DNA from: Gammaproteobacteria bacterium
Lineage (GTDB): Bacteria > Pseudomonadota > Gammaproteobacteria > Enterobacterales > Kangiellaceae
Assembly: GCA_013373375.1 (NCBI GenBank)
Contig: JABXHY010000022.1
Location: forward strand, 1 to 58,267
Direction of reading: 5' to 3'
DNA: 58,267 bases
The stretch's first letter is position 1; each line of letters begins with the position of its first letter. Shown here one piece after another: positions 1 through 58,267 of the stretch. Below the pieces are notes generated by a model. That model searched no databases, was not told the DNA's origin, and worked only from the letters and a program-made list of their open reading frames with translations. The translations under genes and the position numbers were made by a program.

Positions 1-299
1 AGTTAATTGTAATGATTCAGGCGCAGCAACAGTTTCATAGAGCCGGTGCCAGTGGACAGGGGCGCAGTGCACAAGCTTCGGCACTTTCGCTAAAGCAGGC
101 TTATCAATCTTTGGGGGTCGATGAGTCGGCTTCCGACAAAGATGTAAAGCGAGCTTATCGAAAACTGATGGCGCAACATCATCCAGATAAATTAGTTGCT
201 AAAGGATTGCCTGAACATATGATTAAGATGGCGACTGAAAAAACTCAAGACATAAAATCCGCGTACGAAACCATTATGGAATCTCGGAAAGGTAATTAA
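1..299 (+). CDS. djlA: DjlA-type membrane-anchored J-domain co-chaperone, C-terminal part
   Basis: The reading frame is open from the left edge, so the N-terminus (membrane anchor and TerB-like part in the family) lies outside the window. What remains is a linker rich in Q, A, G and S, followed by a J-domain. The J-domain has helix II ending in YRKLMAQ, the HPD motif that stimulates DnaK ATPase, and the DjlA-specific continuation KLVAKGLPEHM. Family knowledge: DjlA is an inner-membrane co-chaperone of DnaK whose J-domain sits at the extreme C-terminus, as here. The next gene begins one base after the stop codon, suggesting cotranscription. The identity of the visible part is clear; the full length and true start cannot be seen. 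Confidence 0.9.
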   Translation, partial: LIVMIQAQQQFHRAGASGQGRSAQASALSLKQAYQSLGVDESASDKDVKRAYRKLMAQHHPDKLVAKGLPEHMIKMATEKTQDIKSAYETIMESRKGN

Positions 300-300
300 T

Positions 301-873
301 TTGTTCAAATTAAATACGCTAATTTTACTGGGGGCAATCGGCTGTTGCTTTAACTTATTTGCTGAGCAATATCTGGGTTTGGTTGCTGGCAAAGGAATGG
401 ATGATACTTTAATTCAATCTGGCAGCACCAGCGGTGCTAATGTTAAAGGTTTTGCGTATCGGCGAGACTTGATTGTAAACGAATTGGCCGAAAACTTTGA
501 CGGACTTCAATGGCTTTCGCGTCCGTCACTGGCATTGGATATCGAATCTTACAATTTAGTTGGCCACTTTGACGCCGAGACATTCGAAACATCAATCTTC
601 GCGATAAAGCCTACGTTTATATGGGCAAGCGAGTCTAGCTTCTGGTTTGCAGAGTTTGCCGTCGGTGCGGCGTATATGGATGAAAAACAATTTGAGGAAA
701 TACAGACCTCAAGTAACTGGCAGTTTGCCATTCATGCTGGGACGGGATTTTTTGTTGACTCTGCAAGCGACTGGAAGTTGACGTTTCGTTATAATCATTT
801 TTCAAATGGTTATCTAGATCAACCCAATCCAGGTCTCGATTTCGTCTCGTTAAACCTGTTGTACCGAATATAA
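301..873 (+). CDS. PagL-like lipid A 3-O-deacylase (acyloxyacyl hydrolase family)
   Basis: The protein has 190 residues: an N-terminal hydrophobic signal peptide ending near LFAEQY, then alternating amphipathic strands and a C-terminal aromatic residue pattern (LLYRI) typical of small outer-membrane barrels. Near the C-terminus the sequence NHFSNGYLDQPNPGLDF carries the His-x-Ser-Asn and Asn-Pro-Gly pattern I associate with PagL. In PagL the His and Ser are catalytic and remove the 3-O acyl chain of lipid A. The start is TTG at 301, preceded by GGAAAGG at 288-294 inside the end of djlA, which is convincing. No upstream ATG exists in frame. The family is well supported; deacylase activity in this organism is inferred. 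Confidence 0.75.
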   Translation: MFKLNTLILLGAIGCCFNLFAEQYLGLVAGKGMDDTLIQSGSTSGANVKGFAYRRDLIVNELAENFDGLQWLSRPSLALDIESYNLVGHFDAETFETSIFAIKPTFIWASESSFWFAEFAVGAAYMDEKQFEEIQTSSNWQFAIHAGTGFFVDSASDWKLTFRYNHFSNGYLDQPNPGLDFVSLNLLYRI

Positions 874-900
874 AGTGATATTAAAACTATTAGGATGCTT

Positions 901-1536
901 ATGAGCGCAGAACTATCTAACTTAACACAACCGCTGGTCACTATGTTGGAAATGCAAGATGCCATGAACAGCAAGGTGAACTCAAAATGGTTCGATCAAA
1001 ATTTTGAGTGGTACCGTGCGATATGGATTGAGTGTGCCGAGATGCTTGATCACTATGGCTGGAAATGGTGGAAACATCAGTCTCCAGAGACCGAACAGGT
1101 CAAGTTGGAGTTAGTGGATATATTTCACTTTGGTCTTAGCTGTCGAATCAATGGAGCAGATGACTATCAAACCATCGCAAAAGAAATTGCGATGGAATTG
1201 AGTCAACCAAAACAAGCGGCCAGTTTTCCTGAAACACTCGAAATGATGGCGGCAACAGCCTTGACCCAGCATGGTTTTGATGCTGCGGCCTTTGCCGGTT
1301 GTATGTACCAGATTGACATGAGTTTTGCTGAGCTCTATCGGAGCTATGTCGGAAAAAATACTTTAAATTTTTTCCGCCAAGATCACGGCTATAAAGACGG
1401 GACCTATCACAAACAGTGGCATGGAAAAGAAGATAACGAGCATCTTGTGGAAGTTCTGCTAGAGTTGAGTATTGAAGATCCGGCCTTTAAAGAAAATGTT
1501 TATCAGGCTCTATTAGCTCGTTATCCATCAAAGTAG
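901..1536 (+). CDS. dUTP diphosphatase, all-alpha (dUTPase_2/MazG-like) family
   Basis: This enzyme should hydrolyse dUTP to dUMP and pyrophosphate, keeping uracil out of DNA and feeding thymidylate synthesis. It is the dimeric all-helical type, not the trimeric beta type of E. coli. Visible metal-site elements are EWYRAIWIECAEMLDHYGWK and, after it, LELVDIFHFGL, which supply the clustered Glu and Asp residues that bind magnesium. A later conserved stretch is KNTLNFFRQDHGYKDG. Two ATGs compete, at 895 and 901. The AGGA at 892-895 can serve only the second, so 901 is chosen. A hairpin terminator follows directly, so the unit djlA-pagL-like-dUTPase may end here. Confidence 0.85.
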   Translation: MSAELSNLTQPLVTMLEMQDAMNSKVNSKWFDQNFEWYRAIWIECAEMLDHYGWKWWKHQSPETEQVKLELVDIFHFGLSCRINGADDYQTIAKEIAMELSQPKQAASFPETLEMMAATALTQHGFDAAAFAGCMYQIDMSFAELYRSYVGKNTLNFFRQDHGYKDGTYHKQWHGKEDNEHLVEVLLELSIEDPAFKENVYQALLARYPSK

Positions 1537-1556
1537 TCGACGATCGTTTAAATTTA

Positions 1557-1588
1557 CCTCAGATAGCGCTTGGTATCTGAGGTTTTGT
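1557..1588 (+). terminator. Intrinsic terminator after the dUTPase gene
   Basis: CCTCAGATA (1557-1565) pairs with TATCTGAGG (1574-1582) around an 8-base loop and is followed by TTTTGT. It lies 20 bases past the dUTPase stop codon. Confidence 0.75.
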
Positions 1589-1754
1589 CTTAAATGAGCC
1601 ATCAAATTGTCACAAACGAAATATAATTGAAGTAAAAAATTAAACGAAGTGCAGTAAAAAAGTCATTAATGTCACATATATGTAATATTTATGTCGCATA
1701 CTCGCCGGCGTAAGAGAAATTAACCTTCGAAAAACGAAAACTGGGAGACGTTTT

Positions 1755-2816
1755 ATGAAGCTTCAAATTATTGCAGGAGCCGTAACCGCGGCTTTGATTT
1801 CGTCAGCATCTTTCGCCGGTTCGGTAACAACCGACGGTGACGACCTTAAAATTAAAACGAAAGGCGGACTAGAAGTATCTTCTGGTGACTTTTCTTTGCA
1901 AATCGGTGGACGAATCCAGTGGGATTACAACCACGCTGAGCTTAATGGTGTTACTGACGAAGATAACCTGGACATTCGTCGTGCACGTTTGTTTTTTAAA
2001 GGTGATGTTGCTAAAGACTGGTCTTACAAAGCTCAGTTTAATATTGGTGAAAATAACGGCGGAACGCCAGAAGACCTGTACATCAGCTATGGTGGCTGGG
2101 GTAAAGCGGCAAAGCTAACGGTTGGTCGTCATAAAGTTGGTTTGGGTCTTGAAGAATTGACAAGCTCAAAAGACATCACTGCACTTGAGCGCTCTGGTAT
2201 CACAGAAGGCTACGTTGTTGGCCGAGCTGATGGTGTGAGCTTATCGGGCAAAGTCGGTGGCGTTTTTTACTCATTGAATGCTTTCGAAGATCCTGATGCA
2301 GTCGCTGACAGTGATTTTGGATTTGCGTCTCGTGTTGCTTTTGTTCCGTTTGAACAAGGCGACACATTAATTCATGTCGGTTTAGCTTACGCAGACCGAG
2401 CGGATGACAGAACAACGACAGGTATTGAGCTTGCTGCCAACATGGGCTCTTTCAGCATTCAGTCTGAATTTTTCGACGACGAGCAAGCTGGTGTTGACCG
2501 CGATGGTTACTACTTGCAAGCTGGTTGGATTATGACTGGTGAAACACGTCCATATAAAAATGGTACTTTCAAACGTGTTAAGCCTAACTCTGACAGTGGT
2601 GCTTGGGAATTATTTGCTCGAATTGAAGAAGGTGAAGGTGATCACGGCGATATCGAGTTGGGTTCTGTTGATGCTAGCGCTTACACCATAGGTGTTAACT
2701 GGTACGCTAACAGTAACGTACGATTCGGCGCAAACTACTCGGAAGGTGAGAGTAACGCACCTGGAAGTAGTGACGAAGGCGAAGAGTTCCGTTTAAGACT
2801 TCAATTGACTTTCTAA
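1755..2816 (+). CDS. OprP/OprO-type (phosphate-selective) outer-membrane porin
   Basis: The precursor has 353 residues. A clear Sec signal peptide ends at SASFAG, and the mature part is a strand-rich barrel with a C-terminal phenylalanine (RLQLTF), the usual outer-membrane assembly signal. Features of the OprP/OprO family are the opening GGRIQWDYN, the DIRRARLFFKGDVAKDWSYKAQF block and GRHKVGLGLEELTSSKDITALER. OprP binds phosphate and OprO polyphosphate, but other members carry other anions, so the substrate is not settled. The gene stands alone between two terminators with GGGAGA before the ATG. No pho box was recognised upstream. Confidence 0.85.
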   Translation: MKLQIIAGAVTAALISSASFAGSVTTDGDDLKIKTKGGLEVSSGDFSLQIGGRIQWDYNHAELNGVTDEDNLDIRRARLFFKGDVAKDWSYKAQFNIGENNGGTPEDLYISYGGWGKAAKLTVGRHKVGLGLEELTSSKDITALERSGITEGYVVGRADGVSLSGKVGGVFYSLNAFEDPDAVADSDFGFASRVAFVPFEQGDTLIHVGLAYADRADDRTTTGIELAANMGSFSIQSEFFDDEQAGVDRDGYYLQAGWIMTGETRPYKNGTFKRVKPNSDSGAWELFARIEEGEGDHGDIELGSVDASAYTIGVNWYANSNVRFGANYSEGESNAPGSSDEGEEFRLRLQLTF

Positions 2817-2842
2817 TTCTTTCTGAGTTGTTACATTGAGTT

Positions 2843-2872
2843 AAAAAGACCAGCTTATGCTGGTCTTTTTTA
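2843..2872 (+). terminator. Intrinsic terminator after the porin gene
   Basis: AAAAAGACCAGC (2843-2854) pairs perfectly with GCTGGTCTTTTT (2859-2870) around a TTAT loop and runs into further T residues. A strong bidirectional-looking hairpin. Confidence 0.9.
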
Positions 2873-3025
2873 TGATACTGAGTTTTTAGGTTGCATTTAA
2901 CCCAATCGGGCCTAGATCTGTAATGTTAGAAGGTAATTGCAAGCCAAACGAAGCAATAAATGGCAGTTCAGGCACCTTAAAGTTTGCTATATTAAAGTAA
3001 TCATTCATTACGGTTTAATATATTC

Positions 3026-5707
3026 TTGCATTCGAATTTCAATAAAAGCTTTATCTTTTCCATGCTCCTTGTTGCAGGCATTGTTCTGAATGCAGCTACG
3101 ATGAGTTTTTTAGAGCCGATTCAGTTTATTTTTTCTCCCGCTATTCTCTTTTTAGGAGCATGCATACTACCGTTTCGATGGTCCTTTGCTTTAACCATAA
3201 TGGTATTAGGACATTTTGGGTGGTACTGGCAAAGTGCTGATAATGCGACTTTATATTTTCTTCAATGGATAGCGTATCAATATGGGCTTAAACGAAATTG
3301 GAATCCTATTAGCACAGACCTGTTGTATTGGTTTTTGGTTGGAATTCCACTTGCCGCACTAAGTGCTTTATATGTTTATCAAGAATGGCTAGGTTCGGTT
3401 TCACTGACCATTCTACTAAAGTTGCCAGTCAATGGCCTAATGTGTGTTTTGATGGTCAATTTAGTCATCTCACTGCCATTATTTAGCAAGCTATTAACCA
3501 GAAAATTATCCCTACAAAACTTTATTAAAGATATTTTGTTAGCTGTATTATTTTTGCCTTTATTAGTTGTGTTTTTTCTCACTAAATTGTCATTGGATAA
3601 AAAGAATATTGAGAATGTTGAACAAACCAATCAGTCCTTTGCATTGTTAACTAAAAACAGGATTGATGCATTTCTTACGGGCTATGAGACTCATGTTAAA
3701 ACGCTCTCTGAAATGTTATCTGGACAAGATTGGGAGGCCCTGCCGGAAACACAACGTTTACTTTCGAGTGTACATAAAATTAATCATGGTTTTATAACCA
3801 TGCTGATTGCTGATACAAATGGCAAAATTCAATTTTCTAGTCCACCTGAACTCGTCTCTACTGGCACGAATGTTAAAGACAGAAATTACTTTCAATATCC
3901 AGAAGTCATGATGCTTTCCTATATTTCTGATGTTTTTAAAGGGAGAGGTTTTGGCGTTGACCCGATCGTGGCGATTAGTGCCCCAATTGCGAATGGAAAA
4001 GGTGAGTTTGATGGCATTGTTGAAGGGTCTCTTAACTTATATAAATTTGACTTTTTGTTATTTATGCCCGAAGAAATACCTACAGAAGTTCTTATTATGG
4101 ATAACAGCGAAAAAGTTATTTTTTCTTCGAAAGGCTTGGCGCTTGATTTTTTACAGGCCATTACTTTAAGAAGTGAATTCGATGAAATATATGGAGATAC
4201 TTTATATATCAATGATCTGCCAACCGAGTACACATATGGATTTGAAACTTCTGCAAATGGTTGGAGTATAATATTTTTGAATGAACGCTCCTTTCATTTT
4301 CAGAAGCTCGGAGAGTCATACGTTCGACTCTTAATTTTTACTCTAGCATTTACATTTTTACTTTATTTTATATCTCAGGTGCTATCAAAAAAAATAAATC
4401 GGCCCATCAGGAAATTACTTAACCGCTATTCTGCAATGGCGAAATTGAAAGATGATATAGAGTTTGAGTCAGAGAAATCGAATTTTTATGAGATACGAGT
4501 TTTATTTGAACAGTTCGATAATGCCTACGGTAATATGGTGAAAAATTATCATGAGCAGCAGAGGACATTTGCGGAAAAGGTAAGTGCAGAAGAAAAAAGC
4601 AAAGCAAAGTCCGAACTTCTTTCTAAAGTGAGCCATGAATTGAGAACGCCCTTAAATGCAATTCTTGGACAGACACAATTATTACTTCTGGAAAAAAAGT
4701 CAAAAGAAGAACGTGAGCGGTTGGAAAAAATCGAACGAGCAGGTAAATTTTTGGCGTTTTTAATTGACGATCTCCTATTGATGTCGAAGTCAGAATTAAA
4801 GGCACTTAAAGTTCATTGTGAGCCAGTTGATTTAATGAAAGTAATAGAGTCTTCTTTAGATTTATTAAAAAAAATAATAGAGAATAAGTCGATTAATTTA
4901 ACTTTAAATCTAGAGTCTATTAAAGATATTTTAGTTCTTGGGAATGAGTTGAGACTGCAGCAAGTAATTACGAATCTTATTAGTAATGCAGTAAAGTATA
5001 ATCATAAAAAAGGTCGAGTAGAGATTTCGGCAACAGTTGAAGATCATCGCGTGATTTTAAGCGTCACGGACAATGGGTTTGGAATTCCTGAGGAATATCA
5101 AGATAATGTATTTCAGCCTTTTAATCGATTATCTCAAGAGCATGGTGATATAGAAGGCAGCGGAATAGGTTTGGCTTTAGCCAAGCAACTTTTAAGTGCA
5201 ATGAATGCCACAATTGATTTTCAGTCGAGAGAAAATGAAGGTACGAAGTTCACAATACATTTGCCTATGAGTGAACCGTTATCACAAACAAAAGCTTTAT
5301 TTGACAGTAAATGTCCCCTAGATTTGTCGCAAAAAAGAATTTTGTATGTTGAAGATAATCAAACTAATTATCTAATTCTTTCCGCTTGGATGAAAAAGAA
5401 GGGGTGTCAAAACTTAGAGCACGCGCCAACAGGTGAAGAAGGACATGAACTGTGTAAATCGCATCAATATGATCTAATACTTCTTGATCTAGGTTTGCCG
5501 GATATAAGTGGATTGGAATTGTTTGACTGCATTAAGAAAGAACAACAAAAGGCTGTAATTGTTGCATTAACCGCAGACATCTCAGAAGCAAGTCGCAATT
5601 CTGCAATCTCAAAAGGCTTCGATGCTTTTTTAACGAAGCCGGTGATATTTGATGATGTTGAGTCTACGTTATCGAAACTCCTGAATAACCCCGATGAGCA
5701 AAATTAA
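3026..5707 (+). CDS. Hybrid sensor histidine kinase with multi-helix membrane input, Cache-like sensor and receiver domain
   Basis: The product has 893 residues. Residues 10-190 hold about six hydrophobic helices. Residues 195-425 look like an extracytoplasmic dCache-type sensor, and another membrane helix follows at about 430-455. Then come a linker, a HisKA domain with phospho-acceptor H537 in SHELRTP, a HATPase domain with DNGFGIP and GSGIGLALAK, and a C-terminal receiver with phospho-acceptor D821 in LLDLGLP and the conserved TKP lysine. The start is TTG at 3026; an ATG at 3062 is the alternative. No output domain or adjacent partner regulator is present, so the receiver probably acts in a phosphorelay. 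The gene is visibly more AT-rich than its neighbours (many runs of A and T at 4850-5000), which could mean transfer. The ligand is unknown. Confidence 0.88.
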   Translation: MHSNFNKSFIFSMLLVAGIVLNAATMSFLEPIQFIFSPAILFLGACILPFRWSFALTIMVLGHFGWYWQSADNATLYFLQWIAYQYGLKRNWNPISTDLLYWFLVGIPLAALSALYVYQEWLGSVSLTILLKLPVNGLMCVLMVNLVISLPLFSKLLTRKLSLQNFIKDILLAVLFLPLLVVFFLTKLSLDKKNIENVEQTNQSFALLTKNRIDAFLTGYETHVKTLSEMLSGQDWEALPETQRLLSSVHKINHGFITMLIADTNGKIQFSSPPELVSTGTNVKDRNYFQYPEVMMLSYISDVFKGRGFGVDPIVAISAPIANGKGEFDGIVEGSLNLYKFDFLLFMPEEIPTEVLIMDNSEKVIFSSKGLALDFLQAITLRSEFDEIYGDTLYINDLPTEYTYGFETSANGWSIIFLNERSFHFQKLGESYVRLLIFTLAFTFLLYFISQVLSKKINRPIRKLLNRYSAMAKLKDDIEFESEKSNFYEIRVLFEQFDNAYGNMVKNYHEQQRTFAEKVSAEEKSKAKSELLSKVSHELRTPLNAILGQTQLLLLEKKSKEERERLEKIERAGKFLAFLIDDLLLMSKSELKALKVHCEPVDLMKVIESSLDLLKKIIENKSINLTLNLESIKDILVLGNELRLQQVITNLISNAVKYNHKKGRVEISATVEDHRVILSVTDNGFGIPEEYQDNVFQPFNRLSQEHGDIEGSGIGLALAKQLLSAMNATIDFQSRENEGTKFTIHLPMSEPLSQTKALFDSKCPLDLSQKRILYVEDNQTNYLILSAWMKKKGCQNLEHAPTGEEGHELCKSHQYDLILLDLGLPDISGLELFDCIKKEQQKAVIVALTADISEASRNSAISKGFDAFLTKPVIFDDVESTLSKLLNNPDEQN

Positions 5708-5756
5708 TTTCGGTTGAGGAACAGTTTTTTGAAGCTCATTTTTAAAGAAGCTTTAA

Positions 5757-7382
5757 TTAAATTTTTATTCGTTTGGTGATGTTGGATAGCTCCTCTGCCA
5801 TTTCTGCGAGGTTCGCAGACAATTGATTAAACTGGCGGACATTGCTGTGAATATCGTTGGTTGATGACGATATTTCATTAATATTTTTACTAATATCTTC
5901 AGAAACGGTTGTTTGTTCTTCCGCTGCCGTTGCGATTTGAGTGTTCATCATATGAATTTCGTTGACTGAACCGGTGATCGACTGAAGTGAACTTCCTGCT
6001 TCGCTGGCTTGTGCTACACAGGCTTCGGTTGACTCACTTCCTTTTTCCATCGCAGAAACAGCATTTTTCGCGCCGCTTTGAACATTCTCGATGATCTGTT
6101 GTATTTCTGCAGTCGATTCTTGTGTGCGCTGTGCCAAGTTTCTTACCTCGTCTGCCACCACCGCAAAGCCGCGACCTTGTTCCCCAGCACGAGCGGCTTC
6201 GATAGCGGCATTTAAAGCCAATAAATTAGTTTGCTCGGCGATACCTCGGATAACGTCCAATACGGTTCCCACACTGCTGGTGTCTTCTTCGAGCTTTTTA
6301 ATGACTTCACTGGCTTGACGAACTTCATTCGACAGAGCATTAATTGTGTTGATAGTTGACTGCATGACTTGCATACCAGCTTGAGCGGAATCATCTGCAT
6401 TGGATGCTGCGTTGGCAGCGCCAGAAGCGTTTTGTGCTACTTCCTGTACAGTCGATGTCATTTCTGTCACAGCTGTTGCAGTTTGCTCTAATCGTGATGT
6501 TGTATCTTGGGTACCATGGGCAATTATGCTCGACGCTTTGTTAATCGAGTCTGCATTGTTGTTAAGTTCCGCCGTTGTTTGCTTAACCTGGCTTAACAGG
6601 TCGCGCAGAAAATCTTGAGATTTTCCGAGTTGTGTGCGCATTGCGCCTAATTCATCGATTGATCTTGATTTGATAGGCACTGAAAAATCGCCACTGCCAA
6701 ATCGATCGATATGCTCCATTAAACTTTGGATCGGCCGGCTGAATTGACTTTTTAGAACTAAGTAAACCAATACAATTAATATTATCGTGCTAAGAATAAT
6801 AGCACTGCGTGCAATAGCAGTTGTTCGTTCTGACTGAGCAATGGCTTTGTTGGTTAATGCAGAAACGCTGTTAGAAATAATATCAGCGGCATCTTGCAGT
6901 AACTTTGTGGGCTCTCGATCGATACCGCTAACCGCTTTGTCCCCTTGCTTGTGGTCAAAGTCTGCACTGATAAATGCTTCCCGGCCCTGTTGATACGATA
7001 ACTTGAGTTGCTGATGCTTGGAACGAAACTCGATGACTAAGTTTTTCGCTTTGACATCATTCAGACGGTCTATTATTTCTGCTGCTTTGGTTTGGATTTC
7101 ATTGTGACGGTCGAGAAATTTACCCCAGTACTTGTCCATTTGTGCTGAATCGTGACCACGCAACAATACATTTTTCCATTCTTGTACTTGAATTTTAAAT
7201 AGCATTGTAAGATCGGATATGCGACGCTCGTGATCGAGATCTTTTTGTATCAGCGATTTAAGATCTTCGGTGCTGTTACGCTCCATTCCAGTAAATATCT
7301 CAGATATCGCACCGTTGACGATCAGAGCGCCAGCGAAGAGTAATATCAGCCGACGTCGCAGGCTTTCCTTGAGCCATTTCAT
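5757..7382 (-). CDS. Methyl-accepting chemotaxis protein
   Basis: The receptor has 541 residues. A first membrane helix lies at about 10-28. A helical periplasmic domain of about 155 residues follows, of the four-helix-bundle type rather than Cache. The second membrane helix is near 190-210, followed by a HAMP segment ([19 protein letters not shown]) and a long coiled-coil signalling domain. The hairpin tip is canonical: [20 protein letters not shown] then [12 protein letters not shown]. Such receptors control CheA through CheW; no che genes occur here, so it is an orphan receptor. It converges on the histidine kinase gene and is divergent from the sirtuin gene. The ligand cannot be read from the sequence. 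Confidence 0.95.
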
Positions 7383-7495
7383 GATTGCTACCTCTGTTTC
7401 GATAATTGCTCGCTTCGCTAGAGGTTTGCCTAGCGTAGAGATTTAAAAAATGATATTGATAAAGTGTAGAAAATAAATCGAAAATTGCTAAAAAA

Positions 7496-8230
7496 ATGAA
7501 CGACTTAATTAGCCAGCTTGAAGTATTTTTGTCGCAGTCCAGGCAAATTGTTGTTATGACCGGTGCCGGCGTATCGGCAGAAAGCGGGATTGCCACATTT
7601 CGAGATCACAAAGAAAGCCTTTGGGCCAAGTATGATCCTACGGAGTTGGCGAGTCCAGAGGGTTTTGCAAAGGATCCACATCAAGTGTGGGCATGGTATC
7701 AATGGCGTCGTCAACAAATTGCCGTAGCACAGCCAAATCCCGCACATTACGGAATTGCAAAATTAGCAGAACGACATAACTTAACTCTCGTGACGCAAAA
7801 CGTCGATGGTTTGCATTATCGCGCGGGCAGTAAAAACGTGTATGAGTTACACGGCGATATTATGAAAGATAAATGCAACGCGAGTAATTGTGACTATCAG
7901 CAGCCGGCAAAAAACTTCGAAGCGCCTTTAACCCGTTGCCCGAAATGTCAAGATGAGTATTTACGGCCATCGGTAGTATGGTTTGGTGAAAGTTTGAATG
8001 CTGATTTGTTATTCAAAGTTGAGCAAGCAACAGAACAATGTTCGCTATTTTTATCGGTGGGTACCTCAAGTCAAGTGTACCCTGCCGCTGGTTTTGCAGA
8101 ACTGGCCTACCGAAATGGTGCAACAATAATTGAAATTAATCCGAATGCTACCGGATTAACGTCACAGGTTACCTTGGCAATAAATAAACCAGCAGGTGAG
8201 GTTTTTGCGCAGTTAAATCTGACTGGCTGA
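7496..8230 (+). CDS. cobB: NAD-dependent protein deacylase of the sirtuin family (CobB type)
   Basis: The enzyme removes acyl groups from lysines, using NAD and giving O-acyl-ADP-ribose. Visible sites are the NAD-binding GAGVSAESGI (residues 23-32) and FRD (35-37), TQNVDGLH (100-107), the catalytic H119 in ELHG, and four zinc cysteines C127, C132, C148 and C151. Y68 and R71 (Y-x-x-R) are the pair that in class III sirtuins such as SIRT5 and CobB binds succinyl or malonyl groups, so desuccinylase activity is plausible. At 244 residues it matches the short CobB form. The ATG lacks a good ribosome-binding site. It is divergent from the chemoreceptor, and the MFS gene follows after 67 bases. Confidence 0.92.
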   Translation: MNDLISQLEVFLSQSRQIVVMTGAGVSAESGIATFRDHKESLWAKYDPTELASPEGFAKDPHQVWAWYQWRRQQIAVAQPNPAHYGIAKLAERHNLTLVTQNVDGLHYRAGSKNVYELHGDIMKDKCNASNCDYQQPAKNFEAPLTRCPKCQDEYLRPSVVWFGESLNADLLFKVEQATEQCSLFLSVGTSSQVYPAAGFAELAYRNGATIIEINPNATGLTSQVTLAINKPAGEVFAQLNLTG

Positions 8231-8297
8231 TACTTGATTGGCGATCGTAAACCAATACTTTTACAATGCGCGCTGTGTTTGTTAAACGAGATATAAA

Positions 8298-9560
8298 TTG
8301 CCGTACTTTTCTTTTATTAAGCAGCAATATCGAGCGCTGTTATTTGGTTTTTTGTTTGTATTTGTTGGCAACTATGGTCAAACTTTTTTTATTTCATTAT
8401 TTGGCGCAGAGTGGCGCCATGCTTTTGAGTTAACTCACCAAGAGTTAGGTTTGTATTATTCACTGGTCACTCTTGCCAGTGGTATTACTTTGCTTTTCGT
8501 TGGCGGTAAGCTTGATAACGCGTCACTAAAAACATTCAGCCTATGGATTCTTGCGGGTAGTTTTGTAGGGATGATATTACTTGCTACTTCCGCACACATT
8601 GCAGTTTTCTTGTTAGGCTTGTTACTTATCAGATTTTGCGGCCAAGGTCTTTCAACTCACACTGCCTTTACGTCGATGGCTCGTTATTTTGATCAAAACC
8701 GAGGAAAAGCAACCAGCATAGCGGCAATGGGAATGCCGATTGGCGAATTGATATTGCCGATTATCGCGGCAAGTTTAATATTAACCTTCGGATGGCGTTA
8801 CACCTGGCTTAGTTTTGCCGGCTTTTTAATTTTGGCATTAGTTCCTGCAATTTTATGGAGTTTGAAAGCCGACAAATTCAAATCAGTTTTGCATTCCGAA
8901 AAGTTGCCATCAACTTCGAATCAAAACACAAGTCTCAACTCGGTGAAAAAAACAAGCATCGATGAGTTGGATGGTCAGTCGCACTGGACCCGCTCTCAAG
9001 TAGTCAAAGATTGGCGATTTATCGCGGCTTTAGTTGCCTTGATGGCACCAGCTGTGATTATCACGGGACTTTTCTTTCATCAGCTTTACTGGGCAGAGCA
9101 AAGAGGGTGGAGTTTGACGGCAATGGCAAGCAGTTTGAGTGCCTATGCAATCACGCATGCGTTAGGCTCTCTGTATACAGGGAGCCTGGTCGATCGCATT
9201 GGTGCACAACGTGTGCTGCGGCTTTATCTATTGCCGTTTGTTATCGCATTAGTCGGTCTTCTGTTTGACTCCTACTGGGGATGGCTTTGGTTTATGACCA
9301 TTTCCGGTGTATCGGTAGGAGGAAGCGGGCCAACATTTGGTGCTTTGTGGCCAGACGTTTATGGTACTCAATTTCTTGGTGGAATTAGAGCTATGGTGAG
9401 CGGTGTTATGGTTATTTCTACCAGCATAACGCCATTCGTACTGGGTATTTTTATCGATCGCGGTGTTTCAGTTCTGAGTATTATGCTCGCTATGTTAGTC
9501 TATGCCGCTATTGCTTTCATGCTCTGCCAGGTTATTTATCGGAATCGAGCAAAGGTATGA
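8298..9560 (+). CDS. Major facilitator superfamily transporter
   Basis: The protein has 420 residues with about twelve hydrophobic helices in two halves, separated by a polar loop (about residues 195-235) rich in S, K and N. The loop after helix 2 has GGKLDN, and the second half contains GSLVDRIGAQRVL, the duplicated MFS loop motif. RYFDQNRGKATSIAAMGMPIGE in the first half resembles the helix 4-5 region of monocarboxylate or YfcJ-like carriers. The start is TTG at 8298. The next internal methionine lies too deep in helix 3 to be a start, so the TTG is preferred. No neighbour indicates a substrate, and I do not assign one. Confidence 0.85.
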   Translation: MPYFSFIKQQYRALLFGFLFVFVGNYGQTFFISLFGAEWRHAFELTHQELGLYYSLVTLASGITLLFVGGKLDNASLKTFSLWILAGSFVGMILLATSAHIAVFLLGLLLIRFCGQGLSTHTAFTSMARYFDQNRGKATSIAAMGMPIGELILPIIAASLILTFGWRYTWLSFAGFLILALVPAILWSLKADKFKSVLHSEKLPSTSNQNTSLNSVKKTSIDELDGQSHWTRSQVVKDWRFIAALVALMAPAVIITGLFFHQLYWAEQRGWSLTAMASSLSAYAITHALGSLYTGSLVDRIGAQRVLRLYLLPFVIALVGLLFDSYWGWLWFMTISGVSVGGSGPTFGALWPDVYGTQFLGGIRAMVSGVMVISTSITPFVLGIFIDRGVSVLSIMLAMLVYAAIAFMLCQVIYRNRAKV

Positions 9561-9649
9561 TCGTTACTCAATTTCTATTAATTATTGGTTGGCTTTAAAC
9601 GATTTACTCAAACAATGCGTCTTTAAGACTATGCATTGAGGAGAATAAA

Positions 9650-10609
9650 ATGTTGAAAGATATAATTGTTAACCCAGTTAAAAGCACGTTTACGGTACTT
9701 TTAGCGAGTTTGTTTATGGCTGCTTCGCCCTATGTTGTGGCCGATCAAACGATTGATAAAACATTTAACGCAAAGCCAAATGGTCTACTACATATTGATA
9801 CCGATACTGGCTCAATTAACATCGAGAGCCATCAAGGTAACGATATCAAAGTAAATATTGAAATCGAAGGATTTGATGAAGGTGACTTTGAGATTGAGTT
9901 TACGCAATCTGATGGCGGTTTGAAGATTGAAGGTGACAAAAAGTCATCCGACTGGGGGTGGAGCAGTAAACGAGTTCGTTTCGAAGTGTCGGTGCCCAAG
10001 CAGTTTAATGTCAAACTTGAAACGGCTGGTGGTTCTATTTCGGTGTCCGATTTAACTGGCCAGGTAGATGTTCGCACGTCTGGTGGCAGTTTATCTTTTG
10101 AAAACATTGTCGGCGATATTAATGGGCGAACCTCAGGTGGCTCCATTGAAGTGGCTGATACAAAAGGTGATGTTCAAGTAAGAACCAGCGGAGGCTCATT
10201 ATCGTTAGGTGATATTGAAGGTACCTTACACGCAAGAACCAGTGGCGGCAGTATTACTCTCGGGGTTGTAACCGGCCCTGCTGATGTCGCAACTTCTGGT
10301 GGTAGCATTCGAATTAGGGAAGCAGGTGGCAGTGTCGTGGCCAGAACATCAGGCGGTAGCGTGGATGTTACTTTTACGAAACAACCAAAAGGCGACTCTG
10401 ATATTTCTACTAGTGGTGGAAGTGTGACAGCTAGGTTGGCATCGGATATTGCGGTGAATGTTTATGCGCGAGGCCGCAAAGTATTCAGTGATTTTGAGAT
10501 TAACGGAAAAACTGAAGCTGAGTACAAACTCAAAGGGGCTATTAATGGCGGTGGTCCTGAACTTGAATTACAAACCAGCTCAGGCAGTGTTTACATTCGA
10601 AAAGACTAA
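9650..10609 (+). CDS. Exported DUF4097-family beta-repeat protein
   Basis: The precursor has 319 residues with an N-terminal signal peptide (cleavage near YVVADQT). The mature protein is a right-handed beta-helix-like ladder. From about residue 115 the unit (R/A)TSGGS(I/L/V) recurs roughly every 18-20 residues, ten times or so, alternating with stretches such as GDIEGTLHARTSGGS. This is the DUF4097/DUF4098 (LiaG-like adhesin) pattern. Function in the family is poorly defined; in Gram-positives members are linked to envelope stress. It has its own ribosome-binding site (GAGGAG) and is followed by a hairpin, so it looks monocistronic. Final residues GSVYIRKD close the ladder. Confidence 0.8.
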   Translation: MLKDIIVNPVKSTFTVLLASLFMAASPYVVADQTIDKTFNAKPNGLLHIDTDTGSINIESHQGNDIKVNIEIEGFDEGDFEIEFTQSDGGLKIEGDKKSSDWGWSSKRVRFEVSVPKQFNVKLETAGGSISVSDLTGQVDVRTSGGSLSFENIVGDINGRTSGGSIEVADTKGDVQVRTSGGSLSLGDIEGTLHARTSGGSITLGVVTGPADVATSGGSIRIREAGGSVVARTSGGSVDVTFTKQPKGDSDISTSGGSVTARLASDIAVNVYARGRKVFSDFEINGKTEAEYKLKGAINGGGPELELQTSSGSVYIRKD

Positions 10610-10621
10610 CACTGTATTATC

Positions 10622-10654
10622 AAGGCCTTGCTAGACTAAGTAAGGCCTTTCAAT
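10622..10654 (+). terminator. Probable hairpin terminator after the DUF4097 gene
   Basis: AAGGCCTTGCT (10622-10632) pairs with AGTAAGGCCTT (10639-10649), with one G-U pair. The T-tract after it is weak, so it may only be a 3'-end-stabilising hairpin. Confidence 0.45.
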
Positions 10655-10772
10655 AGTTTTGCTCCATGTTATTTAACTCTTCTTTTGGTAAATACACTTG
10701 CCTCTTCGACAGCCTGTTCTAAGATTAAAGTTTACCTAAACTTTAATCAGCTAGCGATTTCAAGGCAGTTGT

Positions 10773-12059
10773 ATGGAATTTATTGATTACCTGAAAATCT
10801 TATCATCGAAAGACGGTTCCGATTTGTATTTAAGTACTGGTGCTCCTGCATGCGCCAAGTTTCAAGGGGTGCTTAAGCCATTGGAGCGAGAACCTCTGAC
10901 TCAGTCTCGAATACTGGAAATCGCCAATCAGGTTATGTCAGAAGACCAACAGAATGAATTCCACCATAATTTAGAAATGAACCTAGCGATATCCGAAAAA
11001 GGTGTTGGTCGCTTTCGGGTCAATATCTTCAAGCAACGAAATGATGTTGCAATGGTTATTCGGAATATAAAAACTGACATTCCGAATTATAAAAATTTAG
11101 GTTTGCCTGATGTTTTGACCAAAGTGATTATGGAGAAACGAGGCTTAATTTTATTCGTCGGCGGTACAGGATCCGGTAAGTCGACCTCGTTGGCCGCCCT
11201 GATCGATTATCGAAACTCTAATGCAAAGGAAGGCGGTCATATTATAACGATTGAGGATCCGGTTGAATTTGTTCATCGGCACAAGCGTTGTATTGTTAAT
11301 CAACGTGAAGTGGGTGTTGATACTCTCAGTTTTCATGAAGCGCTCAAAAATACATTGCGTCAGGCTCCAGACGTGATTCTGATCGGTGAGATTCGTGACC
11401 GTGAAACAATGGAGCACGCGTTGGCGTTTGCCGAAACAGGGCATTTAGCCATTTCAACATTGCACGCTAATAATGCGAACCAGGCTCTTGACCGAATTAT
11501 TAACTTCTTTCCAGAGGAACGTCGTAATCAATTACTCAATGATTTATCACTTAACTTAAAAGCATTTGTATCGCAGCGCTTAGTACCGACGATTGAAGGT
11601 AAGCGTTGTGCTGCAATCGAAATTTTGTTGGGGACTCCAACGGTTCAGGAACTTATTAAGCGTGGTGAAGTTCATGAAATAAAAGCAATTATGGAAAAGT
11701 CTCTTAACCTGGGCATGCAGACGTTCGACCGAGCCTTGTATCGCTTGTGGGATGAAGAGAAAATTTCACTCGACGAAGCGTTAAAAAATGCGGATTCGCC
11801 CAATAACTTAAGGTTGATGATTAAATTAGCAGGCAAGTCTGAAGAAGGCGAAGTTTCTACCGAGAAAGAAGCTGAAGAAACCTCTGCAGAAGAAACAACC
11901 GAAAAGCCAAAAGTTGAAGATAAAACAGTTAAAACCAGTTCAGGTCTAACATTAGCATTAGAAGAAATTGAAGAAGAGGACGAAGATGATTCTCAGTCTT
12001 CAGGCGGTAAGGTGTCTTTTGATATCGACGATGAAGCTGATACCGAAAGAAGCGGCTAG
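10773..12059 (+). CDS. pilU: Type IV pilus retraction ATPase PilU
   Basis: The hexameric motor ATPase assists PilT in depolymerising type IVa pili. Residues 1-350 align throughout with PilU as I remember it: an N-terminal PAS-like domain starting MEFIDYLKILSSKDGSDLYL, Walker A GGTGSGKSTS (about residue 130), the Asp box ITIEDPVEF, Walker B DVILIGEIRD, the His box STLHANNANQALDRI, and the PilU-typical end DEALKNADSPNNLRLMIKL. Residues from about 350 to 428 are an extra tail rich in Glu, Asp, Ser and Thr, with acidic clusters, that ordinary PilU proteins lack. No pilT lies next to it. The assignment to PilU rather than PilT rests on the conserved C-terminal core sequence. Confidence 0.93.
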   Translation: MEFIDYLKILSSKDGSDLYLSTGAPACAKFQGVLKPLEREPLTQSRILEIANQVMSEDQQNEFHHNLEMNLAISEKGVGRFRVNIFKQRNDVAMVIRNIKTDIPNYKNLGLPDVLTKVIMEKRGLILFVGGTGSGKSTSLAALIDYRNSNAKEGGHIITIEDPVEFVHRHKRCIVNQREVGVDTLSFHEALKNTLRQAPDVILIGEIRDRETMEHALAFAETGHLAISTLHANNANQALDRIINFFPEERRNQLLNDLSLNLKAFVSQRLVPTIEGKRCAAIEILLGTPTVQELIKRGEVHEIKAIMEKSLNLGMQTFDRALYRLWDEEKISLDEALKNADSPNNLRLMIKLAGKSEEGEVSTEKEAEETSAEETTEKPKVEDKTVKTSSGLTLALEEIEEEDEDDSQSSGGKVSFDIDDEADTERSG

Positions 12060-12182
12060 GCTTGTTTGACAATACTGTAATTAAGACAAGCCTAAGACTT
12101 AAAGTCATTAGTGCTTCCTATTTGAAATGTTGATAGTATTGAGCAAAGTTTTAATGAGCTCTAATAACTGAAGAAAATTATT

Positions 12183-12413
12183 ATGGAAACAGAATTTTTT
12201 ACAGCATCAGTGGTTAATCTTGGTATCAACCTTATCTATACCATTTTGGCTTTGATGATAGGCATTATTGGGTTAAAAGTTATTGACGAAAAACTGTTAA
12301 AGAATGTCAATATTGAAGAAGAGTTGAAAAAAGGTAATGTCGCTGTTTCAATATTTGCTTCGACCATACTCATTTTCGTCGCCTTAATTGTTTCATTCGG
12401 CTTAAAAGGTTAA
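12183..12413 (+). CDS. Small DUF350-family inner-membrane protein
   Basis: A 76-residue protein with two predicted membrane helices (about 10-30 and 52-73). Between them a charged loop contains NIEEELKKGNVAVSIFAST. The E-x-x-KGN-x-A block at the start of the second helix is the DUF350 signature (YjfL-like). Most family members have two such units (about 130 residues); this one holds a single unit. Function is unknown. It lies between pilU and a transglutaminase-like gene, 47 bases before the latter, and in the same direction. Members often sit near genes for small-molecule ligases or membrane enzymes, which does not help here. Confidence 0.7.
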   Translation: METEFFTASVVNLGINLIYTILALMIGIIGLKVIDEKLLKNVNIEEELKKGNVAVSIFASTILIFVALIVSFGLKG

Positions 12414-12460
12414 TTTAAAAACGTTTATCTTAACTAATTAAGCAATCCTACTGATGAGTT

Positions 12461-13294
12461 ATGCTTCGTTTATTCTACTTTCTAATAGGCACTTTTTTTC
12501 TTTTTATCATTTTACCAAAGTGGCTACTTTCCGACTCAAATACAAAAGAACAAGATGAGCTTTTAAAAAACATCGCATTAGCAGCCAATAAAACTGAGCA
12601 ATTTACTGGCTTTGAATACAGTCAAAAAGGTTATGTTAAGGTTTACGGTGCCAGGCAGCTGCTGTCTGACGATTTCATTCAAGAAAAAATCAGTGAGATG
12701 CCATTCTCCAGACAAGCCTTTAGTTATTCTTGGGTGTGGGATGGCGTAAAAAATGCGACTACATCTGCTTTGTCTGTTGATCGCCGACATTATTTTGTGA
12801 ATAGTTATCTGGTCAATTATGAACCTTTTAAAACCAGTCAGCCTTGGGTTCCTTACTTAACTTTAGTCCATCGAAAGAAGTATCAATACGATCATGTCAC
12901 TTATCCTGGTATGCAGGATGTTTGGCAAAATTCGCAACAATCTTTTATGAATACTCGAGGAGATTGCGAAGATCATGCAATCGCGCTTGCTGATTGGCTA
13001 ATTGCGATGGGAATTGATGCTCGAGTTGTGTTAGGTGAATACAAAAATGGTGGCCATGCCTGGGTGGTTGCAAATCACGATGGAACTAACTATTTACTCG
13101 AAGCAACTGACAAGCGAATGAAAAGTCTTTGGCGTGCATTTCCCCTTGCTCGATACGAAACAGATTATCACCCTAAAGTTATGTTTAATCGTGACTACCT
13201 TTGGGTCAATGAATCAGTTTTACCTACCACAAGTTACTCAGGTGAGCATTGGGTCTTGAAGTCACGCTTCTATAAACTATCGCAAAAAAAATAA
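12461..13294 (+). CDS. Transglutaminase-like cysteine-protease-fold protein, membrane-anchored or exported
   Basis: A 277-residue protein with an N-terminal hydrophobic segment (residues 2-22, FYFLIGTFFLFIILPKWLL) that anchors or exports it. The core has the transglutaminase-like triad: Cys in NTRGDCEDHA, His in GGHAWVV, and an acidic residue in LLEATD. The stretch YPGMQDVWQNSQQSFMNTRG before the Cys is typical of bacterial transglutaminase-like cysteine peptidases of the LapG type in broad fold, but it lacks enough likeness to call LapG. Probable role: cleavage or crosslinking of an envelope protein or peptide. It converges on metL, with only 69 bases between the stops. No partner LapD-like receptor was seen. 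Confidence 0.7.
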   Translation: MLRLFYFLIGTFFLFIILPKWLLSDSNTKEQDELLKNIALAANKTEQFTGFEYSQKGYVKVYGARQLLSDDFIQEKISEMPFSRQAFSYSWVWDGVKNATTSALSVDRRHYFVNSYLVNYEPFKTSQPWVPYLTLVHRKKYQYDHVTYPGMQDVWQNSQQSFMNTRGDCEDHAIALADWLIAMGIDARVVLGEYKNGGHAWVVANHDGTNYLLEATDKRMKSLWRAFPLARYETDYHPKVMFNRDYLWVNESVLPTTSYSGEHWVLKSRFYKLSQKK

Positions 13295-13363
13295 TGCCGA
13301 TAGTTCTGTTAACTTGTAGAACTAATTTCGTCAGTTATATTGCGACAGACCCTTACTGGTAAA

Positions 13364-15889
13364 TTAAACAACTGATAATACTTTTATTAAATCAGATTGA
13401 ATTGCTGCGGCGGTGACTTCCCGCCCGGCACCAGGTCCTTGTATAACAAGTGGATTGTTTTTATATAAGAGACTATGAATGACAAATACATTGTCACATG
13501 GCGTAAGCTGAGCAAGAGGGTCACACTTTTTAACGGCAATTAACTCGCAAGAAAATGCCCCTGATTTTGACCATTTGGCTTGATACACTAGCCGCTTATT
13601 CTGATTGTTCGCCTGTTGCCATTTGTTATCAAAATCACGATCAAATTGACTAGCGGCTTGCCAAAATTCTTCTAACGAACTCGATTGAACTGCTTGTTTA
13701 ATCACTGGTGTTAGGTCTATATCGTGAAAATCGACTTCTATATTTGCGTGTCTTGCCAGTATTAGCAGTTTTCGAGCGACGTCCTGACCAGATAAATCTA
13801 CCCTTGGATCGGGCTCTGAGTAACCTTTTTCTTGCGCGTCTTTTACGAGTTCGGAAAATGACTTGTTACCATCATAACACTGCAGAATCCAAGATAAGGT
13901 ACCAGAAAAAACACCTCGAATTTCGGTTATTTCATCACCGCACTGTATTAAGTCTTGAATGCAGTTGTTAACGGGTAATCCCGCTCCGACAGTTGCATTC
14001 GTTAGCCAGAGTACATTATTTTTTTCTGCAGCATTAGTTACCTGACTGAAACATTTGGTGTCTGCAGAAGATGTTATCTTGTTTGCCGAAATTATATGAG
14101 TGCCAGTATTAATGAAGTTTGTATAGTTGTTTGCGATCTCTTCGCTTGAAGTCGCATCAATCACCACTTTATTTTTGAATGGTGAATGCTTCAATAAACG
14201 ATTGATGAAGATCGTTGTGTTTTTTTGTTGCTGGAATGCTTTCCCGTTTCTAAGTAGGTCGACTTTCTTTGAATTCGCACTTAATACCAAATTGGAACGT
14301 GTGTTAAGTGAGGACCTTTCCCATTGCGCTACCCAGGTCTTTCCAACATTCCCACTGCCTATTAAAAAAATAGCAGCTTCCTGAGTGAACCTTTTCCAGC
14401 TTTCGAAACAACTTTTTGCAAGAGTATCAATTACCGAACGATCTATGATCGAAAAGCAAGCGTTACCCAACTGTTGAACATCGGTATAAGATTTTTTTTG
14501 ATTGGCTGAGTGTTGCTTTGATGCTAAAAAATCCTGCAAAAACTGTATATGATAGAAATTGTAGTCTTCTGAATTATTAACTATAGCAATTAGCGAACAT
14601 TTATATTGTGAGGTTTTTAAAGTGAAAATATTTGATTCATATCGTTTTATTTCTGCTTGTAGCTGCGCTTTTAAGTAGTCCGAGGACTGATTCAAAAATA
14701 TGGTGTATTGCTGGTGATCGACCTTTATAATTAAATTAAATTCGAAGCTCGATTCTAGTGTCATTGTTAGTCGTCTAATAACCTTTTTTGCACTAATTTC
14801 ATCAGAAAAAGATAAATTAACAGCGAGCAAGTTGTTCTTGTGTGTGATGATTGAGTAATTTTGTTTTGCTTGATGTAAGTTAATGGTTGTTCCAGCTTCA
14901 GAAGGGTGAAATGTAGAACCAATACTTAGTTTGATTTTGCTATTTGACGCCTTTTCAGAGTGAGCATTCTCTAAGATATTTGCCCTGCCAGGAAATGAAG
15001 TATTCTGGATTACTTTGTTATTCTTGAGTTCACTTTTTAAAGGTGACAATGTTTTGGGATGTAAGGTAGGTGAGCCAAGTTTTGTTAGCGTTTCTAGAGC
15101 AGGAAGGCATATTTCATCTATTGTTGTTGTTTGTTTCGATAAATTAGGATCGAAATCATAAATACCATTCACATCGGTCCAAAACTTTATCTCGGATGCT
15201 CCTGTTAAGTTTGCGACCAATGAAGCCGAGTAATCACTTCCATTTCTACCAAGTAATACAGTTTGACCTTCAGCATCGCTAGCAATGAAACCTGTGATGA
15301 TATTGATACGATTTTGTCGAGCTTTAATTAATTCATTAAGATATTTTTTTGAGGCTATACTATCGATGCCGATTTGCTTTTTATCCATTCTAACCTTTAA
15401 GAATTGTCGAGCATCAATCCAGCTAGTGCAACAATTTAAAGATTCCAGATAATGACAAAGTATTTGTGCTGACCAGAGCTCTCCATAAGCGATGATCTCT
15501 TTCTCTTGAGAGTCTGAGATATTATGAGTGATTAGATTCTTTATCCATTGGTAATCTCTCAGTAATCTTTCGCTTAATTTTTTTGCACTTTGGTTGTGAA
15601 TGAGAACATCAATTAATGATGTATGGTGATAACGAATTTGCTGTAATATTTCCAGTTTTTCGTCGATTTTATAATCGTCTTTGTTTATGAGTTTTAATAG
15701 ATGATCGGTAGTGCTGCCTGACGCGGAAACCACCACTGCATCATTGGGTTGCAATTGTTGCTGAATAATTGTGGATACCTTTCTATATCCTTCCGCAGTG
15801 GCTAGCGAACTCCCGCCAAATTTGTAGACTCGCTTGGGTAATACAATTTGTTTGAAGTTAGAGTTAGCTTTATTTTGTAATAATGTCAT
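13364..15889 (-). CDS. metL: Bifunctional aspartate kinase/homoserine dehydrogenase II
   Basis: The enzyme catalyses the first and third steps from aspartate to homoserine. The product has 841 residues. The N-terminal aspartokinase domain opens with KFGGSSLATAEGYRKV and contains GFIASDAEG and LGRNGSDYSA. A degenerate ACT-like middle follows (about 330-460). The C-terminal NAD(P)-binding homoserine dehydrogenase has FLIGSGNVGKTWV (Rossmann loop), NKITSS, the catalytic-region RGVFSGTLSWIL and GYSEPDPRVDLSGQDVARKL. Position two bases after metB and the shared MetJ operator upstream of metX argue for MetL (methionine-repressed) over ThrA. The ACT region looks weakly conserved, as expected for MetL, which lacks threonine feedback. 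The gene is rather AT-rich. Confidence 0.92.
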   Translation of the reverse strand: MTLLQNKANSNFKQIVLPKRVYKFGGSSLATAEGYRKVSTIIQQQLQPNDAVVVSASGSTTDHLLKLINKDDYKIDEKLEILQQIRYHHTSLIDVLIHNQSAKKLSERLLRDYQWIKNLITHNISDSQEKEIIAYGELWSAQILCHYLESLNCCTSWIDARQFLKVRMDKKQIGIDSIASKKYLNELIKARQNRINIITGFIASDAEGQTVLLGRNGSDYSASLVANLTGASEIKFWTDVNGIYDFDPNLSKQTTTIDEICLPALETLTKLGSPTLHPKTLSPLKSELKNNKVIQNTSFPGRANILENAHSEKASNSKIKLSIGSTFHPSEAGTTINLHQAKQNYSIITHKNNLLAVNLSFSDEISAKKVIRRLTMTLESSFEFNLIIKVDHQQYTIFLNQSSDYLKAQLQAEIKRYESNIFTLKTSQYKCSLIAIVNNSEDYNFYHIQFLQDFLASKQHSANQKKSYTDVQQLGNACFSIIDRSVIDTLAKSCFESWKRFTQEAAIFLIGSGNVGKTWVAQWERSSLNTRSNLVLSANSKKVDLLRNGKAFQQQKNTTIFINRLLKHSPFKNKVVIDATSSEEIANNYTNFINTGTHIISANKITSSADTKCFSQVTNAAEKNNVLWLTNATVGAGLPVNNCIQDLIQCGDEITEIRGVFSGTLSWILQCYDGNKSFSELVKDAQEKGYSEPDPRVDLSGQDVARKLLILARHANIEVDFHDIDLTPVIKQAVQSSSLEEFWQAASQFDRDFDNKWQQANNQNKRLVYQAKWSKSGAFSCELIAVKKCDPLAQLTPCDNVFVIHSLLYKNNPLVIQGPGAGREVTAAAIQSDLIKVLSVV

Positions 15890-15891
15890 TG

Positions 15892-17214
15892 TTAGCTTGC
15901 CTTTTGTTTTAGCTTAACCTGAACACAGGCGAAAAAAGCGGAAGACAAATCGCTGATGAGATCTTGAGCGCTCTCGATACCAATAGAAAGGCGAAGCAAA
16001 TTTTCTTTTATTCCAGCTGTAGCGCGCGCTTCAGGATGCATTGCAGCGTGAGTCATGGTCGCGGGATGACAAATCAAAGACTCAACGCCGCCTAGGGATT
16101 CTGCTAAGGAGAATTGCTTTAATGCAAGCACAAATGAGCGAACTTGTTGTTCATCGCCATCAAGCTCAAAACTTAGCATTACACCAAAAGAAGATTGCTG
16201 TCGTTTTGCTATATCGTGCCCTGGGTGCTCTGGCAAAGAGGGATGGTACACTTTGCTGACTTGAGGATGTTCAACTAAAAACTTAAGAATTTTCTGTGTG
16301 TTTTGTAAATGAACTGCTAGTCGTGCATTGAGTGTTCGCAATCCACGCAAGGTAAGAAAACTATCGAATGGACTTGCGGTTATACCAAGGCAATTAGCCC
16401 ACCATTTAATTTGTTCTGCTAATTCGGGGGGTTTACTTATTACGGCCCCTCCAACAACATCACTATGACCATTAATATATTTGGTAGTGGAGTGCACTAC
16501 TAAATCAGCACCTAGTGTTAATGGTTTTTGAAAAGCAGGTGTTAAAAAAGTATTGTCTACCGCAACAAGACAGTTATGCTGTTTTGCTTTTTGACAGAGT
16601 GACTGGATATCGACAATTCTAAGTAACGGGTTACTGGGAGTTTCAACCCATAATAATTTGGGCGAATGATTGAAAACTTCTGCCAAAGCGATGGGGTCAT
16701 TCTGATCAACAAACTGAACTTTAAAATGACCTTTGTCGGCCAGACTTCTAAACAATCGAAAAGTACCTCCGTAACAATCATGGGGTGCAACGATGAGATC
16801 ATTAGCTGATAGTAACTGGGTGATTAATAAAACCGCCGACATTCCTGTAGAGGTTATGACACCTGCATCCCCCTGCTCTAATTCGGCTAAAGCATCAGCA
16901 AGTAAATCTCGTGTTGGATTTCCCGAACGGGAATAATCGTATTGACGGGGTTCCGCAAAATCCTTGAAAGTATAATTACTGGAAAGGTAGAGTGGTGGTG
17001 TGACAGCGCCATACTGAGTATCGCTTTCGATACCTGCTTTAACCGCTTGTGTTGCGTCTTGAGAAGCTAATTCAATGTTTTCTAAAAAAGTATTGCCGGA
17101 AACTTTATTTCCAGACACATTATTTCCAGACAAAGCGCCGTCCAAAAATGCACTGTCAGGTAAACTCTTATTGGAATAATTCTTGTCTGATAAATTCTTA
17201 TCGGAAATACTCAT
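15892..17214 (-). CDS. metB: Cystathionine gamma-synthase (O-succinylhomoserine (thiol)-lyase) with repeat-built N-terminal extension
   Basis: This PLP enzyme joins O-acylhomoserine and cysteine to cystathionine. From about residue 52 it follows MetB: QYGAVTPPLYLSSNYTF, DYSRSGNPTRD, an active-site lysine K245 in HSTTKYINGHSDVVGG, and the C-terminal SLGGVESLICHPATMTH. Residues 1-45 precede the normal MetB start and are built from about eight pentapeptides (SDKNL, SDKNY, SGNNV, SGNKV and relatives) encoded by 15-bp tandem units. No ATG, GTG or TTG lies in frame between the extension and the core, so the extension is probably translated. The ATG overlaps the metX stop (ATGA), and metL follows after two bases. 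Whether it prefers cysteine or sulfide is undetermined. Confidence 0.88.
   Translation of the reverse strand: MSISDKNLSDKNYSNKSLPDSAFLDGALSGNNVSGNKVSGNTFLENIELASQDATQAVKAGIESDTQYGAVTPPLYLSSNYTFKDFAEPRQYDYSRSGNPTRDLLADALAELEQGDAGVITSTGMSAVLLITQLLSANDLIVAPHDCYGGTFRLFRSLADKGHFKVQFVDQNDPIALAEVFNHSPKLLWVETPSNPLLRIVDIQSLCQKAKQHNCLVAVDNTFLTPAFQKPLTLGADLVVHSTTKYINGHSDVVGGAVISKPPELAEQIKWWANCLGITASPFDSFLTLRGLRTLNARLAVHLQNTQKILKFLVEHPQVSKVYHPSLPEHPGHDIAKRQQSSFGVMLSFELDGDEQQVRSFVLALKQFSLAESLGGVESLICHPATMTHAAMHPEARATAGIKENLLRLSIGIESAQDLISDLSSAFFACVQVKLKQKAS
17090..17209 (-). repeat. Degenerate 15-bp tandem repeat encoding the MetB N-terminal extension
   Basis: Eight successive 15-bp units can be laid out from 17090 to 17209. 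Units at 17105-17119 and 17120-17134 differ at one base of 15. The units at 17180-17194 and 17195-17209 match at 11 of 15. The period equals five codons, so the frame is preserved and each unit yields a pentapeptide such as SGNKV or SDKNL. The outer units are diverged, so this looks like an old expansion with a younger centre. Confidence 0.75.
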
Positions 17215-18221
17215 AGATTTGTCTCTTGATTGGCTAAAAATGAATGTAGTATGACGTTAAGTTTTTCGGTCTCTTTTAGAAACGCGTCGTGGCCATACAG
17301 AGAATCGATGGATTGAAAGTTAGCCCCGCATTTTTGTGCCATGTGCTTAATGGTATGTGCGGGAATAAGTTGATCGCTCACAACCGATATGCATGTCAGA
17401 GGAGTTTCAATTTTGCTCGCATCAACTCTGTGTAAATCAATGGATTCAGACAAACGTAAAAAAGCATCTGAATTAAAACATTCGGCAAAAGAACGCCCTC
17501 GAGAAAGTAAGTAGCTTGTTAGGTCATTACTAAAATGTTTTGCAGGGTTTAACTCGTAAGCTCCAAATCGTTGTTCGAACTCTTCTGGACTGCGATAAGT
17601 GATCATGGCTAAAGCTCGAGCCAGTGCTAATCCTTTTTCTGCTCCACATTCTTGAACAATTTGCCGCTGAATAAAACGCAACCCTGAACTTTGAGGGTGT
17701 GCTTTGTCTGCCGCACTTATTACTAACGCTTGTTGAGTTAGTTCTGGATATTGTTGCAATAAAGATAAAATCACCATACCGCCATAGGAGCTACCAATGG
17801 CCGCGAACAACTGAGAGATATTTAATTGGTTGAGAACAATCGCTAGCGCACGAGCTTGATCGCTTGTACTTACTGCCCCTTCTGGTGTTCCCACATCTGC
17901 ATTGGGATTCGAGGAGGCTCCATTTCCACCTAGATAATCAATACTTAACACAGAATATTCTCGGGTATTGATTACTTGTTCTGAGCCTACAAAGCTGTCC
18001 CACCATCCAGAACTGTAGTCACCGGATTTGTGTGCAACATCTTTACTGGCAGAAATTCCGCCAAGAATAAGAACCGTTGGCTGCTGTAAGTCGCCATAAA
18101 TTGAATAGGCGACTTTTCCATCTGACACTGTGCCACCGTGCTTCAAAGGGAAATGAGCGGGCAACGCTACATTTCCTTGGATTGGTAAACTGTAGTGGTT
18201 AGATGAAGAAAGATTTAACAT
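17211..18221 (-). CDS. metX: Homoserine O-acyltransferase of the MetX alpha/beta-hydrolase family (probably O-succinyltransferase)
   Basis: It activates homoserine with acetyl- or succinyl-CoA before MetB. The alpha/beta-hydrolase triad is visible: nucleophile Ser in GSSYGGMV, acid in ISVVSDQLIPA, and His in YGHDAFLKE. GGISASKDVA near the N-terminus is an oxyanion-loop region unlike the acetyltransferase type, and the general form recalls the Xanthomonas-type MetX that uses succinyl-CoA. A MetB partner also favours succinyl, but this is inference. Start choice: ATG at 18221 begins just before the conserved FPLKHGGTV region. An in-frame TTG at 18281 lies inside the met boxes and is unlikely. 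The ATG lacks an obvious ribosome-binding site. First gene of metX-metB-metL. Confidence 0.85.
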   Translation of the reverse strand: MLNLSSSNHYSLPIQGNVALPAHFPLKHGGTVSDGKVAYSIYGDLQQPTVLILGGISASKDVAHKSGDYSSGWWDSFVGSEQVINTREYSVLSIDYLGGNGASSNPNADVGTPEGAVSTSDQARALAIVLNQLNISQLFAAIGSSYGGMVILSLLQQYPELTQQALVISAADKAHPQSSGLRFIQRQIVQECGAEKGLALARALAMITYRSPEEFEQRFGAYELNPAKHFSNDLTSYLLSRGRSFAECFNSDAFLRLSESIDLHRVDASKIETPLTCISVVSDQLIPAHTIKHMAQKCGANFQSIDSLYGHDAFLKETEKLNVILHSFLANQETNL

Positions 18222-18272
18222 TTTTGCAACTGTTTGGCCGTATAGATGGCTAAATCTAAATTGTGATCTTAT

Positions 18273-18296
18273 GGATGTCAAGATGTGTAGACGTCT
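18273..18296. promoter_or_regulatory. Three tandem met boxes: MetJ operator between metX and metJ
   Basis: The E. coli met box consensus is AGACGTCT in tandem 8-bp repeats. Here 18289-18296 is a perfect AGACGTCT, 18281-18288 is AGATGTGT (6 of 8) and 18273-18280 is GGATGTCA (5 of 8), in exact 8-bp register. On the minus strand a TATATA (plus positions 18296-18301) directly abuts the boxes, so bound MetJ would cover the start of metXBL transcription. Autoregulation of metJ is possible, since its promoter lies about 26 bp away on the other side. Confidence 0.85.
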
Positions 18297-18321
18297 ATAT
18301 AAGATCTTTTTGTTATGTTGA

Positions 18322-18349
18322 TTGACAGATAAGACCAGCCGAGTAAGAT
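18322..18349 (+). promoter_or_regulatory. Candidate sigma-70 promoter for metJ
   Basis: A perfect TTGACA (18322-18327) is followed after 16 bases by TAAGAT (18344-18349, four of six matches to TATAAT). Transcription would begin near 18356, about 25 bases before the metJ ATG. No transcript evidence is available. Confidence 0.5.
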
Positions 18350-18379
18350 CGCTGAAGTCGATTTATATTAAGGATTCCC

Positions 18380-18658
18380 ATGGCAGAGCGAAAAGGCGAA
18401 GGTATCTGTCCTTATGCTGAACACGGCAAGAAAAGCCAAGAAGTCAAAAAAATAACCGTGTCCATCCCTTTGAAAGTACTAAAAATTCTTACCGATGAAA
18501 GGACACGTCGACAGGTCAATAATCTGCGGCATGCGACTAATAGTGAATTATTGTGCGAAGCATTTCTTCACGCCTACACAGGTCAGCCACTGCCTTCAGA
18601 TGACGATTTGTCGAAAAGCAAGGAAGAATCAGAATATTGGGTTCTCGATAAAGATTGA
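18380..18658 (+). CDS. metJ: Methionine repressor MetJ
   Basis: A 92-residue ribbon-helix-helix repressor that binds met boxes as a dimer with S-adenosylmethionine as corepressor. From about residue 9 to 72 it is nearly the same as E. coli MetJ as I remember it, including YAEHGKKS, the DNA-contacting strand [14 protein letters not shown], and the run [20 protein letters not shown]. The C-terminus is shorter and diverged (E. coli MetJ has 105 residues), ending [14 protein letters not shown] lies ahead of the ATG. It is divergent from metXBL with a three-box operator between, exactly the expected genetic arrangement. Confidence 0.97.
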
Positions 18659-19004
18659 AAGAAATATAGAGTTTGAGTCCAGTGCTACAGTGCAGATTAG
18701 TTCAAACTTTATATAAAACGATCCGTTTAGCGTTTTTTGCTATTAATTCTCTATTTTTATCATGTTATTTGTCTATGAGATGCCTCTCAAGGAAGATATG
18801 ACTTAGTCTTTTACTTTGATTAGAAATTTAATTTAATTTTTGGTTAATGCAGTTAAATTTATTAAAAACAATGGGTTACAGATTTATGTTGGTTCGATTC
18901 GAATTATATTTTACTTTAAATAGTAATATCTGAAGGGATTTCCTAGCTTTTTCACTCTAACTTAGCTAAAACTATATATCTGAGTTGCGACAATGGGGAA
19001 GGTT
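18659..19004. other. AT-rich intergenic stretch after metJ
   Basis: No coding sequence, RNA gene or repeat recognised. A weak hairpin AAACG-ATC-CGTTT (18716-18728) followed within six bases by TTTTTT may terminate metJ. The rest is very AT-rich. Confidence 0.4.
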
Positions 19005-19229
19005 ATGAAAAAGCTGGATCAACTGAACAGTGAAAGTCAATACAATCTCTTTTATCGCTCCAGCCGGGTTTTTCGTCAAAATGATGAGTGGTACTTTGAA
19101 GATGAGGCGGGTGAGCCATTTGGTCCATTCGATAGTAAATCGAAAACCATGCAAGCGGTGCGAATTTATAAAGATGTTAAGAGAAACGGGATAAGTTTAC
19201 CGTTCGAATCCGTCAGGAAGATAATGTAG
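19005..19229 (+). CDS. Small conserved protein, DUF6316-like
   Basis: A 74-residue soluble protein. The central block YRSSRVFRQNDEWYFEDEAG then GPFDSKSKTMQAV looks like the 'R-x-F-x-x-x-x-EWYF-x-x-x-x-G-x-x-GPF-x-S' pattern of a small gammaproteobacterial family I remember as DUF6316; the link is tentative. Two in-frame ATGs exist, at 18993 and 19005. GGGGAAGG at 18995-19002 sits just before the second and gives that start. There are no membrane helices, cysteines or signal peptide. Function is unknown. It stands alone. Confidence 0.6.
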   Translation: MKKLDQLNSESQYNLFYRSSRVFRQNDEWYFEDEAGEPFGPFDSKSKTMQAVRIYKDVKRNGISLPFESVRKIM

Positions 19230-19382
19230 TTTCCTGACGCTGTATGCAAACCTGATATTGCTAATCCAAAGCTTTCAACTTCGATCATCCTAGATATCCA
19301 ATCAACGTAGATAATAGTTTTCTCTTAGATAAGCTTCTGCATCAAAGTTTGCGTAAAGTTTGTTACGTCTGTCTATGGCGTT

Positions 19383-19658
19383 TTAACTCACCTTTACTCT
19401 CACGACTCTCATAACCTCCATTTCAAATCCTGCGACAACTTCTATGTCTTTGTAATACGTTAAGTTAACAGTCTGTCCTTGCAAACTTTTATAAAGTTTG
19501 GCTCTTTTGTATTTAAATGGCACATCGTAACCTTCTAGCATTAGTGTGTTCAAATACCAATCGCCTTCTTCTCGCTGTACGTGTGAACTCACTTTTTTTA
19601 AATCTGACTGGATTAGCTGCTGATGTTTCTTAAGTAATTTTTTGACGTCGTCTGCCAT
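19383..19658 (-). CDS. Conserved hypothetical small protein
   Basis: A 91-residue protein with a basic helical start (DDVKKLLKKHQQLIQSDLKKV), then a strand-rich half containing WYLNTLMLEGYDVPFKYKRAK and the phrase TVNLTYYKDIEVVAGFEMEVMRVVRVKV. The composition and the strand-like second half look like a small conserved protein of Pseudomonas/Alteromonas type that I recall but cannot name. No signal peptide, membrane helix or catalytic motif. It is transcribed alone, away from the M1 peptidase gene. The ATG at 19658 is the only reasonable start. Confidence 0.6.
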   Translation of the reverse strand: MADDVKKLLKKHQQLIQSDLKKVSSHVQREEGDWYLNTLMLEGYDVPFKYKRAKLYKSLQGQTVNLTYYKDIEVVAGFEMEVMRVVRVKVS

Positions 19659-19933
19659 AACGAAAACTGTTTTTAATACCTTTGCTGTTCGAGTTGAACT
19701 CTATTATCCATTGATTAGAGGACGGTCGCCAGTGATACACATGTCAAAAATTCCCTTCAAAGGTCTATACAACTGCGTTCTTATGTCCAGATAAAATTGT
19801 AAAAAATAATTACACCCATGGTTTTTACTGCGTATCTGTGGATAATCAACCCAGTTGTCTGCGCATCGCAGCACATACAAATTTATTAAGTCACCACTGA
19901 AGTGTGACCTTCGATAATTCTTAAGGGGACTCC

Positions 19934-22399
19934 ATGAAAGACGTAACCATTGGTTTACGTGTCATCACGTTTTTAATTGTTTATGGACTCACACAAGTGA
20001 GCTTTGCAAGTGCTATTGAGCAGACAAAAGGACATTTTAAAGATAAGTTTCGACAGCTTGATGAGGTGCTTCCTACTCCAAACGATTATCGGAATGCGGC
20101 CGGTGAGCCCGGAAAAGACTACTGGCAACAGCAAGTTGATTACACAATTAACGTTGTGCTGGATGAACGGAAAAGAAGACTTAGTGCGCAGCAAACCATT
20201 AAGTACACGAATAACTCGCCCTATCGTCTAAAGTACATTTGGGTACAGTTAGAGCAAAACCGATTTAAATCTGACTCTGTCGCAGAACTGAGTGAAGAGT
20301 TTGGTGGTCTAGGTCGCAGAGGACCAACGAGTTCGGTTCCCACGAATGATGACCCAGCAAAAATTAGTCTAAGTCAGTTACGTCGCCAACAGTTTATGGA
20401 AGACAACCAACTTGGTTATGAACTGACTAATATTAGAGATGGAGAAAACAAGAAATTAAATTTTGTTGTTAACTCTGCTCAGATGCGTATTGACTTACCT
20501 AAACCGCTTGAGTCTGGTGAGTCGACTGTTGTGAAGCTGGATTATGCTTTTAATATTTTAGAGGAAGACGCGGTTAATGCTCGATCGGGATATGAACACT
20601 TTCCTGACGACGCAAGAAAAGGCGGCAACGATATTTTCCTTTTAGCACAATGGTTTCCAAGAGTTGCTGCATACTCTGACTATGAAGCTTGGCACAATAA
20701 GGAATTTTTAGGTCGCGGTGAATTTACGCTCGAATTTGGTAATTATGATGTCAAAATGACAGTACCAGCCGATCACATTGTGGCCTCTACCGGTGAGTTA
20801 AAAAATCCAAATGAAGTTCTGACGCAAAAACAACAACAACGTCTTGAGCTCGCAAAAAAAGCAAGCAAACCAGTTTATATTGTGACAGCTGATGAAGCGT
20901 TGGAAAATGAAAAAGCATCAACAGATAAAACAAAAACATGGCACTTTACAGCTGAGAATGTAAGAGATTTTGCTTGGGCTTCGTCTCGAAAATTTATGTG
21001 GGATGCGCAGGGTTACGAGCAGGGTGGCGACAAACAGCCGCTCGTTATGGCGATGTCATTTTTTCCAAAAGAGGGCGGAGACTTGTGGAAAAAATATTCC
21101 ACTGCCTCTGTTATTCATACTATGGAGGTTTATTCTCGATTTACTTTTGATTATCCGTATCCAACGTCAATTAGTGTAAACGGACCAGTCGGAGGGATGG
21201 AGTATCCAATGATAACTTTCAATGGTCCTCGAACAATTTGGCACGAAGACGGATCGCGTACTTATACCTTAGCGGAAAAGCGATTTTTGATAGGCGTAGT
21301 TATTCATGAGGTCGGACATAACTATTTCCCAATGATTGTGAACTCAGACGAACGACAATGGACTTGGATGGATGAAGGTTTAAATAGCTTTTTAGATGGC
21401 GTTGCTGGTCGTGAGTGGGACCCTCAAATACCCTGGGGCGTTGAGCCGCGAGATATTGTTGATTACATGAAGTCGGATATTCAAGTGCCAGTGATGACCC
21501 AGTCTGACAGTGTATTAAAGCTAGGACCTAATGCTTACACTAAACCTGCAGCCGCGCTAAATATATTGCGAGAAGTTATTTTAGGACGTGAACTTTTTGA
21601 TTTTGCATTTCAAGAATACTCTCGTCGCTGGGAAAATAAGCGACCAACACCTTCCGACTTTTTCCGAACGATGGAGGAGGCTTCGGGTGTTGATCTAGAT
21701 TGGTTCTGGCGTGGTTGGTTTTACTCTACTGATCATGTTGATATCAGCTTAGATAGAATTTACAAATTACGAATGGATACTAAAAATCCTGACATTGATT
21801 TTAAGCGCCGTCGTCAGGAGGAAATGGATAAACCTTCATCGCTTTTTGTTGAGCGCAACAAAGCTGCGAATATGAAGACTTGGGTGGAAATGAATCCTGA
21901 TATTCGTGATTTTCATGATGAGAATGATCGATGGACAGTCACCAATGAAGATAGAAATGATTATCAGGAGTTTTTAGATAAGCTAGAGCCATGGGAACAG
22001 CGTGTATTTGAGCGAGCGATTAAAGAAGATAAAAATTACTATGTTTTGAACTTTTCAAATCTTGGTGGCTTGGTAATGCCTATATTACTTGAGCTTACCT
22101 TCGAAGATGGAACTGTCGAAAACATGGCCATTCCCGCTGAAATATGGCGTCGAAATCCGCAACAGGTAAGCAAGCTGATTGTGACTGAAAAATCGAAGTT
22201 ACTAAAGTCAGTTGTTGTTGATCCCGGTTGGGAAACAGCCGATGTTGATATTGAAAATAATTACTATCCCCGTCGAATAATTCCATCTCGTATCGAGTCT
22301 TATAAAGATAAAAAGCGTGAGGGTTGGGAATATAAAGATCTCATGCATGATGTGAAATCAAAACTGAAAGAGCCGAATAAAAAAATTAAGAAGAAATAA
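19934..22399 (+). CDS. Exported M1-family zinc aminopeptidase
   Basis: The precursor has 821 residues with an N-terminal signal peptide (cleavage near SFASAIEQ). The zinc site is H458-E459-x-x-H462 in HEVGHNYFPMI with the third ligand E481 in WMDEGLNSF, the HExxH-x18-E arrangement of gluzincins. GGMEYPMI about 60 residues before it is the substrate-binding GxMEN-like motif with Tyr in place of Asn. Residues 55-290 are strand-rich, as in the M1 N-terminal saddle. A basic tail (KEPNKKIKKK) ends the protein. It probably trims peptides in the periplasm. The ribosome-binding site is AAGGGGA. The next gene overlaps by one base (TAATG). Confidence 0.9.
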   Translation: MKDVTIGLRVITFLIVYGLTQVSFASAIEQTKGHFKDKFRQLDEVLPTPNDYRNAAGEPGKDYWQQQVDYTINVVLDERKRRLSAQQTIKYTNNSPYRLKYIWVQLEQNRFKSDSVAELSEEFGGLGRRGPTSSVPTNDDPAKISLSQLRRQQFMEDNQLGYELTNIRDGENKKLNFVVNSAQMRIDLPKPLESGESTVVKLDYAFNILEEDAVNARSGYEHFPDDARKGGNDIFLLAQWFPRVAAYSDYEAWHNKEFLGRGEFTLEFGNYDVKMTVPADHIVASTGELKNPNEVLTQKQQQRLELAKKASKPVYIVTADEALENEKASTDKTKTWHFTAENVRDFAWASSRKFMWDAQGYEQGGDKQPLVMAMSFFPKEGGDLWKKYSTASVIHTMEVYSRFTFDYPYPTSISVNGPVGGMEYPMITFNGPRTIWHEDGSRTYTLAEKRFLIGVVIHEVGHNYFPMIVNSDERQWTWMDEGLNSFLDGVAGREWDPQIPWGVEPRDIVDYMKSDIQVPVMTQSDSVLKLGPNAYTKPAAALNILREVILGRELFDFAFQEYSRRWENKRPTPSDFFRTMEEASGVDLDWFWRGWFYSTDHVDISLDRIYKLRMDTKNPDIDFKRRRQEEMDKPSSLFVERNKAANMKTWVEMNPDIRDFHDENDRWTVTNEDRNDYQEFLDKLEPWEQRVFERAIKEDKNYYVLNFSNLGGLVMPILLELTFEDGTVENMAIPAEIWRRNPQQVSKLIVTEKSKLLKSVVVDPGWETADVDIENNYYPRRIIPSRIESYKDKKREGWEYKDLMHDVKSKLKEPNKKIKKK

Positions 22400-22905
22400 T
22401 GAACTCGAAAAGTAAACAAACGAGTTTCTGGTTAGCGATAACTTTGTATGTTATCGCTAACTCAGCGTACTCACATCAACAGAAAGAAAGTTATACGACA
22501 GTAACGATAAACGCACGTACTGAAAAATTAGAAGTTATGCAGCGATTTTATTTGCACGACGCAGAGCATGCTTTAAATTTGGTGACGGGTGGAAAAGCAA
22601 ATTTAGCGTTAGATGAACAAGCTCAGGCTAAATTTGCGAGCTACATTTCACAGTCATTTGGCTTATTAAATGCGGCCGGTAAACCAATCTCTCTTGAGTT
22701 CATTGGATTTGAAACAGAGGGAAAGTATCTTTGGGTATACCAAGAAGGAAATCCTCCAGGCGACATGTCTAAGATGAGTGTGAAAATGACGTCGTTGCAG
22801 GACGTTTGGTCTCAGCAAATTAATCATATCAACTTTGAGCTGCTAGATCAGGTTAAGTCAGTTCGGTTAAGCCATTTGGATAACTGGGTGGAAGTTGTTT
22901 TTTAA
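22399..22905 (+). CDS. Exported DUF6702-family protein
   Basis: A 168-residue protein with a signal peptide (cleavage after AYSH). It begins QQKESYTTVTINARTEKLEVMQRFYLHDAEHAL and ends SVRLSHLDNWVEVVF, as in the DUF6702 family, where a histidine-containing start after the signal peptide is typical. Its start codon overlaps the stop of the M1 peptidase gene, indicating translational coupling. The pairing with an M1 peptidase suggests a joint role in peptide handling at the envelope, but that is inference. No catalytic motif is visible. Confidence 0.7.
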   Translation: MNSKSKQTSFWLAITLYVIANSAYSHQQKESYTTVTINARTEKLEVMQRFYLHDAEHALNLVTGGKANLALDEQAQAKFASYISQSFGLLNAAGKPISLEFIGFETEGKYLWVYQEGNPPGDMSKMSVKMTSLQDVWSQQINHINFELLDQVKSVRLSHLDNWVEVVF

Positions 22906-22967
22906 TTTATATAATTTGCCTTAAAAATCTGATCAAGTATTACAGGTTAAATTGCGAGAGGACTCAA

Positions 22968-24152
22968 ATGAGTTTAACGAATAACATTGTAGTACTGGCG
23001 CTTCTTACATTAATTATTTTTATAAGCTCATGGGCGGCTAAAACCAAGTTTGGCAAAATGCTTGGCACGGCTTTATTGGTCATTATTTTAGGAGCGGTTG
23101 CCGCGAATATTGGATTAATTCCATCCGCCTCTAATTCAGTGAGTTTATACAGTGAGATCTTTCACTACATTGCGCCCTTATCTATTTTTTATTTAGTGCT
23201 AGGCGTTAATTTAAAGCAAATAAAGGCTGCTGGATTACCCATTTTAAGTTTATTTGTAATTGGCGTATGCGGAACAGTGTTAGGTGTTTTCATTGCTTAC
23301 AGTCTGGTTAATCCTGAGACCGTACTGGGTGACCAAGCGGCACCGATAGCTGGAATGGTCGCCGGAACCTATACTGGTGGCAGCTTGAATTTTAATGCCG
23401 TAGCCTTACATTACAAGGTAAACGAGTCGGGAGTGCTCTACGCTGGAACCGTAGCTGTTGATAATGTCATTACAGCGCTCTGGATGTTAATTACAATTGC
23501 ATTGCCAAAATTAATGCAACGTTTTACATCCAAATCCGATAGAAAAGATAGTGCAAAAGCCAAAGCGGAAGATGTGGCGAGCCTGGAAGGCTCTTATAAG
23601 CAAACCAAAAGCCATTCAGAGGTAAGCAGTCCGCCAATATCTATGCAAGATTTGCTTATTTTATTGCCAATCGGGTTATTTGCTTTTGTGCTTACAGAAA
23701 TAGTCAGTCATTACTTACCTGATATTCCATCGATTCTCACCATTACCACAATTGGATTACTGCTTGCACAGTTAAAAGTCGTTCATAAAATTACTAGCAG
23801 CCACACCTTAGGGGTATATTTGGTGTATCTATTTTTGGTGGTAATTGGTGCTTATTGTGAGCTGGATGCTATTTATGAGCTTGGAGAAATAGGACTTGCG
23901 CTCTTATTGTTGCTCTCTTTAACCGTTGTCATTCATGGGTTTATTACTTTAATTGCGGGCCATTTTATTGGTAAAGACTGGAAAATGGTGGCGATTGCGA
24001 GCCAGGCCAATATCGGTGGTGGCACGACAGCGATGGCACTTGCGGAAACCTTTGGTCGAAGAGAGTTGATAGTCCCCGCGATATTGATTGGCTCACTAGG
24101 GAACGCTCTTGGGACTTACCTGGGGTTTTTGGTGGCGGGCAGTCTGGCTTAA
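22968..24152 (+). CDS. DUF819-family multi-pass membrane protein (YjcL-like)
   Basis: A 394-residue integral membrane protein with about 10-12 helices in two halves, separated by a cytoplasmic loop rich in K, S and E (about 185-220). Repeated halves contain GMVAGTYTGGSLNFNAVA and, in the second half, ASQANIGGGTTAMALAETFGRRELI. These glycine-rich re-entrant motifs are shared by DUF819 and resemble those of sodium-dependent carriers of the bile-acid/arsenite type. Substrate unknown. GAGAGGA precedes the ATG. It lies 62 bases after the DUF6702 gene and may share its transcript. The stop overlaps an imperfect hairpin (24150-24175) without a T-run. Confidence 0.8.
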   Translation: MSLTNNIVVLALLTLIIFISSWAAKTKFGKMLGTALLVIILGAVAANIGLIPSASNSVSLYSEIFHYIAPLSIFYLVLGVNLKQIKAAGLPILSLFVIGVCGTVLGVFIAYSLVNPETVLGDQAAPIAGMVAGTYTGGSLNFNAVALHYKVNESGVLYAGTVAVDNVITALWMLITIALPKLMQRFTSKSDRKDSAKAKAEDVASLEGSYKQTKSHSEVSSPPISMQDLLILLPIGLFAFVLTEIVSHYLPDIPSILTITTIGLLLAQLKVVHKITSSHTLGVYLVYLFLVVIGAYCELDAIYELGEIGLALLLLLSLTVVIHGFITLIAGHFIGKDWKMVAIASQANIGGGTTAMALAETFGRRELIVPAILIGSLGNALGTYLGFLVAGSLA

Positions 24153-24228
24153 CTGTTAAATGAATAAAACAGTTAATACTGCCTAATTGCTTGAAAATCG
24201 AAAGAAAAATCTCGGATTTCAAGCAAAA

Positions 24229-24410
24229 TTGCTATACATTTTTGCTGTTTGCCTATAAAGTATGCATCAGCTCGAAAGCAAGCCGACTATTCTACATTTC
24301 GTCGTATTACTCGTAACACACGTCCTGCAGGTTTTAAGTTTTGGTCTCGATTTTCAAGCACTACCGCCTAGAGAAGGCATTTTTTAAATTTACACACAGG
24401 ATTAAGTATT
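24229..24410 (+). promoter_or_regulatory. Candidate promoter and long 5' leader of the cold-shock gene
   Basis: TTGCTA (24229-24234) and TATAAA (24254-24259) could be -35 and -10 elements, though the 19-base spacing is long. That gives a leader of about 140 bases, as is usual for cspA-type genes. Within it GCCT-AGAGA-AGGC (24366-24378) followed by ATTTTTT resembles a tiny attenuator-like hairpin just before the ribosome-binding site AGGA (24398-24401). Function is inferred from analogy only. Confidence 0.4.
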
Positions 24411-24620
24411 ATGTCTAATACAATTACTGGAACCGTTAAATGGTTCAACGAATCGAAAGGTTTTGGCTTCATTTCTCAAGAAAATGGTCCAGACGTTTTT
24501 GCTCACTTCAGCGCTATCCAAGGTTCTGGTTTCAAAACTTTGGCTGAAGGTCAAAAAGTTGAGTTCACCATCACTGATGGTCAAAAAGGTCCACAAGCTG
24601 AGAACATTGTTGCGCTTTAA
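24411..24620 (+). CDS. CspA-family cold-shock protein
   Basis: A 69-residue single OB-fold nucleic-acid chaperone. RNP1 is KGFGFIS and RNP2 is VFAHFSAI, both intact, with the aromatic start [14 protein letters not shown]. Such proteins melt RNA secondary structure and antiterminate transcription. Length and sequence are canonical for CspA/CspC/CspE; which paralogue cannot be told. It has a long leader and ends with a strong terminator, so it is monocistronic. Cold inducibility is not shown by the sequence. Confidence 0.95.
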
Positions 24621-24640
24621 TAGCCAATTGAATTCTCTAA

Positions 24641-24669
24641 AAAGGCGAGCTTAGGCTCGCCTTTTTTAT
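24641..24669 (+). terminator. Intrinsic terminator after the cold-shock gene
   Basis: AAAGGCGAGC (24641-24650) pairs perfectly with GCTCGCCTTT (24655-24664) around TTAG and continues into TTTTATT. Confidence 0.92.
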
Positions 24670-24818
24670 TGCCTTCATTTAAGAACGACCAAAGATCGAA
24701 ATATTTCAATTTCCCTTTAAAAACTATCCTCTTAATTTAAGACTCGAAATTCGCTTACGATTATTTAAACGCTATTGTTTAATTTATCGTCTAATTGCTT
24801 TGATAAGTGGAGGGATTT

Positions 24819-25514
24819 ATGGGACTTTTTCGACGCGCTTGGGCTCAGCTGTCGCACATGAGCAAAGACTTAATTATTTTAGTATTAGGAATATACCTTG
24901 CTCTGTGGATGGAAAACACTGTGCAAGATTGGGAAGAGCTCGATAAGCAGCAAGATTATCTTTCTCGTCTTGCAGAAGATATTTCCGTAGATCAGCAGCA
25001 TATCAAGTCGGTTGTTACTTTTCTTGAGAAAAAAATTGATCGGGTGTCTTCTGGTATAAGTTTTTTGCAGAACTCTAAACTCGACCCGCTAGAGCCTGAA
25101 ACTCAATCGAAGGCTTTGGAATTGGGGAGTGTTGTCAATAATTACTACTTCTTTACACCTCAAGACTTTACCTATTTATCAATGCGCGAAAGTGGAGATT
25201 TCAAACTTATTCGTAGCAATACACTAAAGTCGAAATTAATTCGTTTGTATGGACGCTATAAGTTAGTGGATACCTTGCAAAAAAACTATCTACAAGGGCT
25301 TGATGATGAGTTTATTCCTTTTTGGATGCGAAATGTTGATATGTTGAGTCAGGAACTATCCAACCCCGATATTGTGACTGAACCGTTATTTAGAAACATG
25401 ATTGCTTTTGCAGGAAACGATACTCAAACTCGACTAAGTGTGTTGAACAAACTAACCTTAGAGGTGAATGAGCTTGCGAATGAACTGAAGCGGTACCAGG
25501 AGGAGTCTCTTTGA
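24819..25514 (+). CDS. Membrane-anchored helical protein, DUF6090-like
   Basis: A 231-residue protein with one hydrophobic helix (about residues 17-33, LIILVLGIYLALWMENT) followed by a charged, mostly helical soluble part that starts WEELDKQQDYLSRLAEDISVDQQHI. The helix-then-'NTVQDW-x-E-x-x-x-x-x-x-x-YL-x-x-L-x-x-D' layout is like that of DUF6090 proteins, but the likeness is limited. The start is the ATG at 24819, placed 4 bases after GGAGGG (24809-24814); an in-frame GTG at 24807 overlaps that site and is rejected. The next gene overlaps it by four bases. Function is unknown. Confidence 0.6.
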   Translation: MGLFRRAWAQLSHMSKDLIILVLGIYLALWMENTVQDWEELDKQQDYLSRLAEDISVDQQHIKSVVTFLEKKIDRVSSGISFLQNSKLDPLEPETQSKALELGSVVNNYYFFTPQDFTYLSMRESGDFKLIRSNTLKSKLIRLYGRYKLVDTLQKNYLQGLDDEFIPFWMRNVDMLSQELSNPDIVTEPLFRNMIAFAGNDTQTRLSVLNKLTLEVNELANELKRYQEESL

Positions 25515-25912
25515 ATAAATTTTTGATGGTAATTGCAATGTGTTTAATTGCTGTGGCAGCAACTGCTTCGGGAGTTCGTGAAATTAATCTTTCTGAATGT
25601 TTAAGCCAAGAATCGATTTGCAACGAAATTAAGTGTAAAGATTTGCAACAGTCGTATCATTATTTAGGCTCAACAGAGATGTGGCACATATTTGGTGAGA
25701 CTCTTACCGCAACTGATGGTGATATGCCATTCAGCTCGACTTACGGCTATAAAGTTGCTCGTCAACAGATTGACGTTAGCCCGCTAAAAGAGATTAATGA
25801 CGATCAACTTGATCAATATGTATCTCCTGAGTCCTGTCCAAAAATCGGCAAGATTATAAAATCAGAAGCTAAAGTTATGATTGAAAATGGTGTTTGTGCC
25901 GGCTTTGAGTGA
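25511..25912 (+). CDS. Small exported cysteine-containing protein, unknown function
   Basis: A 133-residue precursor with a short signal peptide (VIAMCLIAVAATASG). The mature part has six cysteines (LSECLSQESICNEIKCKDLQQ, then ESCPKI and NGVCAGFE), so two or three disulfides are likely in the periplasm. The start is TTG at 25511, with AGGAGGAG at 25498-25505 and a seven-base gap, and it overlaps the preceding stop (TTGA). An ATG at 25526 lies inside the signal peptide and is less likely. Translational coupling suggests that it works with the upstream anchored protein. I do not recognise the family. Confidence 0.6.
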   Translation: MNKFLMVIAMCLIAVAATASGVREINLSECLSQESICNEIKCKDLQQSYHYLGSTEMWHIFGETLTATDGDMPFSSTYGYKVARQQIDVSPLKEINDDQLDQYVSPESCPKIGKIIKSEAKVMIENGVCAGFE

Positions 25913-26025
25913 GCTTGTATTGTCATACTTTAATTCGTTGATTTTCCTTAACTAATGGCCTGACATTCGTATTATCAGTACTCTATAATGGCGATTAGAA
26001 TACAGAACTCACATTTAGGTGCCTA

Positions 26026-27054
26026 ATGCGAATTAATGGACATGGTCATTTATTACCAAAGCCTGAACAAATACCGCAGTTCATGCGCGATAAAAAATTT
26101 TTCTGGGTAGATGATAAGCGTGAGTTTATGTGCCAGGGAGACTGGAAGCGACCCATAACCGCGCCCAGCTTTTTTCTTGAAGAAAAACTAGAGTGGATGT
26201 CTGATAATAATATCGACCACGAAGTCGTATTAAGTCTCTCACAGCTTTACTGCAATGGCATCGACGAAACGAATACGCTTGATATTATTCGGTTTCAAAA
26301 CGATTTTAATGCGAGTGTGCAAGCAGAGCATCCCGATAAATTTACCACTGGCTTTGTTGTCCAACCGGCTCATTTAACTCAGGCGCTTAGTGAAATAGAG
26401 CGTTGCGTTAAAGAACTTGATATGAAGATGTTATGTCTGAGTACCCATTATCAATCCAATAGCGGTGAGTGGCTGTCTGTCGCGGATGAAACTTGCGAGC
26501 CGATTTGGGAATTAGTAAATGATTTAGAGTTGGCCGTTGAAATTCATCCTTACGATGCTGGCAAAATTGTGAACTTAAAAGACAAATTCTGGCGCAATCA
26601 CCTTGTGTGGATGATGGCGCAAACAGCCGACACTTACCTGATGTTTACTCTAAATGGATTGTCTCAGCGTTTTCCCGCAGTTCGAACCTGTTTTGCACAT
26701 GGCAATATGTTAGGGCACGCAAACTATGGACGCGTCGTGCAAGGGCTCGAAGGAAGGCCTGACTTATTCCCCGAAGCACATCACCCAGCCGATACGCTTG
26801 GGCAGGAAAATGTTTATTTTGACTCACTGGTCCACGACCCTTACACCTTGCAGCTATTATTGCATCGTTGTGGTGACGAACAAATTGTTTGGGGCGTCGA
26901 TGATCCTTATCCGCTGGGAGAAATGGAAACGGTAAGAGATTGCTATCCTGGAATATTCATCGATCAAGCAGAGCAAAAAGGAATAATTTCGGCATCAAGT
27001 AAGCAAAAGTTAATGGGAGAGAATGCCGCACGGTGGCTCCGTTTGAGTTTGTAA
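26026..27054 (+). CDS. ACMSD-like amidohydrolase (amidohydrolase 2 family)
   Basis: A 342-residue metal-dependent hydrolase/decarboxylase of the ACMSD group (2-amino-3-carboxymuconate semialdehyde decarboxylase). Zinc ligands expected for the family are present in order: H6 and H8 in NGHGHLLP, H174 in EIHPY, the catalytic His H225 in FAHGN, and D292 in WGVDDPYP. This spacing is close to what I recall for Pseudomonas ACMSD (9, 11, 177, 228, 294). The flanking sequence (MRINGHGH instead of the usual D-x-H-x-H) is a variant. Kynureninase lies 8 kb away, so a role in 3-hydroxyanthranilate breakdown is possible but not shown. It stands alone. Confidence 0.72.
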   Translation: MRINGHGHLLPKPEQIPQFMRDKKFFWVDDKREFMCQGDWKRPITAPSFFLEEKLEWMSDNNIDHEVVLSLSQLYCNGIDETNTLDIIRFQNDFNASVQAEHPDKFTTGFVVQPAHLTQALSEIERCVKELDMKMLCLSTHYQSNSGEWLSVADETCEPIWELVNDLELAVEIHPYDAGKIVNLKDKFWRNHLVWMMAQTADTYLMFTLNGLSQRFPAVRTCFAHGNMLGHANYGRVVQGLEGRPDLFPEAHHPADTLGQENVYFDSLVHDPYTLQLLLHRCGDEQIVWGVDDPYPLGEMETVRDCYPGIFIDQAEQKGIISASSKQKLMGENAARWLRLSL

Positions 27055-27288
27055 TCCCTCACCAGATCATAATTAAATAATCAAAACGTTGGAAAGGATT
27101 CCTGCTACTTATCGATAATCTTGCATAATCTCGACAGCCCTATTTAATCGTCAAAAACGAACAATACGATTCTTTCAATCAATTATACAAATAATATGCT
27201 CCGTCGTAGACTTTACTACGAATAATCGACAAGAGGTTATCGACTGACTTCTTTTCAATTAAATACTTTAAATTTAGGAGCGACATTA

Positions 27289-27846
27289 ATGATTAACACT
27301 GAGATTAAACCTTTCAAAGCAACCGCATTTAAAGACGGTGAATTTATTGAAGTGAGCAGTGATGATATTAAAGGAAAGTGGTCAATATTTTTCTTCTATC
27401 CTGCAGATTTCACTTTTGTGTGCCCAACTGAGCTTGGCGACTTGGCAGATAAGTATGCTCAATTGCAAGAGCTAGGTGTAGAGGTATTTTCTGTATCTAC
27501 CGATACCCACTTCACCCACAAAGCATGGCATTCATCGTCTGACACGATAAACAAAATCAAATACGCAATGATTGGCGACCCTAATGGAGACATTACGCGT
27601 AATTTTGGTGTTATGCGTGAGGGACAAGGTCTTGCTGATCGTGGAACTTTCATTGTCGATCCAGATGGCATCATTCAGGTGATGGAGATCACGGCTGAAG
27701 GTATTGGTCGTAATGCCGATGAACTAGTACGTAAAGTTCAGGCTGCTCAGTACGTTGCTGAGCATGATGGCGAAGTTTGTCCAGCAGCTTGGAAACCAGG
27801 TTCTGAGACGCTACGTCCATCGTTAGATCTGGTCGGGAAAATTTAA
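27289..27846 (+). CDS. ahpC: Alkyl hydroperoxide reductase, peroxiredoxin subunit
   Basis: A 185-residue typical 2-Cys peroxiredoxin. The peroxidatic Cys C45 sits in [13 protein letters not shown] and the resolving Cys C164 in GEVCPAAW, with the GGLG-type segment and C-terminal helix expected of bacterial AhpC. It reduces hydrogen peroxide and organic peroxides, and is recycled by AhpF, which is encoded 155 bases downstream. The ribosome-binding site is TTAGGAG. The 230-base region upstream is AT-rich and is expected to hold an OxyR-controlled promoter, but I could not place a convincing OxyR site. Confidence 0.97.
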
Positions 27847-28001
27847 TTCGCCGGCCAAAATTTCTTTCGAAGGTAAATGACTTTCGGGGTTTTCCTGGCC
27901 GATAGTAAATTGTAGAGCAATGTTGGTTTGCGGTTTGTTATCACCTCCAATTGATAACAGGTTAGCCCCGAAACAAAAATTTTAGACTACTGGAGTTTTT
28001 A

Positions 28002-29594
28002 ATGTTAGACGCAGAATTAAAGCAACAACTCAAAAGCTATCTCGGTAATTTGCAGCATTCGATTGAGTTACGTCTGTCGCTAGATGAACAATCTGCGTCT
28101 TCCGATCTCAAACAGTTAGCCTATGAAATTAGTGAGCTGTCTGATTTGGTCTCTGTGACTGAGTCGGGCAATGCGAAGCGTTTGCCTACAATGGAAGTGA
28201 TGTCGAATACGTTCGGGTCATGCGTTGCTTTTTCAGGTATTCCTCTTGGGCATGAGTTTACGTCTTTAGTTCTGGCTTTATTGCACAGTGGTGGTCATCC
28301 GATGAAATTAAGCGATGACATCATCAATCAGGTAAAGGCTCTCGACGAAGAACTTGAGTTTGAGACTTTTATTTCGCTGTCTTGCCAAAACTGTCCAGAT
28401 GTTGTTCAAGCGTTAAATATGCTGGCAGTGATTAATCCTAAAATTAAACACACCATGATTGATGGCGCCTTGTTTCAAGAGGAAGTCGAGCGCAGCAATA
28501 TCAAGGCTGTACCGAGTGTGTTTTTAAATGGTAAAGCGTTTTCTCAAGGACGGATTAGTCTTAAAGAAATTATCAATAAAATTGATTCGAACGCGAGCAA
28601 GAAAGAAGCTGCAAAGCTGTCTCAAAAAGATCTATTTGACATGTTAATTATTGGCGGTGGTCCCGCGGGAGCTTCTGCAGCAATTTACAGCGCGCGTAAA
28701 GGTTTAAACACAGGCATCGTTGCCGAGCGGTTTGGAGGGCAGGTTGCTGATACAGTTGGCATAGAAAACTTTGTATCGGTTAAATACACAGAGGGGCCAA
28801 AACTGGTTGCGAATTTGGAACAGCATGTTTTGGATTATGATGTCGATGTAATGACCGAGCAAACCGTTAAGTCAATTGAGAAAGATAGTGATTTTACTAT
28901 CACCACGCTAAGTGGTGCGCAATTAAAAGCAAAGTCGATCGTACTTGCGACAGGCGCAAGATGGCGAAAAATGAATGTTCCCGGCGAACAAGAATACAGT
29001 GGCAAGGGTGTCGCTTATTGTCCTCATTGCGATGGACCTTTGTTCAAGGGGAAAAAAGTTGCGGTGATTGGAGGCGGCAACTCCGGGATTGAAGCCGCAA
29101 TTGACCTTGCCAATATTGTCGAACATGTGACTGTTCTTGAATTTAGTGATGTGTTGAGAGCGGATGACGTTTTGCAGCGCAAAGCCAAATCAATGTCGAA
29201 TATAGACATCATTATGCAAGCACAAACTACCGAAGTACTTGGTGATGGGAATAAAGTGACGGGACTTCGATATACCAATCGAACAACGGACGAATCACAT
29301 GATATTGAACTTGCGGGTATTTTTGTGCAGATAGGTCTGGTGCCTAACAGTGAGTTTTTGAAGAACAGTTTAGAACTGAGTGATCGAGGTGAAGTGGTCA
29401 TTAATGAGAAAGGTGAGACCTCAGTTGCTGGAATTTACGCTGCTGGAGACGTAACTACAGTGCCTTTTAAGCAAATTATCATTGCTATGGGCGAAGGTTC
29501 TAAAGCGGCTCTTGGCGCATTTGATTACTTAATGAGATTAGAACCCTCAGAAAAAATGACTGATCAAGAATCCAAAGCTGAAAAAGCTGCGTAA
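28002..29594 (+). CDS. ahpF: Alkyl hydroperoxide reductase, flavoprotein subunit
   Basis: A 530-residue NADH-dependent disulfide reductase that recycles AhpC. The N-terminal thioredoxin-like double domain contains a CxxC in SLSCQNCPDVV (about residue 127). The FAD site is GGGPAGASAAIYSARKG, the second redox CxxC is in AYCPHCDGP, the NADH site is GGGNSGIEAAIDLA, and the C-terminal FAD contact is GIYAAGDVTTVPFKQI. Both redox pairs are intact. TGGAG precedes the ATG. It forms an operon with ahpC and ends in a strong terminator. Confidence 0.97.
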   Translation: MLDAELKQQLKSYLGNLQHSIELRLSLDEQSASSDLKQLAYEISELSDLVSVTESGNAKRLPTMEVMSNTFGSCVAFSGIPLGHEFTSLVLALLHSGGHPMKLSDDIINQVKALDEELEFETFISLSCQNCPDVVQALNMLAVINPKIKHTMIDGALFQEEVERSNIKAVPSVFLNGKAFSQGRISLKEIINKIDSNASKKEAAKLSQKDLFDMLIIGGGPAGASAAIYSARKGLNTGIVAERFGGQVADTVGIENFVSVKYTEGPKLVANLEQHVLDYDVDVMTEQTVKSIEKDSDFTITTLSGAQLKAKSIVLATGARWRKMNVPGEQEYSGKGVAYCPHCDGPLFKGKKVAVIGGGNSGIEAAIDLANIVEHVTVLEFSDVLRADDVLQRKAKSMSNIDIIMQAQTTEVLGDGNKVTGLRYTNRTTDESHDIELAGIFVQIGLVPNSEFLKNSLELSDRGEVVINEKGETSVAGIYAAGDVTTVPFKQIIIAMGEGSKAALGAFDYLMRLEPSEKMTDQESKAEKAA

Positions 29595-29669
29595 ACCTTA
29601 TATAGGTCTACCCAGTACTCAGTTTATCTTTTTTTACAAGCGCTAACATGGATGTTAAAAACCCCTATC

Positions 29670-29695
29670 GCCCTCTTTATTGAGGGCTTTTTTTT
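29670..29695 (+). terminator. Intrinsic terminator after ahpF
   Basis: GCCCTC (29670-29675) pairs with GAGGGC (29682-29687) around TTTATT and is followed by eight T residues. Confidence 0.92.
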
Positions 29696-30009
29696 GCCGA
29701 AAGATAATGTGTATTCTTGGGAAATATCCAACCATCGGAAACATCTATCATTTGAGAAATTCAAAGAAGATAAAGTTATAGATAATTACAGCGACTCATT
29801 ACTATCTCTATAAGAATAAAAAGTTATGTAAGATAGATGAATCAAGTCGCAGTTTTTTCTTTTGCGCTCTCCTAGGCTAATTAAAGCAAACGCTATTCGG
29901 TAAGTTTTTAGACATTTCATTTTTTAGTTGATGCGGGATAATTTGGCATAATTTAATCGAGTAATCAGCTATTAAATGTATCGTCAATAAGCGATAAGGC
30001 AGGTTAGCA
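29696..30009. other. Intergenic stretch before the HEFGH protease gene
   Basis: AT-rich, with no gene, RNA or repeat recognised. It presumably carries the promoter of the protease gene, whose ribosome-binding region (AAGGCAGG) lies at its end. No motif stood out enough to name. Confidence 0.4.
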
Positions 30010-31317
30010 ATGAGTCGGCTATTTTATTTATCGTTCATCTTAAGCATATGCTGTTTTTCAATGCCGTTAAAAAGTGTTGGTAATACTTCAGCTCAAGCAG
30101 TCAGTATTCGGCAGCCGACAGAAATTCCTGGTTATTATGATGTACAACGTTATCTCCTTTTAGAGTTACAAAACCCATCAATACAAATCCATATTTACGG
30201 AACAAACAAAGTGTCGACATGGATGCTGAATAATGTCTCTCAAATGGTAGAGAATATGATAGGCGGAATGAATTATTCATCACATCGAGTACAGTTTAAT
30301 GATCATCATATTTTTGTGATCACAGACGATGATCCTGATGTGCCTTATTCATCGCTACCAGGTCATAAAAATACGGGCACCATTGGCTTTACTATTTTGA
30401 ATCAAACAATAATTTGCGCGGAAGCTGTTGATACATTGTATCCAGATCTCCCTCCAACTTGGCGAGCTTGGGATACTCCTATTCATGAGTTTGGGCATGC
30501 AATTGAACATACGCTAGCACTGGAGACTTATTCTGACTCTGTTTTTAGATCTGCTGAACCAAACTACAACCAAAGTGTTGCTCGAGAATATTTTTCATGG
30601 TTCAGTGAAACTTGGTTCGATGCGAACTTAAGCAAAAATACAAACGGAAAAACGTTACAGGAAAAACGATCGGCGTTGCATCAATCTATATTTGGCTATT
30701 ACAACTGGCTATTTAATTTTAATGATAATTGGAAACCCAGTTGTACAGGGCGTCCCGATCCTATTCAATCAATCGATCTTAAACAGTTGGTTGGGCAGTA
30801 CGAACGACAATCAATAGAAAATGATTGGCACAAAATAAATATTTCATTACAGCAAAATGGAACGTTGAAGTGGCGCAATGATGCAGGTCGAGAATGGACT
30901 ATATTTCAATCAAATGGTGAGCTTTTTACAGGTAATGATTGCCCGTATGGCATTAAACCAGTTCAAGTAATTCGCAAAAATAATAAATTAGCAGGATTAA
31001 AGTTTTTAAATGATACTTTTACTCGTCAGCTGAACCCCGTTCAGGTTGAAGATATTTTGGGCCAATACAAACGATTGCCTGTTACTAATGGTTGGCACAG
31101 TGTTTCAATTACACAGGACGATTCGGGCGTTATTTGGTGGAGCAATGAAAATGGCTTTAGTTGGCCTATTTACCTTAATAACGAAATCGAAAATGAATTA
31201 ACATTAGTTACCGACACAGACTCGCCTTATGGCTATCAAGTCATTACTATCGAAAAAAATGGTTTGGGAATGGTCACGGCACTAAAGTTTAATTCTGAGT
31301 TATATACAAAGCAGTAA
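30010..31317 (+). CDS. Secreted zinc metalloprotease (HEFGH) with two C-terminal repeat domains
   Basis: A 435-residue exported protein (signal peptide to about residue 22, ICCFSMPLKSVG). The zinc motif is H159-E160-F-G-H163 in IHEFGHAIEH. REYFSWFSETWFDA (from R192) supplies the likely third ligand, E193 or E200. The HEFGH plus 'E-(F/Y)-F' pairing resembles the catalytic domain of anthrax lethal factor (ATLF-like gluzincins); I infer that, and cannot test it. After residue 262 two units of about 85-89 residues repeat: each starts GQY(E/K)R and then (N/D)xWH, WxN and a GY(G/Q)-type segment. The second ends in SELYTKQ. Likely a cell-wall or host-directed protease; the target is unknown. Confidence 0.68.
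   Translation: MSRLFYLSFILSICCFSMPLKSVGNTSAQAVSIRQPTEIPGYYDVQRYLLLELQNPSIQIHIYGTNKVSTWMLNNVSQMVENMIGGMNYSSHRVQFNDHHIFVITDDDPDVPYSSLPGHKNTGTIGFTILNQTIICAEAVDTLYPDLPPTWRAWDTPIHEFGHAIEHTLALETYSDSVFRSAEPNYNQSVAREYFSWFSETWFDANLSKNTNGKTLQEKRSALHQSIFGYYNWLFNFNDNWKPSCTGRPDPIQSIDLKQLVGQYERQSIENDWHKINISLQQNGTLKWRNDAGREWTIFQSNGELFTGNDCPYGIKPVQVIRKNNKLAGLKFLNDTFTRQLNPVQVEDILGQYKRLPVTNGWHSVSITQDDSGVIWWSNENGFSWPIYLNNEIENELTLVTDTDSPYGYQVITIEKNGLGMVTALKFNSELYTKQ
30793..31314 (+). repeat. Two direct domain repeats in the HEFGH protease (coding)
   Basis: Residues 262-350 and 351-435 are related units. Shared landmarks in the same order are GQYxR, xxxNxWHxxxI, G(T/V)xxW(R/S)N(D/E), W(T/P)I, NDCPYG/TDSPYG, and LK(F)L/FN. 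The bases are too diverged for a simple DNA repeat, so this is an old protein-level duplication. Confidence 0.7.
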
Positions 31318-31461
31318 TCACTAAAAGCAATAATTATAGCTGAGTAATTTTTGTTTAAATCTTCTTTCACATTTTCAAGCTGAAAAATATAAATTTATTT
31401 AACATTAATTCGAGCGATTAGAACTATCGCTACATGAAATGCGTTGAATAAACTTTAATAA

Positions 31462-32571
31462 TTAGTGAGCATTAGCTTTAATATTAGGCGTGACGTCGTA
31501 AGAAGGTTCAATACAATTACGGCCTGCAGCTTTCGCTTTGTACAGCCGTTGGTCAGCGACATTGATTTGCTTTTCAATTTGATCGCCAGCTCTTATTTCG
31601 CTTATGCCTATGGATGTAGTGACATGAAAGCGAGTACCTTTGTAATCCAGAAGTGTTTCTGACAGTAATTTTCGAATTTTCTCAGCAATAATAAAGGCAT
31701 CTTTGATGTTAGTACGAGGAAATATAAGAAAGAATTCTTCTCCTCCCCATCTTGCCACTGTGTCTTGCTTTCGAGTGATCGACTGCAACATGCCCGCAAC
31801 TTTGATGAGAACTTGATCGCCAGCATCGTGACCGAATGTGTCGTTAATCGTTTTAAAATAATCCAGATCGAATAATGCAACAGAAACAACTTCATTTTCC
31901 CTTTCTGACCGATCGACTTCATAATTTAATATCGATAACGCATCTCGGCGGTTAGAGACTTTTGTAAGTGGGTCAATTTTAGCCTGCTGCTCAAATTTTT
32001 GACTTATTTCAACTAAGTTTGTGAAAGCTTTAGCTCTGGAGTATTCGTAGATTGCGGATAGGAAAGTAATGGTTAAAAAGGAATAAATGAGTCTCAGTTT
32101 AAATTCATGGCTGTACTCAGTAGAGAGCCAAGCGTTTTCTGGATAAAACAATAGGGTGCTAATGACGACTAAAAAGACACCGATATCTCTCAAGCCTTTT
32201 TGTAACCCATGAATATATAAACTGCAGGGAGCAAACATAAAAATCCAGAGAGGACCAGTGTTGTTAACACCGCCCGCGTAAATCAAATACGTTAACAGTG
32301 TAAACAGTGCGTAGATAATGATGATTGAGCAGAGTTCTGTCTTTCCGGTAAAATATTGATATGTATAACCAAACAGAAATGAAAACGCTGCCAAATATAA
32401 TGACAGGCTAAGCGGCAGATTCCCATTGATCGCGGCAGTGGTTGCCATAGTGGCAGTAATAAGCAAACCCACCATAGAAAAAAGATTAACGATAAACACC
32501 TTCCGATTTTCATCGTCATTTTTTTCTGCAGAAACGCCTATTTTGAATAGTTTTATTAATGCGTTTTTCAA
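31462..32571 (-). CDS. Membrane-bound diguanylate cyclase (GGDEF)
   Basis: A 369-residue protein with about five or six N-terminal membrane helices (about 25-165), not resembling a named MASE domain to my eye, and a cytoplasmic GGDEF domain. The active site is intact: GGEEF in RWGGEEFFLIFP, preceded five residues earlier by the RxxD inhibitory site (RKQD). DLDYFKTINDTFGHDAGD carries the metal and guanine-contacting residues. It should make cyclic di-GMP from two GTP molecules and be product-inhibited. Its neighbours (glutathionyl-hydroquinone reductase, protease) say nothing about the signal. The start at 32571 is plausible. Confidence 0.92.
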   Translation of the reverse strand: MKNALIKLFKIGVSAEKNDDENRKVFIVNLFSMVGLLITATMATTAAINGNLPLSLSLYLAAFSFLFGYTYQYFTGKTELCSIIIIYALFTLLTYLIYAGGVNNTGPLWIFMFAPCSLYIHGLQKGLRDIGVFLVVISTLLFYPENAWLSTEYSHEFKLRLIYSFLTITFLSAIYEYSRAKAFTNLVEISQKFEQQAKIDPLTKVSNRRDALSILNYEVDRSERENEVVSVALFDLDYFKTINDTFGHDAGDQVLIKVAGMLQSITRKQDTVARWGGEEFFLIFPRTNIKDAFIIAEKIRKLLSETLLDYKGTRFHVTTSIGISEIRAGDQIEKQINVADQRLYKAKAAGRNCIEPSYDVTPNIKANAH

Positions 32572-32761
32572 GTTCGCTCGTTGATCGCTCAGTCCTTTAG
32601 TATTTAAGATTATGTTATAAACTCAAGTCTTGCAAAATTATGATGCTCATAAGCCAAACCACGTCTATTTTGCGACCTTTTATGTGCTTTTTACTCTGAC
32701 AATTGATGCCTTGCAACATCGGTAAAAATAGCCGCTTTATCATTCGATTAAGAGATGCTAA

Positions 32762-33736
32762 TTAACCAGCTCGATTGTGCGACAGTGTAAAGTCTAGGTC
32801 GGGCCCCTCAGGAACTATAAGGGTCGGGTTAATCGTATCGTGGCTGCCGTAATAGTGGTGCTTGATGTGAAACAGATTTACCGTGTCTGCAATGCCACCG
32901 ACTTGATACAGTTCAAGCAAGTAATTCCAGATATTTGGATAATCAATAATTCGCTTTAAATTACACTTAAAATGACCAACGTAAACCGCGTCAAAGCGGA
33001 TCAGAGTGGTAAATAAACGCCAATCAGCTTCAGTAATGCTATCACCGATTAAGTATCTTGATTTTGATAAAATGTTTTCCACCTTATCCAATGCTTCAAA
33101 TAGCTTAGTCACTTCTTCCGTGTAAACATCTTGTTTGGTGGCAAATCCTGCTTTGTAAACACCATTATTTATATTGTGATAAACATATTCATTAATGTCG
33201 TCTATCGCCTCTCGTTTTTCCTTTGGGTAAAAGTCTCCCTCTGTAGCACCAACATCATCAAATGCAGAGTTCAACATTCTTATTATGTCGGCAGATTCAT
33301 TATTGACTAAACGATTGGTTTCTTTATCCCAAAGAACTGGAACGGTTACTCTTCCCGTGTAATCATTTTTGGCTGACGTATAGATCTCATGCATATATTT
33401 TGCGTTATGAATTGGATCGGCTATAACACCGTCCTCAGGTTCAAATGTCCACCCATTCTCACGCATGTATGGATTAACTACTGATAGACTTATTGCGCCT
33501 TCAAGTCCTTTAATTTTTCTGAAAATTAAGGTGCGGTGAGCCCAGGGACAGGCCAAAGAAACATACAAATGATAACGACCGGGTGCTGCCTTAAATCCAT
33601 CTGATCCAGTTGGTCCTGCTATTCCATCCGGCGTTACCCAGTTACGAAAAGACGAATCTTGTCGTTTAAATTTACCGCCTGTGGACTCTGTGTCATACCA
33701 CTTATCATGCCACTTGCCTTCGATTAATAAGCCCAT
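32762..33736 (-). CDS. Glutathionyl-hydroquinone reductase (Xi-class GST, YqjG/PcpF type)
   Basis: The enzyme reduces glutathionyl-quinone adducts back to hydroquinones, salvaging quinones damaged by electrophiles. The product has 324 residues, the size of E. coli YqjG. The catalytic Cys is C63 in LACPWAHRTLIF, which is the hallmark of the class. The opening GLLIEGKWHD and the C-terminal all-helical region GDSITEADWRLFTTLIRFDAVY are equally diagnostic. The start is the ATG at 33736. It is divergent from the HGGxW hydrolase-kynureninase unit, and aromatic substrate handling is a theme they share. Confidence 0.93.
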   Translation of the reverse strand: MGLLIEGKWHDKWYDTESTGGKFKRQDSSFRNWVTPDGIAGPTGSDGFKAAPGRYHLYVSLACPWAHRTLIFRKIKGLEGAISLSVVNPYMRENGWTFEPEDGVIADPIHNAKYMHEIYTSAKNDYTGRVTVPVLWDKETNRLVNNESADIIRMLNSAFDDVGATEGDFYPKEKREAIDDINEYVYHNINNGVYKAGFATKQDVYTEEVTKLFEALDKVENILSKSRYLIGDSITEADWRLFTTLIRFDAVYVGHFKCNLKRIIDYPNIWNYLLELYQVGGIADTVNLFHIKHHYYGSHDTINPTLIVPEGPDLDFTLSHNRAG

Positions 33737-33950
33737 GTTTCAACTCCTGTTTTCTTGATAGGGTAAGTATAGGAAACTAAACTCGCGTTAAAAATCGAGG
33801 CTATCGATACGTTTAATCAAATTAAACAAAATGAAAGTAAATCAGTAACGCCTGTCTACTATTTGACTCATCAGTGCTATTAATGGATTGATTGTATAGT
33901 GAATATATTACGTGTTTTGACCCTATTATCTGATATACTGCTGTGTATTA

Positions 33951-33957
33951 AAGGAGG
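33951..33957 (+). promoter_or_regulatory. Ribosome-binding site that fixes the GTG start of the HGGxW hydrolase gene
   Basis: AAGGAGG at 33951-33957 lies seven bases before the GTG at 33965. An upstream in-frame GTG at 33899 has no such site. Confidence 0.8.
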
Positions 33958-33964
33958 TTGTATA

Positions 33965-34969
33965 GTGTTGTTTAGGTGGTTTGGTCTTACATTAATTACT
34001 CTGTGTGCACTGAGTTCACGTGCGGCAGAGACAAGCAAAGACGAAGTAAAGGCGGAAGTGAATTCGACCGGTATACCAATAAAGTATTCGCCGGTTGCTA
34101 ATGCGCCCCAGTTTAAAGATGTGCTGGCGTTGCCTTTTAGAGCCCATGATGATCGTATTAAATATGGATTAGATCCTTTTCAATTTGGCTTGTTATGGAA
34201 TGCTAAGCAATTAAAGCCGGGAAAACGTCCTTTAGTGGTATTAATTCACGGAGGCTGTTGGCTTAGCGCTTACGATATTGCTCACTCCTACCCCATGGCC
34301 ACAGAGCTCGCGACCCAAGGTTTCTCGGTGTTTAGTTTGGAATATCGACGTACTGGTAACCAAGGAGGTGGTTGGCCTGGTTCCTTTGATGACGTCATTG
34401 CAGGTTTAAAGCAAATAGCTCGTTTTTCTGATTTAGAGCAGTATTCGAAAATAACATTGGTGGGTCATTCTGCTGGCGGTCATTTGGCCTTACTGGCGGC
34501 GGCGCATTTGGATAAGTGGCAGCCCGTTGGTGTGCCGGTTTCAGTTGTGGGACTGGCGGCTATTACCGATATTGAGCAATATGCGAAGGGGCAAAACAGT
34601 TGCCAAACCGCTGGCGTTCAATTTATGGGCGGGTCTCCACAAGAGCGATCGAAAGAGTACGAGGCTGCTAACCCAACCCGTTTTGAATTTAATCTGCCTG
34701 TACTCTTACTTCATGGTAAGGAAGATCCAATAGTTCCAGTTGCTCAGTCGAATGCAATTAATGACTCTCAAGTAAAAGTTATTAAACAACAAGGTGCGGG
34801 TCATTTCGATTGGATTCATCCTGGCACTCCTAGCTTCAAAGTATTGTTAGATGAGCTAAAAAAGCCTTTAGATACCGTGATTACTGTTTCTGAAAACGAA
34901 TCGGAACTATCAATAGAACCGAATCGTCAATCTGGGGGAAGGGTGCCCAGTCCTTCGGTAGTTTTTTGA
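33965..34969 (+). CDS. Exported alpha/beta hydrolase with HGGxW motif (AFMID-like), upstream of kynureninase
   Basis: With the GTG start at 33965 (perfect AAGGAGG ahead) the product has 334 residues and a signal peptide (LFRWFGLTLITLCALSSRAAE). The alpha/beta-hydrolase parts are LIHGGCWLSAYD (oxyanion loop HGGxW), nucleophile Ser in GHSAGGHL, acid in HGKEDPIVPV, and His in GAGHFDWIHP. HGGxW is a hallmark of kynurenine formamidases of the animal AFMID type, unlike the cyclase-fold KynB of bacteria. The stop is 36 bases before kynU. A formamidase role is a reasonable inference, but export to the periplasm would be unusual, and other esterases carry the same motif. Confidence 0.7.
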   Translation: MLFRWFGLTLITLCALSSRAAETSKDEVKAEVNSTGIPIKYSPVANAPQFKDVLALPFRAHDDRIKYGLDPFQFGLLWNAKQLKPGKRPLVVLIHGGCWLSAYDIAHSYPMATELATQGFSVFSLEYRRTGNQGGGWPGSFDDVIAGLKQIARFSDLEQYSKITLVGHSAGGHLALLAAAHLDKWQPVGVPVSVVGLAAITDIEQYAKGQNSCQTAGVQFMGGSPQERSKEYEAANPTRFEFNLPVLLLHGKEDPIVPVAQSNAINDSQVKVIKQQGAGHFDWIHPGTPSFKVLLDELKKPLDTVITVSENESELSIEPNRQSGGRVPSPSVVF

Positions 34970-35005
34970 ACAAATTCAATATAATCAACAACAAGTAGTA
35001 AATCT

Positions 35006-36304
35006 ATGACCTATTTAAAACCCATTGATTCTAGCGAGCATTCAATACCGGTTGACGACATTATGATTAATGGCCGAATTTCGGCTGAGTTATTGGACAG
35101 TCGAGATGGATTGTCTGCTAAAAAAAATGAATTTGTTTTACCTGAAGGTGTTATTTATCTCGATGGTAATTCGCTAGGCCCAATGCCCAGAGCAGCACAA
35201 ATAAGAAGTCGGGAAGTGGTTGAAAACCAATGGTCAAACGATTTAATTACGAGCTGGAACAAACATCAATGGATCGATCTTCCTGAACTTGTGGGAGCGA
35301 AAATTGCACCACTTATTGGCGCAAAACCAACCGAAGTTATCTGCTGTGATTCCGTATCGGTTAATCTTTTTAAATTGCTTGCTCTGGGTTTACAGTTGCA
35401 ACCGGGGCGAACAAAAATTTTGTCACAACGCGATAACTTTCCAACCGACTTATACATAGCACAAGGTTTGCAAAAAATATTATCCTCCGAACAATGCGAG
35501 TTGATAGCGGTTGACGAAGCCGACATTGAATCATTCTTAACGGAAGATATTGCTATATTGACTCTGACCCAGGTGAATTTTCGTTCTGGCCAAGTTCATA
35601 ACATAAAGAAATTAACGGAAAAGGCACATCAAAAAGGCATTTTAGTCATCTGGGATCTTGCGCATAGTGCTGGAGTGATGCCAATAGAATTGGATCAATG
35701 GAATGTTGATTTCGCAGTCGGTTGTGGCTACAAATATTTTAACGGTGGTCCCGGTGCTCCTGCATTTGTTTTTGCTGCAGAGCGATGGCATTCGAAATTA
35801 AATCAACCATTAGCTGGATGGATGGGACATATAAGTCCGTTTGATTTTTCTCCCGAATATGAAGGTGCTCAGAATATAAAGCAGTTTTTGTGTGGCACGC
35901 CTTCAGTAATTTCTATGGCAGTGCTTGATGCTGCATTAGACGTCTACCGAGATCTTTCAATCGACGATGTTAGGTGTAAAGCACTGCAGCTAGCTGATTT
36001 CTTTGCATTTCAAGTATCGCAAAGTAACGAGCTAGATGATTTAGTTTTGATTAGCCCAACTAAACATGAGTTGCGTGGCAGTCAGCTTGCTTATCAGCAC
36101 TCTTACGCTTATGCCATTTGTCAGGCGCTTATTGCTCACGGTGTGATTGCAGATTTTCGTGAACCTAATTTACTTCGCTTTGGTTTTTCTCCGCTCTTTT
36201 TAACCTTTAGTGAAATCGAACAGTCAGTTTCAATTTTAAGAAAAATAATGTCGGAAAAGGAGTATTTGAAAGAAGAGTTTAACAGACGACAAAAGGTCAC
36301 TTAA
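35006..36304 (+). CDS. kynU: Kynureninase
   Basis: A 432-residue PLP-dependent hydrolase that converts kynurenine to anthranilate plus alanine, or 3-hydroxykynurenine to 3-hydroxyanthranilate. Family features are IYLDGNSLGPMPRAA, the IWDLAHSAGVMPIELD strand (Asp that holds the pyridine nitrogen), the PLP lysine K243 in GCGYKYFNGGPGAPAF, and LRFGFSPLFL near the end. It is preceded by the exported HGGxW hydrolase and ends in a terminator shared with the convergent M17 gene. No kynA (tryptophan dioxygenase) or kynB is in the window. Confidence 0.95.
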   Translation: MTYLKPIDSSEHSIPVDDIMINGRISAELLDSRDGLSAKKNEFVLPEGVIYLDGNSLGPMPRAAQIRSREVVENQWSNDLITSWNKHQWIDLPELVGAKIAPLIGAKPTEVICCDSVSVNLFKLLALGLQLQPGRTKILSQRDNFPTDLYIAQGLQKILSSEQCELIAVDEADIESFLTEDIAILTLTQVNFRSGQVHNIKKLTEKAHQKGILVIWDLAHSAGVMPIELDQWNVDFAVGCGYKYFNGGPGAPAFVFAAERWHSKLNQPLAGWMGHISPFDFSPEYEGAQNIKQFLCGTPSVISMAVLDAALDVYRDLSIDDVRCKALQLADFFAFQVSQSNELDDLVLISPTKHELRGSQLAYQHSYAYAICQALIAHGVIADFREPNLLRFGFSPLFLTFSEIEQSVSILRKIMSEKEYLKEEFNRRQKVT

Positions 36305-36370
36305 AGATTAAGCGAAGTAAATAGGGTAGCTATAGTAACTATCGAGCTAAACCGCTATAAATTTAAAGCA

Positions 36371-36402
36371 ATAAAAAACGCCAGATTGTTGGCGTTTTTT
36401 AT
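36371..36402. terminator. Bidirectional terminator between kynU and the M17 peptidase gene
   Basis: AAAAAACGCCA (about 36374-36384) pairs with TGGCGTTTTTT (36390-36400) around GATTG. A-rich on one side and T-rich on the other, so it can serve both converging genes. Confidence 0.85.
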
Positions 36403-36430
36403 TGCTTTTGTAAAACGGAATTGGCTAAAT

Positions 36431-37951
36431 TTATTTTGTATGATTATCTAAAATCCATTGAGTTAGTAATCGAACGCCAAATCCGGTTCCGCCCACCGGT
36501 ACTTCTCCTTTAGCGGATGAACTGAGAGCATTTCCTGCAATATCTAAATGTGCCCATCGAGTATCTCCCGCAAAATATTGCAAGAAGCTCGCTGCAGTTG
36601 AAGCGCCAGGTCCTCCATTACCAATATTTGCAATATCCGCAATATCACTTTTTAACTTATCTTTGTAGTCCAAAGGTAATCGCCAAAGGTTTTCATTTAC
36701 GGTTTTTCCACTGTTGGTTAATTGTGAAACCAGTTCATCGTCAGCTGAAAAAATGGCTGCGTACTCATTTCCTACTGCTCTAACTTTCGAACCTGTTAAA
36801 GTTGCGACATCGACCATCACTTTTGGATTGTAATATTTGCGTGCGTACCACATGGCATCTGATAAAACCAGTCGACCTTCTGCATCCGTATTTAAAATTT
36901 CAACACTCACTCCTTCTGCAGTACGAATGACATCGCCAGGTGTTACTGAAGTCTCGGAAACCATGTTTGCAGCCATCCCCATTACAGCCACAACATTTAC
37001 TTTTACTTTTTGTAAGGCTAGCGCTTTTACAGTACCCATCACGGCAGCTGCTCCTGCCATGTCAGATTTCATTCGAGCGATACTAGAACCGGTTTTGATA
37101 TTGTAACCACCAGAGTCGAACGTGATGCCTTTACCAACCAGTGCAATAGGTTGACTATCGTCACCCTCGTAATGAACGATTACTAAACGAGATCCCATTT
37201 TACTGCCACGACCAACCGCTTCCAAGGCGCCCATACCTAGATTTTTGATTTGTTTTGGTGACAGTACTTTTACTGAAACATTATCGATATCCTCGAGATC
37301 TTCTGCTATATCGACATAGTCAATCGGAGTCATATGAGTCGCTGTTTCACTGATCAAATCTCTTGCTAGAAAAATACCTTTTTCTAACAGGTTTAGAGGT
37401 TGATAAGCTTCGCGTGTCAGTGGCGCGTTATCACTTATGATTGAAAAAAAGGTTTCTGGTGACTTTTCTTTTAAGTATTTTTCAAACCGATATAATCGAA
37501 GGTTAATTCCGTGAGCAATCCAAGCTGAAAAATGTTCATTATTAATTACCGAAATGCCGCGAGTATCGACGGTTACCTGAGTGACATTTTTTCTATTGAG
37601 TTTACCTGCCAATTCACCGCCTAACTTAGTGATTTTTGCTTGTGTTAAGTCATTTTTATCGCCGAGCCCCACAACAATAAGTCGGGCATTGGATAGACCA
37701 TTGGGTGCTACAATTTCAATAGTACTTCCATATTCTGATTCAAACTGCTCAATTTCTATTGCGTGTTTCAGTTGCTGCTTAGATTGCTCTGTTAACTCAT
37801 CAAGTCGAGACGAGGGAGTGTCTTTGATCGAGAAAGTTACTAACGTAGTTTTATCATCGCTGATGATTTGATCGATGAACTTAATGTCACTTGCAATGCT
37901 GTTCGTTGATATTATTAGTACTAAAAGAAATTTAAGGTATCGCATATTCAC
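36431..37951 (-). CDS. M17-family leucyl aminopeptidase with signal peptide
   Basis: A 506-residue two-metal aminopeptidase. The metal and catalytic residues are in VGKGITFDSGGYNIKTG (K, D), MKSDMAGAA (D) and NTDAEGRLVLSD (D, E and the catalytic R). The N-terminus MNMRYLKFLLVLIISTNSIAS is a signal peptide, whereas E. coli PepA is cytoplasmic and multifunctional in DNA binding. The exported form suggests peptide scavenging in the periplasm. Otherwise it is near PepA length, with a recognisable N-terminal lobe (residues 25-180). The ATG at 37951 is used. Confidence 0.9.
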   Translation of the reverse strand: MNMRYLKFLLVLIISTNSIASDIKFIDQIISDDKTTLVTFSIKDTPSSRLDELTEQSKQQLKHAIEIEQFESEYGSTIEIVAPNGLSNARLIVVGLGDKNDLTQAKITKLGGELAGKLNRKNVTQVTVDTRGISVINNEHFSAWIAHGINLRLYRFEKYLKEKSPETFFSIISDNAPLTREAYQPLNLLEKGIFLARDLISETATHMTPIDYVDIAEDLEDIDNVSVKVLSPKQIKNLGMGALEAVGRGSKMGSRLVIVHYEGDDSQPIALVGKGITFDSGGYNIKTGSSIARMKSDMAGAAAVMGTVKALALQKVKVNVVAVMGMAANMVSETSVTPGDVIRTAEGVSVEILNTDAEGRLVLSDAMWYARKYYNPKVMVDVATLTGSKVRAVGNEYAAIFSADDELVSQLTNSGKTVNENLWRLPLDYKDKLKSDIADIANIGNGGPGASTAASFLQYFAGDTRWAHLDIAGNALSSSAKGEVPVGGTGFGVRLLTQWILDNHTK

Positions 37952-38060
37952 TCCGAATTTATCATTTGAAGCAAGTGTAAAAAATTAGATGAGATAATAG
38001 AAGCATCAAAAAGTAACAAACTTTTGAATAAACCATAAGTAAAATAAGGATTTAAGTTAT

Positions 38061-39092
38061 CTAATCACTTAGCTTTGTATTTGGTGTTAATGTAACGGCG
38101 GGATCCCAAATTCTGTCCCAGATTTTAGAAATAGAGCTAAAATCCCTCGGGGCGGTAACCGTTCTAGGTTTTATGGGCGTTATTTTTTCAGCTCCAATTT
38201 GACCAACCGCAAAATTAAAAACATAGTGTGGTTCCAATCCCATTCGAATATCGCTGAGAATAACCTGATTATCTTCAATATCAACTCGATAGAATCCTTT
38301 GGTGAACCAGCTTAATCTTTCTACGGCCCAAGAGTTTTCTATTCCCGTTAATAACTCTTTACTTTGAGGATAGGGAGTGAACACTGGCTTGGCTTCGCCG
38401 TCAAAAATAGAGTAAAAACTGTCATAGTAGCTATTATCGTGTATTACAATGACTCGCCATAGGAAAGTATTAAAAGGTGTAGGGGTAGTCAAAACTTGAG
38501 TAGAAGGATCGGGTTTAATCGGGAGAGAGTTCCATGCAATATGCTCAACATAAAGTTTTACAAAACCCGACCAGCACAAATAGGCGGTACTGATTAGTAA
38601 ACCTATCGTATTAGCTTTCCCGCTATCTCCATTGTTTTTATGTCTGAGTAAACTCACACTCAAACCAATCAGCAATGGTAAGGTATATAAGGGATCAATT
38701 ATAAAAACGGTCGACCATGTGGCCGAATAGTCTATTAAGGGCCAAAATATTTGAGTGCCATAAACAGTGAATGAATCAAGTAGAGCGTGCGTTGATAAGC
38801 AAAAGTAAACTAAACAAAACCAACGCCAAAATTGATTCCCGACAGCTGTTGATTGCCATTTATTGAGTAACCAGGCAAATAGTGGGGTGACCAATAGCAT
38901 CATGAATAATGAATGGGTTGCTGAGCGGTGGTAAGTAAAGTCGCTAACAACATCTCCAAGTGGAACTAATACATCGAGGTCAGGTAGAGTGCCAAAGATG
39001 GCACCATACAATGCTGCCTTACGACCAAATTGTTTTCCTGCGGTCGCGTCTGCAACTGCTGCGCCGAGAACGATTTGAGTGACTGAATCCAT
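38061..39092 (-). CDS. YdjM/DUF457-family membrane-bound metal-dependent hydrolase
   Basis: A 343-residue membrane protein with 4-5 helices. The family motif is at the N-terminus: MDSVTQIVLGAAVADA, then GTLPDLDVLVPLGD (Asp pair) and YHRSATHSL (H-R-x-x-x-H), the likely metal site. It matches the LexA-regulated YdjM/DUF457 group, in which phospholipid or prenyl-phosphate hydrolysis has been suggested. The C-terminal 150 residues are soluble and less conserved. No LexA box was noticed upstream. Confidence 0.85.
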   Translation of the reverse strand: MDSVTQIVLGAAVADATAGKQFGRKAALYGAIFGTLPDLDVLVPLGDVVSDFTYHRSATHSLFMMLLVTPLFAWLLNKWQSTAVGNQFWRWFCLVYFCLSTHALLDSFTVYGTQIFWPLIDYSATWSTVFIIDPLYTLPLLIGLSVSLLRHKNNGDSGKANTIGLLISTAYLCWSGFVKLYVEHIAWNSLPIKPDPSTQVLTTPTPFNTFLWRVIVIHDNSYYDSFYSIFDGEAKPVFTPYPQSKELLTGIENSWAVERLSWFTKGFYRVDIEDNQVILSDIRMGLEPHYVFNFAVGQIGAEKITPIKPRTVTAPRDFSSISKIWDRIWDPAVTLTPNTKLSD

Positions 39093-39158
39093 AGACTGTG
39101 TTTGGGTAATCCGAGTTATTATTGTTTTTAATACGACGATAACCGAAAGGTGGGAAGA

Positions 39159-39644
39159 TTAATCACCTGCATTAATGATTCGAACAATAAACCAGCGTTT
39201 GAAATGCCCCTGTTTAAAACACAGCTTTTCATCTTTTACCATATCGTTATGGTATACGGCGCCAAAAGTACAATACTCTTGGTCAGATAATTTTAGCAAC
39301 TGCTGTCCTTCCAAAATATCGCTAAGATGCTTCCACCCAATACCTTGATATTCCTCAAACAGTTTGGAATCGTCCAGCTGGAATGCTTGTAAAAAGTTAG
39401 TAACGGCATTGGCTCCCTGAATAAACATACCTCCAAAATCTCGCTCTATGGTAAATTCTTGAGCAACAGCCTCGATGACAGGGTAGATATTTTTCTCTTG
39501 TGAAGCTTTCTGTAAGGCAGTGATTCTTTCCTGCAGTTTGGCAGGAGCCTCTTCTCGTTTAACCAAACTACTTTCAGCGTAGCTTAGCTGCGTAACACCA
39601 AGGAATGTAAGCCAAACAATGGAAAACATTTTCATCAGATTCAT
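39159..39644 (-). CDS. Exported protein of unknown function
   Basis: A 161-residue precursor with a signal peptide (about MFSIVWLTFLGVTQLSYAES). Two in-frame ATGs, at 39644 and 39635, are close; either is possible. The mature part opens with a helix (LQERITALQKASQEKN) and then strand-like blocks containing DFGGMFIQGANAV, GWKHLSDILEGQQLL and EYCTFGAVY. Two cysteines (C in EYCTF and KLCFKQG) could form a disulfide. No motif that I recognise. It is 66 bases from the DUF457 gene and runs the same way. Confidence 0.55.
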   Translation of the reverse strand: MNLMKMFSIVWLTFLGVTQLSYAESSLVKREEAPAKLQERITALQKASQEKNIYPVIEAVAQEFTIERDFGGMFIQGANAVTNFLQAFQLDDSKLFEEYQGIGWKHLSDILEGQQLLKLSDQEYCTFGAVYHNDMVKDEKLCFKQGHFKRWFIVRIINAGD

Positions 39645-39828
39645 CAGCGGTTCTCGCGTTTCGAAGATCTATGTTTGCTTAAGCATAGCAAACCGCGTTT
39701 CGGTTGAGTATGAATTAAAGTGAAATATATATCTATTATGTCGATTAAAAGCGACTAATAATGGCTATTTAATATCTAATAATTAAATATTATGCTGAGT
39801 GTCAAATCGCTTTGATGTGGAGGTTAGT

Positions 39829-40545
39829 ATGCAACACTATTCCCAACAGTACTCAGAGGACACCCTTCGACGAGCTGCAGACAGAGGTCGAGTTTCCATG
39901 GGGTGGCTGGACAGTCGCCACAGTTTTTCTTTTGGTCACTACTTTGATCCTCAGCATATGGGGTTGTCAGCACTTAGAGTAATTAATGATGATCGAGTGA
40001 AAGGTGGTGCTGGTTTTTCGCCACACAGTCATCAAAATATGGAAATCATCTCTTATGTGTTAGAAGGCGCAATTGAACATCAAGACAGTTTAGGTAACCA
40101 GTTTGTGGTGCCTGCTGGTGATGTACAACGAATGAGCGCAGGTTCTGGTATAACCCACTCGGAGTATAATCATTCTGCTGATGAAGAACTTCGTTTTCTG
40201 CAAATTTGGATAATTCCTAATAAGCTAGGAGGCGAACCGAGTTATGAACAAAAAACAATTAATCAAACAGAGGCCTTTACACCGTTGGTTACATCAGATG
40301 GGCGAGACGGTTCTCTCTCTATGCAACAGGATGCGAATTTATATCGGCTAATAATGCAGCAGGGCGATAACGAGCAAATTAATTTATCGCAACGAAAAGG
40401 TTATCTCCATGTTATAAAAGGAGAGTTAGAAGTTTTAGGAAAACAACTAAAAGTTGGCGACGCGTTTGCATTTGTGAGTCCTCAAAATATTGAGATCAAT
40501 GCATCTCAAAATAGCGAAGAACTTTGGTTTGACTTGCCCAGCTAA
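39829..40545 (+). CDS. Pirin-family cupin protein (YhaK/quercetinase-like)
   Basis: A 238-residue double-cupin protein. The metal-binding cupin motif is FSPHSHQNMEIISYVLEGAIEH, then GDVQRMSAGSGITHSE. The N-terminal RAADRGRVSMGWLDSRHSFSFGHYFDP is typical of bacterial pirins of the YhaK type. Some bacterial pirins are quercetin dioxygenases, others redox sensors or regulators of metabolism. The ATG at 39829 is chosen because GGAGG (39819-39823) lies five bases before it, whereas an in-frame GTG at 39799 has none. The next gene is a Kef-type antiporter and the one after is another pirin. Confidence 0.87.
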   Translation: MQHYSQQYSEDTLRRAADRGRVSMGWLDSRHSFSFGHYFDPQHMGLSALRVINDDRVKGGAGFSPHSHQNMEIISYVLEGAIEHQDSLGNQFVVPAGDVQRMSAGSGITHSEYNHSADEELRFLQIWIIPNKLGGEPSYEQKTINQTEAFTPLVTSDGRDGSLSMQQDANLYRLIMQQGDNEQINLSQRKGYLHVIKGELEVLGKQLKVGDAFAFVSPQNIEINASQNSEELWFDLPS

Positions 40546-40616
40546 TGCTGGGCTTTAGTCTTATACGTGACACTTTATAACATTTAACGCAGTATAGAAT
40601 TATAAGGATAAAGTTA

Positions 40617-42380
40617 ATGGAAAAAATAACGCCACTGGCTATGGTTTTGTTGTTTTTGTTTGCTGCGGTGGTTGCTGTTCCGCTATTCAAAAAAATAAAA
40701 CTTGGTGCGATTTTAGGTTATTTGGCTGCGGGTGTTGTGTTAGGTCCTTATGGTTTTGGGATTGTGACTGATGCGGACAGTATGCTTCACTTCGCTGAAA
40801 TTGGTGTTGTCTTGTTACTGTTTGTTATTGGATTAGAACTTGATCCAGAAAAGCTATGGTCGATGAGGCGGCACATTGCAGGTTTAGGTGTTGCTCAACT
40901 GCTTTTCTCTGCATTATTAATCGGACTAGTTGTAGTTGTTTTGACTCATTCCATTAATATTGGGTTGATCTTAGGTTTAAGCTTGGGGTTGTCGTCTACT
41001 GCATTTGCAATTCAGCTAATGGCAGAGAAAGGTGTTATGGCGAGACAAGAAGGGCGTCGTGGTTTTGCCATTTTGTTACTTCAGGATCTCGCTGTAATCC
41101 CGATTTTATTTTTAGTCGGCGCTTTAGCTACAAATGTAACGGCAGAAACAGTTAGTTGGTATTGGAGTATTTTGGCGATTATATCCTTATTGGTGATTGG
41201 TCGTTATGGAATTATTCCTGTACTCGCAATGGTCACGCGATACGGTAGTCGAGAAACAATGACCGCTGCTAGTTTACTGATTGTTGTGGGTGCTGCTTAT
41301 CTAATGTACGTCGCAGGCTTATCCATGGGAATGGGTGCTTTTATTGCCGGAATTTTACTCGCTAACTCGAGCTTCAAGCATCAACTAGAAAGCGACATAG
41401 AACCGTTTAAAGGAATCACTCTCGGACTCTTTTTTATCGCGATTGGAATGACGCTGGATTTGCCATTGTTATTGGAAAAGCCATTTCTCTTGCTCATTTT
41501 TGCTCTCGCTCTGATGTTTTTAAAAACAGTGATTATAGGTGTATTGTTTAAGCTCGGCGGAGTGGACTGGCGTTCGGGATTAAAAGTCGCGTTGATGCTT
41601 TCGCAGGGGGGAGAGTTTGCTTTTGTAATCATTTCTCAAGCATCTGCTGGAGGCGTTGTGCCAATTGAAATTGCGAATCAAGTTAATCTAGTTGTTGGCC
41701 TATCTATGGCGCTCACATCACCTTTGGTGAGTATATTAGATTGGATTGTCACCTCTAAAAAAACTGTGAATACGCAGCAGGTCGATGAAGTGATTCCTTC
41801 GGAAAAAGCAGAAGTATTGATTCTTGGTTTCGGTCGGTTTGGACAAACAACAGGACGGATTTTGGCGGCGAATAATATTCCATTTATTGCCATTGACAAA
41901 AATGCAGAGCATATCGAATTTGTTCGAAAGTTTGGTAACCAAGTTTATTTTGGTGATGCTAGCCGATTGGATGTTTTACAGAATGCAGGAATTGAATCAG
42001 TAAAAGTCGTGCTGGTTGGAACGGATGATATGGCACAAACCGAATCGATAGTCCGCTTAATCAAACATGAATACCCGAAAGTGAGAGTGGTGACTCGTGC
42101 TCGTAATCGAAGTGCTTATTGGTCGTTGAAGGCAGCAGGTGCCGATCAGGTTATAAGAGAAGTATTTAAAGCCAGCCTTGATGCTGCAAGTTATGCTTTG
42201 ACCTCTATTGGTTTTAGTTCCAGTGAAGCCTTGCGAAAGGTTGAGCGTTTTGAGACGCACGATCATCAACTGTTAAACGATACCTTTGTGCATCGAGATG
42301 ATATTGAGCAATTAATTACTTTAGGCAAACAAGGACGTTCTGATCTCGAAAGAATTTTTAATGAAGACAAAAAAAGTTAA
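40617..42380 (+). CDS. Kef-type (CPA2) potassium/proton antiporter with RCK (TrkA-N) domain
   Basis: A 587-residue protein. Residues 1-375 have 12-13 hydrophobic helices of the CPA2 family; recognisable are AAGVVLGPYGFG, GLELDPEKLWSMRRHI and LSSTAFAIQLMAEKGV. The C-terminal TrkA-N domain has the Rossmann motif ILGFGRFGQTTGRIL and ends with a KASLDAASYALT segment. KefB and KefC open in the cell when glutathione adducts bind this domain, acidifying the cytoplasm to resist electrophiles. Glutathione contacts cannot be verified by eye. Flanked by pirins on both sides. Confidence 0.88.
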   Translation: MEKITPLAMVLLFLFAAVVAVPLFKKIKLGAILGYLAAGVVLGPYGFGIVTDADSMLHFAEIGVVLLLFVIGLELDPEKLWSMRRHIAGLGVAQLLFSALLIGLVVVVLTHSINIGLILGLSLGLSSTAFAIQLMAEKGVMARQEGRRGFAILLLQDLAVIPILFLVGALATNVTAETVSWYWSILAIISLLVIGRYGIIPVLAMVTRYGSRETMTAASLLIVVGAAYLMYVAGLSMGMGAFIAGILLANSSFKHQLESDIEPFKGITLGLFFIAIGMTLDLPLLLEKPFLLLIFALALMFLKTVIIGVLFKLGGVDWRSGLKVALMLSQGGEFAFVIISQASAGGVVPIEIANQVNLVVGLSMALTSPLVSILDWIVTSKKTVNTQQVDEVIPSEKAEVLILGFGRFGQTTGRILAANNIPFIAIDKNAEHIEFVRKFGNQVYFGDASRLDVLQNAGIESVKVVLVGTDDMAQTESIVRLIKHEYPKVRVVTRARNRSAYWSLKAAGADQVIREVFKASLDAASYALTSIGFSSSEALRKVERFETHDHQLLNDTFVHRDDIEQLITLGKQGRSDLERIFNEDKKS

Positions 42381-42462
42381 ACGAAAAAATGTTTGTTTCA
42401 ATTTTTAATTTAAAAATAAACTGATGGATATCGAACCAACATTACAGTAGTCGGAGAAATAA

Positions 42463-43317
42463 ATGCCACAATTATTGAGTTCGAAAGCAAAAGATTTAGG
42501 TGGTTTTTCTGTTAAACGTATCTTGCCCCATGAAGAGCGTCGAATGGTTGGGCCTTTTGTATTTTTTGATCACATGGGCCCAGCAAAATTTCCTGCTGGA
42601 ACAGGTATCAATGTTAGACCACATCCGCATATTGGATTAGCGACAGTGACGTATTTGTTTAAAGGATCGATATTACATCGTGATAGCTTAGGCTCGATTC
42701 AAGAGATACATCCTGGTGATGTTAACTGGATGACAGCAGGAAAAGGAATTGTGCATTCAGAGCGTGAAACTATTGAAGTAAGAGGTCAAAATCACGAATT
42801 AGACGGCATTCAATGTTGGGTGGTTTTGCCCGAGGATAAAGCAGAGATAGAGCCTTCATTTTTACACGTGCCGAAAACTCAACTGCCATATATTCACAGA
42901 GAAAAAGTTTTAATGCGTTTGATCGCTGGAGATGCTTTTGGTCGAACCTCACCAGTTAAAACTCACTCTCCCATGTTTTATCTTGATGTAATAGCAGAAG
43001 CTGAAGCTGTAATAGAAAGACCCTGTGGCGATTTTGAAACTGCAATTTATTTGCAAATGGGCAAAGTTACGATCTCCGATAAAGAATTTTCTGCGGGAGA
43101 CTTCGTGGTATTTAGCCAAGATGATCAAAAACTTATAGTCACAGAAAATGCAAGGTTTCTCATGTTAGGTGGAGAGGCTTTTCCGCAAGCGCCTCATATG
43201 TTTTGGAATTTTGTTTCATTTGACAGGCAAAAAATTGAAGCTGCGAAGATAAAATGGAAAGAAGGTAAATTTCCTAATATCCCGGGCGATGATGAAGAGT
43301 ATATCGCTTTAGAGTGA
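42463..43317 (+). CDS. Pirin-family cupin protein (YhhW-like)
   Basis: A 284-residue double-cupin protein, close to animal pirin length. RPHPHIGLATVTYLFKGSILHRDSLG then GKGIVHSERE forms the metal site. It differs in length and sequence from the pirin at 39829, so it is not a recent duplicate. AGAAAT and GGAG precede the ATG. It lies 82 bases downstream of the Kef-type gene and is probably cotranscribed. Likely role: redox-responsive cupin or quercetinase; partner unknown. Confidence 0.87.
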   Translation: MPQLLSSKAKDLGGFSVKRILPHEERRMVGPFVFFDHMGPAKFPAGTGINVRPHPHIGLATVTYLFKGSILHRDSLGSIQEIHPGDVNWMTAGKGIVHSERETIEVRGQNHELDGIQCWVVLPEDKAEIEPSFLHVPKTQLPYIHREKVLMRLIAGDAFGRTSPVKTHSPMFYLDVIAEAEAVIERPCGDFETAIYLQMGKVTISDKEFSAGDFVVFSQDDQKLIVTENARFLMLGGEAFPQAPHMFWNFVSFDRQKIEAAKIKWKEGKFPNIPGDDEEYIALE

Positions 43318-43684
43318 GAGTTAAGCAGCTAAGTAAGTGCATATAAGCCTATTGACTGAGCAAAATGGAATGCCTTTTGTAAAGACTTTGTCTAGGATTT
43401 GCAGTGACAGAATTCGATTTATGGTTTACCTTTAAAATAAGGCTTTTAATTTACCAATGGCCTTGAGATCCAATATTTATCCCCAATATATCAGAACTAA
43501 TTGAAGCAATAGTTGTCAGAAGTTAGCTGAACCACCAGACCATGTCCAAACTGGCTAGGATGCCAAAGTAACGCGTTTGTTTTTTAGTTGATAGTGTTCG
43601 ATGGAAAGAGTTGTTTAGAACAGTTCGACTAAAAAAAGAAACTTTGTTTAACCCGAGAAGCATAAGTCTTTAGAGGAACAGAAA
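43318..43684. other. Intergenic stretch, no gene found
   Basis: About 370 bases between the second pirin and a small gene. No open frame with a good start, no repeat, no strong hairpin-T terminator. A ribosome-binding site AGAGGA (about 43672-43677) belongs to the next gene. Confidence 0.45.
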
Positions 43685-43915
43685 ATGGAAAAAAATACAT
43701 TGGTAACCTTTGATGCAAGAGAGCTTTCCCGACCAATTAAGCAATCGTTAGTTGGATACCCACGTTGGATGATGCAGTTATTAGGCGCCCAGGAAATTTC
43801 ACAAGGCGACTTAAAAATAAATGGAAGAGAACTGCCGGAAAGACTCGATACGGTCGAGCAAGTTATTGAAATGTTAACCGCCGAAACCGCGGCTAATGAA
43901 GAGCACAACCTCTAA
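43685..43915 (+). CDS. Small hypothetical protein
   Basis: A 76-residue acidic soluble protein with no signal peptide, cysteine or membrane helix. ELSRPIKQSLVGYPRWMMQLLGAQEIS is a compact middle part with paired tryptophan and proline. RLDTVEQVIEMLTAET is helical. I do not recognise a family. AGAGGA lies 8 bases before the ATG, and base usage looks coding. It shares direction with the following small gene. Confidence 0.5.
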   Translation: MEKNTLVTFDARELSRPIKQSLVGYPRWMMQLLGAQEISQGDLKINGRELPERLDTVEQVIEMLTAETAANEEHNL

Positions 43916-44096
43916 ACATAAATAATAAGCGCTCACCTTGTAAAGTGTGAGCGTAACAACCCATTCAGTATTCCGCTCCACCAAAGTTAACGTTGATTAG
44001 AACTATTAAAGTTGCAGTCAAACGTATCCAATACCTTTTATGGCTATCGCAAAGGTTGGCTGGCCATCAGGAAATGTGATTACACAGGAGAATTTC

Positions 44097-44249
44097 ATGA
44101 ACAGAAGAAGTCGAAAAATAATGGTGCCGAAAAAAGGGCACTATTATTGGTTAGAGAAAGCACGAGATAAAGTGAGTGATGAAGCGACTAATATGCAGGA
44201 AGTTGAAGTGCGCGAAAAGCACAAACAAGGATTGTCGTCGGTAAGTTAG
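44097..44249 (+). CDS. Very small basic hypothetical protein
   Basis: A 50-residue protein, MNRRSRKIMVPKKGHYYWLEKARD at its start, with a basic N-terminal half and an acidic, Glu-rich second half (SDEATNMQEVEVREKH). It is very short, so coding is not certain. CAGGAG (44085-44090), six bases before the ATG at 44097, supports it over an earlier in-frame ATG at 44040. No family recognised. Confidence 0.45.
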   Translation: MNRRSRKIMVPKKGHYYWLEKARDKVSDEATNMQEVEVREKHKQGLSSVS

Positions 44250-44434
44250 AGAGCGAAAAGAGGAAGGCGTTTTGGTTAAGGCCATCGACTTTTTCGTAGC
44301 AAAATTTGACAAAGCACTAACAAACAGTGAAAAGTAGTATCTAAACTAAACAAATAAATGGCACATTGTCAGTCTATAGGGAGCAACATCTTAACTCAGA
44401 TATTCACTGGAACAGTCAAATAGGAGCGCGGCAA

Positions 44435-44998
44435 TTGAACTCACCATTAAATGCTCAAGTCTTAAGGCTCGATAAATCAGGTTTTCCAATGGAGTGGATT
44501 GGTATGCAGGAAGCTGCATGTTTGTACGCAAAAGATATGATCCTGTGGACGCTGGGAAACATTAAAGTCACACTTCATGGCGGCACCAGTCGTTTAACTG
44601 GTTTGCAAACAACTCTTGATATAGCGCCAGTTATTGCAGTCGATGGACAGCTTCACGAAAATGCCCATAAAGTTCCTCGATTGACTAATACCGCGCTATT
44701 CGCACGCGACAAATTTACCTGTATGTATTGCGGTGAGCAGTATGGCAAAACCAGTCTTACCAGAGAGCACGTTGTGCCAAAAGCTTCTGGTGGGAAAGAC
44801 TCCTGGACTAATTGTGTTACGGCTTGTAAAGCTTGTAACAATCTGAAAGGAAATCGCACGCCGGAGCAGGCAGGGATGAACTTATTAGCGGTTCCTTATA
44901 AGCCAAATAAATTTGAGTACTTGGCATTGAATAACCGTAACATTTTGGCAGATCAGATGGAATATTTGTCAAAGGGCTTTGCAAATTTTTCTGCGTGA
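44435..44998 (+). CDS. HNH endonuclease family protein
   Basis: A 187-residue protein. The C-terminal HNH fold has a zinc ribbon CMYCG, catalytic His in REHVVPKASGGKDSW, N in TNCVTACKACNNLKG, and a second zinc pair CKAC. The N-terminal half (PVLRLD-like, here QVLRLDKSGFPMEWIGMQEAACLY) is typical of a widespread solitary HNH family. TTG at 44435 has AGGAG (44422-44426) at an eight-base distance and begins just before the conserved LNAQVLRLD; an upstream in-frame TTG at 44366 lacks a site. No methylase or phage gene flanks it. Confidence 0.85.
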   Translation: MNSPLNAQVLRLDKSGFPMEWIGMQEAACLYAKDMILWTLGNIKVTLHGGTSRLTGLQTTLDIAPVIAVDGQLHENAHKVPRLTNTALFARDKFTCMYCGEQYGKTSLTREHVVPKASGGKDSWTNCVTACKACNNLKGNRTPEQAGMNLLAVPYKPNKFEYLALNNRNILADQMEYLSKGFANFSA

Positions 44999-45051
44999 TC
45001 TGTCTGCCATTAAAGATCTTAAATAAGTTAGGAACACTGGCTAGTGTAGCG

Positions 45052-45642
45052 TTAAAATAAATAACTCAATGACACACTAAATTGTGAGTTTGCTGTTGAA
45101 TCGTCTTCCTGCAACAAGCTTGAATCAAACAAGTGAGCACGATAATCGACTCGAAGCACAGTGGTTCGTGTAAAGTCTACTCTGTATCCCAGTCCAACAG
45201 TTGTGGTAAAGCTTTGTTCCCCACCAAACTGAGTGTCCCCAACTCCCGCAACTAAATAGAGCGATGAAAGTAGAGCTTGAGTGCCAGAAAAAAATTGCTC
45301 CGCTTGAAATATGTTATAACCAATTAAAAAATCAAGGTGCTTAAAATTTCGGTCGTCTCCAGAAAACAAAGCACCTTGGCTTTGTTCAAATGACGATAAG
45401 CCGACATCCGCTTGAAAATAATTAGCCTGAAGAAAAACATTTTCAGTTGAATGAAAAGTCGATTGAATTCCCCAAAGCATTTCACTGGAAAAATCCTGCA
45501 CCGTAATGAAGCCTGTCACTATCCCGACTTCAAACTGTTCTGAATCTAACTCGCTTAAGTCAGCTTCTTCGTTGGCAGACAGTTGTTGCGATGAAATGCT
45601 AAGAAGAAGAATTAGAAGAATGCGTTGAAGCCAAGTTGCCAT
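45052..45642 (-). CDS. Outer-membrane beta-barrel protein of the gliding/Nfs-type cluster
   Basis: A 196-residue precursor with a signal peptide (to SANEE). The mature part alternates strands (EVGIVTGFITVQDFSSEMLWGIQSTFHST, later TTTVGLGYRVDFT, FSVSLSYLF) and ends in Phe, as in small 8-strand barrels. It resembles the OMP group seen next to the Myxococcus gliding genes (TIGR04565-like), but this is from pattern only. Its start lies inside the preceding gene by 31 bases, so the two are coupled. Last of three barrel genes on this strand. Confidence 0.65.
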   Translation of the reverse strand: MATWLQRILLILLLSISSQQLSANEEADLSELDSEQFEVGIVTGFITVQDFSSEMLWGIQSTFHSTENVFLQANYFQADVGLSSFEQSQGALFSGDDRNFKHLDFLIGYNIFQAEQFFSGTQALLSSLYLVAGVGDTQFGGEQSFTTTVGLGYRVDFTRTTVLRVDYRAHLFDSSLLQEDDSTANSQFSVSLSYLF

Positions 45643-46364
45643 TGGTCAGATCTCTCACTGTCTAAATCAGTATCAATTTTAAAATCGCGAAACTCAGCTT
45701 TAACCAAAAAATTTCGCCCCACATAAATACTCAATCCGACGCCTAAACTAAGGTAGCTGGATTCATCAATGTCGAGTGGAATCAGTTCAGGCTGAGAACT
45801 TATTTTTAAACTGCCGGAACCAACTGTTATCGATGGAGAGAACTTCCATTCTGAATAAGGTTCAAACCTGACTACTCCACCATAATAACGACCACGTACT
45901 TCAGCGTCGTAAAACTTACTACGTTCAAACTCTAAAGAAAGCCATGAATTCCAGCGGTAGCCAGCGTTGAAGGTAATTACTTCTGCTGAGTCTAGTTCTC
46001 CTTTACTGAATCTTCCGGTATTAAAGCCTGCGAAAAAACTTCCTTCTAAATAGTCGCCGTAACTCACACTCGGCAAATCAACAGGTTCACCTGTCGGTAA
46101 AAGCGTTCGAGCAATTTGTGCGGCCTTTGCCCATCCGGTTTGACCGTACTCAGAGGTTATTTCATACCAATCAGGTCGTCGTTTTAAAATAGTAACTCTT
46201 TCACCTTGTTCAACGGTGTAAAACACTGGGTAGCCTTCGCCGGGCCCTGTGTGTAACTCAACAAAAGGGTCGATGACTTCTATTGAGACTGAGGGCTCTT
46301 CCGCAACAGATTGCCATGAACTAAGTAAAAGTATTGGTAACAGGAGATATAGATAAGATTTCAT
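45612..46364 (-). CDS. SH3b domain fused to an outer-membrane beta-barrel
   Basis: A 250-residue precursor with a signal peptide (to SVAEEP). Residues about 27-88 form a bacterial SH3 domain (VELHTGPGEGYPVFYTVEQGERVTI then PDWYEITSEYGQTGWA), a fold that often binds peptidoglycan. A barrel of about 150 residues follows, with aromatic-rich strands (YLSLGVGLSIYVGRNFLVKAEFRDF) and a C-terminal FNAFF. This would tether an outer-membrane barrel to the cell wall. It sits 17 bases downstream of the third barrel gene and overlaps the next by 31 bases. Confidence 0.68.
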   Translation of the reverse strand: MKSYLYLLLPILLLSSWQSVAEEPSVSIEVIDPFVELHTGPGEGYPVFYTVEQGERVTILKRRPDWYEITSEYGQTGWAKAAQIARTLLPTGEPVDLPSVSYGDYLEGSFFAGFNTGRFSKGELDSAEVITFNAGYRWNSWLSLEFERSKFYDAEVRGRYYGGVVRFEPYSEWKFSPSITVGSGSLKISSQPELIPLDIDESSYLSLGVGLSIYVGRNFLVKAEFRDFKIDTDLDSERSDQWQLGFNAFF

Positions 46365-46381
46365 TAAAATTACTCCCGCCG

Positions 46382-47053
46382 TTAAAACATTACATTGAGA
46401 CCAACGCTAAACTCAAGGTTCTGAGTTCGCTTTTGGTCGCCAATAAAATCGCGTTCAAAGGAATGGTTGAAAAAGTTGATATCTAGATTAGTCGATTCTG
46501 AAAGCAACGTTTTATACTGAAGCCCCAAGGTGTAGCCCGTATCATCAGACCCAGCGAACTCCATATTACCGAAACCAATCAGTGCAACAATTCGAGAGTT
46601 GAATTTAGTGTCGCTGCTGAAAAAAGAGCGACCATTAAATAAGCGATAACCAAACAAAGCACTTGTCACTTTAAATTCTCGATCAGACGGAGAGAGGAAG
46701 TCTAGACCTATGACTCGCTCAAAGGTTGCTCGATCGATATCGGCGCTTCGAGAAATAATCTGAATCGAGTAGTCTGAGGTGATGTGGTAACTGGCTTGAA
46801 AGCCATCAATACTATTGGTCGCGAAATCGTCCACCGACAAGCGCCCATATGTAAAGCCAAGTTCGAATGTATTCGGTTGTATTTTTGGCGCGCTTACCGG
46901 GCTTGGCCCTTGCTTGGGCTCAATAATGGTAACGGACTGTACCTCTTCTTCCTGAGAGAATGCTGGAGCCGTAAAGGCTGTGGCGGCAAGCAAACAGCTT
47001 GGTATGAACGCTGCTCGCATTGTCGCTCGAAAAAGCTTTAAACCTTGATGCAT
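46382..47053 (-). CDS. Outer-membrane beta-barrel protein, first gene of the barrel triplet
   Basis: A 223-residue precursor with a signal peptide (cleavage near APAFSQEE) and a short proline-rich linker (PKQGPSPVSAPKIQP), then barrel strands such as FELGFTYGRLSVDDF, GFQASYHITSDYSIQII, and NLEFSVGLNVMF at the end. Its spacing and pattern match the 196-residue barrel (a shared 'FE(L/V)G-x-(F/V)TxG/YG...' start), so the two are paralogues. The gene starts the minus-strand unit that faces away from the TPR-ExbBD operon. Confidence 0.65.
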   Translation of the reverse strand: MHQGLKLFRATMRAAFIPSCLLAATAFTAPAFSQEEEVQSVTIIEPKQGPSPVSAPKIQPNTFELGFTYGRLSVDDFATNSIDGFQASYHITSDYSIQIISRSADIDRATFERVIGLDFLSPSDREFKVTSALFGYRLFNGRSFFSSDTKFNSRIVALIGFGNMEFAGSDDTGYTLGLQYKTLLSESTNLDINFFNHSFERDFIGDQKRTQNLEFSVGLNVMF

Positions 47054-47517
47054 GAAGCCATACTCTCCCTGACTTTAGTTATCGTTCTTAGTTGTAAATT
47101 TATGCAGTGTTCCTTGAATCAAAATTGCGAGCTTAAAGAAGCTGGTTTAAATGACATTGCAATTTTTGAAAACCTAGAACTAACATTAATCCTCTACTAC
47201 ACTTTTAATCTCGGCGCGCGTTGTATATGCAGAGTCTAGAGACTGGTTGATTCGTATGCTAGCGAATTCGTTGATTAATGTCGCTATAAGTAAAGTTCAA
47301 GTTGTGACTGATGTCTAATATTAAGCAGTTAACTCATTCAAAATTGTGATGAAAGTTAAGATTTTTAATATGTATACTTTATAACCAACCAGAGCTCTCT
47401 TATCATCGCCTTGAAGCCAGTTATTTTATTTATTTTTTTATACTCACTTTACCGTGGTAGCTTAATTGACTTAAGCAAGTTGTTCACGATACCAAGGAGC
47501 CGTTCGGCAGATTTGTT
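47054..47517. other. Divergent promoter region between barrel genes and the TPR-ExbBD operon
   Basis: A 464-base AT-rich gap. TATACT elements at 47373-47378 and 47439-47444 could be -10 boxes for the plus-strand operon, but neither has a well-spaced -35. AAGGAG at 47494-47499 lies 18 bases before the first ATG, rather far for a binding site. One open frame at 47045-47239 was judged spurious. No repeat or known operator seen. Confidence 0.45.
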
Positions 47518-48078
47518 ATGTTTATGAATACTTCTGTATGTAAGTGTTTACTTACTTTAGGGATTTTTATGCTCAGCGCTTCAGTTAAAGCGGCGGAGCC
47601 AAGTAAAGCTGAAAAGCAAGCGCAAAATACTCTGAAATCGATATCGTCTGAGCTGCAGTCGCTCAAACAAGACGTCGTTTCATTGAATAATGACTTGCGA
47701 CTAATGGAAGAGAAAATCCTGTTCCCTTCTAGCACTAAGTATTCAGTCTTTCTATCACTGCGCACAGGCAAATTCTTAAAGCTCGAAAGCGTTAAATTGA
47801 AACTCGATGGCAAATTTGTATCGACACATCTCTACTCTAACAAACAGCGAGAAGCGCTTGCTCGAGGCGGAATTCAAAAGCTTCATGTAACTAATCTGAA
47901 TGAAGGCAAGCACTCCATCACCGCATTTTTTACTGGACTGGATATCAACGGACGACCAGTAAAATTGGCTGAAACGGTAGATTTTGAAAAGGGACCTGCT
48001 GGAGAGTACCTCGAGATTGCGGTAGTGGATAATCCTGCAACTCAAGAACCTATGTTTAAAATGAAGCGGTGGCAGTAA
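47518..48078 (+). CDS. Exported coiled-coil and beta-sandwich protein, first gene of the trans-envelope operon
   Basis: A 186-residue precursor with a signal peptide (SVKAAEP), a helical coiled-coil (about residues 30-65, QNTLKSISSELQSLKQDV) and a strand-rich domain (KYSVFLSLRTGKFLKLESVKLKLDG). Close relatives in other gammaproteobacteria and myxobacteria begin the same kind of gene cluster and are often labelled AraC-like in databases. That label does not fit: no helix-turn-helix is visible and the protein is exported. Its stop overlaps the next start (TAATG). Probably a periplasmic structural part. Confidence 0.6.
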   Translation: MFMNTSVCKCLLTLGIFMLSASVKAAEPSKAEKQAQNTLKSISSELQSLKQDVVSLNNDLRLMEEKILFPSSTKYSVFLSLRTGKFLKLESVKLKLDGKFVSTHLYSNKQREALARGGIQKLHVTNLNEGKHSITAFFTGLDINGRPVKLAETVDFEKGPAGEYLEIAVVDNPATQEPMFKMKRWQ

Positions 48079-49820
48079 TGGCGAGAGTGGAAACTCTGAA
48101 ACGTCAGTTTTTCAAATGTTTAGGATTACTCGCTGGATGCACTAGTTTTGCGTTGTGGGCAAGTCAACCTCAAGTAGTGGAGAAAGCTGATAAAACAGAA
48201 CTCGAGTGGGGCAATGTTTTATTTGAGTATTATCAAAAAGATTATTTTGAAGCTCTAATCGAATACGAATATGCCAAAACCATTAACAATGACACTGCAA
48301 AAAGTGATTATGGGCAAATGCTACAAGGTGGGATGTTGCTGTCTTACGGCCAGGCAAAACAATCGCAAGAGATTTTTGATCGTGTGCTTGCAAGATCAGC
48401 TGACCCTTTGGTTCGAAATCGAGCATGGTATTATTTAGCGAATCTTTATTATCACAAATCTGAACCTGAGAAAGCGCATCAATCACTCGCAAAAATTTCA
48501 GGTCCTGTACCAAGTGATTTGTTTCCTGAGTTTTATCACCTCACGTCGTTGATTAATAGCGACGTTGAAAACTTAGCTCAAGCAGAAAATATATTATCGC
48601 AAGTACCCGAAGACAGTAAGCATTATCCCTATGTACTGTTTAATGTCGCGATAGGTCAATTGCGGAGCAATGAATTAAAAAAATCGCTAATCAATTTAAC
48701 CAAAGTAAATCAATACGCTGCACGCTCAGAAGAACATGCTTCGCTAAGCGATAGAGCAACACACGGTTTAGCACAATTGGCATTAAAGTCTGGCAACCTT
48801 CCTACAGCTTGGGCCAACCTTCAAAAGATTAGAACCAATGGACTTTATTCAAACAGAGGGTTGTTAACTTATGCTTGGACTGCGATAAAAATAAAACAGT
48901 TTAATGAAGCTATTCCTGCTCTAGAAATTCTTCAGTCTCGTGATATTGCAATACCCGAAGTTCAAGAAGCAAAAGTCTTATTGGCGCATTTATACGAGCA
49001 ACAAGGCGCGCCGAGAAAAGCTTTAAAAAGTAACTTAATTTCGATAGATGAGTTTGCAAAAGGTATCAATCGAGTAGCGGAAGCGCGTGATATCATTGCC
49101 AAGCAAAATGTTCCTGAGGAATTTGTTCGGAACTTAGATGTAATTATAGACGACTCAGATTGGTTTGGTGCTCAGCCTTCAATTGATTATCAAAAGTTAA
49201 CGCCATTTTTAATTGATTTAATGTCCAGTCGAATTCTGAATGAAACATTAAAAGAACTCTCTGATCTTTATGCGATTAAAAAGAATCTGGAGAATTGGGA
49301 ATTTCAGAGTAATGAGCATTTATTGATCATGAATAATGCTGATAAGAAAAGCATTTCCAAAGAAGAACGTAAAGCGATACAGAGAAGTAAGGCTATTCAA
49401 CAACAATTAAGCGATAAAAAACAAGAGTTGAAATTGTTAATGCTCTCGTTAAAGCCTGAAGAGCAAAAAAGATTTCAATCAACTATTGATAGCATTGATA
49501 AAGAAATTGCAATTTTGCAAAGCCGCACTGACGGAATGTCGAGATTGTCGCAGCCTTACAAGCAGCCTGCATCAGTGAAAAAGGAAATGAAAGACAAGCA
49601 CAATCAGGTTAAGCAAAAATTAAAACAAACCAGTCGTTTAATTGCAAAGTTAGAGCCTGTGGTTAGAAGTTTAGTAAATGAAGAGCTCGATAAACACGAA
49701 GAGCGAATGCGCTATTACTGGGCACAGTCACGATTAGCTAAAGCCCGATTGTACGATACAACTTTAATGGAATTAGATAACGTAACGTCAAACAAGGAAT
49801 CAGGCGAGGGTGTTAAGTAA
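48078..49820 (+). CDS. Exported TPR and coiled-coil protein of the trans-envelope operon
   Basis: A 580-residue protein. A hydrophobic segment near the N-terminus (FFKCLGLLAGCTSFALWAS) is a signal peptide. Residues 50-330 are helical TPR-like repeats (LFEYYQKDYFEALIEYEYAK, NRAWYYLANLYYHKSEPEKAHQSL). From about residue 395 the sequence is a long charged coiled coil (KKSISKEERKAIQRSKAIQQ, LKPEEQKRFQSTIDSIDKEI). GTG at 48069 and ATG at 48078 both fit; ATG is chosen because it forms the usual TAATG coupling. Likely a periplasmic scaffold of the machine. Confidence 0.72.
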   Translation: MARVETLKRQFFKCLGLLAGCTSFALWASQPQVVEKADKTELEWGNVLFEYYQKDYFEALIEYEYAKTINNDTAKSDYGQMLQGGMLLSYGQAKQSQEIFDRVLARSADPLVRNRAWYYLANLYYHKSEPEKAHQSLAKISGPVPSDLFPEFYHLTSLINSDVENLAQAENILSQVPEDSKHYPYVLFNVAIGQLRSNELKKSLINLTKVNQYAARSEEHASLSDRATHGLAQLALKSGNLPTAWANLQKIRTNGLYSNRGLLTYAWTAIKIKQFNEAIPALEILQSRDIAIPEVQEAKVLLAHLYEQQGAPRKALKSNLISIDEFAKGINRVAEARDIIAKQNVPEEFVRNLDVIIDDSDWFGAQPSIDYQKLTPFLIDLMSSRILNETLKELSDLYAIKKNLENWEFQSNEHLLIMNNADKKSISKEERKAIQRSKAIQQQLSDKKQELKLLMLSLKPEEQKRFQSTIDSIDKEIAILQSRTDGMSRLSQPYKQPASVKKEMKDKHNQVKQKLKQTSRLIAKLEPVVRSLVNEELDKHEERMRYYWAQSRLAKARLYDTTLMELDNVTSNKESGEGVK

Positions 49821-52675
49821 TGAACCGAATTGTATTTCCAATCTCATTAGCACTGCTTTTAGCCGGCTGCGGTGGTGGTCAACGAACACTCGGAGATTTA
49901 GAGTATAAGGAAACCAAAGAAAAGCCGGTGGAGCTCGCTCAACTTTCTCATGAAGAAGTTAGAAAAGAGTATCAGGAGTTACTTTCATTATTTAAAGATG
50001 ATGAGCTCAAAGAACAAATTGAGCGACGGATAGCTGATGTATATATGATCGAGAGCGGCAATGCTCAGGTCGAAGCAAAGCCGAAGAAACAAAAAAGTTA
50101 TTATCAAGAAGCGATTAAGAATTACCTTCATATTTTAGAAAAATATCCCTATGCGCCGGAAAACGCAGATGTAATGTATCAGTTATCTAAAGCTTACGAC
50201 ATGGAAGGCAAAACAGACTTGTCATTAAATATGTTGGTCAAGCTAACGAAATATCACCCAAATTATAAATACATTGCGGAAGCTCATTTTAGAAAAGGCG
50301 ATATCCTGTTTTCAAAACAAAAATATCGAGAGGCTGAACGTGATTATACTCGAGTGCTTCAGCTAAATGCTCCAGACTTACATTTATACGCCAACTATAT
50401 GTTGGGTTGGTCGCATTACAAACAGTTTGATTACAATCCAAGTTTAAATGCGTTTGGTGTGGTACTTAATCGACTGTTAGCGAAACAGCAGCAGGCTGAA
50501 GGACTTTCTAACACAGAAAAACCTTTGATTAATGACACGCTTCATGCAATGAGTTTAGCGTTTTCTAAGTACGGTGGTGCGCAAAAAATTGAATCAATAG
50601 AGCCCCTCAAAGGACAGCCTCATATTTGGATGGTGTATGAATCACTTGGTGATTACTATCTTGATAAAGAGCGTTATGAAGACTCTGCAGAAGCCTATCG
50701 CTTATACGTCAATCAATACAACTTCACTGAGCAAGCACCAAAGTTACACACAAAACTAATTGATACTTATACAACTGGTGACTTTCCTCTTCTCGCGTTA
50801 AAAGAGAAAGAGTCTTATGTTGAATACTATGGACTGGGGTCGGTGTATGAGAAAACTGTAGGTGTCATTTCAACCGACATTAAATCAACGATTAAAGTTT
50901 ATCTCGACCAACTTGCTAAACACTATCATGCATTAGGTCAAAAGAACGATAAGCTATACGCCCAGCTCTCAAAACAAGAGAACGGTTCTGGCAACTCTGA
51001 CTTATTGAAAAAAATGTCCGGTAAAGAAGCCGAAGCAAAAAATGCTTATCGAAAAGCAGCGTTTTTTTATAGTGAGTTCATACGAACCTTCCCTTCAGAC
51101 AATCGTGTTGCAGAAGTGACTTATCTTCAGTCGGAAGCTTTATATGCGGCGACTGATTTTGTTAAAGCCATCGAAGGTTATGAAAAAGTTGCCTATCAAT
51201 TTAATAACAAACACAGTGCATCTTTTGAGTCTAAAGCAGGTTACGCTGCAATAACAAGTTATAGAAGGTTGATTGAGCAGCCTTCAAACAACGAGCAAAG
51301 TAAGAATAAATGGCAAGCCCAAGCTGTCGAAAGCATGCTGCGTTTTGCCGGTAAGTTCAAACAAGACAAACGTTCACCTGCTGTATTAACCAATGCCGCC
51401 GAATATTTGTTTGGGTTACAAGAATATCAAAGAGCAATCGAAGTTACTCAGGCGATTATCGGACAAGGCAAAAATATTGATCCAACGTTATTAAAAACTG
51501 CTTACGGCATTGTTGCGCATTCTTATTTTCAATTGAAAAACTATCAGTTGGCCGAAGACAATTATCTAGCGCAGCGTAAGTTAGCAAAAGTAGGAACTCA
51601 GGAATATAACCAGATTTCTGAGCGAGTTGCGGTATCGATTTATAAGAAAACTGAAGGGTTATTAGCGCAAAAGCAAGATGAAAAAGCTGTTGAGCAGTTA
51701 CTTCGTGTTAAGCAGCTGGCGCCAAACTCTTCAGTCAGAGTAACAGCTCAATACGATGCAGCTAATTTGCTTACCAGCATGGAACAATGGAAACCCGCAA
51801 TAGAAGAGTTTTCTGAGTTGTGGCGTCTTTATCCTAGTCATAAATTAGCGATCGAGTTTCCAAGAAAACTGGCTTTTCTGTTTGAAAAGTCTGAGCAATG
51901 GGCTAAAGCGGCGAAGCAATATGAGTATCTCAGCGATAAAGATAAAGATGCCGATATTAGACGCAGCTCTTTATTTCAATCGGCGCTAATGGAAGAGAAA
52001 AATAAACAGTTCGACGATGCTATCGTGAAGTTTCGAGAATATGCGCGGCAATACGAGCAACCTTTTGAAATTCGTATGGAAGCCCGTTATCACCTTGCTG
52101 ATTTATACGGAAAAACCAATCAAATCAATAAACAGTTATTTTGGCTAAGACGCATTATCGACGGACATGCTGAAGCTGGTAGTCAACAAAATGAGCGTAG
52201 CTTGTGGCTTGCTGCATGGGCAAACTCGGTCTACGGCGATTATTTTGCTGGTGAATTTTACAAACGTCGACTAACTTCTCCATTAGGTAAAAGTTTACCT
52301 AGAAAGAACAAATTGCTTAAAGATGCGATATCTCGTTATGAAAAAGCAGCAAACTATGGGGTTTTTGAATTTGTGACGATGGCCTCTGTAAAAATGGCCA
52401 ATATGTACGATCATTTAGCTACCTCATTGCGAAAAGCGGCTCCGCCCAAAGGATTGACTGCTGCGCAACGAGAAGAGTATCGAGTCATTATCGAAGAACA
52501 AGCGGCACCACTTCAAGGCGTCGCGCGCGAATTGCACGAAGGCAATGTATTGCGAGCTTGGGAAGGCGAATACAACAAGTGGATTGAAGAAAGTTTTGCT
52601 GCAATGGCGGTCATGTATCCTGAGCGGTTTGGTAAGTCTGAATTAGTAGTGAGTTATGGCGATGAAATTTGGTAA
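49820..52675 (+). CDS. Large TPR lipoprotein of the trans-envelope operon
   Basis: A 951-residue protein with lipobox LLAG-C17 followed by Gly, so it should be an outer-membrane lipoprotein. The rest is tetratricopeptide repeats: for example AIKNYLHILEKYPYAPENAD, AEAHFRKGDILFSKQKYREA, AAEYLFGLQEYQRAIEVTQA, and more to about residue 880. It starts at the stop of the previous gene (TAATG) and overlaps the next gene by 20 bases. It resembles GltE/AglT-like TPR lipoproteins in architecture, a match by architecture and not by search. Confidence 0.75.
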   Translation: MNRIVFPISLALLLAGCGGGQRTLGDLEYKETKEKPVELAQLSHEEVRKEYQELLSLFKDDELKEQIERRIADVYMIESGNAQVEAKPKKQKSYYQEAIKNYLHILEKYPYAPENADVMYQLSKAYDMEGKTDLSLNMLVKLTKYHPNYKYIAEAHFRKGDILFSKQKYREAERDYTRVLQLNAPDLHLYANYMLGWSHYKQFDYNPSLNAFGVVLNRLLAKQQQAEGLSNTEKPLINDTLHAMSLAFSKYGGAQKIESIEPLKGQPHIWMVYESLGDYYLDKERYEDSAEAYRLYVNQYNFTEQAPKLHTKLIDTYTTGDFPLLALKEKESYVEYYGLGSVYEKTVGVISTDIKSTIKVYLDQLAKHYHALGQKNDKLYAQLSKQENGSGNSDLLKKMSGKEAEAKNAYRKAAFFYSEFIRTFPSDNRVAEVTYLQSEALYAATDFVKAIEGYEKVAYQFNNKHSASFESKAGYAAITSYRRLIEQPSNNEQSKNKWQAQAVESMLRFAGKFKQDKRSPAVLTNAAEYLFGLQEYQRAIEVTQAIIGQGKNIDPTLLKTAYGIVAHSYFQLKNYQLAEDNYLAQRKLAKVGTQEYNQISERVAVSIYKKTEGLLAQKQDEKAVEQLLRVKQLAPNSSVRVTAQYDAANLLTSMEQWKPAIEEFSELWRLYPSHKLAIEFPRKLAFLFEKSEQWAKAAKQYEYLSDKDKDADIRRSSLFQSALMEEKNKQFDDAIVKFREYARQYEQPFEIRMEARYHLADLYGKTNQINKQLFWLRRIIDGHAEAGSQQNERSLWLAAWANSVYGDYFAGEFYKRRLTSPLGKSLPRKNKLLKDAISRYEKAANYGVFEFVTMASVKMANMYDHLATSLRKAAPPKGLTAAQREEYRVIIEEQAAPLQGVARELHEGNVLRAWEGEYNKWIEESFAAMAVMYPERFGKSELVVSYGDEIW

Positions 52676-53513
52676 GCACGTTACAGCAGTTGGAATAGCG
52701 TTGGTTACATTGGCGCTCATTACGGGCTGTGGGAGTAACAAAAAAAGTGGTTTAACGCTCGCTGTCTCGGGTGACGAGAAGCGATCACAAGTTCAAACTG
52801 ATAAATATTTGCCTAAAAAGCAGGTTAATACAGAAACTGGCGATGAGCTGGTTTATCAGCCGCAGCCTAACCCTTATTTAAAACAGGAAGGTCAACTATC
52901 ACCTGAAACTGTTCAATGGTTCATTCAAGCAAAGCGTAATCTTCAAAATGGGCAAGATAAGATTGCAGAACAGTTTTTAGATAAGATCACTAAGAAAAAT
53001 GATTCTTTATCAGGTCCTTGGGTTATGAAGGGCGATATTGCCGTTAACCAGAAGAAGCTGGAAACAGCGGTTGAACATTATGTAAAAGCTATCGAAGTTA
53101 ACTCCAGAAACGTGAATGCCTATTTAAAACTAGCAAAGGCACAACGTGAACTTGGACGCTTTGTTCATGCACAAAATACCTATGCTAAAACATTATCTGT
53201 GTGGAAAGATTTTCCTGAAGCTCATTTTAATTTAGGTGTGCTGTATGACCTTTACTTGAATCAACCAGAAAAAGCACAGCTTCATTTAGAAGCGTACCAA
53301 TTTTTGGCGGCTAATAAGCCTGCAAAATTAAAAGCATGGCTTGCCGATTTGTCAGAGAGAACCGGACAGAACAATTATATCGAAGTGGATTTTAACGCCA
53401 AACGTGAAGCGGTTTTGGCAAAGCTTGAAGCCGAGAAAGGTGAAAGCGAACCTAACGCGAAAGACAAGCAAAGTGCTCTCAACAAAACCAATGAGGAGCA
53501 ATCAACCCGATGA
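52656..53513 (+). CDS. TPR lipoprotein of the trans-envelope operon
   Basis: A 285-residue protein with lipobox ALITG-C25 followed by Gly and Ser. A linker rich in K, Q and P precedes the repeats. Three or four TPR-like motifs (GPWVMKGDIAVNQKKLETAVEHYVKAI, NAYLKLAKAQRELGRF, EAHFNLGVLYDLYLNQPEKAQLHL; only partly shown here) span residues about 105-230. The C-terminus is charged and disordered. Two ATGs at 52656 and 52662 are possible. The stop overlaps the next ATG (ATGA). Confidence 0.75.
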   Translation: MAMKFGKHVTAVGIALVTLALITGCGSNKKSGLTLAVSGDEKRSQVQTDKYLPKKQVNTETGDELVYQPQPNPYLKQEGQLSPETVQWFIQAKRNLQNGQDKIAEQFLDKITKKNDSLSGPWVMKGDIAVNQKKLETAVEHYVKAIEVNSRNVNAYLKLAKAQRELGRFVHAQNTYAKTLSVWKDFPEAHFNLGVLYDLYLNQPEKAQLHLEAYQFLAANKPAKLKAWLADLSERTGQNNYIEVDFNAKREAVLAKLEAEKGESEPNAKDKQSALNKTNEEQSTR

Positions 53514-53821
53514 ATTTAAGTATCATTAAAACGGCCTTACTGGTGATTTCTGCAGTGGTCTTAATAAGCTCCCCTGTGATGGCAGCAGAAAAAAAAGAAG
53601 GTCCCAGAGCTGACATTAAGCTTGAATCAAATTTTATTGGCGACAAAGAACAGCCATCTGTCACTTACTTTGTTCCTTGGCAGGGTATTGGTACTCCCGA
53701 CAAGTTGCAGTGGGAAATGACAGATAAAATAGATAAAACGCTAGATCGTGTTGATAGAGATGTCTTTCGGCGCAGTCTAAGAATTTACAATGAAATGAAT
53801 TTAGAAACACCTAACCGTTAA
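53510..53821 (+). CDS. Small exported protein with conserved VPW motif, trans-envelope operon
   Basis: A 103-residue precursor with a signal peptide (cleavage after PVMAAE). Its core is ESNFIGDKEQPSVTYFVPWQ, then a short charged tail. I recall the GD-x-E-x-P-x-V-x-Y-x-VPW pattern in unnamed small proteins of similar clusters. No fold or function can be assigned. It overlaps the TPR lipoprotein gene by four bases (ATGA) and lies 18 bases before the ExbB-like gene, so it is an integral part of the operon. Confidence 0.6.
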   Translation: MNLSIIKTALLVISAVVLISSPVMAAEKKEGPRADIKLESNFIGDKEQPSVTYFVPWQGIGTPDKLQWEMTDKIDKTLDRVDRDVFRRSLRIYNEMNLETPNR

Positions 53822-53839
53822 CGATTATTGAGGTTCACC

Positions 53840-54565
53840 ATGACGGATACATACAGTTTAATAGTAAAGTTTTTTCAAGACGGTGGCTTGTTCATCGTCC
53901 CAATATCAATCGTATTAGTGGTTGGTGCAGTCATTATAATCGAGCGCTGGTTATTCTTGTCACGAGAGCGCGTTCGTAATGCGAAAGCATTCGATGAGTT
54001 TTTACCACTATTGCGTACCACAGACATGGAAAAAATGCGCTTATTTACTCGTGAAAATACAGCTCCGGTTGTTCGAGTGATCGGTTGTGGCCTTGATATG
54101 ATGAAAGTGACCAAGCATCGTGCGGATATCGAACACTCAATGAGTGAAGGTATGCTCGAAGCAATGCCTAAAATGGAAAACCGAACCGGTTATTTATCTG
54201 TATTGGCCAATATTGCAACATTGCTAGGATTATTAGGTACTATTGTCGGTCTTATCGGCGCTTTTACCGCGGTTGCATCGGCAGATCCTGCAGAAAAGTC
54301 GACCTTGCTTTCACAATCTATTTCGGTAGCGATGAACACAACCGCTTTTGGTTTGATTGTCGCTATCCCGTTATTAGGTTTTCACGCTTTATTGCAAAAT
54401 AAAACGGCAGCAATAGTGAAAAGCGTTGAAATGGCGGCTGTTAAATTCCTTAACATTATGACTTACCATCGTTTGATTCACGCTGGCGCTGCAATTCCTG
54501 CAGAAGCAGAGCAAGCAGAAGCTTCTTCTAAAACTGAAGTTTCAGGCGCAACTCAAGCTGCGTAA
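53840..54565 (+). CDS. MotA/TolQ/ExbB-family proton channel protein
   Basis: A 241-residue inner-membrane protein with three helices: LFIVPISIVLVVGAVIIIERW, then after a cytoplasmic loop LANIATLLGLLGTIVGLIGAF and NTTAFGLIVAIPLLGFHALL. The Thr residues in the second and third helices that line the proton path in ExbB/TolQ are present. The start is the ATG at 53840, with GAGG at 53830-53833; an in-frame TTG at 53828 is rejected. It is followed by two ExbD proteins, as in AglR-AglQ-AglS. Confidence 0.92.
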   Translation: MTDTYSLIVKFFQDGGLFIVPISIVLVVGAVIIIERWLFLSRERVRNAKAFDEFLPLLRTTDMEKMRLFTRENTAPVVRVIGCGLDMMKVTKHRADIEHSMSEGMLEAMPKMENRTGYLSVLANIATLLGLLGTIVGLIGAFTAVASADPAEKSTLLSQSISVAMNTTAFGLIVAIPLLGFHALLQNKTAAIVKSVEMAAVKFLNIMTYHRLIHAGAAIPAEAEQAEASSKTEVSGATQAA

Positions 54566-54578
54566 GTAGGTATTCGTT

Positions 54579-55082
54579 ATGGCACTAAAATTTCAAATGC
54601 AACAGGAAGAGCCCGCTGATCTGGACGTAACCTCGTTCATGAACCTCATGATCGTGCTGGTACCTGTGCTATTGATGAGTATGACCTTTACTCAAATATC
54701 TGTGCATGAAATCAAGTTGCCGGATTTGAATCAAGCGGTTCAAAGCAGCAATGAAAAGCCATCACAGCTAGAAGTTGTTATTACGCCGAAAAAAATAGAC
54801 GTTTTTTACCCTGCAAATCGTTTAATACAAACGGTCGATCGAGTAAAAACGGATGACGGTGATAGTTACGACTTTGAAAAGCTCTCGCTAGTTATGAGAG
54901 AGGTCAAAAAGCAGCTCAACGAAAAGAAAGATATATTGATTTTTTCGGATAAAAAAGTCGATTACCAAACTTTGGTCTCAACCATGGATGCCGTTAAATC
55001 CTATAAAGCAGTAGTCGCAGCTAACTTAGTGGAAGTAGAACTATTTCCAGAAGTTTCGTTAGCCGACATGAGTGTGAGATAA
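54579..55082 (+). CDS. ExbD/TolR-family protein with Asn in place of the proton-carrying Asp
   Basis: A 167-residue protein with one N-terminal membrane helix (about 15-36) and a periplasmic domain. The helix starts LDVTSFMNLMIVLVPVLLMS. Aligned with NVTPFIDIMLVLL of E. coli ExbD, the essential Asp is N22 here. D16 lies one turn earlier. The periplasmic domain is ordinary, with KQLNEKKDILIFSDKKVDYQ. It partners the second ExbD directly downstream and the ExbB upstream. It is 12 bases after the ExbB gene and 1 base before the next. Confidence 0.85.
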   Translation: MALKFQMQQEEPADLDVTSFMNLMIVLVPVLLMSMTFTQISVHEIKLPDLNQAVQSSNEKPSQLEVVITPKKIDVFYPANRLIQTVDRVKTDDGDSYDFEKLSLVMREVKKQLNEKKDILIFSDKKVDYQTLVSTMDAVKSYKAVVAANLVEVELFPEVSLADMSVR

Positions 55083-55083
55083 G

Positions 55084-55647
55084 ATGGAAAGCGCAAAGAT
55101 AAACCGATCCAATCTAAATTTTGGAAAGGCCAGTTCCCCTAAATTTTCAACCAAGCTGAACTTGGTTGCTTTGATGGATATTTTTACTATCCTGGTGTTT
55201 TTCCTATTGTTAAATTCAGGTGATGCTGAGCAATTGGAAAATGCTAAGTTTGTAAAGCTTCCAGATTCGAGCACAAAGTCGGCGCCGCATGTTGAAGCCA
55301 TGATCACTATTGGTGATGAAAAAATTTGGTTTAACAAAGAAGCCGTTTTGACCCTGGAAGAGCTAACTAAGTCCAAGCAAGATGTTATCCAACCTTTGAA
55401 AGAAGTTCTAGTTGCTTTCAAAGACGGGAAACCAGAGCTGACTCCTTTTGAAAGAGAAAACGGCTTGTCAGTCACTATTTTAGGCGACAAAGGTGTTTCT
55501 TTTGATGTGTTGCAGTACATTATGAATACATGCACTGAAGCAGACTTTCGAAATGTATCTTTGGCAGTTAACAGGGTTGCTCCACAATCCTTTTTAATTT
55601 CAAACGAAGCGCCAGCTTCTTCAGTGCAAGCTAATACAGGAGGTTAA
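55084..55647 (+). CDS. ExbD/TolR-family protein with intact membrane Asp
   Basis: A 187-residue protein with a single helix near residues 25-45. D32 in LNLVALMDIFTILVFFLLLN matches the proton-carrying Asp of ExbD/TolR. The periplasmic domain is about 140 residues and ends in a flexible tail (PASSVQANTGG). Adjacent to an ExbD lacking the Asp, so the two probably form a mixed dimer within an ExbB ring. Starts one base after the stop of the first ExbD gene. Confidence 0.9.
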   Translation: MESAKINRSNLNFGKASSPKFSTKLNLVALMDIFTILVFFLLLNSGDAEQLENAKFVKLPDSSTKSAPHVEAMITIGDEKIWFNKEAVLTLEELTKSKQDVIQPLKEVLVAFKDGKPELTPFERENGLSVTILGDKGVSFDVLQYIMNTCTEADFRNVSLAVNRVAPQSFLISNEAPASSVQANTGG

Positions 55648-55648
55648 T

Positions 55649-56608
55649 GTGAGTACTATTACGCAACCTCTAGCAATTGATTTAGCGTTACCTTGGCAAG
55701 TTGATGAAAAACAGGAAGCTGTTTTCAAGAAGTGGCTTAAACGCCTTGGGATATTACTGCTACTGTTGATAGTGATTGTTCCTTGGTTACCTGTTTTTGA
55801 GCTAAGTTATGAAAAGCCTGAAAAAGAAGTCGTCAAGACGCAGGTTATCCTTAAAAAGAAAGTGATGCCTGAGCCGGAGGTGGTTCAGCAAAAACCGAAG
55901 CCAAAACCACAGCCTAAGCCTCAACCTATAGAGAAACCGAAGGCAGCGACGGCTCCCACGAAAAGTGCGAAAAAGCCAGACACGGCGCCTAACACTACAA
56001 CAACTCAAGAGTCAGTGCGTCACTCGGCTGGCCTTGATTCGGTGACAAGTGAATTATCATCCTTAAAAGGTATGGTAAATGTTGCAGGAATCAAAAATAA
56101 GAAGACGGTAAAACACGATAAAGGCATAGTGACACAAGCCAAAAATAAAGTGTTCGGCGAAAACATGACCGACAGAACCAGCACTGGTATTGCTGTGCAA
56201 GACAATGTAATGCGTGGTGAAATTACTCAATTATCAGATCACGAAACAGCGGCAGTTGAAGGTTTAGTTACTGGCGGAACTACGAGTGGTACCAGACGTT
56301 CGGGAGCTTTCAAAGCCGGACAACGCGATATGGAAAGTATTCGGCGTATTATTGAGTCTCATAAAGGCTCGATTTATGAATATTATAATCGCGCTCTTGA
56401 TGATAATCCGGAACTCAACGGGCGATTCGTCTTCAGTTTTATTATTTTGCCAGACGGGAAAATATCTAAATTACAGTTGGTCAGCTCGGAGCTCGGACTA
56501 AAAAGTTTAGAAGCTTCAATATTGAGCCGAATCCAAAAAATTGAGTTTGGCGTCGCAGATGCCTCTTCGACAAAGGTTGAGTATAAATTCGTATTCTTCC
56601 CTAGTTAG
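55649..56608 (+). CDS. TonB-like protein with AgmX/PglI C-terminal domain
   Basis: A 319-residue protein. A short cytoplasmic start (about 32 residues) precedes one membrane helix (33-50, LGILLLLLIVIVPWLPVF). Then comes a Pro-Lys-rich periplasmic stalk (PKPKPQPKPQP), a glycine-poor linker, and from about residue 230 an AgmX/PglI-type domain (RRIIESHKGSIYEYYNRALD, FSFIILPDGKISKLQLVSS). The usual TonB membrane histidine is absent. The start is GTG at 55649 with AGGAGG (55638-55643). It carries no cytoplasmic FHA, GYF or zinc-ribbon domain, unlike Myxococcus GltG and GltJ. Confidence 0.85.
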   Translation: MSTITQPLAIDLALPWQVDEKQEAVFKKWLKRLGILLLLLIVIVPWLPVFELSYEKPEKEVVKTQVILKKKVMPEPEVVQQKPKPKPQPKPQPIEKPKAATAPTKSAKKPDTAPNTTTTQESVRHSAGLDSVTSELSSLKGMVNVAGIKNKKTVKHDKGIVTQAKNKVFGENMTDRTSTGIAVQDNVMRGEITQLSDHETAAVEGLVTGGTTSGTRRSGAFKAGQRDMESIRRIIESHKGSIYEYYNRALDDNPELNGRFVFSFIILPDGKISKLQLVSSELGLKSLEASILSRIQKIEFGVADASSTKVEYKFVFFPS

Positions 56609-56630
56609 CTTATTTTAGTGGTTTGAAAGA

Positions 56631-56660
56631 AAAGGCGACTCGATTGAGTCGCCTTTTTTG
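56631..56660 (+). terminator. Intrinsic terminator of the trans-envelope operon
   Basis: AAGGCGACTC (56632-56641) pairs perfectly with GAGTCGCCTT (56646-56655) around GATT and is followed by TTTT. It ends the eight-gene operon cleanly. Confidence 0.92.
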
Positions 56661-56942
56661 TTTCTATTAGAACGCTAAATATATCGGCTATAGAATGCTA
56701 GTAATCTCATCTCGAACCCATATAACAGAGCCGTTTGAGTGATGTTTTTTCCAAATTTTCACTTCCAAGAATTAGTTCCCATATTATTTAGAAGCAAATC
56801 ACATTTTCAGGAAATTAAAACGAAAGTGTGAAAATTAACAAGCCCACTGTGAAGCGATTCCGTCTTTCTCACCTTTTAAGTGGCAGGATCCCTTTTAATC
56901 AAAAGTCATAGAACTACTATGTCGTTGAAAGGATGTCACATT
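56661..56942. other. Intergenic stretch before the C-terminal lipoprotein gene
   Basis: About 280 AT-rich bases with no gene or repeat recognised. It presumably contains the promoter of the lipoprotein gene; AAAGGA lies about ten bases before its ATG. Confidence 0.4.
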
Positions 56943-58267
56943 ATGAATATTCGTTTAGGTAGAACCTTTTTTATGCTCACCGTGAGCGCATTGTTGTTTG
57001 CCTGTTCGGAAAATACACCGCAAGAAGCTAAAGCGGACGAGCAGGCTTCTTCGAACAACTCTAGTGGTAATAGCGAGTCTCCGATCGCATTGATCAGCCG
57101 TCCAATGGATAGGCACTTCGATCGCTTACAAGACCAGTTTCAAAATAATTTAATTGATCAGTCAAAAACGCCACTTGATCTTTGGTCTCCTTATGAAGTC
57201 AGTCGAGGCGCGCAACTGAGCTTGCGCTCAGGGCTTGATGTTAATGCATCAGAAGACGAATTGTTGTCGGCTTATTTCGGCAGCAGCGACTACGACGTAA
57301 AAGACTTAAACCTGTCACCTGATGGCCGCACGCTACTTTTCGCCGCGCACGGTCCAGTCGGACATCCAACCGATTACAGCTGGAACATCTACACCCTGAA
57401 CTACGATACTCAATTGATTAAGCGTGTTATCAGCGACGACAATGTGGCGAATGCGGGTCAGGACACCAGTCCGGTTTTGACCATGGCGGGCAATATTATT
57501 TTCTCTAGTGACCGCGATGCTGGAAACCCGAACAACCCACGCCCGAATGAAGAATTTTTAGGTGATCCACGCTGCGAAAAAGTAGACCCGATAGAAAATC
57601 CATCACTGTTGCATTCGATGAGCCAAAACGGCGACTCGATTATCCAGTTGACCTACGGTCGTACCAATCACGATATCAAGCCGACGCTGTTGACCGATGG
57701 TCGAGTGGCGTTTATCCGTTGGGAGCGCAGCACACAGGTTGTTGAGCAATGTCTTTCGTACTTTGGTCTTGGCAAACAAACCAACAGCGGTGAGCTATTG
57801 GGTGCTAAAGCATTTAGCATTGCACAGCCAGAAGAATGGGAAGAGCCCGAGTTTTGTGCGTATGCGAAATTGACACAGCAAGGCGCGGTGACGGTCACCA
57901 ACCATTATAAATTATTGACCATCTCAGCGGATGGCGCGCAGATGGAACAGTTGTACAACACGGTTACTATGGAGCCTTCGGAAGAATCGTTCCTGGCGGT
58001 AGACCGAATCGTGCAAGCGGAAAATGGCAACCTGTACGCAGTATTGAAACATCAATACAACGAAGTATTGGGTGGAGCCTTGGTAGAGCTTCAACCGCAG
58101 CAGGGTCCTGCAGGTGGTTCGGTTTTTTCAGAATTATCCCCGGTATTATTAAGTAATAACGATGTCAATCTTTACCCAGGTCAAACCTCACCGGGTGGTT
58201 GGTATAGTGCAGCGAGTCCTTATCGAGACAGTACCGGTCGTACCTTGGTCGGCTGGTCGCAATGTAC
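56943..58267 (+). CDS. Lipoprotein with PD40/beta-propeller-like repeats, incomplete at the right edge
   Basis: The frame is open from the ATG at 56943 to the end of the window (441 codons seen). The signal peptide ends in lipobox LLFA-C21 followed by Ser, predicting outer-membrane attachment. After a disordered start, the sequence contains blade-like units: NLSPDGRTLLFAAHGP, SPVLTMAGNIIFSSDRDAGN, KPTLLTDGRVAFIRWE, of the PD40/TolB type. Cysteines in DPRCEKVD, VEQCLSY and EFCAYAKL might form disulfides. The HzsA-related group is an alternative family. Base composition looks more GC-rich (about 50% in lines sampled, against about 42% in the operon before). Not part of the preceding operon. Confidence 0.7.
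   Translation, partial: MNIRLGRTFFMLTVSALLFACSENTPQEAKADEQASSNNSSGNSESPIALISRPMDRHFDRLQDQFQNNLIDQSKTPLDLWSPYEVSRGAQLSLRSGLDVNASEDELLSAYFGSSDYDVKDLNLSPDGRTLLFAAHGPVGHPTDYSWNIYTLNYDTQLIKRVISDDNVANAGQDTSPVLTMAGNIIFSSDRDAGNPNNPRPNEEFLGDPRCEKVDPIENPSLLHSMSQNGDSIIQLTYGRTNHDIKPTLLTDGRVAFIRWERSTQVVEQCLSYFGLGKQTNSGELLGAKAFSIAQPEEWEEPEFCAYAKLTQQGAVTVTNHYKLLTISADGAQMEQLYNTVTMEPSEESFLAVDRIVQAENGNLYAVLKHQYNEVLGGALVELQPQQGPAGGSVFSELSPVLLSNNDVNLYPGQTSPGGWYSAASPYRDSTGRTLVGWSQC

Follow-up and report, generated by a model that had tools for sequence, protein, structure and literature searches.

The gene cluster at the end of the analyzed window (58,267 nucleotides of a Kangiellaceae draft genome) has roughly even chances, judging from its domains and neighborhood, of encoding an envelope-spanning machine that is driven by the proton-motive force and works on a surface protein, moving, extending or assembling it. 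The observations behind this reading are the gene content, the synteny, the domain identity, the residue asymmetry of the two ExbD proteins, the status of the window copy as a derived paralogue and the giant surface-type proteins beside GltG in two lineages. To judge from the neighbors of the cluster in related bacteria, the machine would handle large proteins of the cell surface and, in many cases, redox proteins.

Organization of the Gene Cluster

Twelve genes at 45052–56608 were found in the ORF list where an earlier note had placed them, and the domain searches agree with its description: three barrel genes, followed on the opposite strand by genes for a coiled-coil protein (CC), three TPR proteins (TPR1–3), a small exported protein (SML), one ExbB, two ExbD and a TonB-like protein. 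The gene list was correct and ended early, missing a 13th gene (56880–58265) that belongs with the cluster and is cut by the contig end. Its counterpart occupies the same place in all six window-type relatives read that far (L063, L064, L065, L067, L068 and L069); L066 stops before this position and is not counted. Chance is excluded as the source of the arrangement, because the gene order repeats across the genomes of relatives.

The barrel genes lie on the minus strand. BAR1 (45052–45642, overlapping the next gene by 31 nt) encodes an outer-membrane beta-barrel of OmpA size, which matches TIGR04565 (OMP_myx_plus) with 111.3 bits at a cut-off of 60 and Pfam OMP_b-brl under cut-off (3.5e-5). 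SH3B (45612–46364) combines an SH3 domain (SH3_3, 2.8e-11), likely peptidoglycan-binding, with an outer-membrane barrel (OMP_b-brl, 3.1e-7). A second BAR1-type outer-membrane barrel (46382–47053) reaches 87.6 bits with TIGR04565 (cut-off 60) and gave zero matches in the Pfam search. At E 0.001, TIGR04565 matches 34 of the 37 barrels tested (24 BAR1, 13 SH3B); the window SH3B is not among them (17.1 bits, E 0.0041). The divergent region between the barrel run and the motor run (47054–47517) contains promoter-like sites at chance level (25 found, 25.9 expected).

The genes of the plus-strand run overlap or are separated by 1–18 nt. The first one, CC (47518–48078), the anchor gene of the locus survey, encodes an exported protein with a conserved C-terminal region and a start that appears coiled-coil-like by eye. 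TPR1 (48069–49820; TPR_19, 7.3e-9) is an exported TPR protein, probably starting at ATG 48078, and TPR2 (49820–52675; TPR_2, 8e-10) is a 951-aa TPR lipoprotein (LLAGC); both are candidate counterparts of GltC/GltD. TPR3 (52656–53513; TPR_11, 6.4e-13) is a GltE-like TPR lipoprotein (LITGC) matching NF033758 (GltE) at 1.6e-5 with 24.1 bits (cut-off 225). The GltE model matches 18 of 20 TPR3 proteins, and other TPR models match 20 of 20 too. The earlier count of three TPR proteins stands, as does that of two lipoproteins among them for TPR2 and TPR3, whose lipoboxes are plain; the lipobox of TPR1 is ambiguous by eye. SML (53510–53821), the marker gene of the survey, encodes an exported protein of 103 aa, in which ExP and PW are invariant.

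The motor genes follow on the same strand. An AglR-like proton channel subunit of the ExbB/TolQ type (53828–54565; MotA_ExbB, 1e-24) starts at TTG 53828 or ATG 53840. ExbD1 (54579–55082; ExbD, 5.8e-15) has Asn at the membrane-helix position where an Asp usually binds the proton, and ExbD2 (55084–55647; ExbD, 1.6e-12) keeps this Asp. The GltG-like, TonB-like force transducer (55649–56608) features a membrane helix, a Pro/Lys-rich stalk and an AgmX/PglI C-terminal domain (NF033768, 68.3 bits, cut-off 40); its score with NF033760 (GltG) is 44.2 bits (cut-off 650). A terminator-like hairpin of 14 pairs with a T-run (56628–56659, plus strand) lies 3′ of the transducer gene, terminator-like sites in total being at chance level (12 found, 12.7 expected); this strong hairpin suggests separate transcription of the next gene. 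The latter (56880–58265, plus strand) encodes the first 462 aa of a propeller lipoprotein, with a lipobox recognized by eye and a PD40 match of 0.0038, under cut-off. It was also assigned by the survey's own model, whose training included window-type copies.

Large Surface-Type Proteins next to the Transducer Gene

Giant surface-type proteins stand beside GltG in two separate lineages. A long propeller gene follows GltG in six of the six window-type relatives, with frames of 1,627–1,704 aa and no CxxCH. Fibro_Slime matches of 114.5 and 111 bits (cut-off 45) were obtained for the two propeller proteins scanned by NCBIfam (L204 and L203, respectively), and the two scanned by Pfam (L204 and L207) contain PKD and PA14 domains. 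The fibro-slime end was not found in the window genome, in which the contig ends earlier; the search of the draft was blank, as were the control genomes. In another lineage, the propeller slot is occupied by DUF11 proteins of at least 3,500 aa. Two of them, read whole, are 3,545 and 4,376 aa long, and another one has at least 4,763 aa; DUF11 was above the cut-off in all six proteins scanned from this lineage and one further locus. The earlier idea of a machine moving or assembling a surface polymer comes close to what this neighborhood suggests, although the material handled at the surface would be a protein and not a polysaccharide.

Redox Genes in Related Clusters

The survey across gammaproteobacteria proposed in the earlier note revealed the core in gammaproteobacterial genomes, often together with barrels and redox genes. 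The core frequently lies in a super-locus comprising an outer-membrane barrel pair, a propeller c-cytochrome, a LamG/heme protein, thioredoxin, DUF4266, DUF3570 and ApbE. It is conceivable, though somewhat unlikely, that the machine really works on a redox complex of these components at the surface (the cytochrome, the LamG heme protein, thioredoxin, DUF4266, DUF3570 and ApbE), which it would assemble, move or service; the window copy would then be an offshoot put to a new use. Such a task is favored by the scan, built from eight CC proteins and describing one subfamily (limited to the best 80 out of 538 or more relatives): of the 44 scan loci in which 8 kb could be read upstream, 43 have at least three of nine redox/barrel genes in view, as counted over the whole locus and not strictly upstream. 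HZS_alpha points the same way: it is present in 50 of the 85 genomes with the core and in 7 of the 284 without it, a comparison in which the Fisher test counts related genomes as independent; 31 of its 66 places are within 20 kb of a core marker.

However, HZS_alpha is absent from 35 of the 85 core-bearing genomes, none of the heme, thioredoxin or flavin genes comes into view in window-type clusters, and six DUF11-type clusters contain none of the nine genes in 7–18 kb upstream. In the class survey (40 loci; the median stretch visible upstream of CC was 4 kb), at least three of the nine genes were found in just 13 loci, and 12 loci showed none in this shorter view. Five of these 12 are DUF11-type, and seven (L096, L097, L105, L111, L114, L115 and L121) have neither a redox nor a giant gene in view. 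Since most clusters of the scan, with its best 80 relatives, adjoin redox proteins instead of adhesins and 7 of the 40 class-survey loci have neither kind in view, the cargo may vary or the adjacent adhesin may be coincidental.

The ApbE-DUF3570-thioredoxin-DUF4266 module described in 2021 (PMC8238504) consists of the same four genes as occur in the super-locus of relatives; the main text of that paper mentions neither ExbB nor gliding nor tetratricopeptide. None of the four genes was found in the window at 45052–58267, so the flavinylated DUF3570 module is absent from the window cluster. Elsewhere in the window genome, locus L062 carries thioredoxin, DUF4266 and DUF3570, and all four genes stand alone at locus L210. 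The published flavinylation motif, applied strictly, is present in 20 of 56 DUF3570 proteins (an initial set gave 4 of 25) and in 6 of the 16 with ApbE in view; these counts do not support flavinylation as a fixed feature.

Phylogeny and Motor-Less Sets

The SML alignment query detected 85 of 369 genomes and the single-sequence query 62 of 369. Survey ORFs were chosen model-first, as choice by length alone hides genes in GC-rich loci, and the survey loci themselves served as training material for the profile models. The TPR2 tree started from 101 loci with one TPR2 of fitting length; removal of the even-numbered scan loci left 72. In the midpoint-rooted tree, window-type clusters form one clade (seven sequences, local support 1.0) nested among redox-linked clusters, and DUF11-type clusters form a separate clade (five sequences, local support 1.0). 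The window copy is a derived paralogue, which has retained the barrels and the propeller protein and is without the redox genes.

Seven genomes contain an extra set without a motor beside a set with a motor. These motor-less sets are devoid of GltG too, and their loci do not form one clade in the TPR2 tree. A hidden divergent GltG or motor is not supported: with the GltG, ExbB and ExbD models, 13 frames located close to the ends of 11 motor-less loci scored 0.6 bits at most; four of these frames appear glycosyltransferase-like by eye. The genome-wide motor check applies to loci other than L162, L164 and L181 (motor-less scan loci), L127 and L223. In genome G056, which has the motor-less set L094, a second core marker was not found, and a shared motor is not supported there.

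Comparison with Known Systems

The proposed relation to the Agl-Glt and Nfs systems was upheld. NF033768 and NF033760 match 30 of 30 sampled GltG-like proteins at E 0.001 or better, and the joint presence of ExbB, two ExbD and a GltG-like gene in the window corresponds to the Agl-Glt core (Group B) as described in PMC3169522. PDB sequence searches with ExbD1 and ExbB returned solely ExbD, TolQ and ExbB chains. The ExbD pair is asymmetric: at the proton-binding site, ExbD1 has Asn in 70 and Asp in 20 of the 90 surveyed, while ExbD2 has Asp in 90 of 90. The motor and transducer matches, together with the synteny of the TPR and barrel genes with the motor, also support the earlier idea of a proton-driven machine across the envelope.

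A gammaproteobacterial Agl-Glt core complex has been published, without an assigned function and with duplications in some gammaproteobacteria (PMC3169522, 2011; PMC3858216, 2013). As described there, it comprises seven genes plus one absent from Myxococcales and, like the window, has TPR proteins, ExbB, two ExbD and a GltG-like transducer in one region; SML or CC would fit as candidates for the extra gene. The core is indeed found outside the usual gliders, as the earlier note stated, and these reports take away the novelty of that point. The barrels, the propeller protein, elsewhere the redox set, and also the motor-less sets extend beyond the published core by synteny; the present survey adds the super-locus, the derived paralogue, the DUF11 lineage, the motor-less sets and the ExbD asymmetry. 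The literature searches made for this analysis yielded no assignment of function to the core complex after 2011. To our knowledge, no interaction, localization or phenotype has been established for any gammaproteobacterial core member.

The Agl-Glt system of Myxococcus shares with the window the motor composition, the AgmX-type transducer, the TPR proteins and, as candidate counterparts of GltA and GltB, paired OmpA-type outer-membrane barrels. According to PMC4488436, the paralogous OmpA-type barrels GltA and GltB of M. xanthus bind the TPR protein GltC, and the match of 34 of the 37 surveyed barrels to a model named for myxobacteria is in line with this pair. The window differs in being a single locus with no known motility, in which GltF, GltI, GltJ and GltK were not identified. 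The GltJ model was matched far under cut-off, by the transducer alone. The label "complete" given to the machine previously is too strong: the core set and the barrels are present, and no Glt equivalog cut-off was reached.

Gliding motility proper is improbable for this cluster, even though the motor class and the transducer type are common to Agl-Glt and an adhesin-like protein adjoins the cluster in relatives. The earlier remark on the missing MglA was confirmed: a PF00025 search of the draft genome (95.8% complete) yielded no MglA-like GTPase, the one match being a weak Arf match of 27.5 bits inside a 901-aa frame. FHA and GYF domains are likewise missing among the Pfam matches of the cluster, and core genes alone are reported to be insufficient for gliding (PMC3169522).

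A TonB-like uptake or Tol-like envelope-stability system, to which the ExbB/ExbD/TonB-like composition and an SH3 domain that may hold peptidoglycan would also be suited, has an equally small chance, since the window motor genes remain far under the equivalog cut-offs (TolQ, 59.3 of 221 bits; ExbB, 36.5 of 135.35 and 31.5 of 206.2; TolR, 28.5 and 26.2 of 127.3; ExbD, 27.2 of 216), the Pfam matches of the cluster include no TonB-dependent receptor, TolB or Pal, the barrels are OmpA-sized and the genome, with its 13 ExbB-family places, has further candidates for Ton and Tol. These scores, and the many loci in which TPR and barrel genes keep synteny with the motor, led to the rejection of ordinary Tol or Ton partners, and neither of the outcomes that the earlier note considered fatal, such partners or separately conserved TPR and barrel genes, was encountered.

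The Nfs system lacks a motor of its own and, as a cargo set, relies on one encoded at another place (PMC3858216), and the motor-less sets found here are proposed to borrow a motor likewise. Unlike them, Nfs has its own NfsG; sporulation is not known for the bacteria considered here.

Possible Function and Significance

In the preferred reading, that of a machine working on a surface protein, ExbB and the unequal pair of ExbD1 and ExbD2 would form the motor, and the GltG-like protein would transmit its movement across the periplasm. TPR1–3, CC and SML may pass the movement on to a platform in the outer membrane, composed of the SH3-barrel and the two small barrels. The adjacent gene would supply the putative cargo, the large propeller-PKD-fibro-slime lipoprotein, presumably oriented outwards, which the machine would move, extend or assemble at the surface. 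The most likely purpose would be adhesion to a solid or polymeric substrate. Fibrobacter succinogenes possesses the core complex (PMC3169522), and, when it grows on cellulose, TPR, ExbB, ExbD, ExbD and TonB-type proteins (FSU_2397, 2398, 2400–2403) are reported to be raised, as is a fibro-slime protein (PMC6851124, PMC4619616). We infer that FSU_2397–2403 represent the published core complex.

A broader role can be proposed tentatively. The core may be a motor of general use, powered by protons, whose cargo at the surface can be exchanged. The original cargo would be an outer-membrane redox complex with hemes, thiols and, in some cases, covalent flavin, and inner-membrane force would thus act on a surface electron-transfer assembly; some lineages would have swapped in giant adhesins, and several cargo sets per cell would share one motor and transducer.

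The core complex is tied here to named outer-membrane, surface and redox partners, to two cargo swaps and to motor-less cargo sets, which gives it a testable job. In this wider frame, gliding and spore-coat assembly in Myxococcus would be two cargo choices among several.

Gene Content and Identity of the Window Cluster

The genes that the earlier note had claimed for the cluster proved to be real and tightly spaced among the open reading frames of the window, and their assignments are backed by domain searches. Three small barrel genes are oriented leftward, and nine genes at 47518–56608, overlapping or at most 18 nt apart, are oriented rightward. The layout is barrel, SH3-barrel, barrel, the core and a propeller lipoprotein; no redox genes were found in the window cluster. 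The lipoprotein, the tenth rightward gene, starts at 56880 on the forward strand, gives a weak propeller-repeat match and is truncated by the contig end. A strong hairpin lies at 56628–56659, between the transducer and lipoprotein genes. The window is all of contig 35 of a draft genome, which ends inside the propeller gene at 58267; the PKD repeats that come next in relatives perhaps broke the assembly.

An excerpt of a previous study (PMC3169522) places gltC, gltD, gltE, gltG, aglR, aglQ, aglS and one additional gene in a single cluster and reports such clusters in gammaproteobacteria, Geobacter and others, leaving the function open. The window core matches this description, since 30 of 30 sampled transducers matched both the GltG model and the model of the AgmX/PglI domain (E 0.001), and the window ExbB and ExbD genes score below the equivalog cut-offs for Tol and Ton. 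We estimate that the window cluster very likely belongs to this core-complex kind.

SML, a 103-aa exported core protein, is present in 85 of 369 genomes drawn evenly from the class. CC, the exported protein encoded first in the rightward run, served as the query against named genomes, and the best 80 of at least 538 relatives were kept; by title, these loci come mostly from assemblies of Gammaproteobacteria or of unspecific Proteobacteria, plus some odd sources (e.g., Candidatus Planktophila). Profile models for 18 families were applied to 63 survey loci and the 80 scan loci; as a control, they gave a single stray match (thioredoxin, 1e-5) across the window's first 45 kb.

Motor Genes

The proton-binding Asp position of the membrane helix is Asp in 90 of 90 ExbD2 proteins; in ExbD1 it is Asn in 70 of 90 and Asp in 20. 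A conserved site of M. xanthus AglQ is essential, as stated in an excerpt of PMC9120999. The prediction is that ExbD2 alone would carry protons in most members. The 20 loci with an ExbD1 Asp include L132, L133, L135, L139, L141, L146, L154, L155 and L158, and many of the 20 have no TPR3 in their layouts.

In seven cases, a motor-less set, ending after SML, shares a genome with a set bearing the motor: G081 (motor-less L086; with motor L213), G064 (L095; L214), G197 (L093; L215), G301 (L109; L092 and L216), G310 (L222; L098), G137 (L218; L103 and L217) and G346 (L219; L107). Nfs makes use of AglRQS, according to part of PMC3858216; the motor-less sets, which may share a motor in a similar way, differ in that they also lack GltG. 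Genome G056 is a counter-case to a shared motor, as no second core marker was found there besides motor-less L094.

A protein of 1,000–1,276 aa that combines cyclic-nucleotide-binding with rhodanese domains (Pfam) is encoded 3′ of GltG on the same strand in L083 (2450–6151) and L091 (3162–6992), and frames with a similar start occur in L084 and L085. One gene in L083 and some frames in L084 separate it from GltG. It is a possible regulator of the machine.

The Redox and Barrel Super-Locus

The recurring order of the super-locus begins with a ~535-aa frame, a LamG/heme protein, a one-heme protein, whose gene is divergent from the remaining genes, and a propeller c-cytochrome with an HZS_alpha domain; it continues with SH3-barrel, barrel, thioredoxin, DUF4266, DUF3570 and ApbE, and ends with CC, TPR1, TPR2, TPR3, SML, ExbB, ExbD1, ExbD2 and GltG. 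Individual loci lack some of these genes or have a changed order. Domain matches of the window genome copies are 5e-35 for DUF3570, 3e-16 for HZS_alpha, 1.5e-82 for ApbE, 2e-20 for Laminin_G_3 and 1.4e-23 for DUF4266. No description of the super-locus was found among the open-licence PMC papers listed by the searches, judged by title and abstract start, supplements aside.

CC was called by the model in 71 scan loci (best 80 of at least 538), 44 of which have at least 8 kb upstream. At least one of nine redox/barrel genes was found in 44 of these 44, at least three in 43 and at least five in 28 (propeller 39, SH3-barrel 34, thioredoxin 33, LamG 31, one-heme 24, barrel 22, DUF3570 18, ApbE 16, DUF4266 15). 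Among the 45 scan loci with 8.5 kb downstream, 34 have the full seven-gene core and four have no motor gene. The class survey, less selected and with a view of ~4 kb upstream, gave at least one of the nine in 28 of 40 loci, at least three in 13 and none in 12. HZS_alpha occurs in 57 of 369 genomes (50/85 core-bearing vs. 7/284 core-less) and DUF4266 in 90 (66/85 vs. 24/284), related genomes being counted as independent; both follow the core across genomes.

Besides the window cluster, the window genome contains L061, a second core cluster flanked by ApbE and thioredoxin, and L062, in which redox and barrel genes are grouped separately. A third ApbE-DUF3570-DUF4266-thioredoxin set, L210 (G000:C56), stands alone, with no core genes in view. 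In L062, 17965–19584 encodes a 539-aa protein of an unnamed conserved family, with a Tat-like start (by eye) and no Pfam or NCBIfam match; frames of similar length adjoin the LamG/heme protein in many loci. A single CxxCH was present in each of the 16 survey copies of the ~414-aa protein (L062, 14168–15412), which likewise has no match in Pfam or NCBIfam.

TIGR04565 was matched by 34 of 37 sampled barrels (24 small BAR1 and 13 SH3-barrels; E 0.001), and the SH3 model TIGR04211 by 13 of the 37; the window SH3-barrel gave E 0.0041 with TIGR04565. GltA and GltB are described in an excerpt of PMC4488436 as paralogous OmpA-type barrels interacting with the TPR protein GltC. The super-locus likewise has paired barrel genes, and this adjacent pair would be a natural candidate counterpart of GltA/GltB.

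Lineages with Giant Surface-Type Proteins

The window-type cluster was found in 7 of 24 other family genomes (SH3-barrel match below 1e-80) and in none of 16 genomes from elsewhere in the order. The seven members group in a single clade of the TPR2 tree (local support 1.0), which sits on a long branch among redox-bearing clusters. Six relatives were read onward, and their propeller gene is a frame of 1,627–1,704 aa (three frames start at the region's edge), with no CxxCH in any of the six. Both proteins scanned by Pfam (L204 and L207) have PKD repeats and match PA14 at the C-terminus, and both scanned by NCBIfam (L203 and L204; 111 and 114.5 bits, cut-off 45) have a fibro-slime domain. The propeller part of three relatives compared directly aligns with that of the L062 cytochrome over ~200–400 residues, with no heme motif. 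Excerpts of Fibrobacter proteomics (PMC6851124, PMC4619616) report TPR, ExbB, ExbD and TonB-type proteins within FSU_2397–2403 and a fibro-slime protein that rises on cellulose; we infer that these proteins may be linked to the core complex.

In L088, L092, L104, L107 and L122, which form one clade of the TPR2 tree (local support 1.0), a giant protein directly follows GltG; L217 is a sixth such locus, outside the tree. We read these loci as a putative second exchange of cargo, besides that of the window type. DUF11 was above the cut-off in six of six proteins scanned (L088, L122, L104, L217, and L211 and L231, the L092 and L107 genes read further). The L088 gene, read whole as L232, encodes 3,545 aa, the L092 gene, read whole as L211, encodes 4,376 aa, and the L231 frame has at least 4,763 aa. 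None of the nine redox/barrel genes was found in the 7.2–18.5 kb upstream of CC in the six DUF11 clusters, two of these views (L226 and L227) stopping at contig ends.

Thus, a giant surface-type protein adjoins GltG in each of two lineages that lack the redox set. Seven other loci have neither the redox set nor a giant gene in view, so the cargo may differ between clusters. That the machine exerts force on a surface redox assembly is possible, though rather doubtful. It is mainly the giant protein beside GltG in the two redox-less lineages that leads us to read the machine as acting on a surface protein, and this surface-cargo mechanism is the best fit, held with about even confidence.
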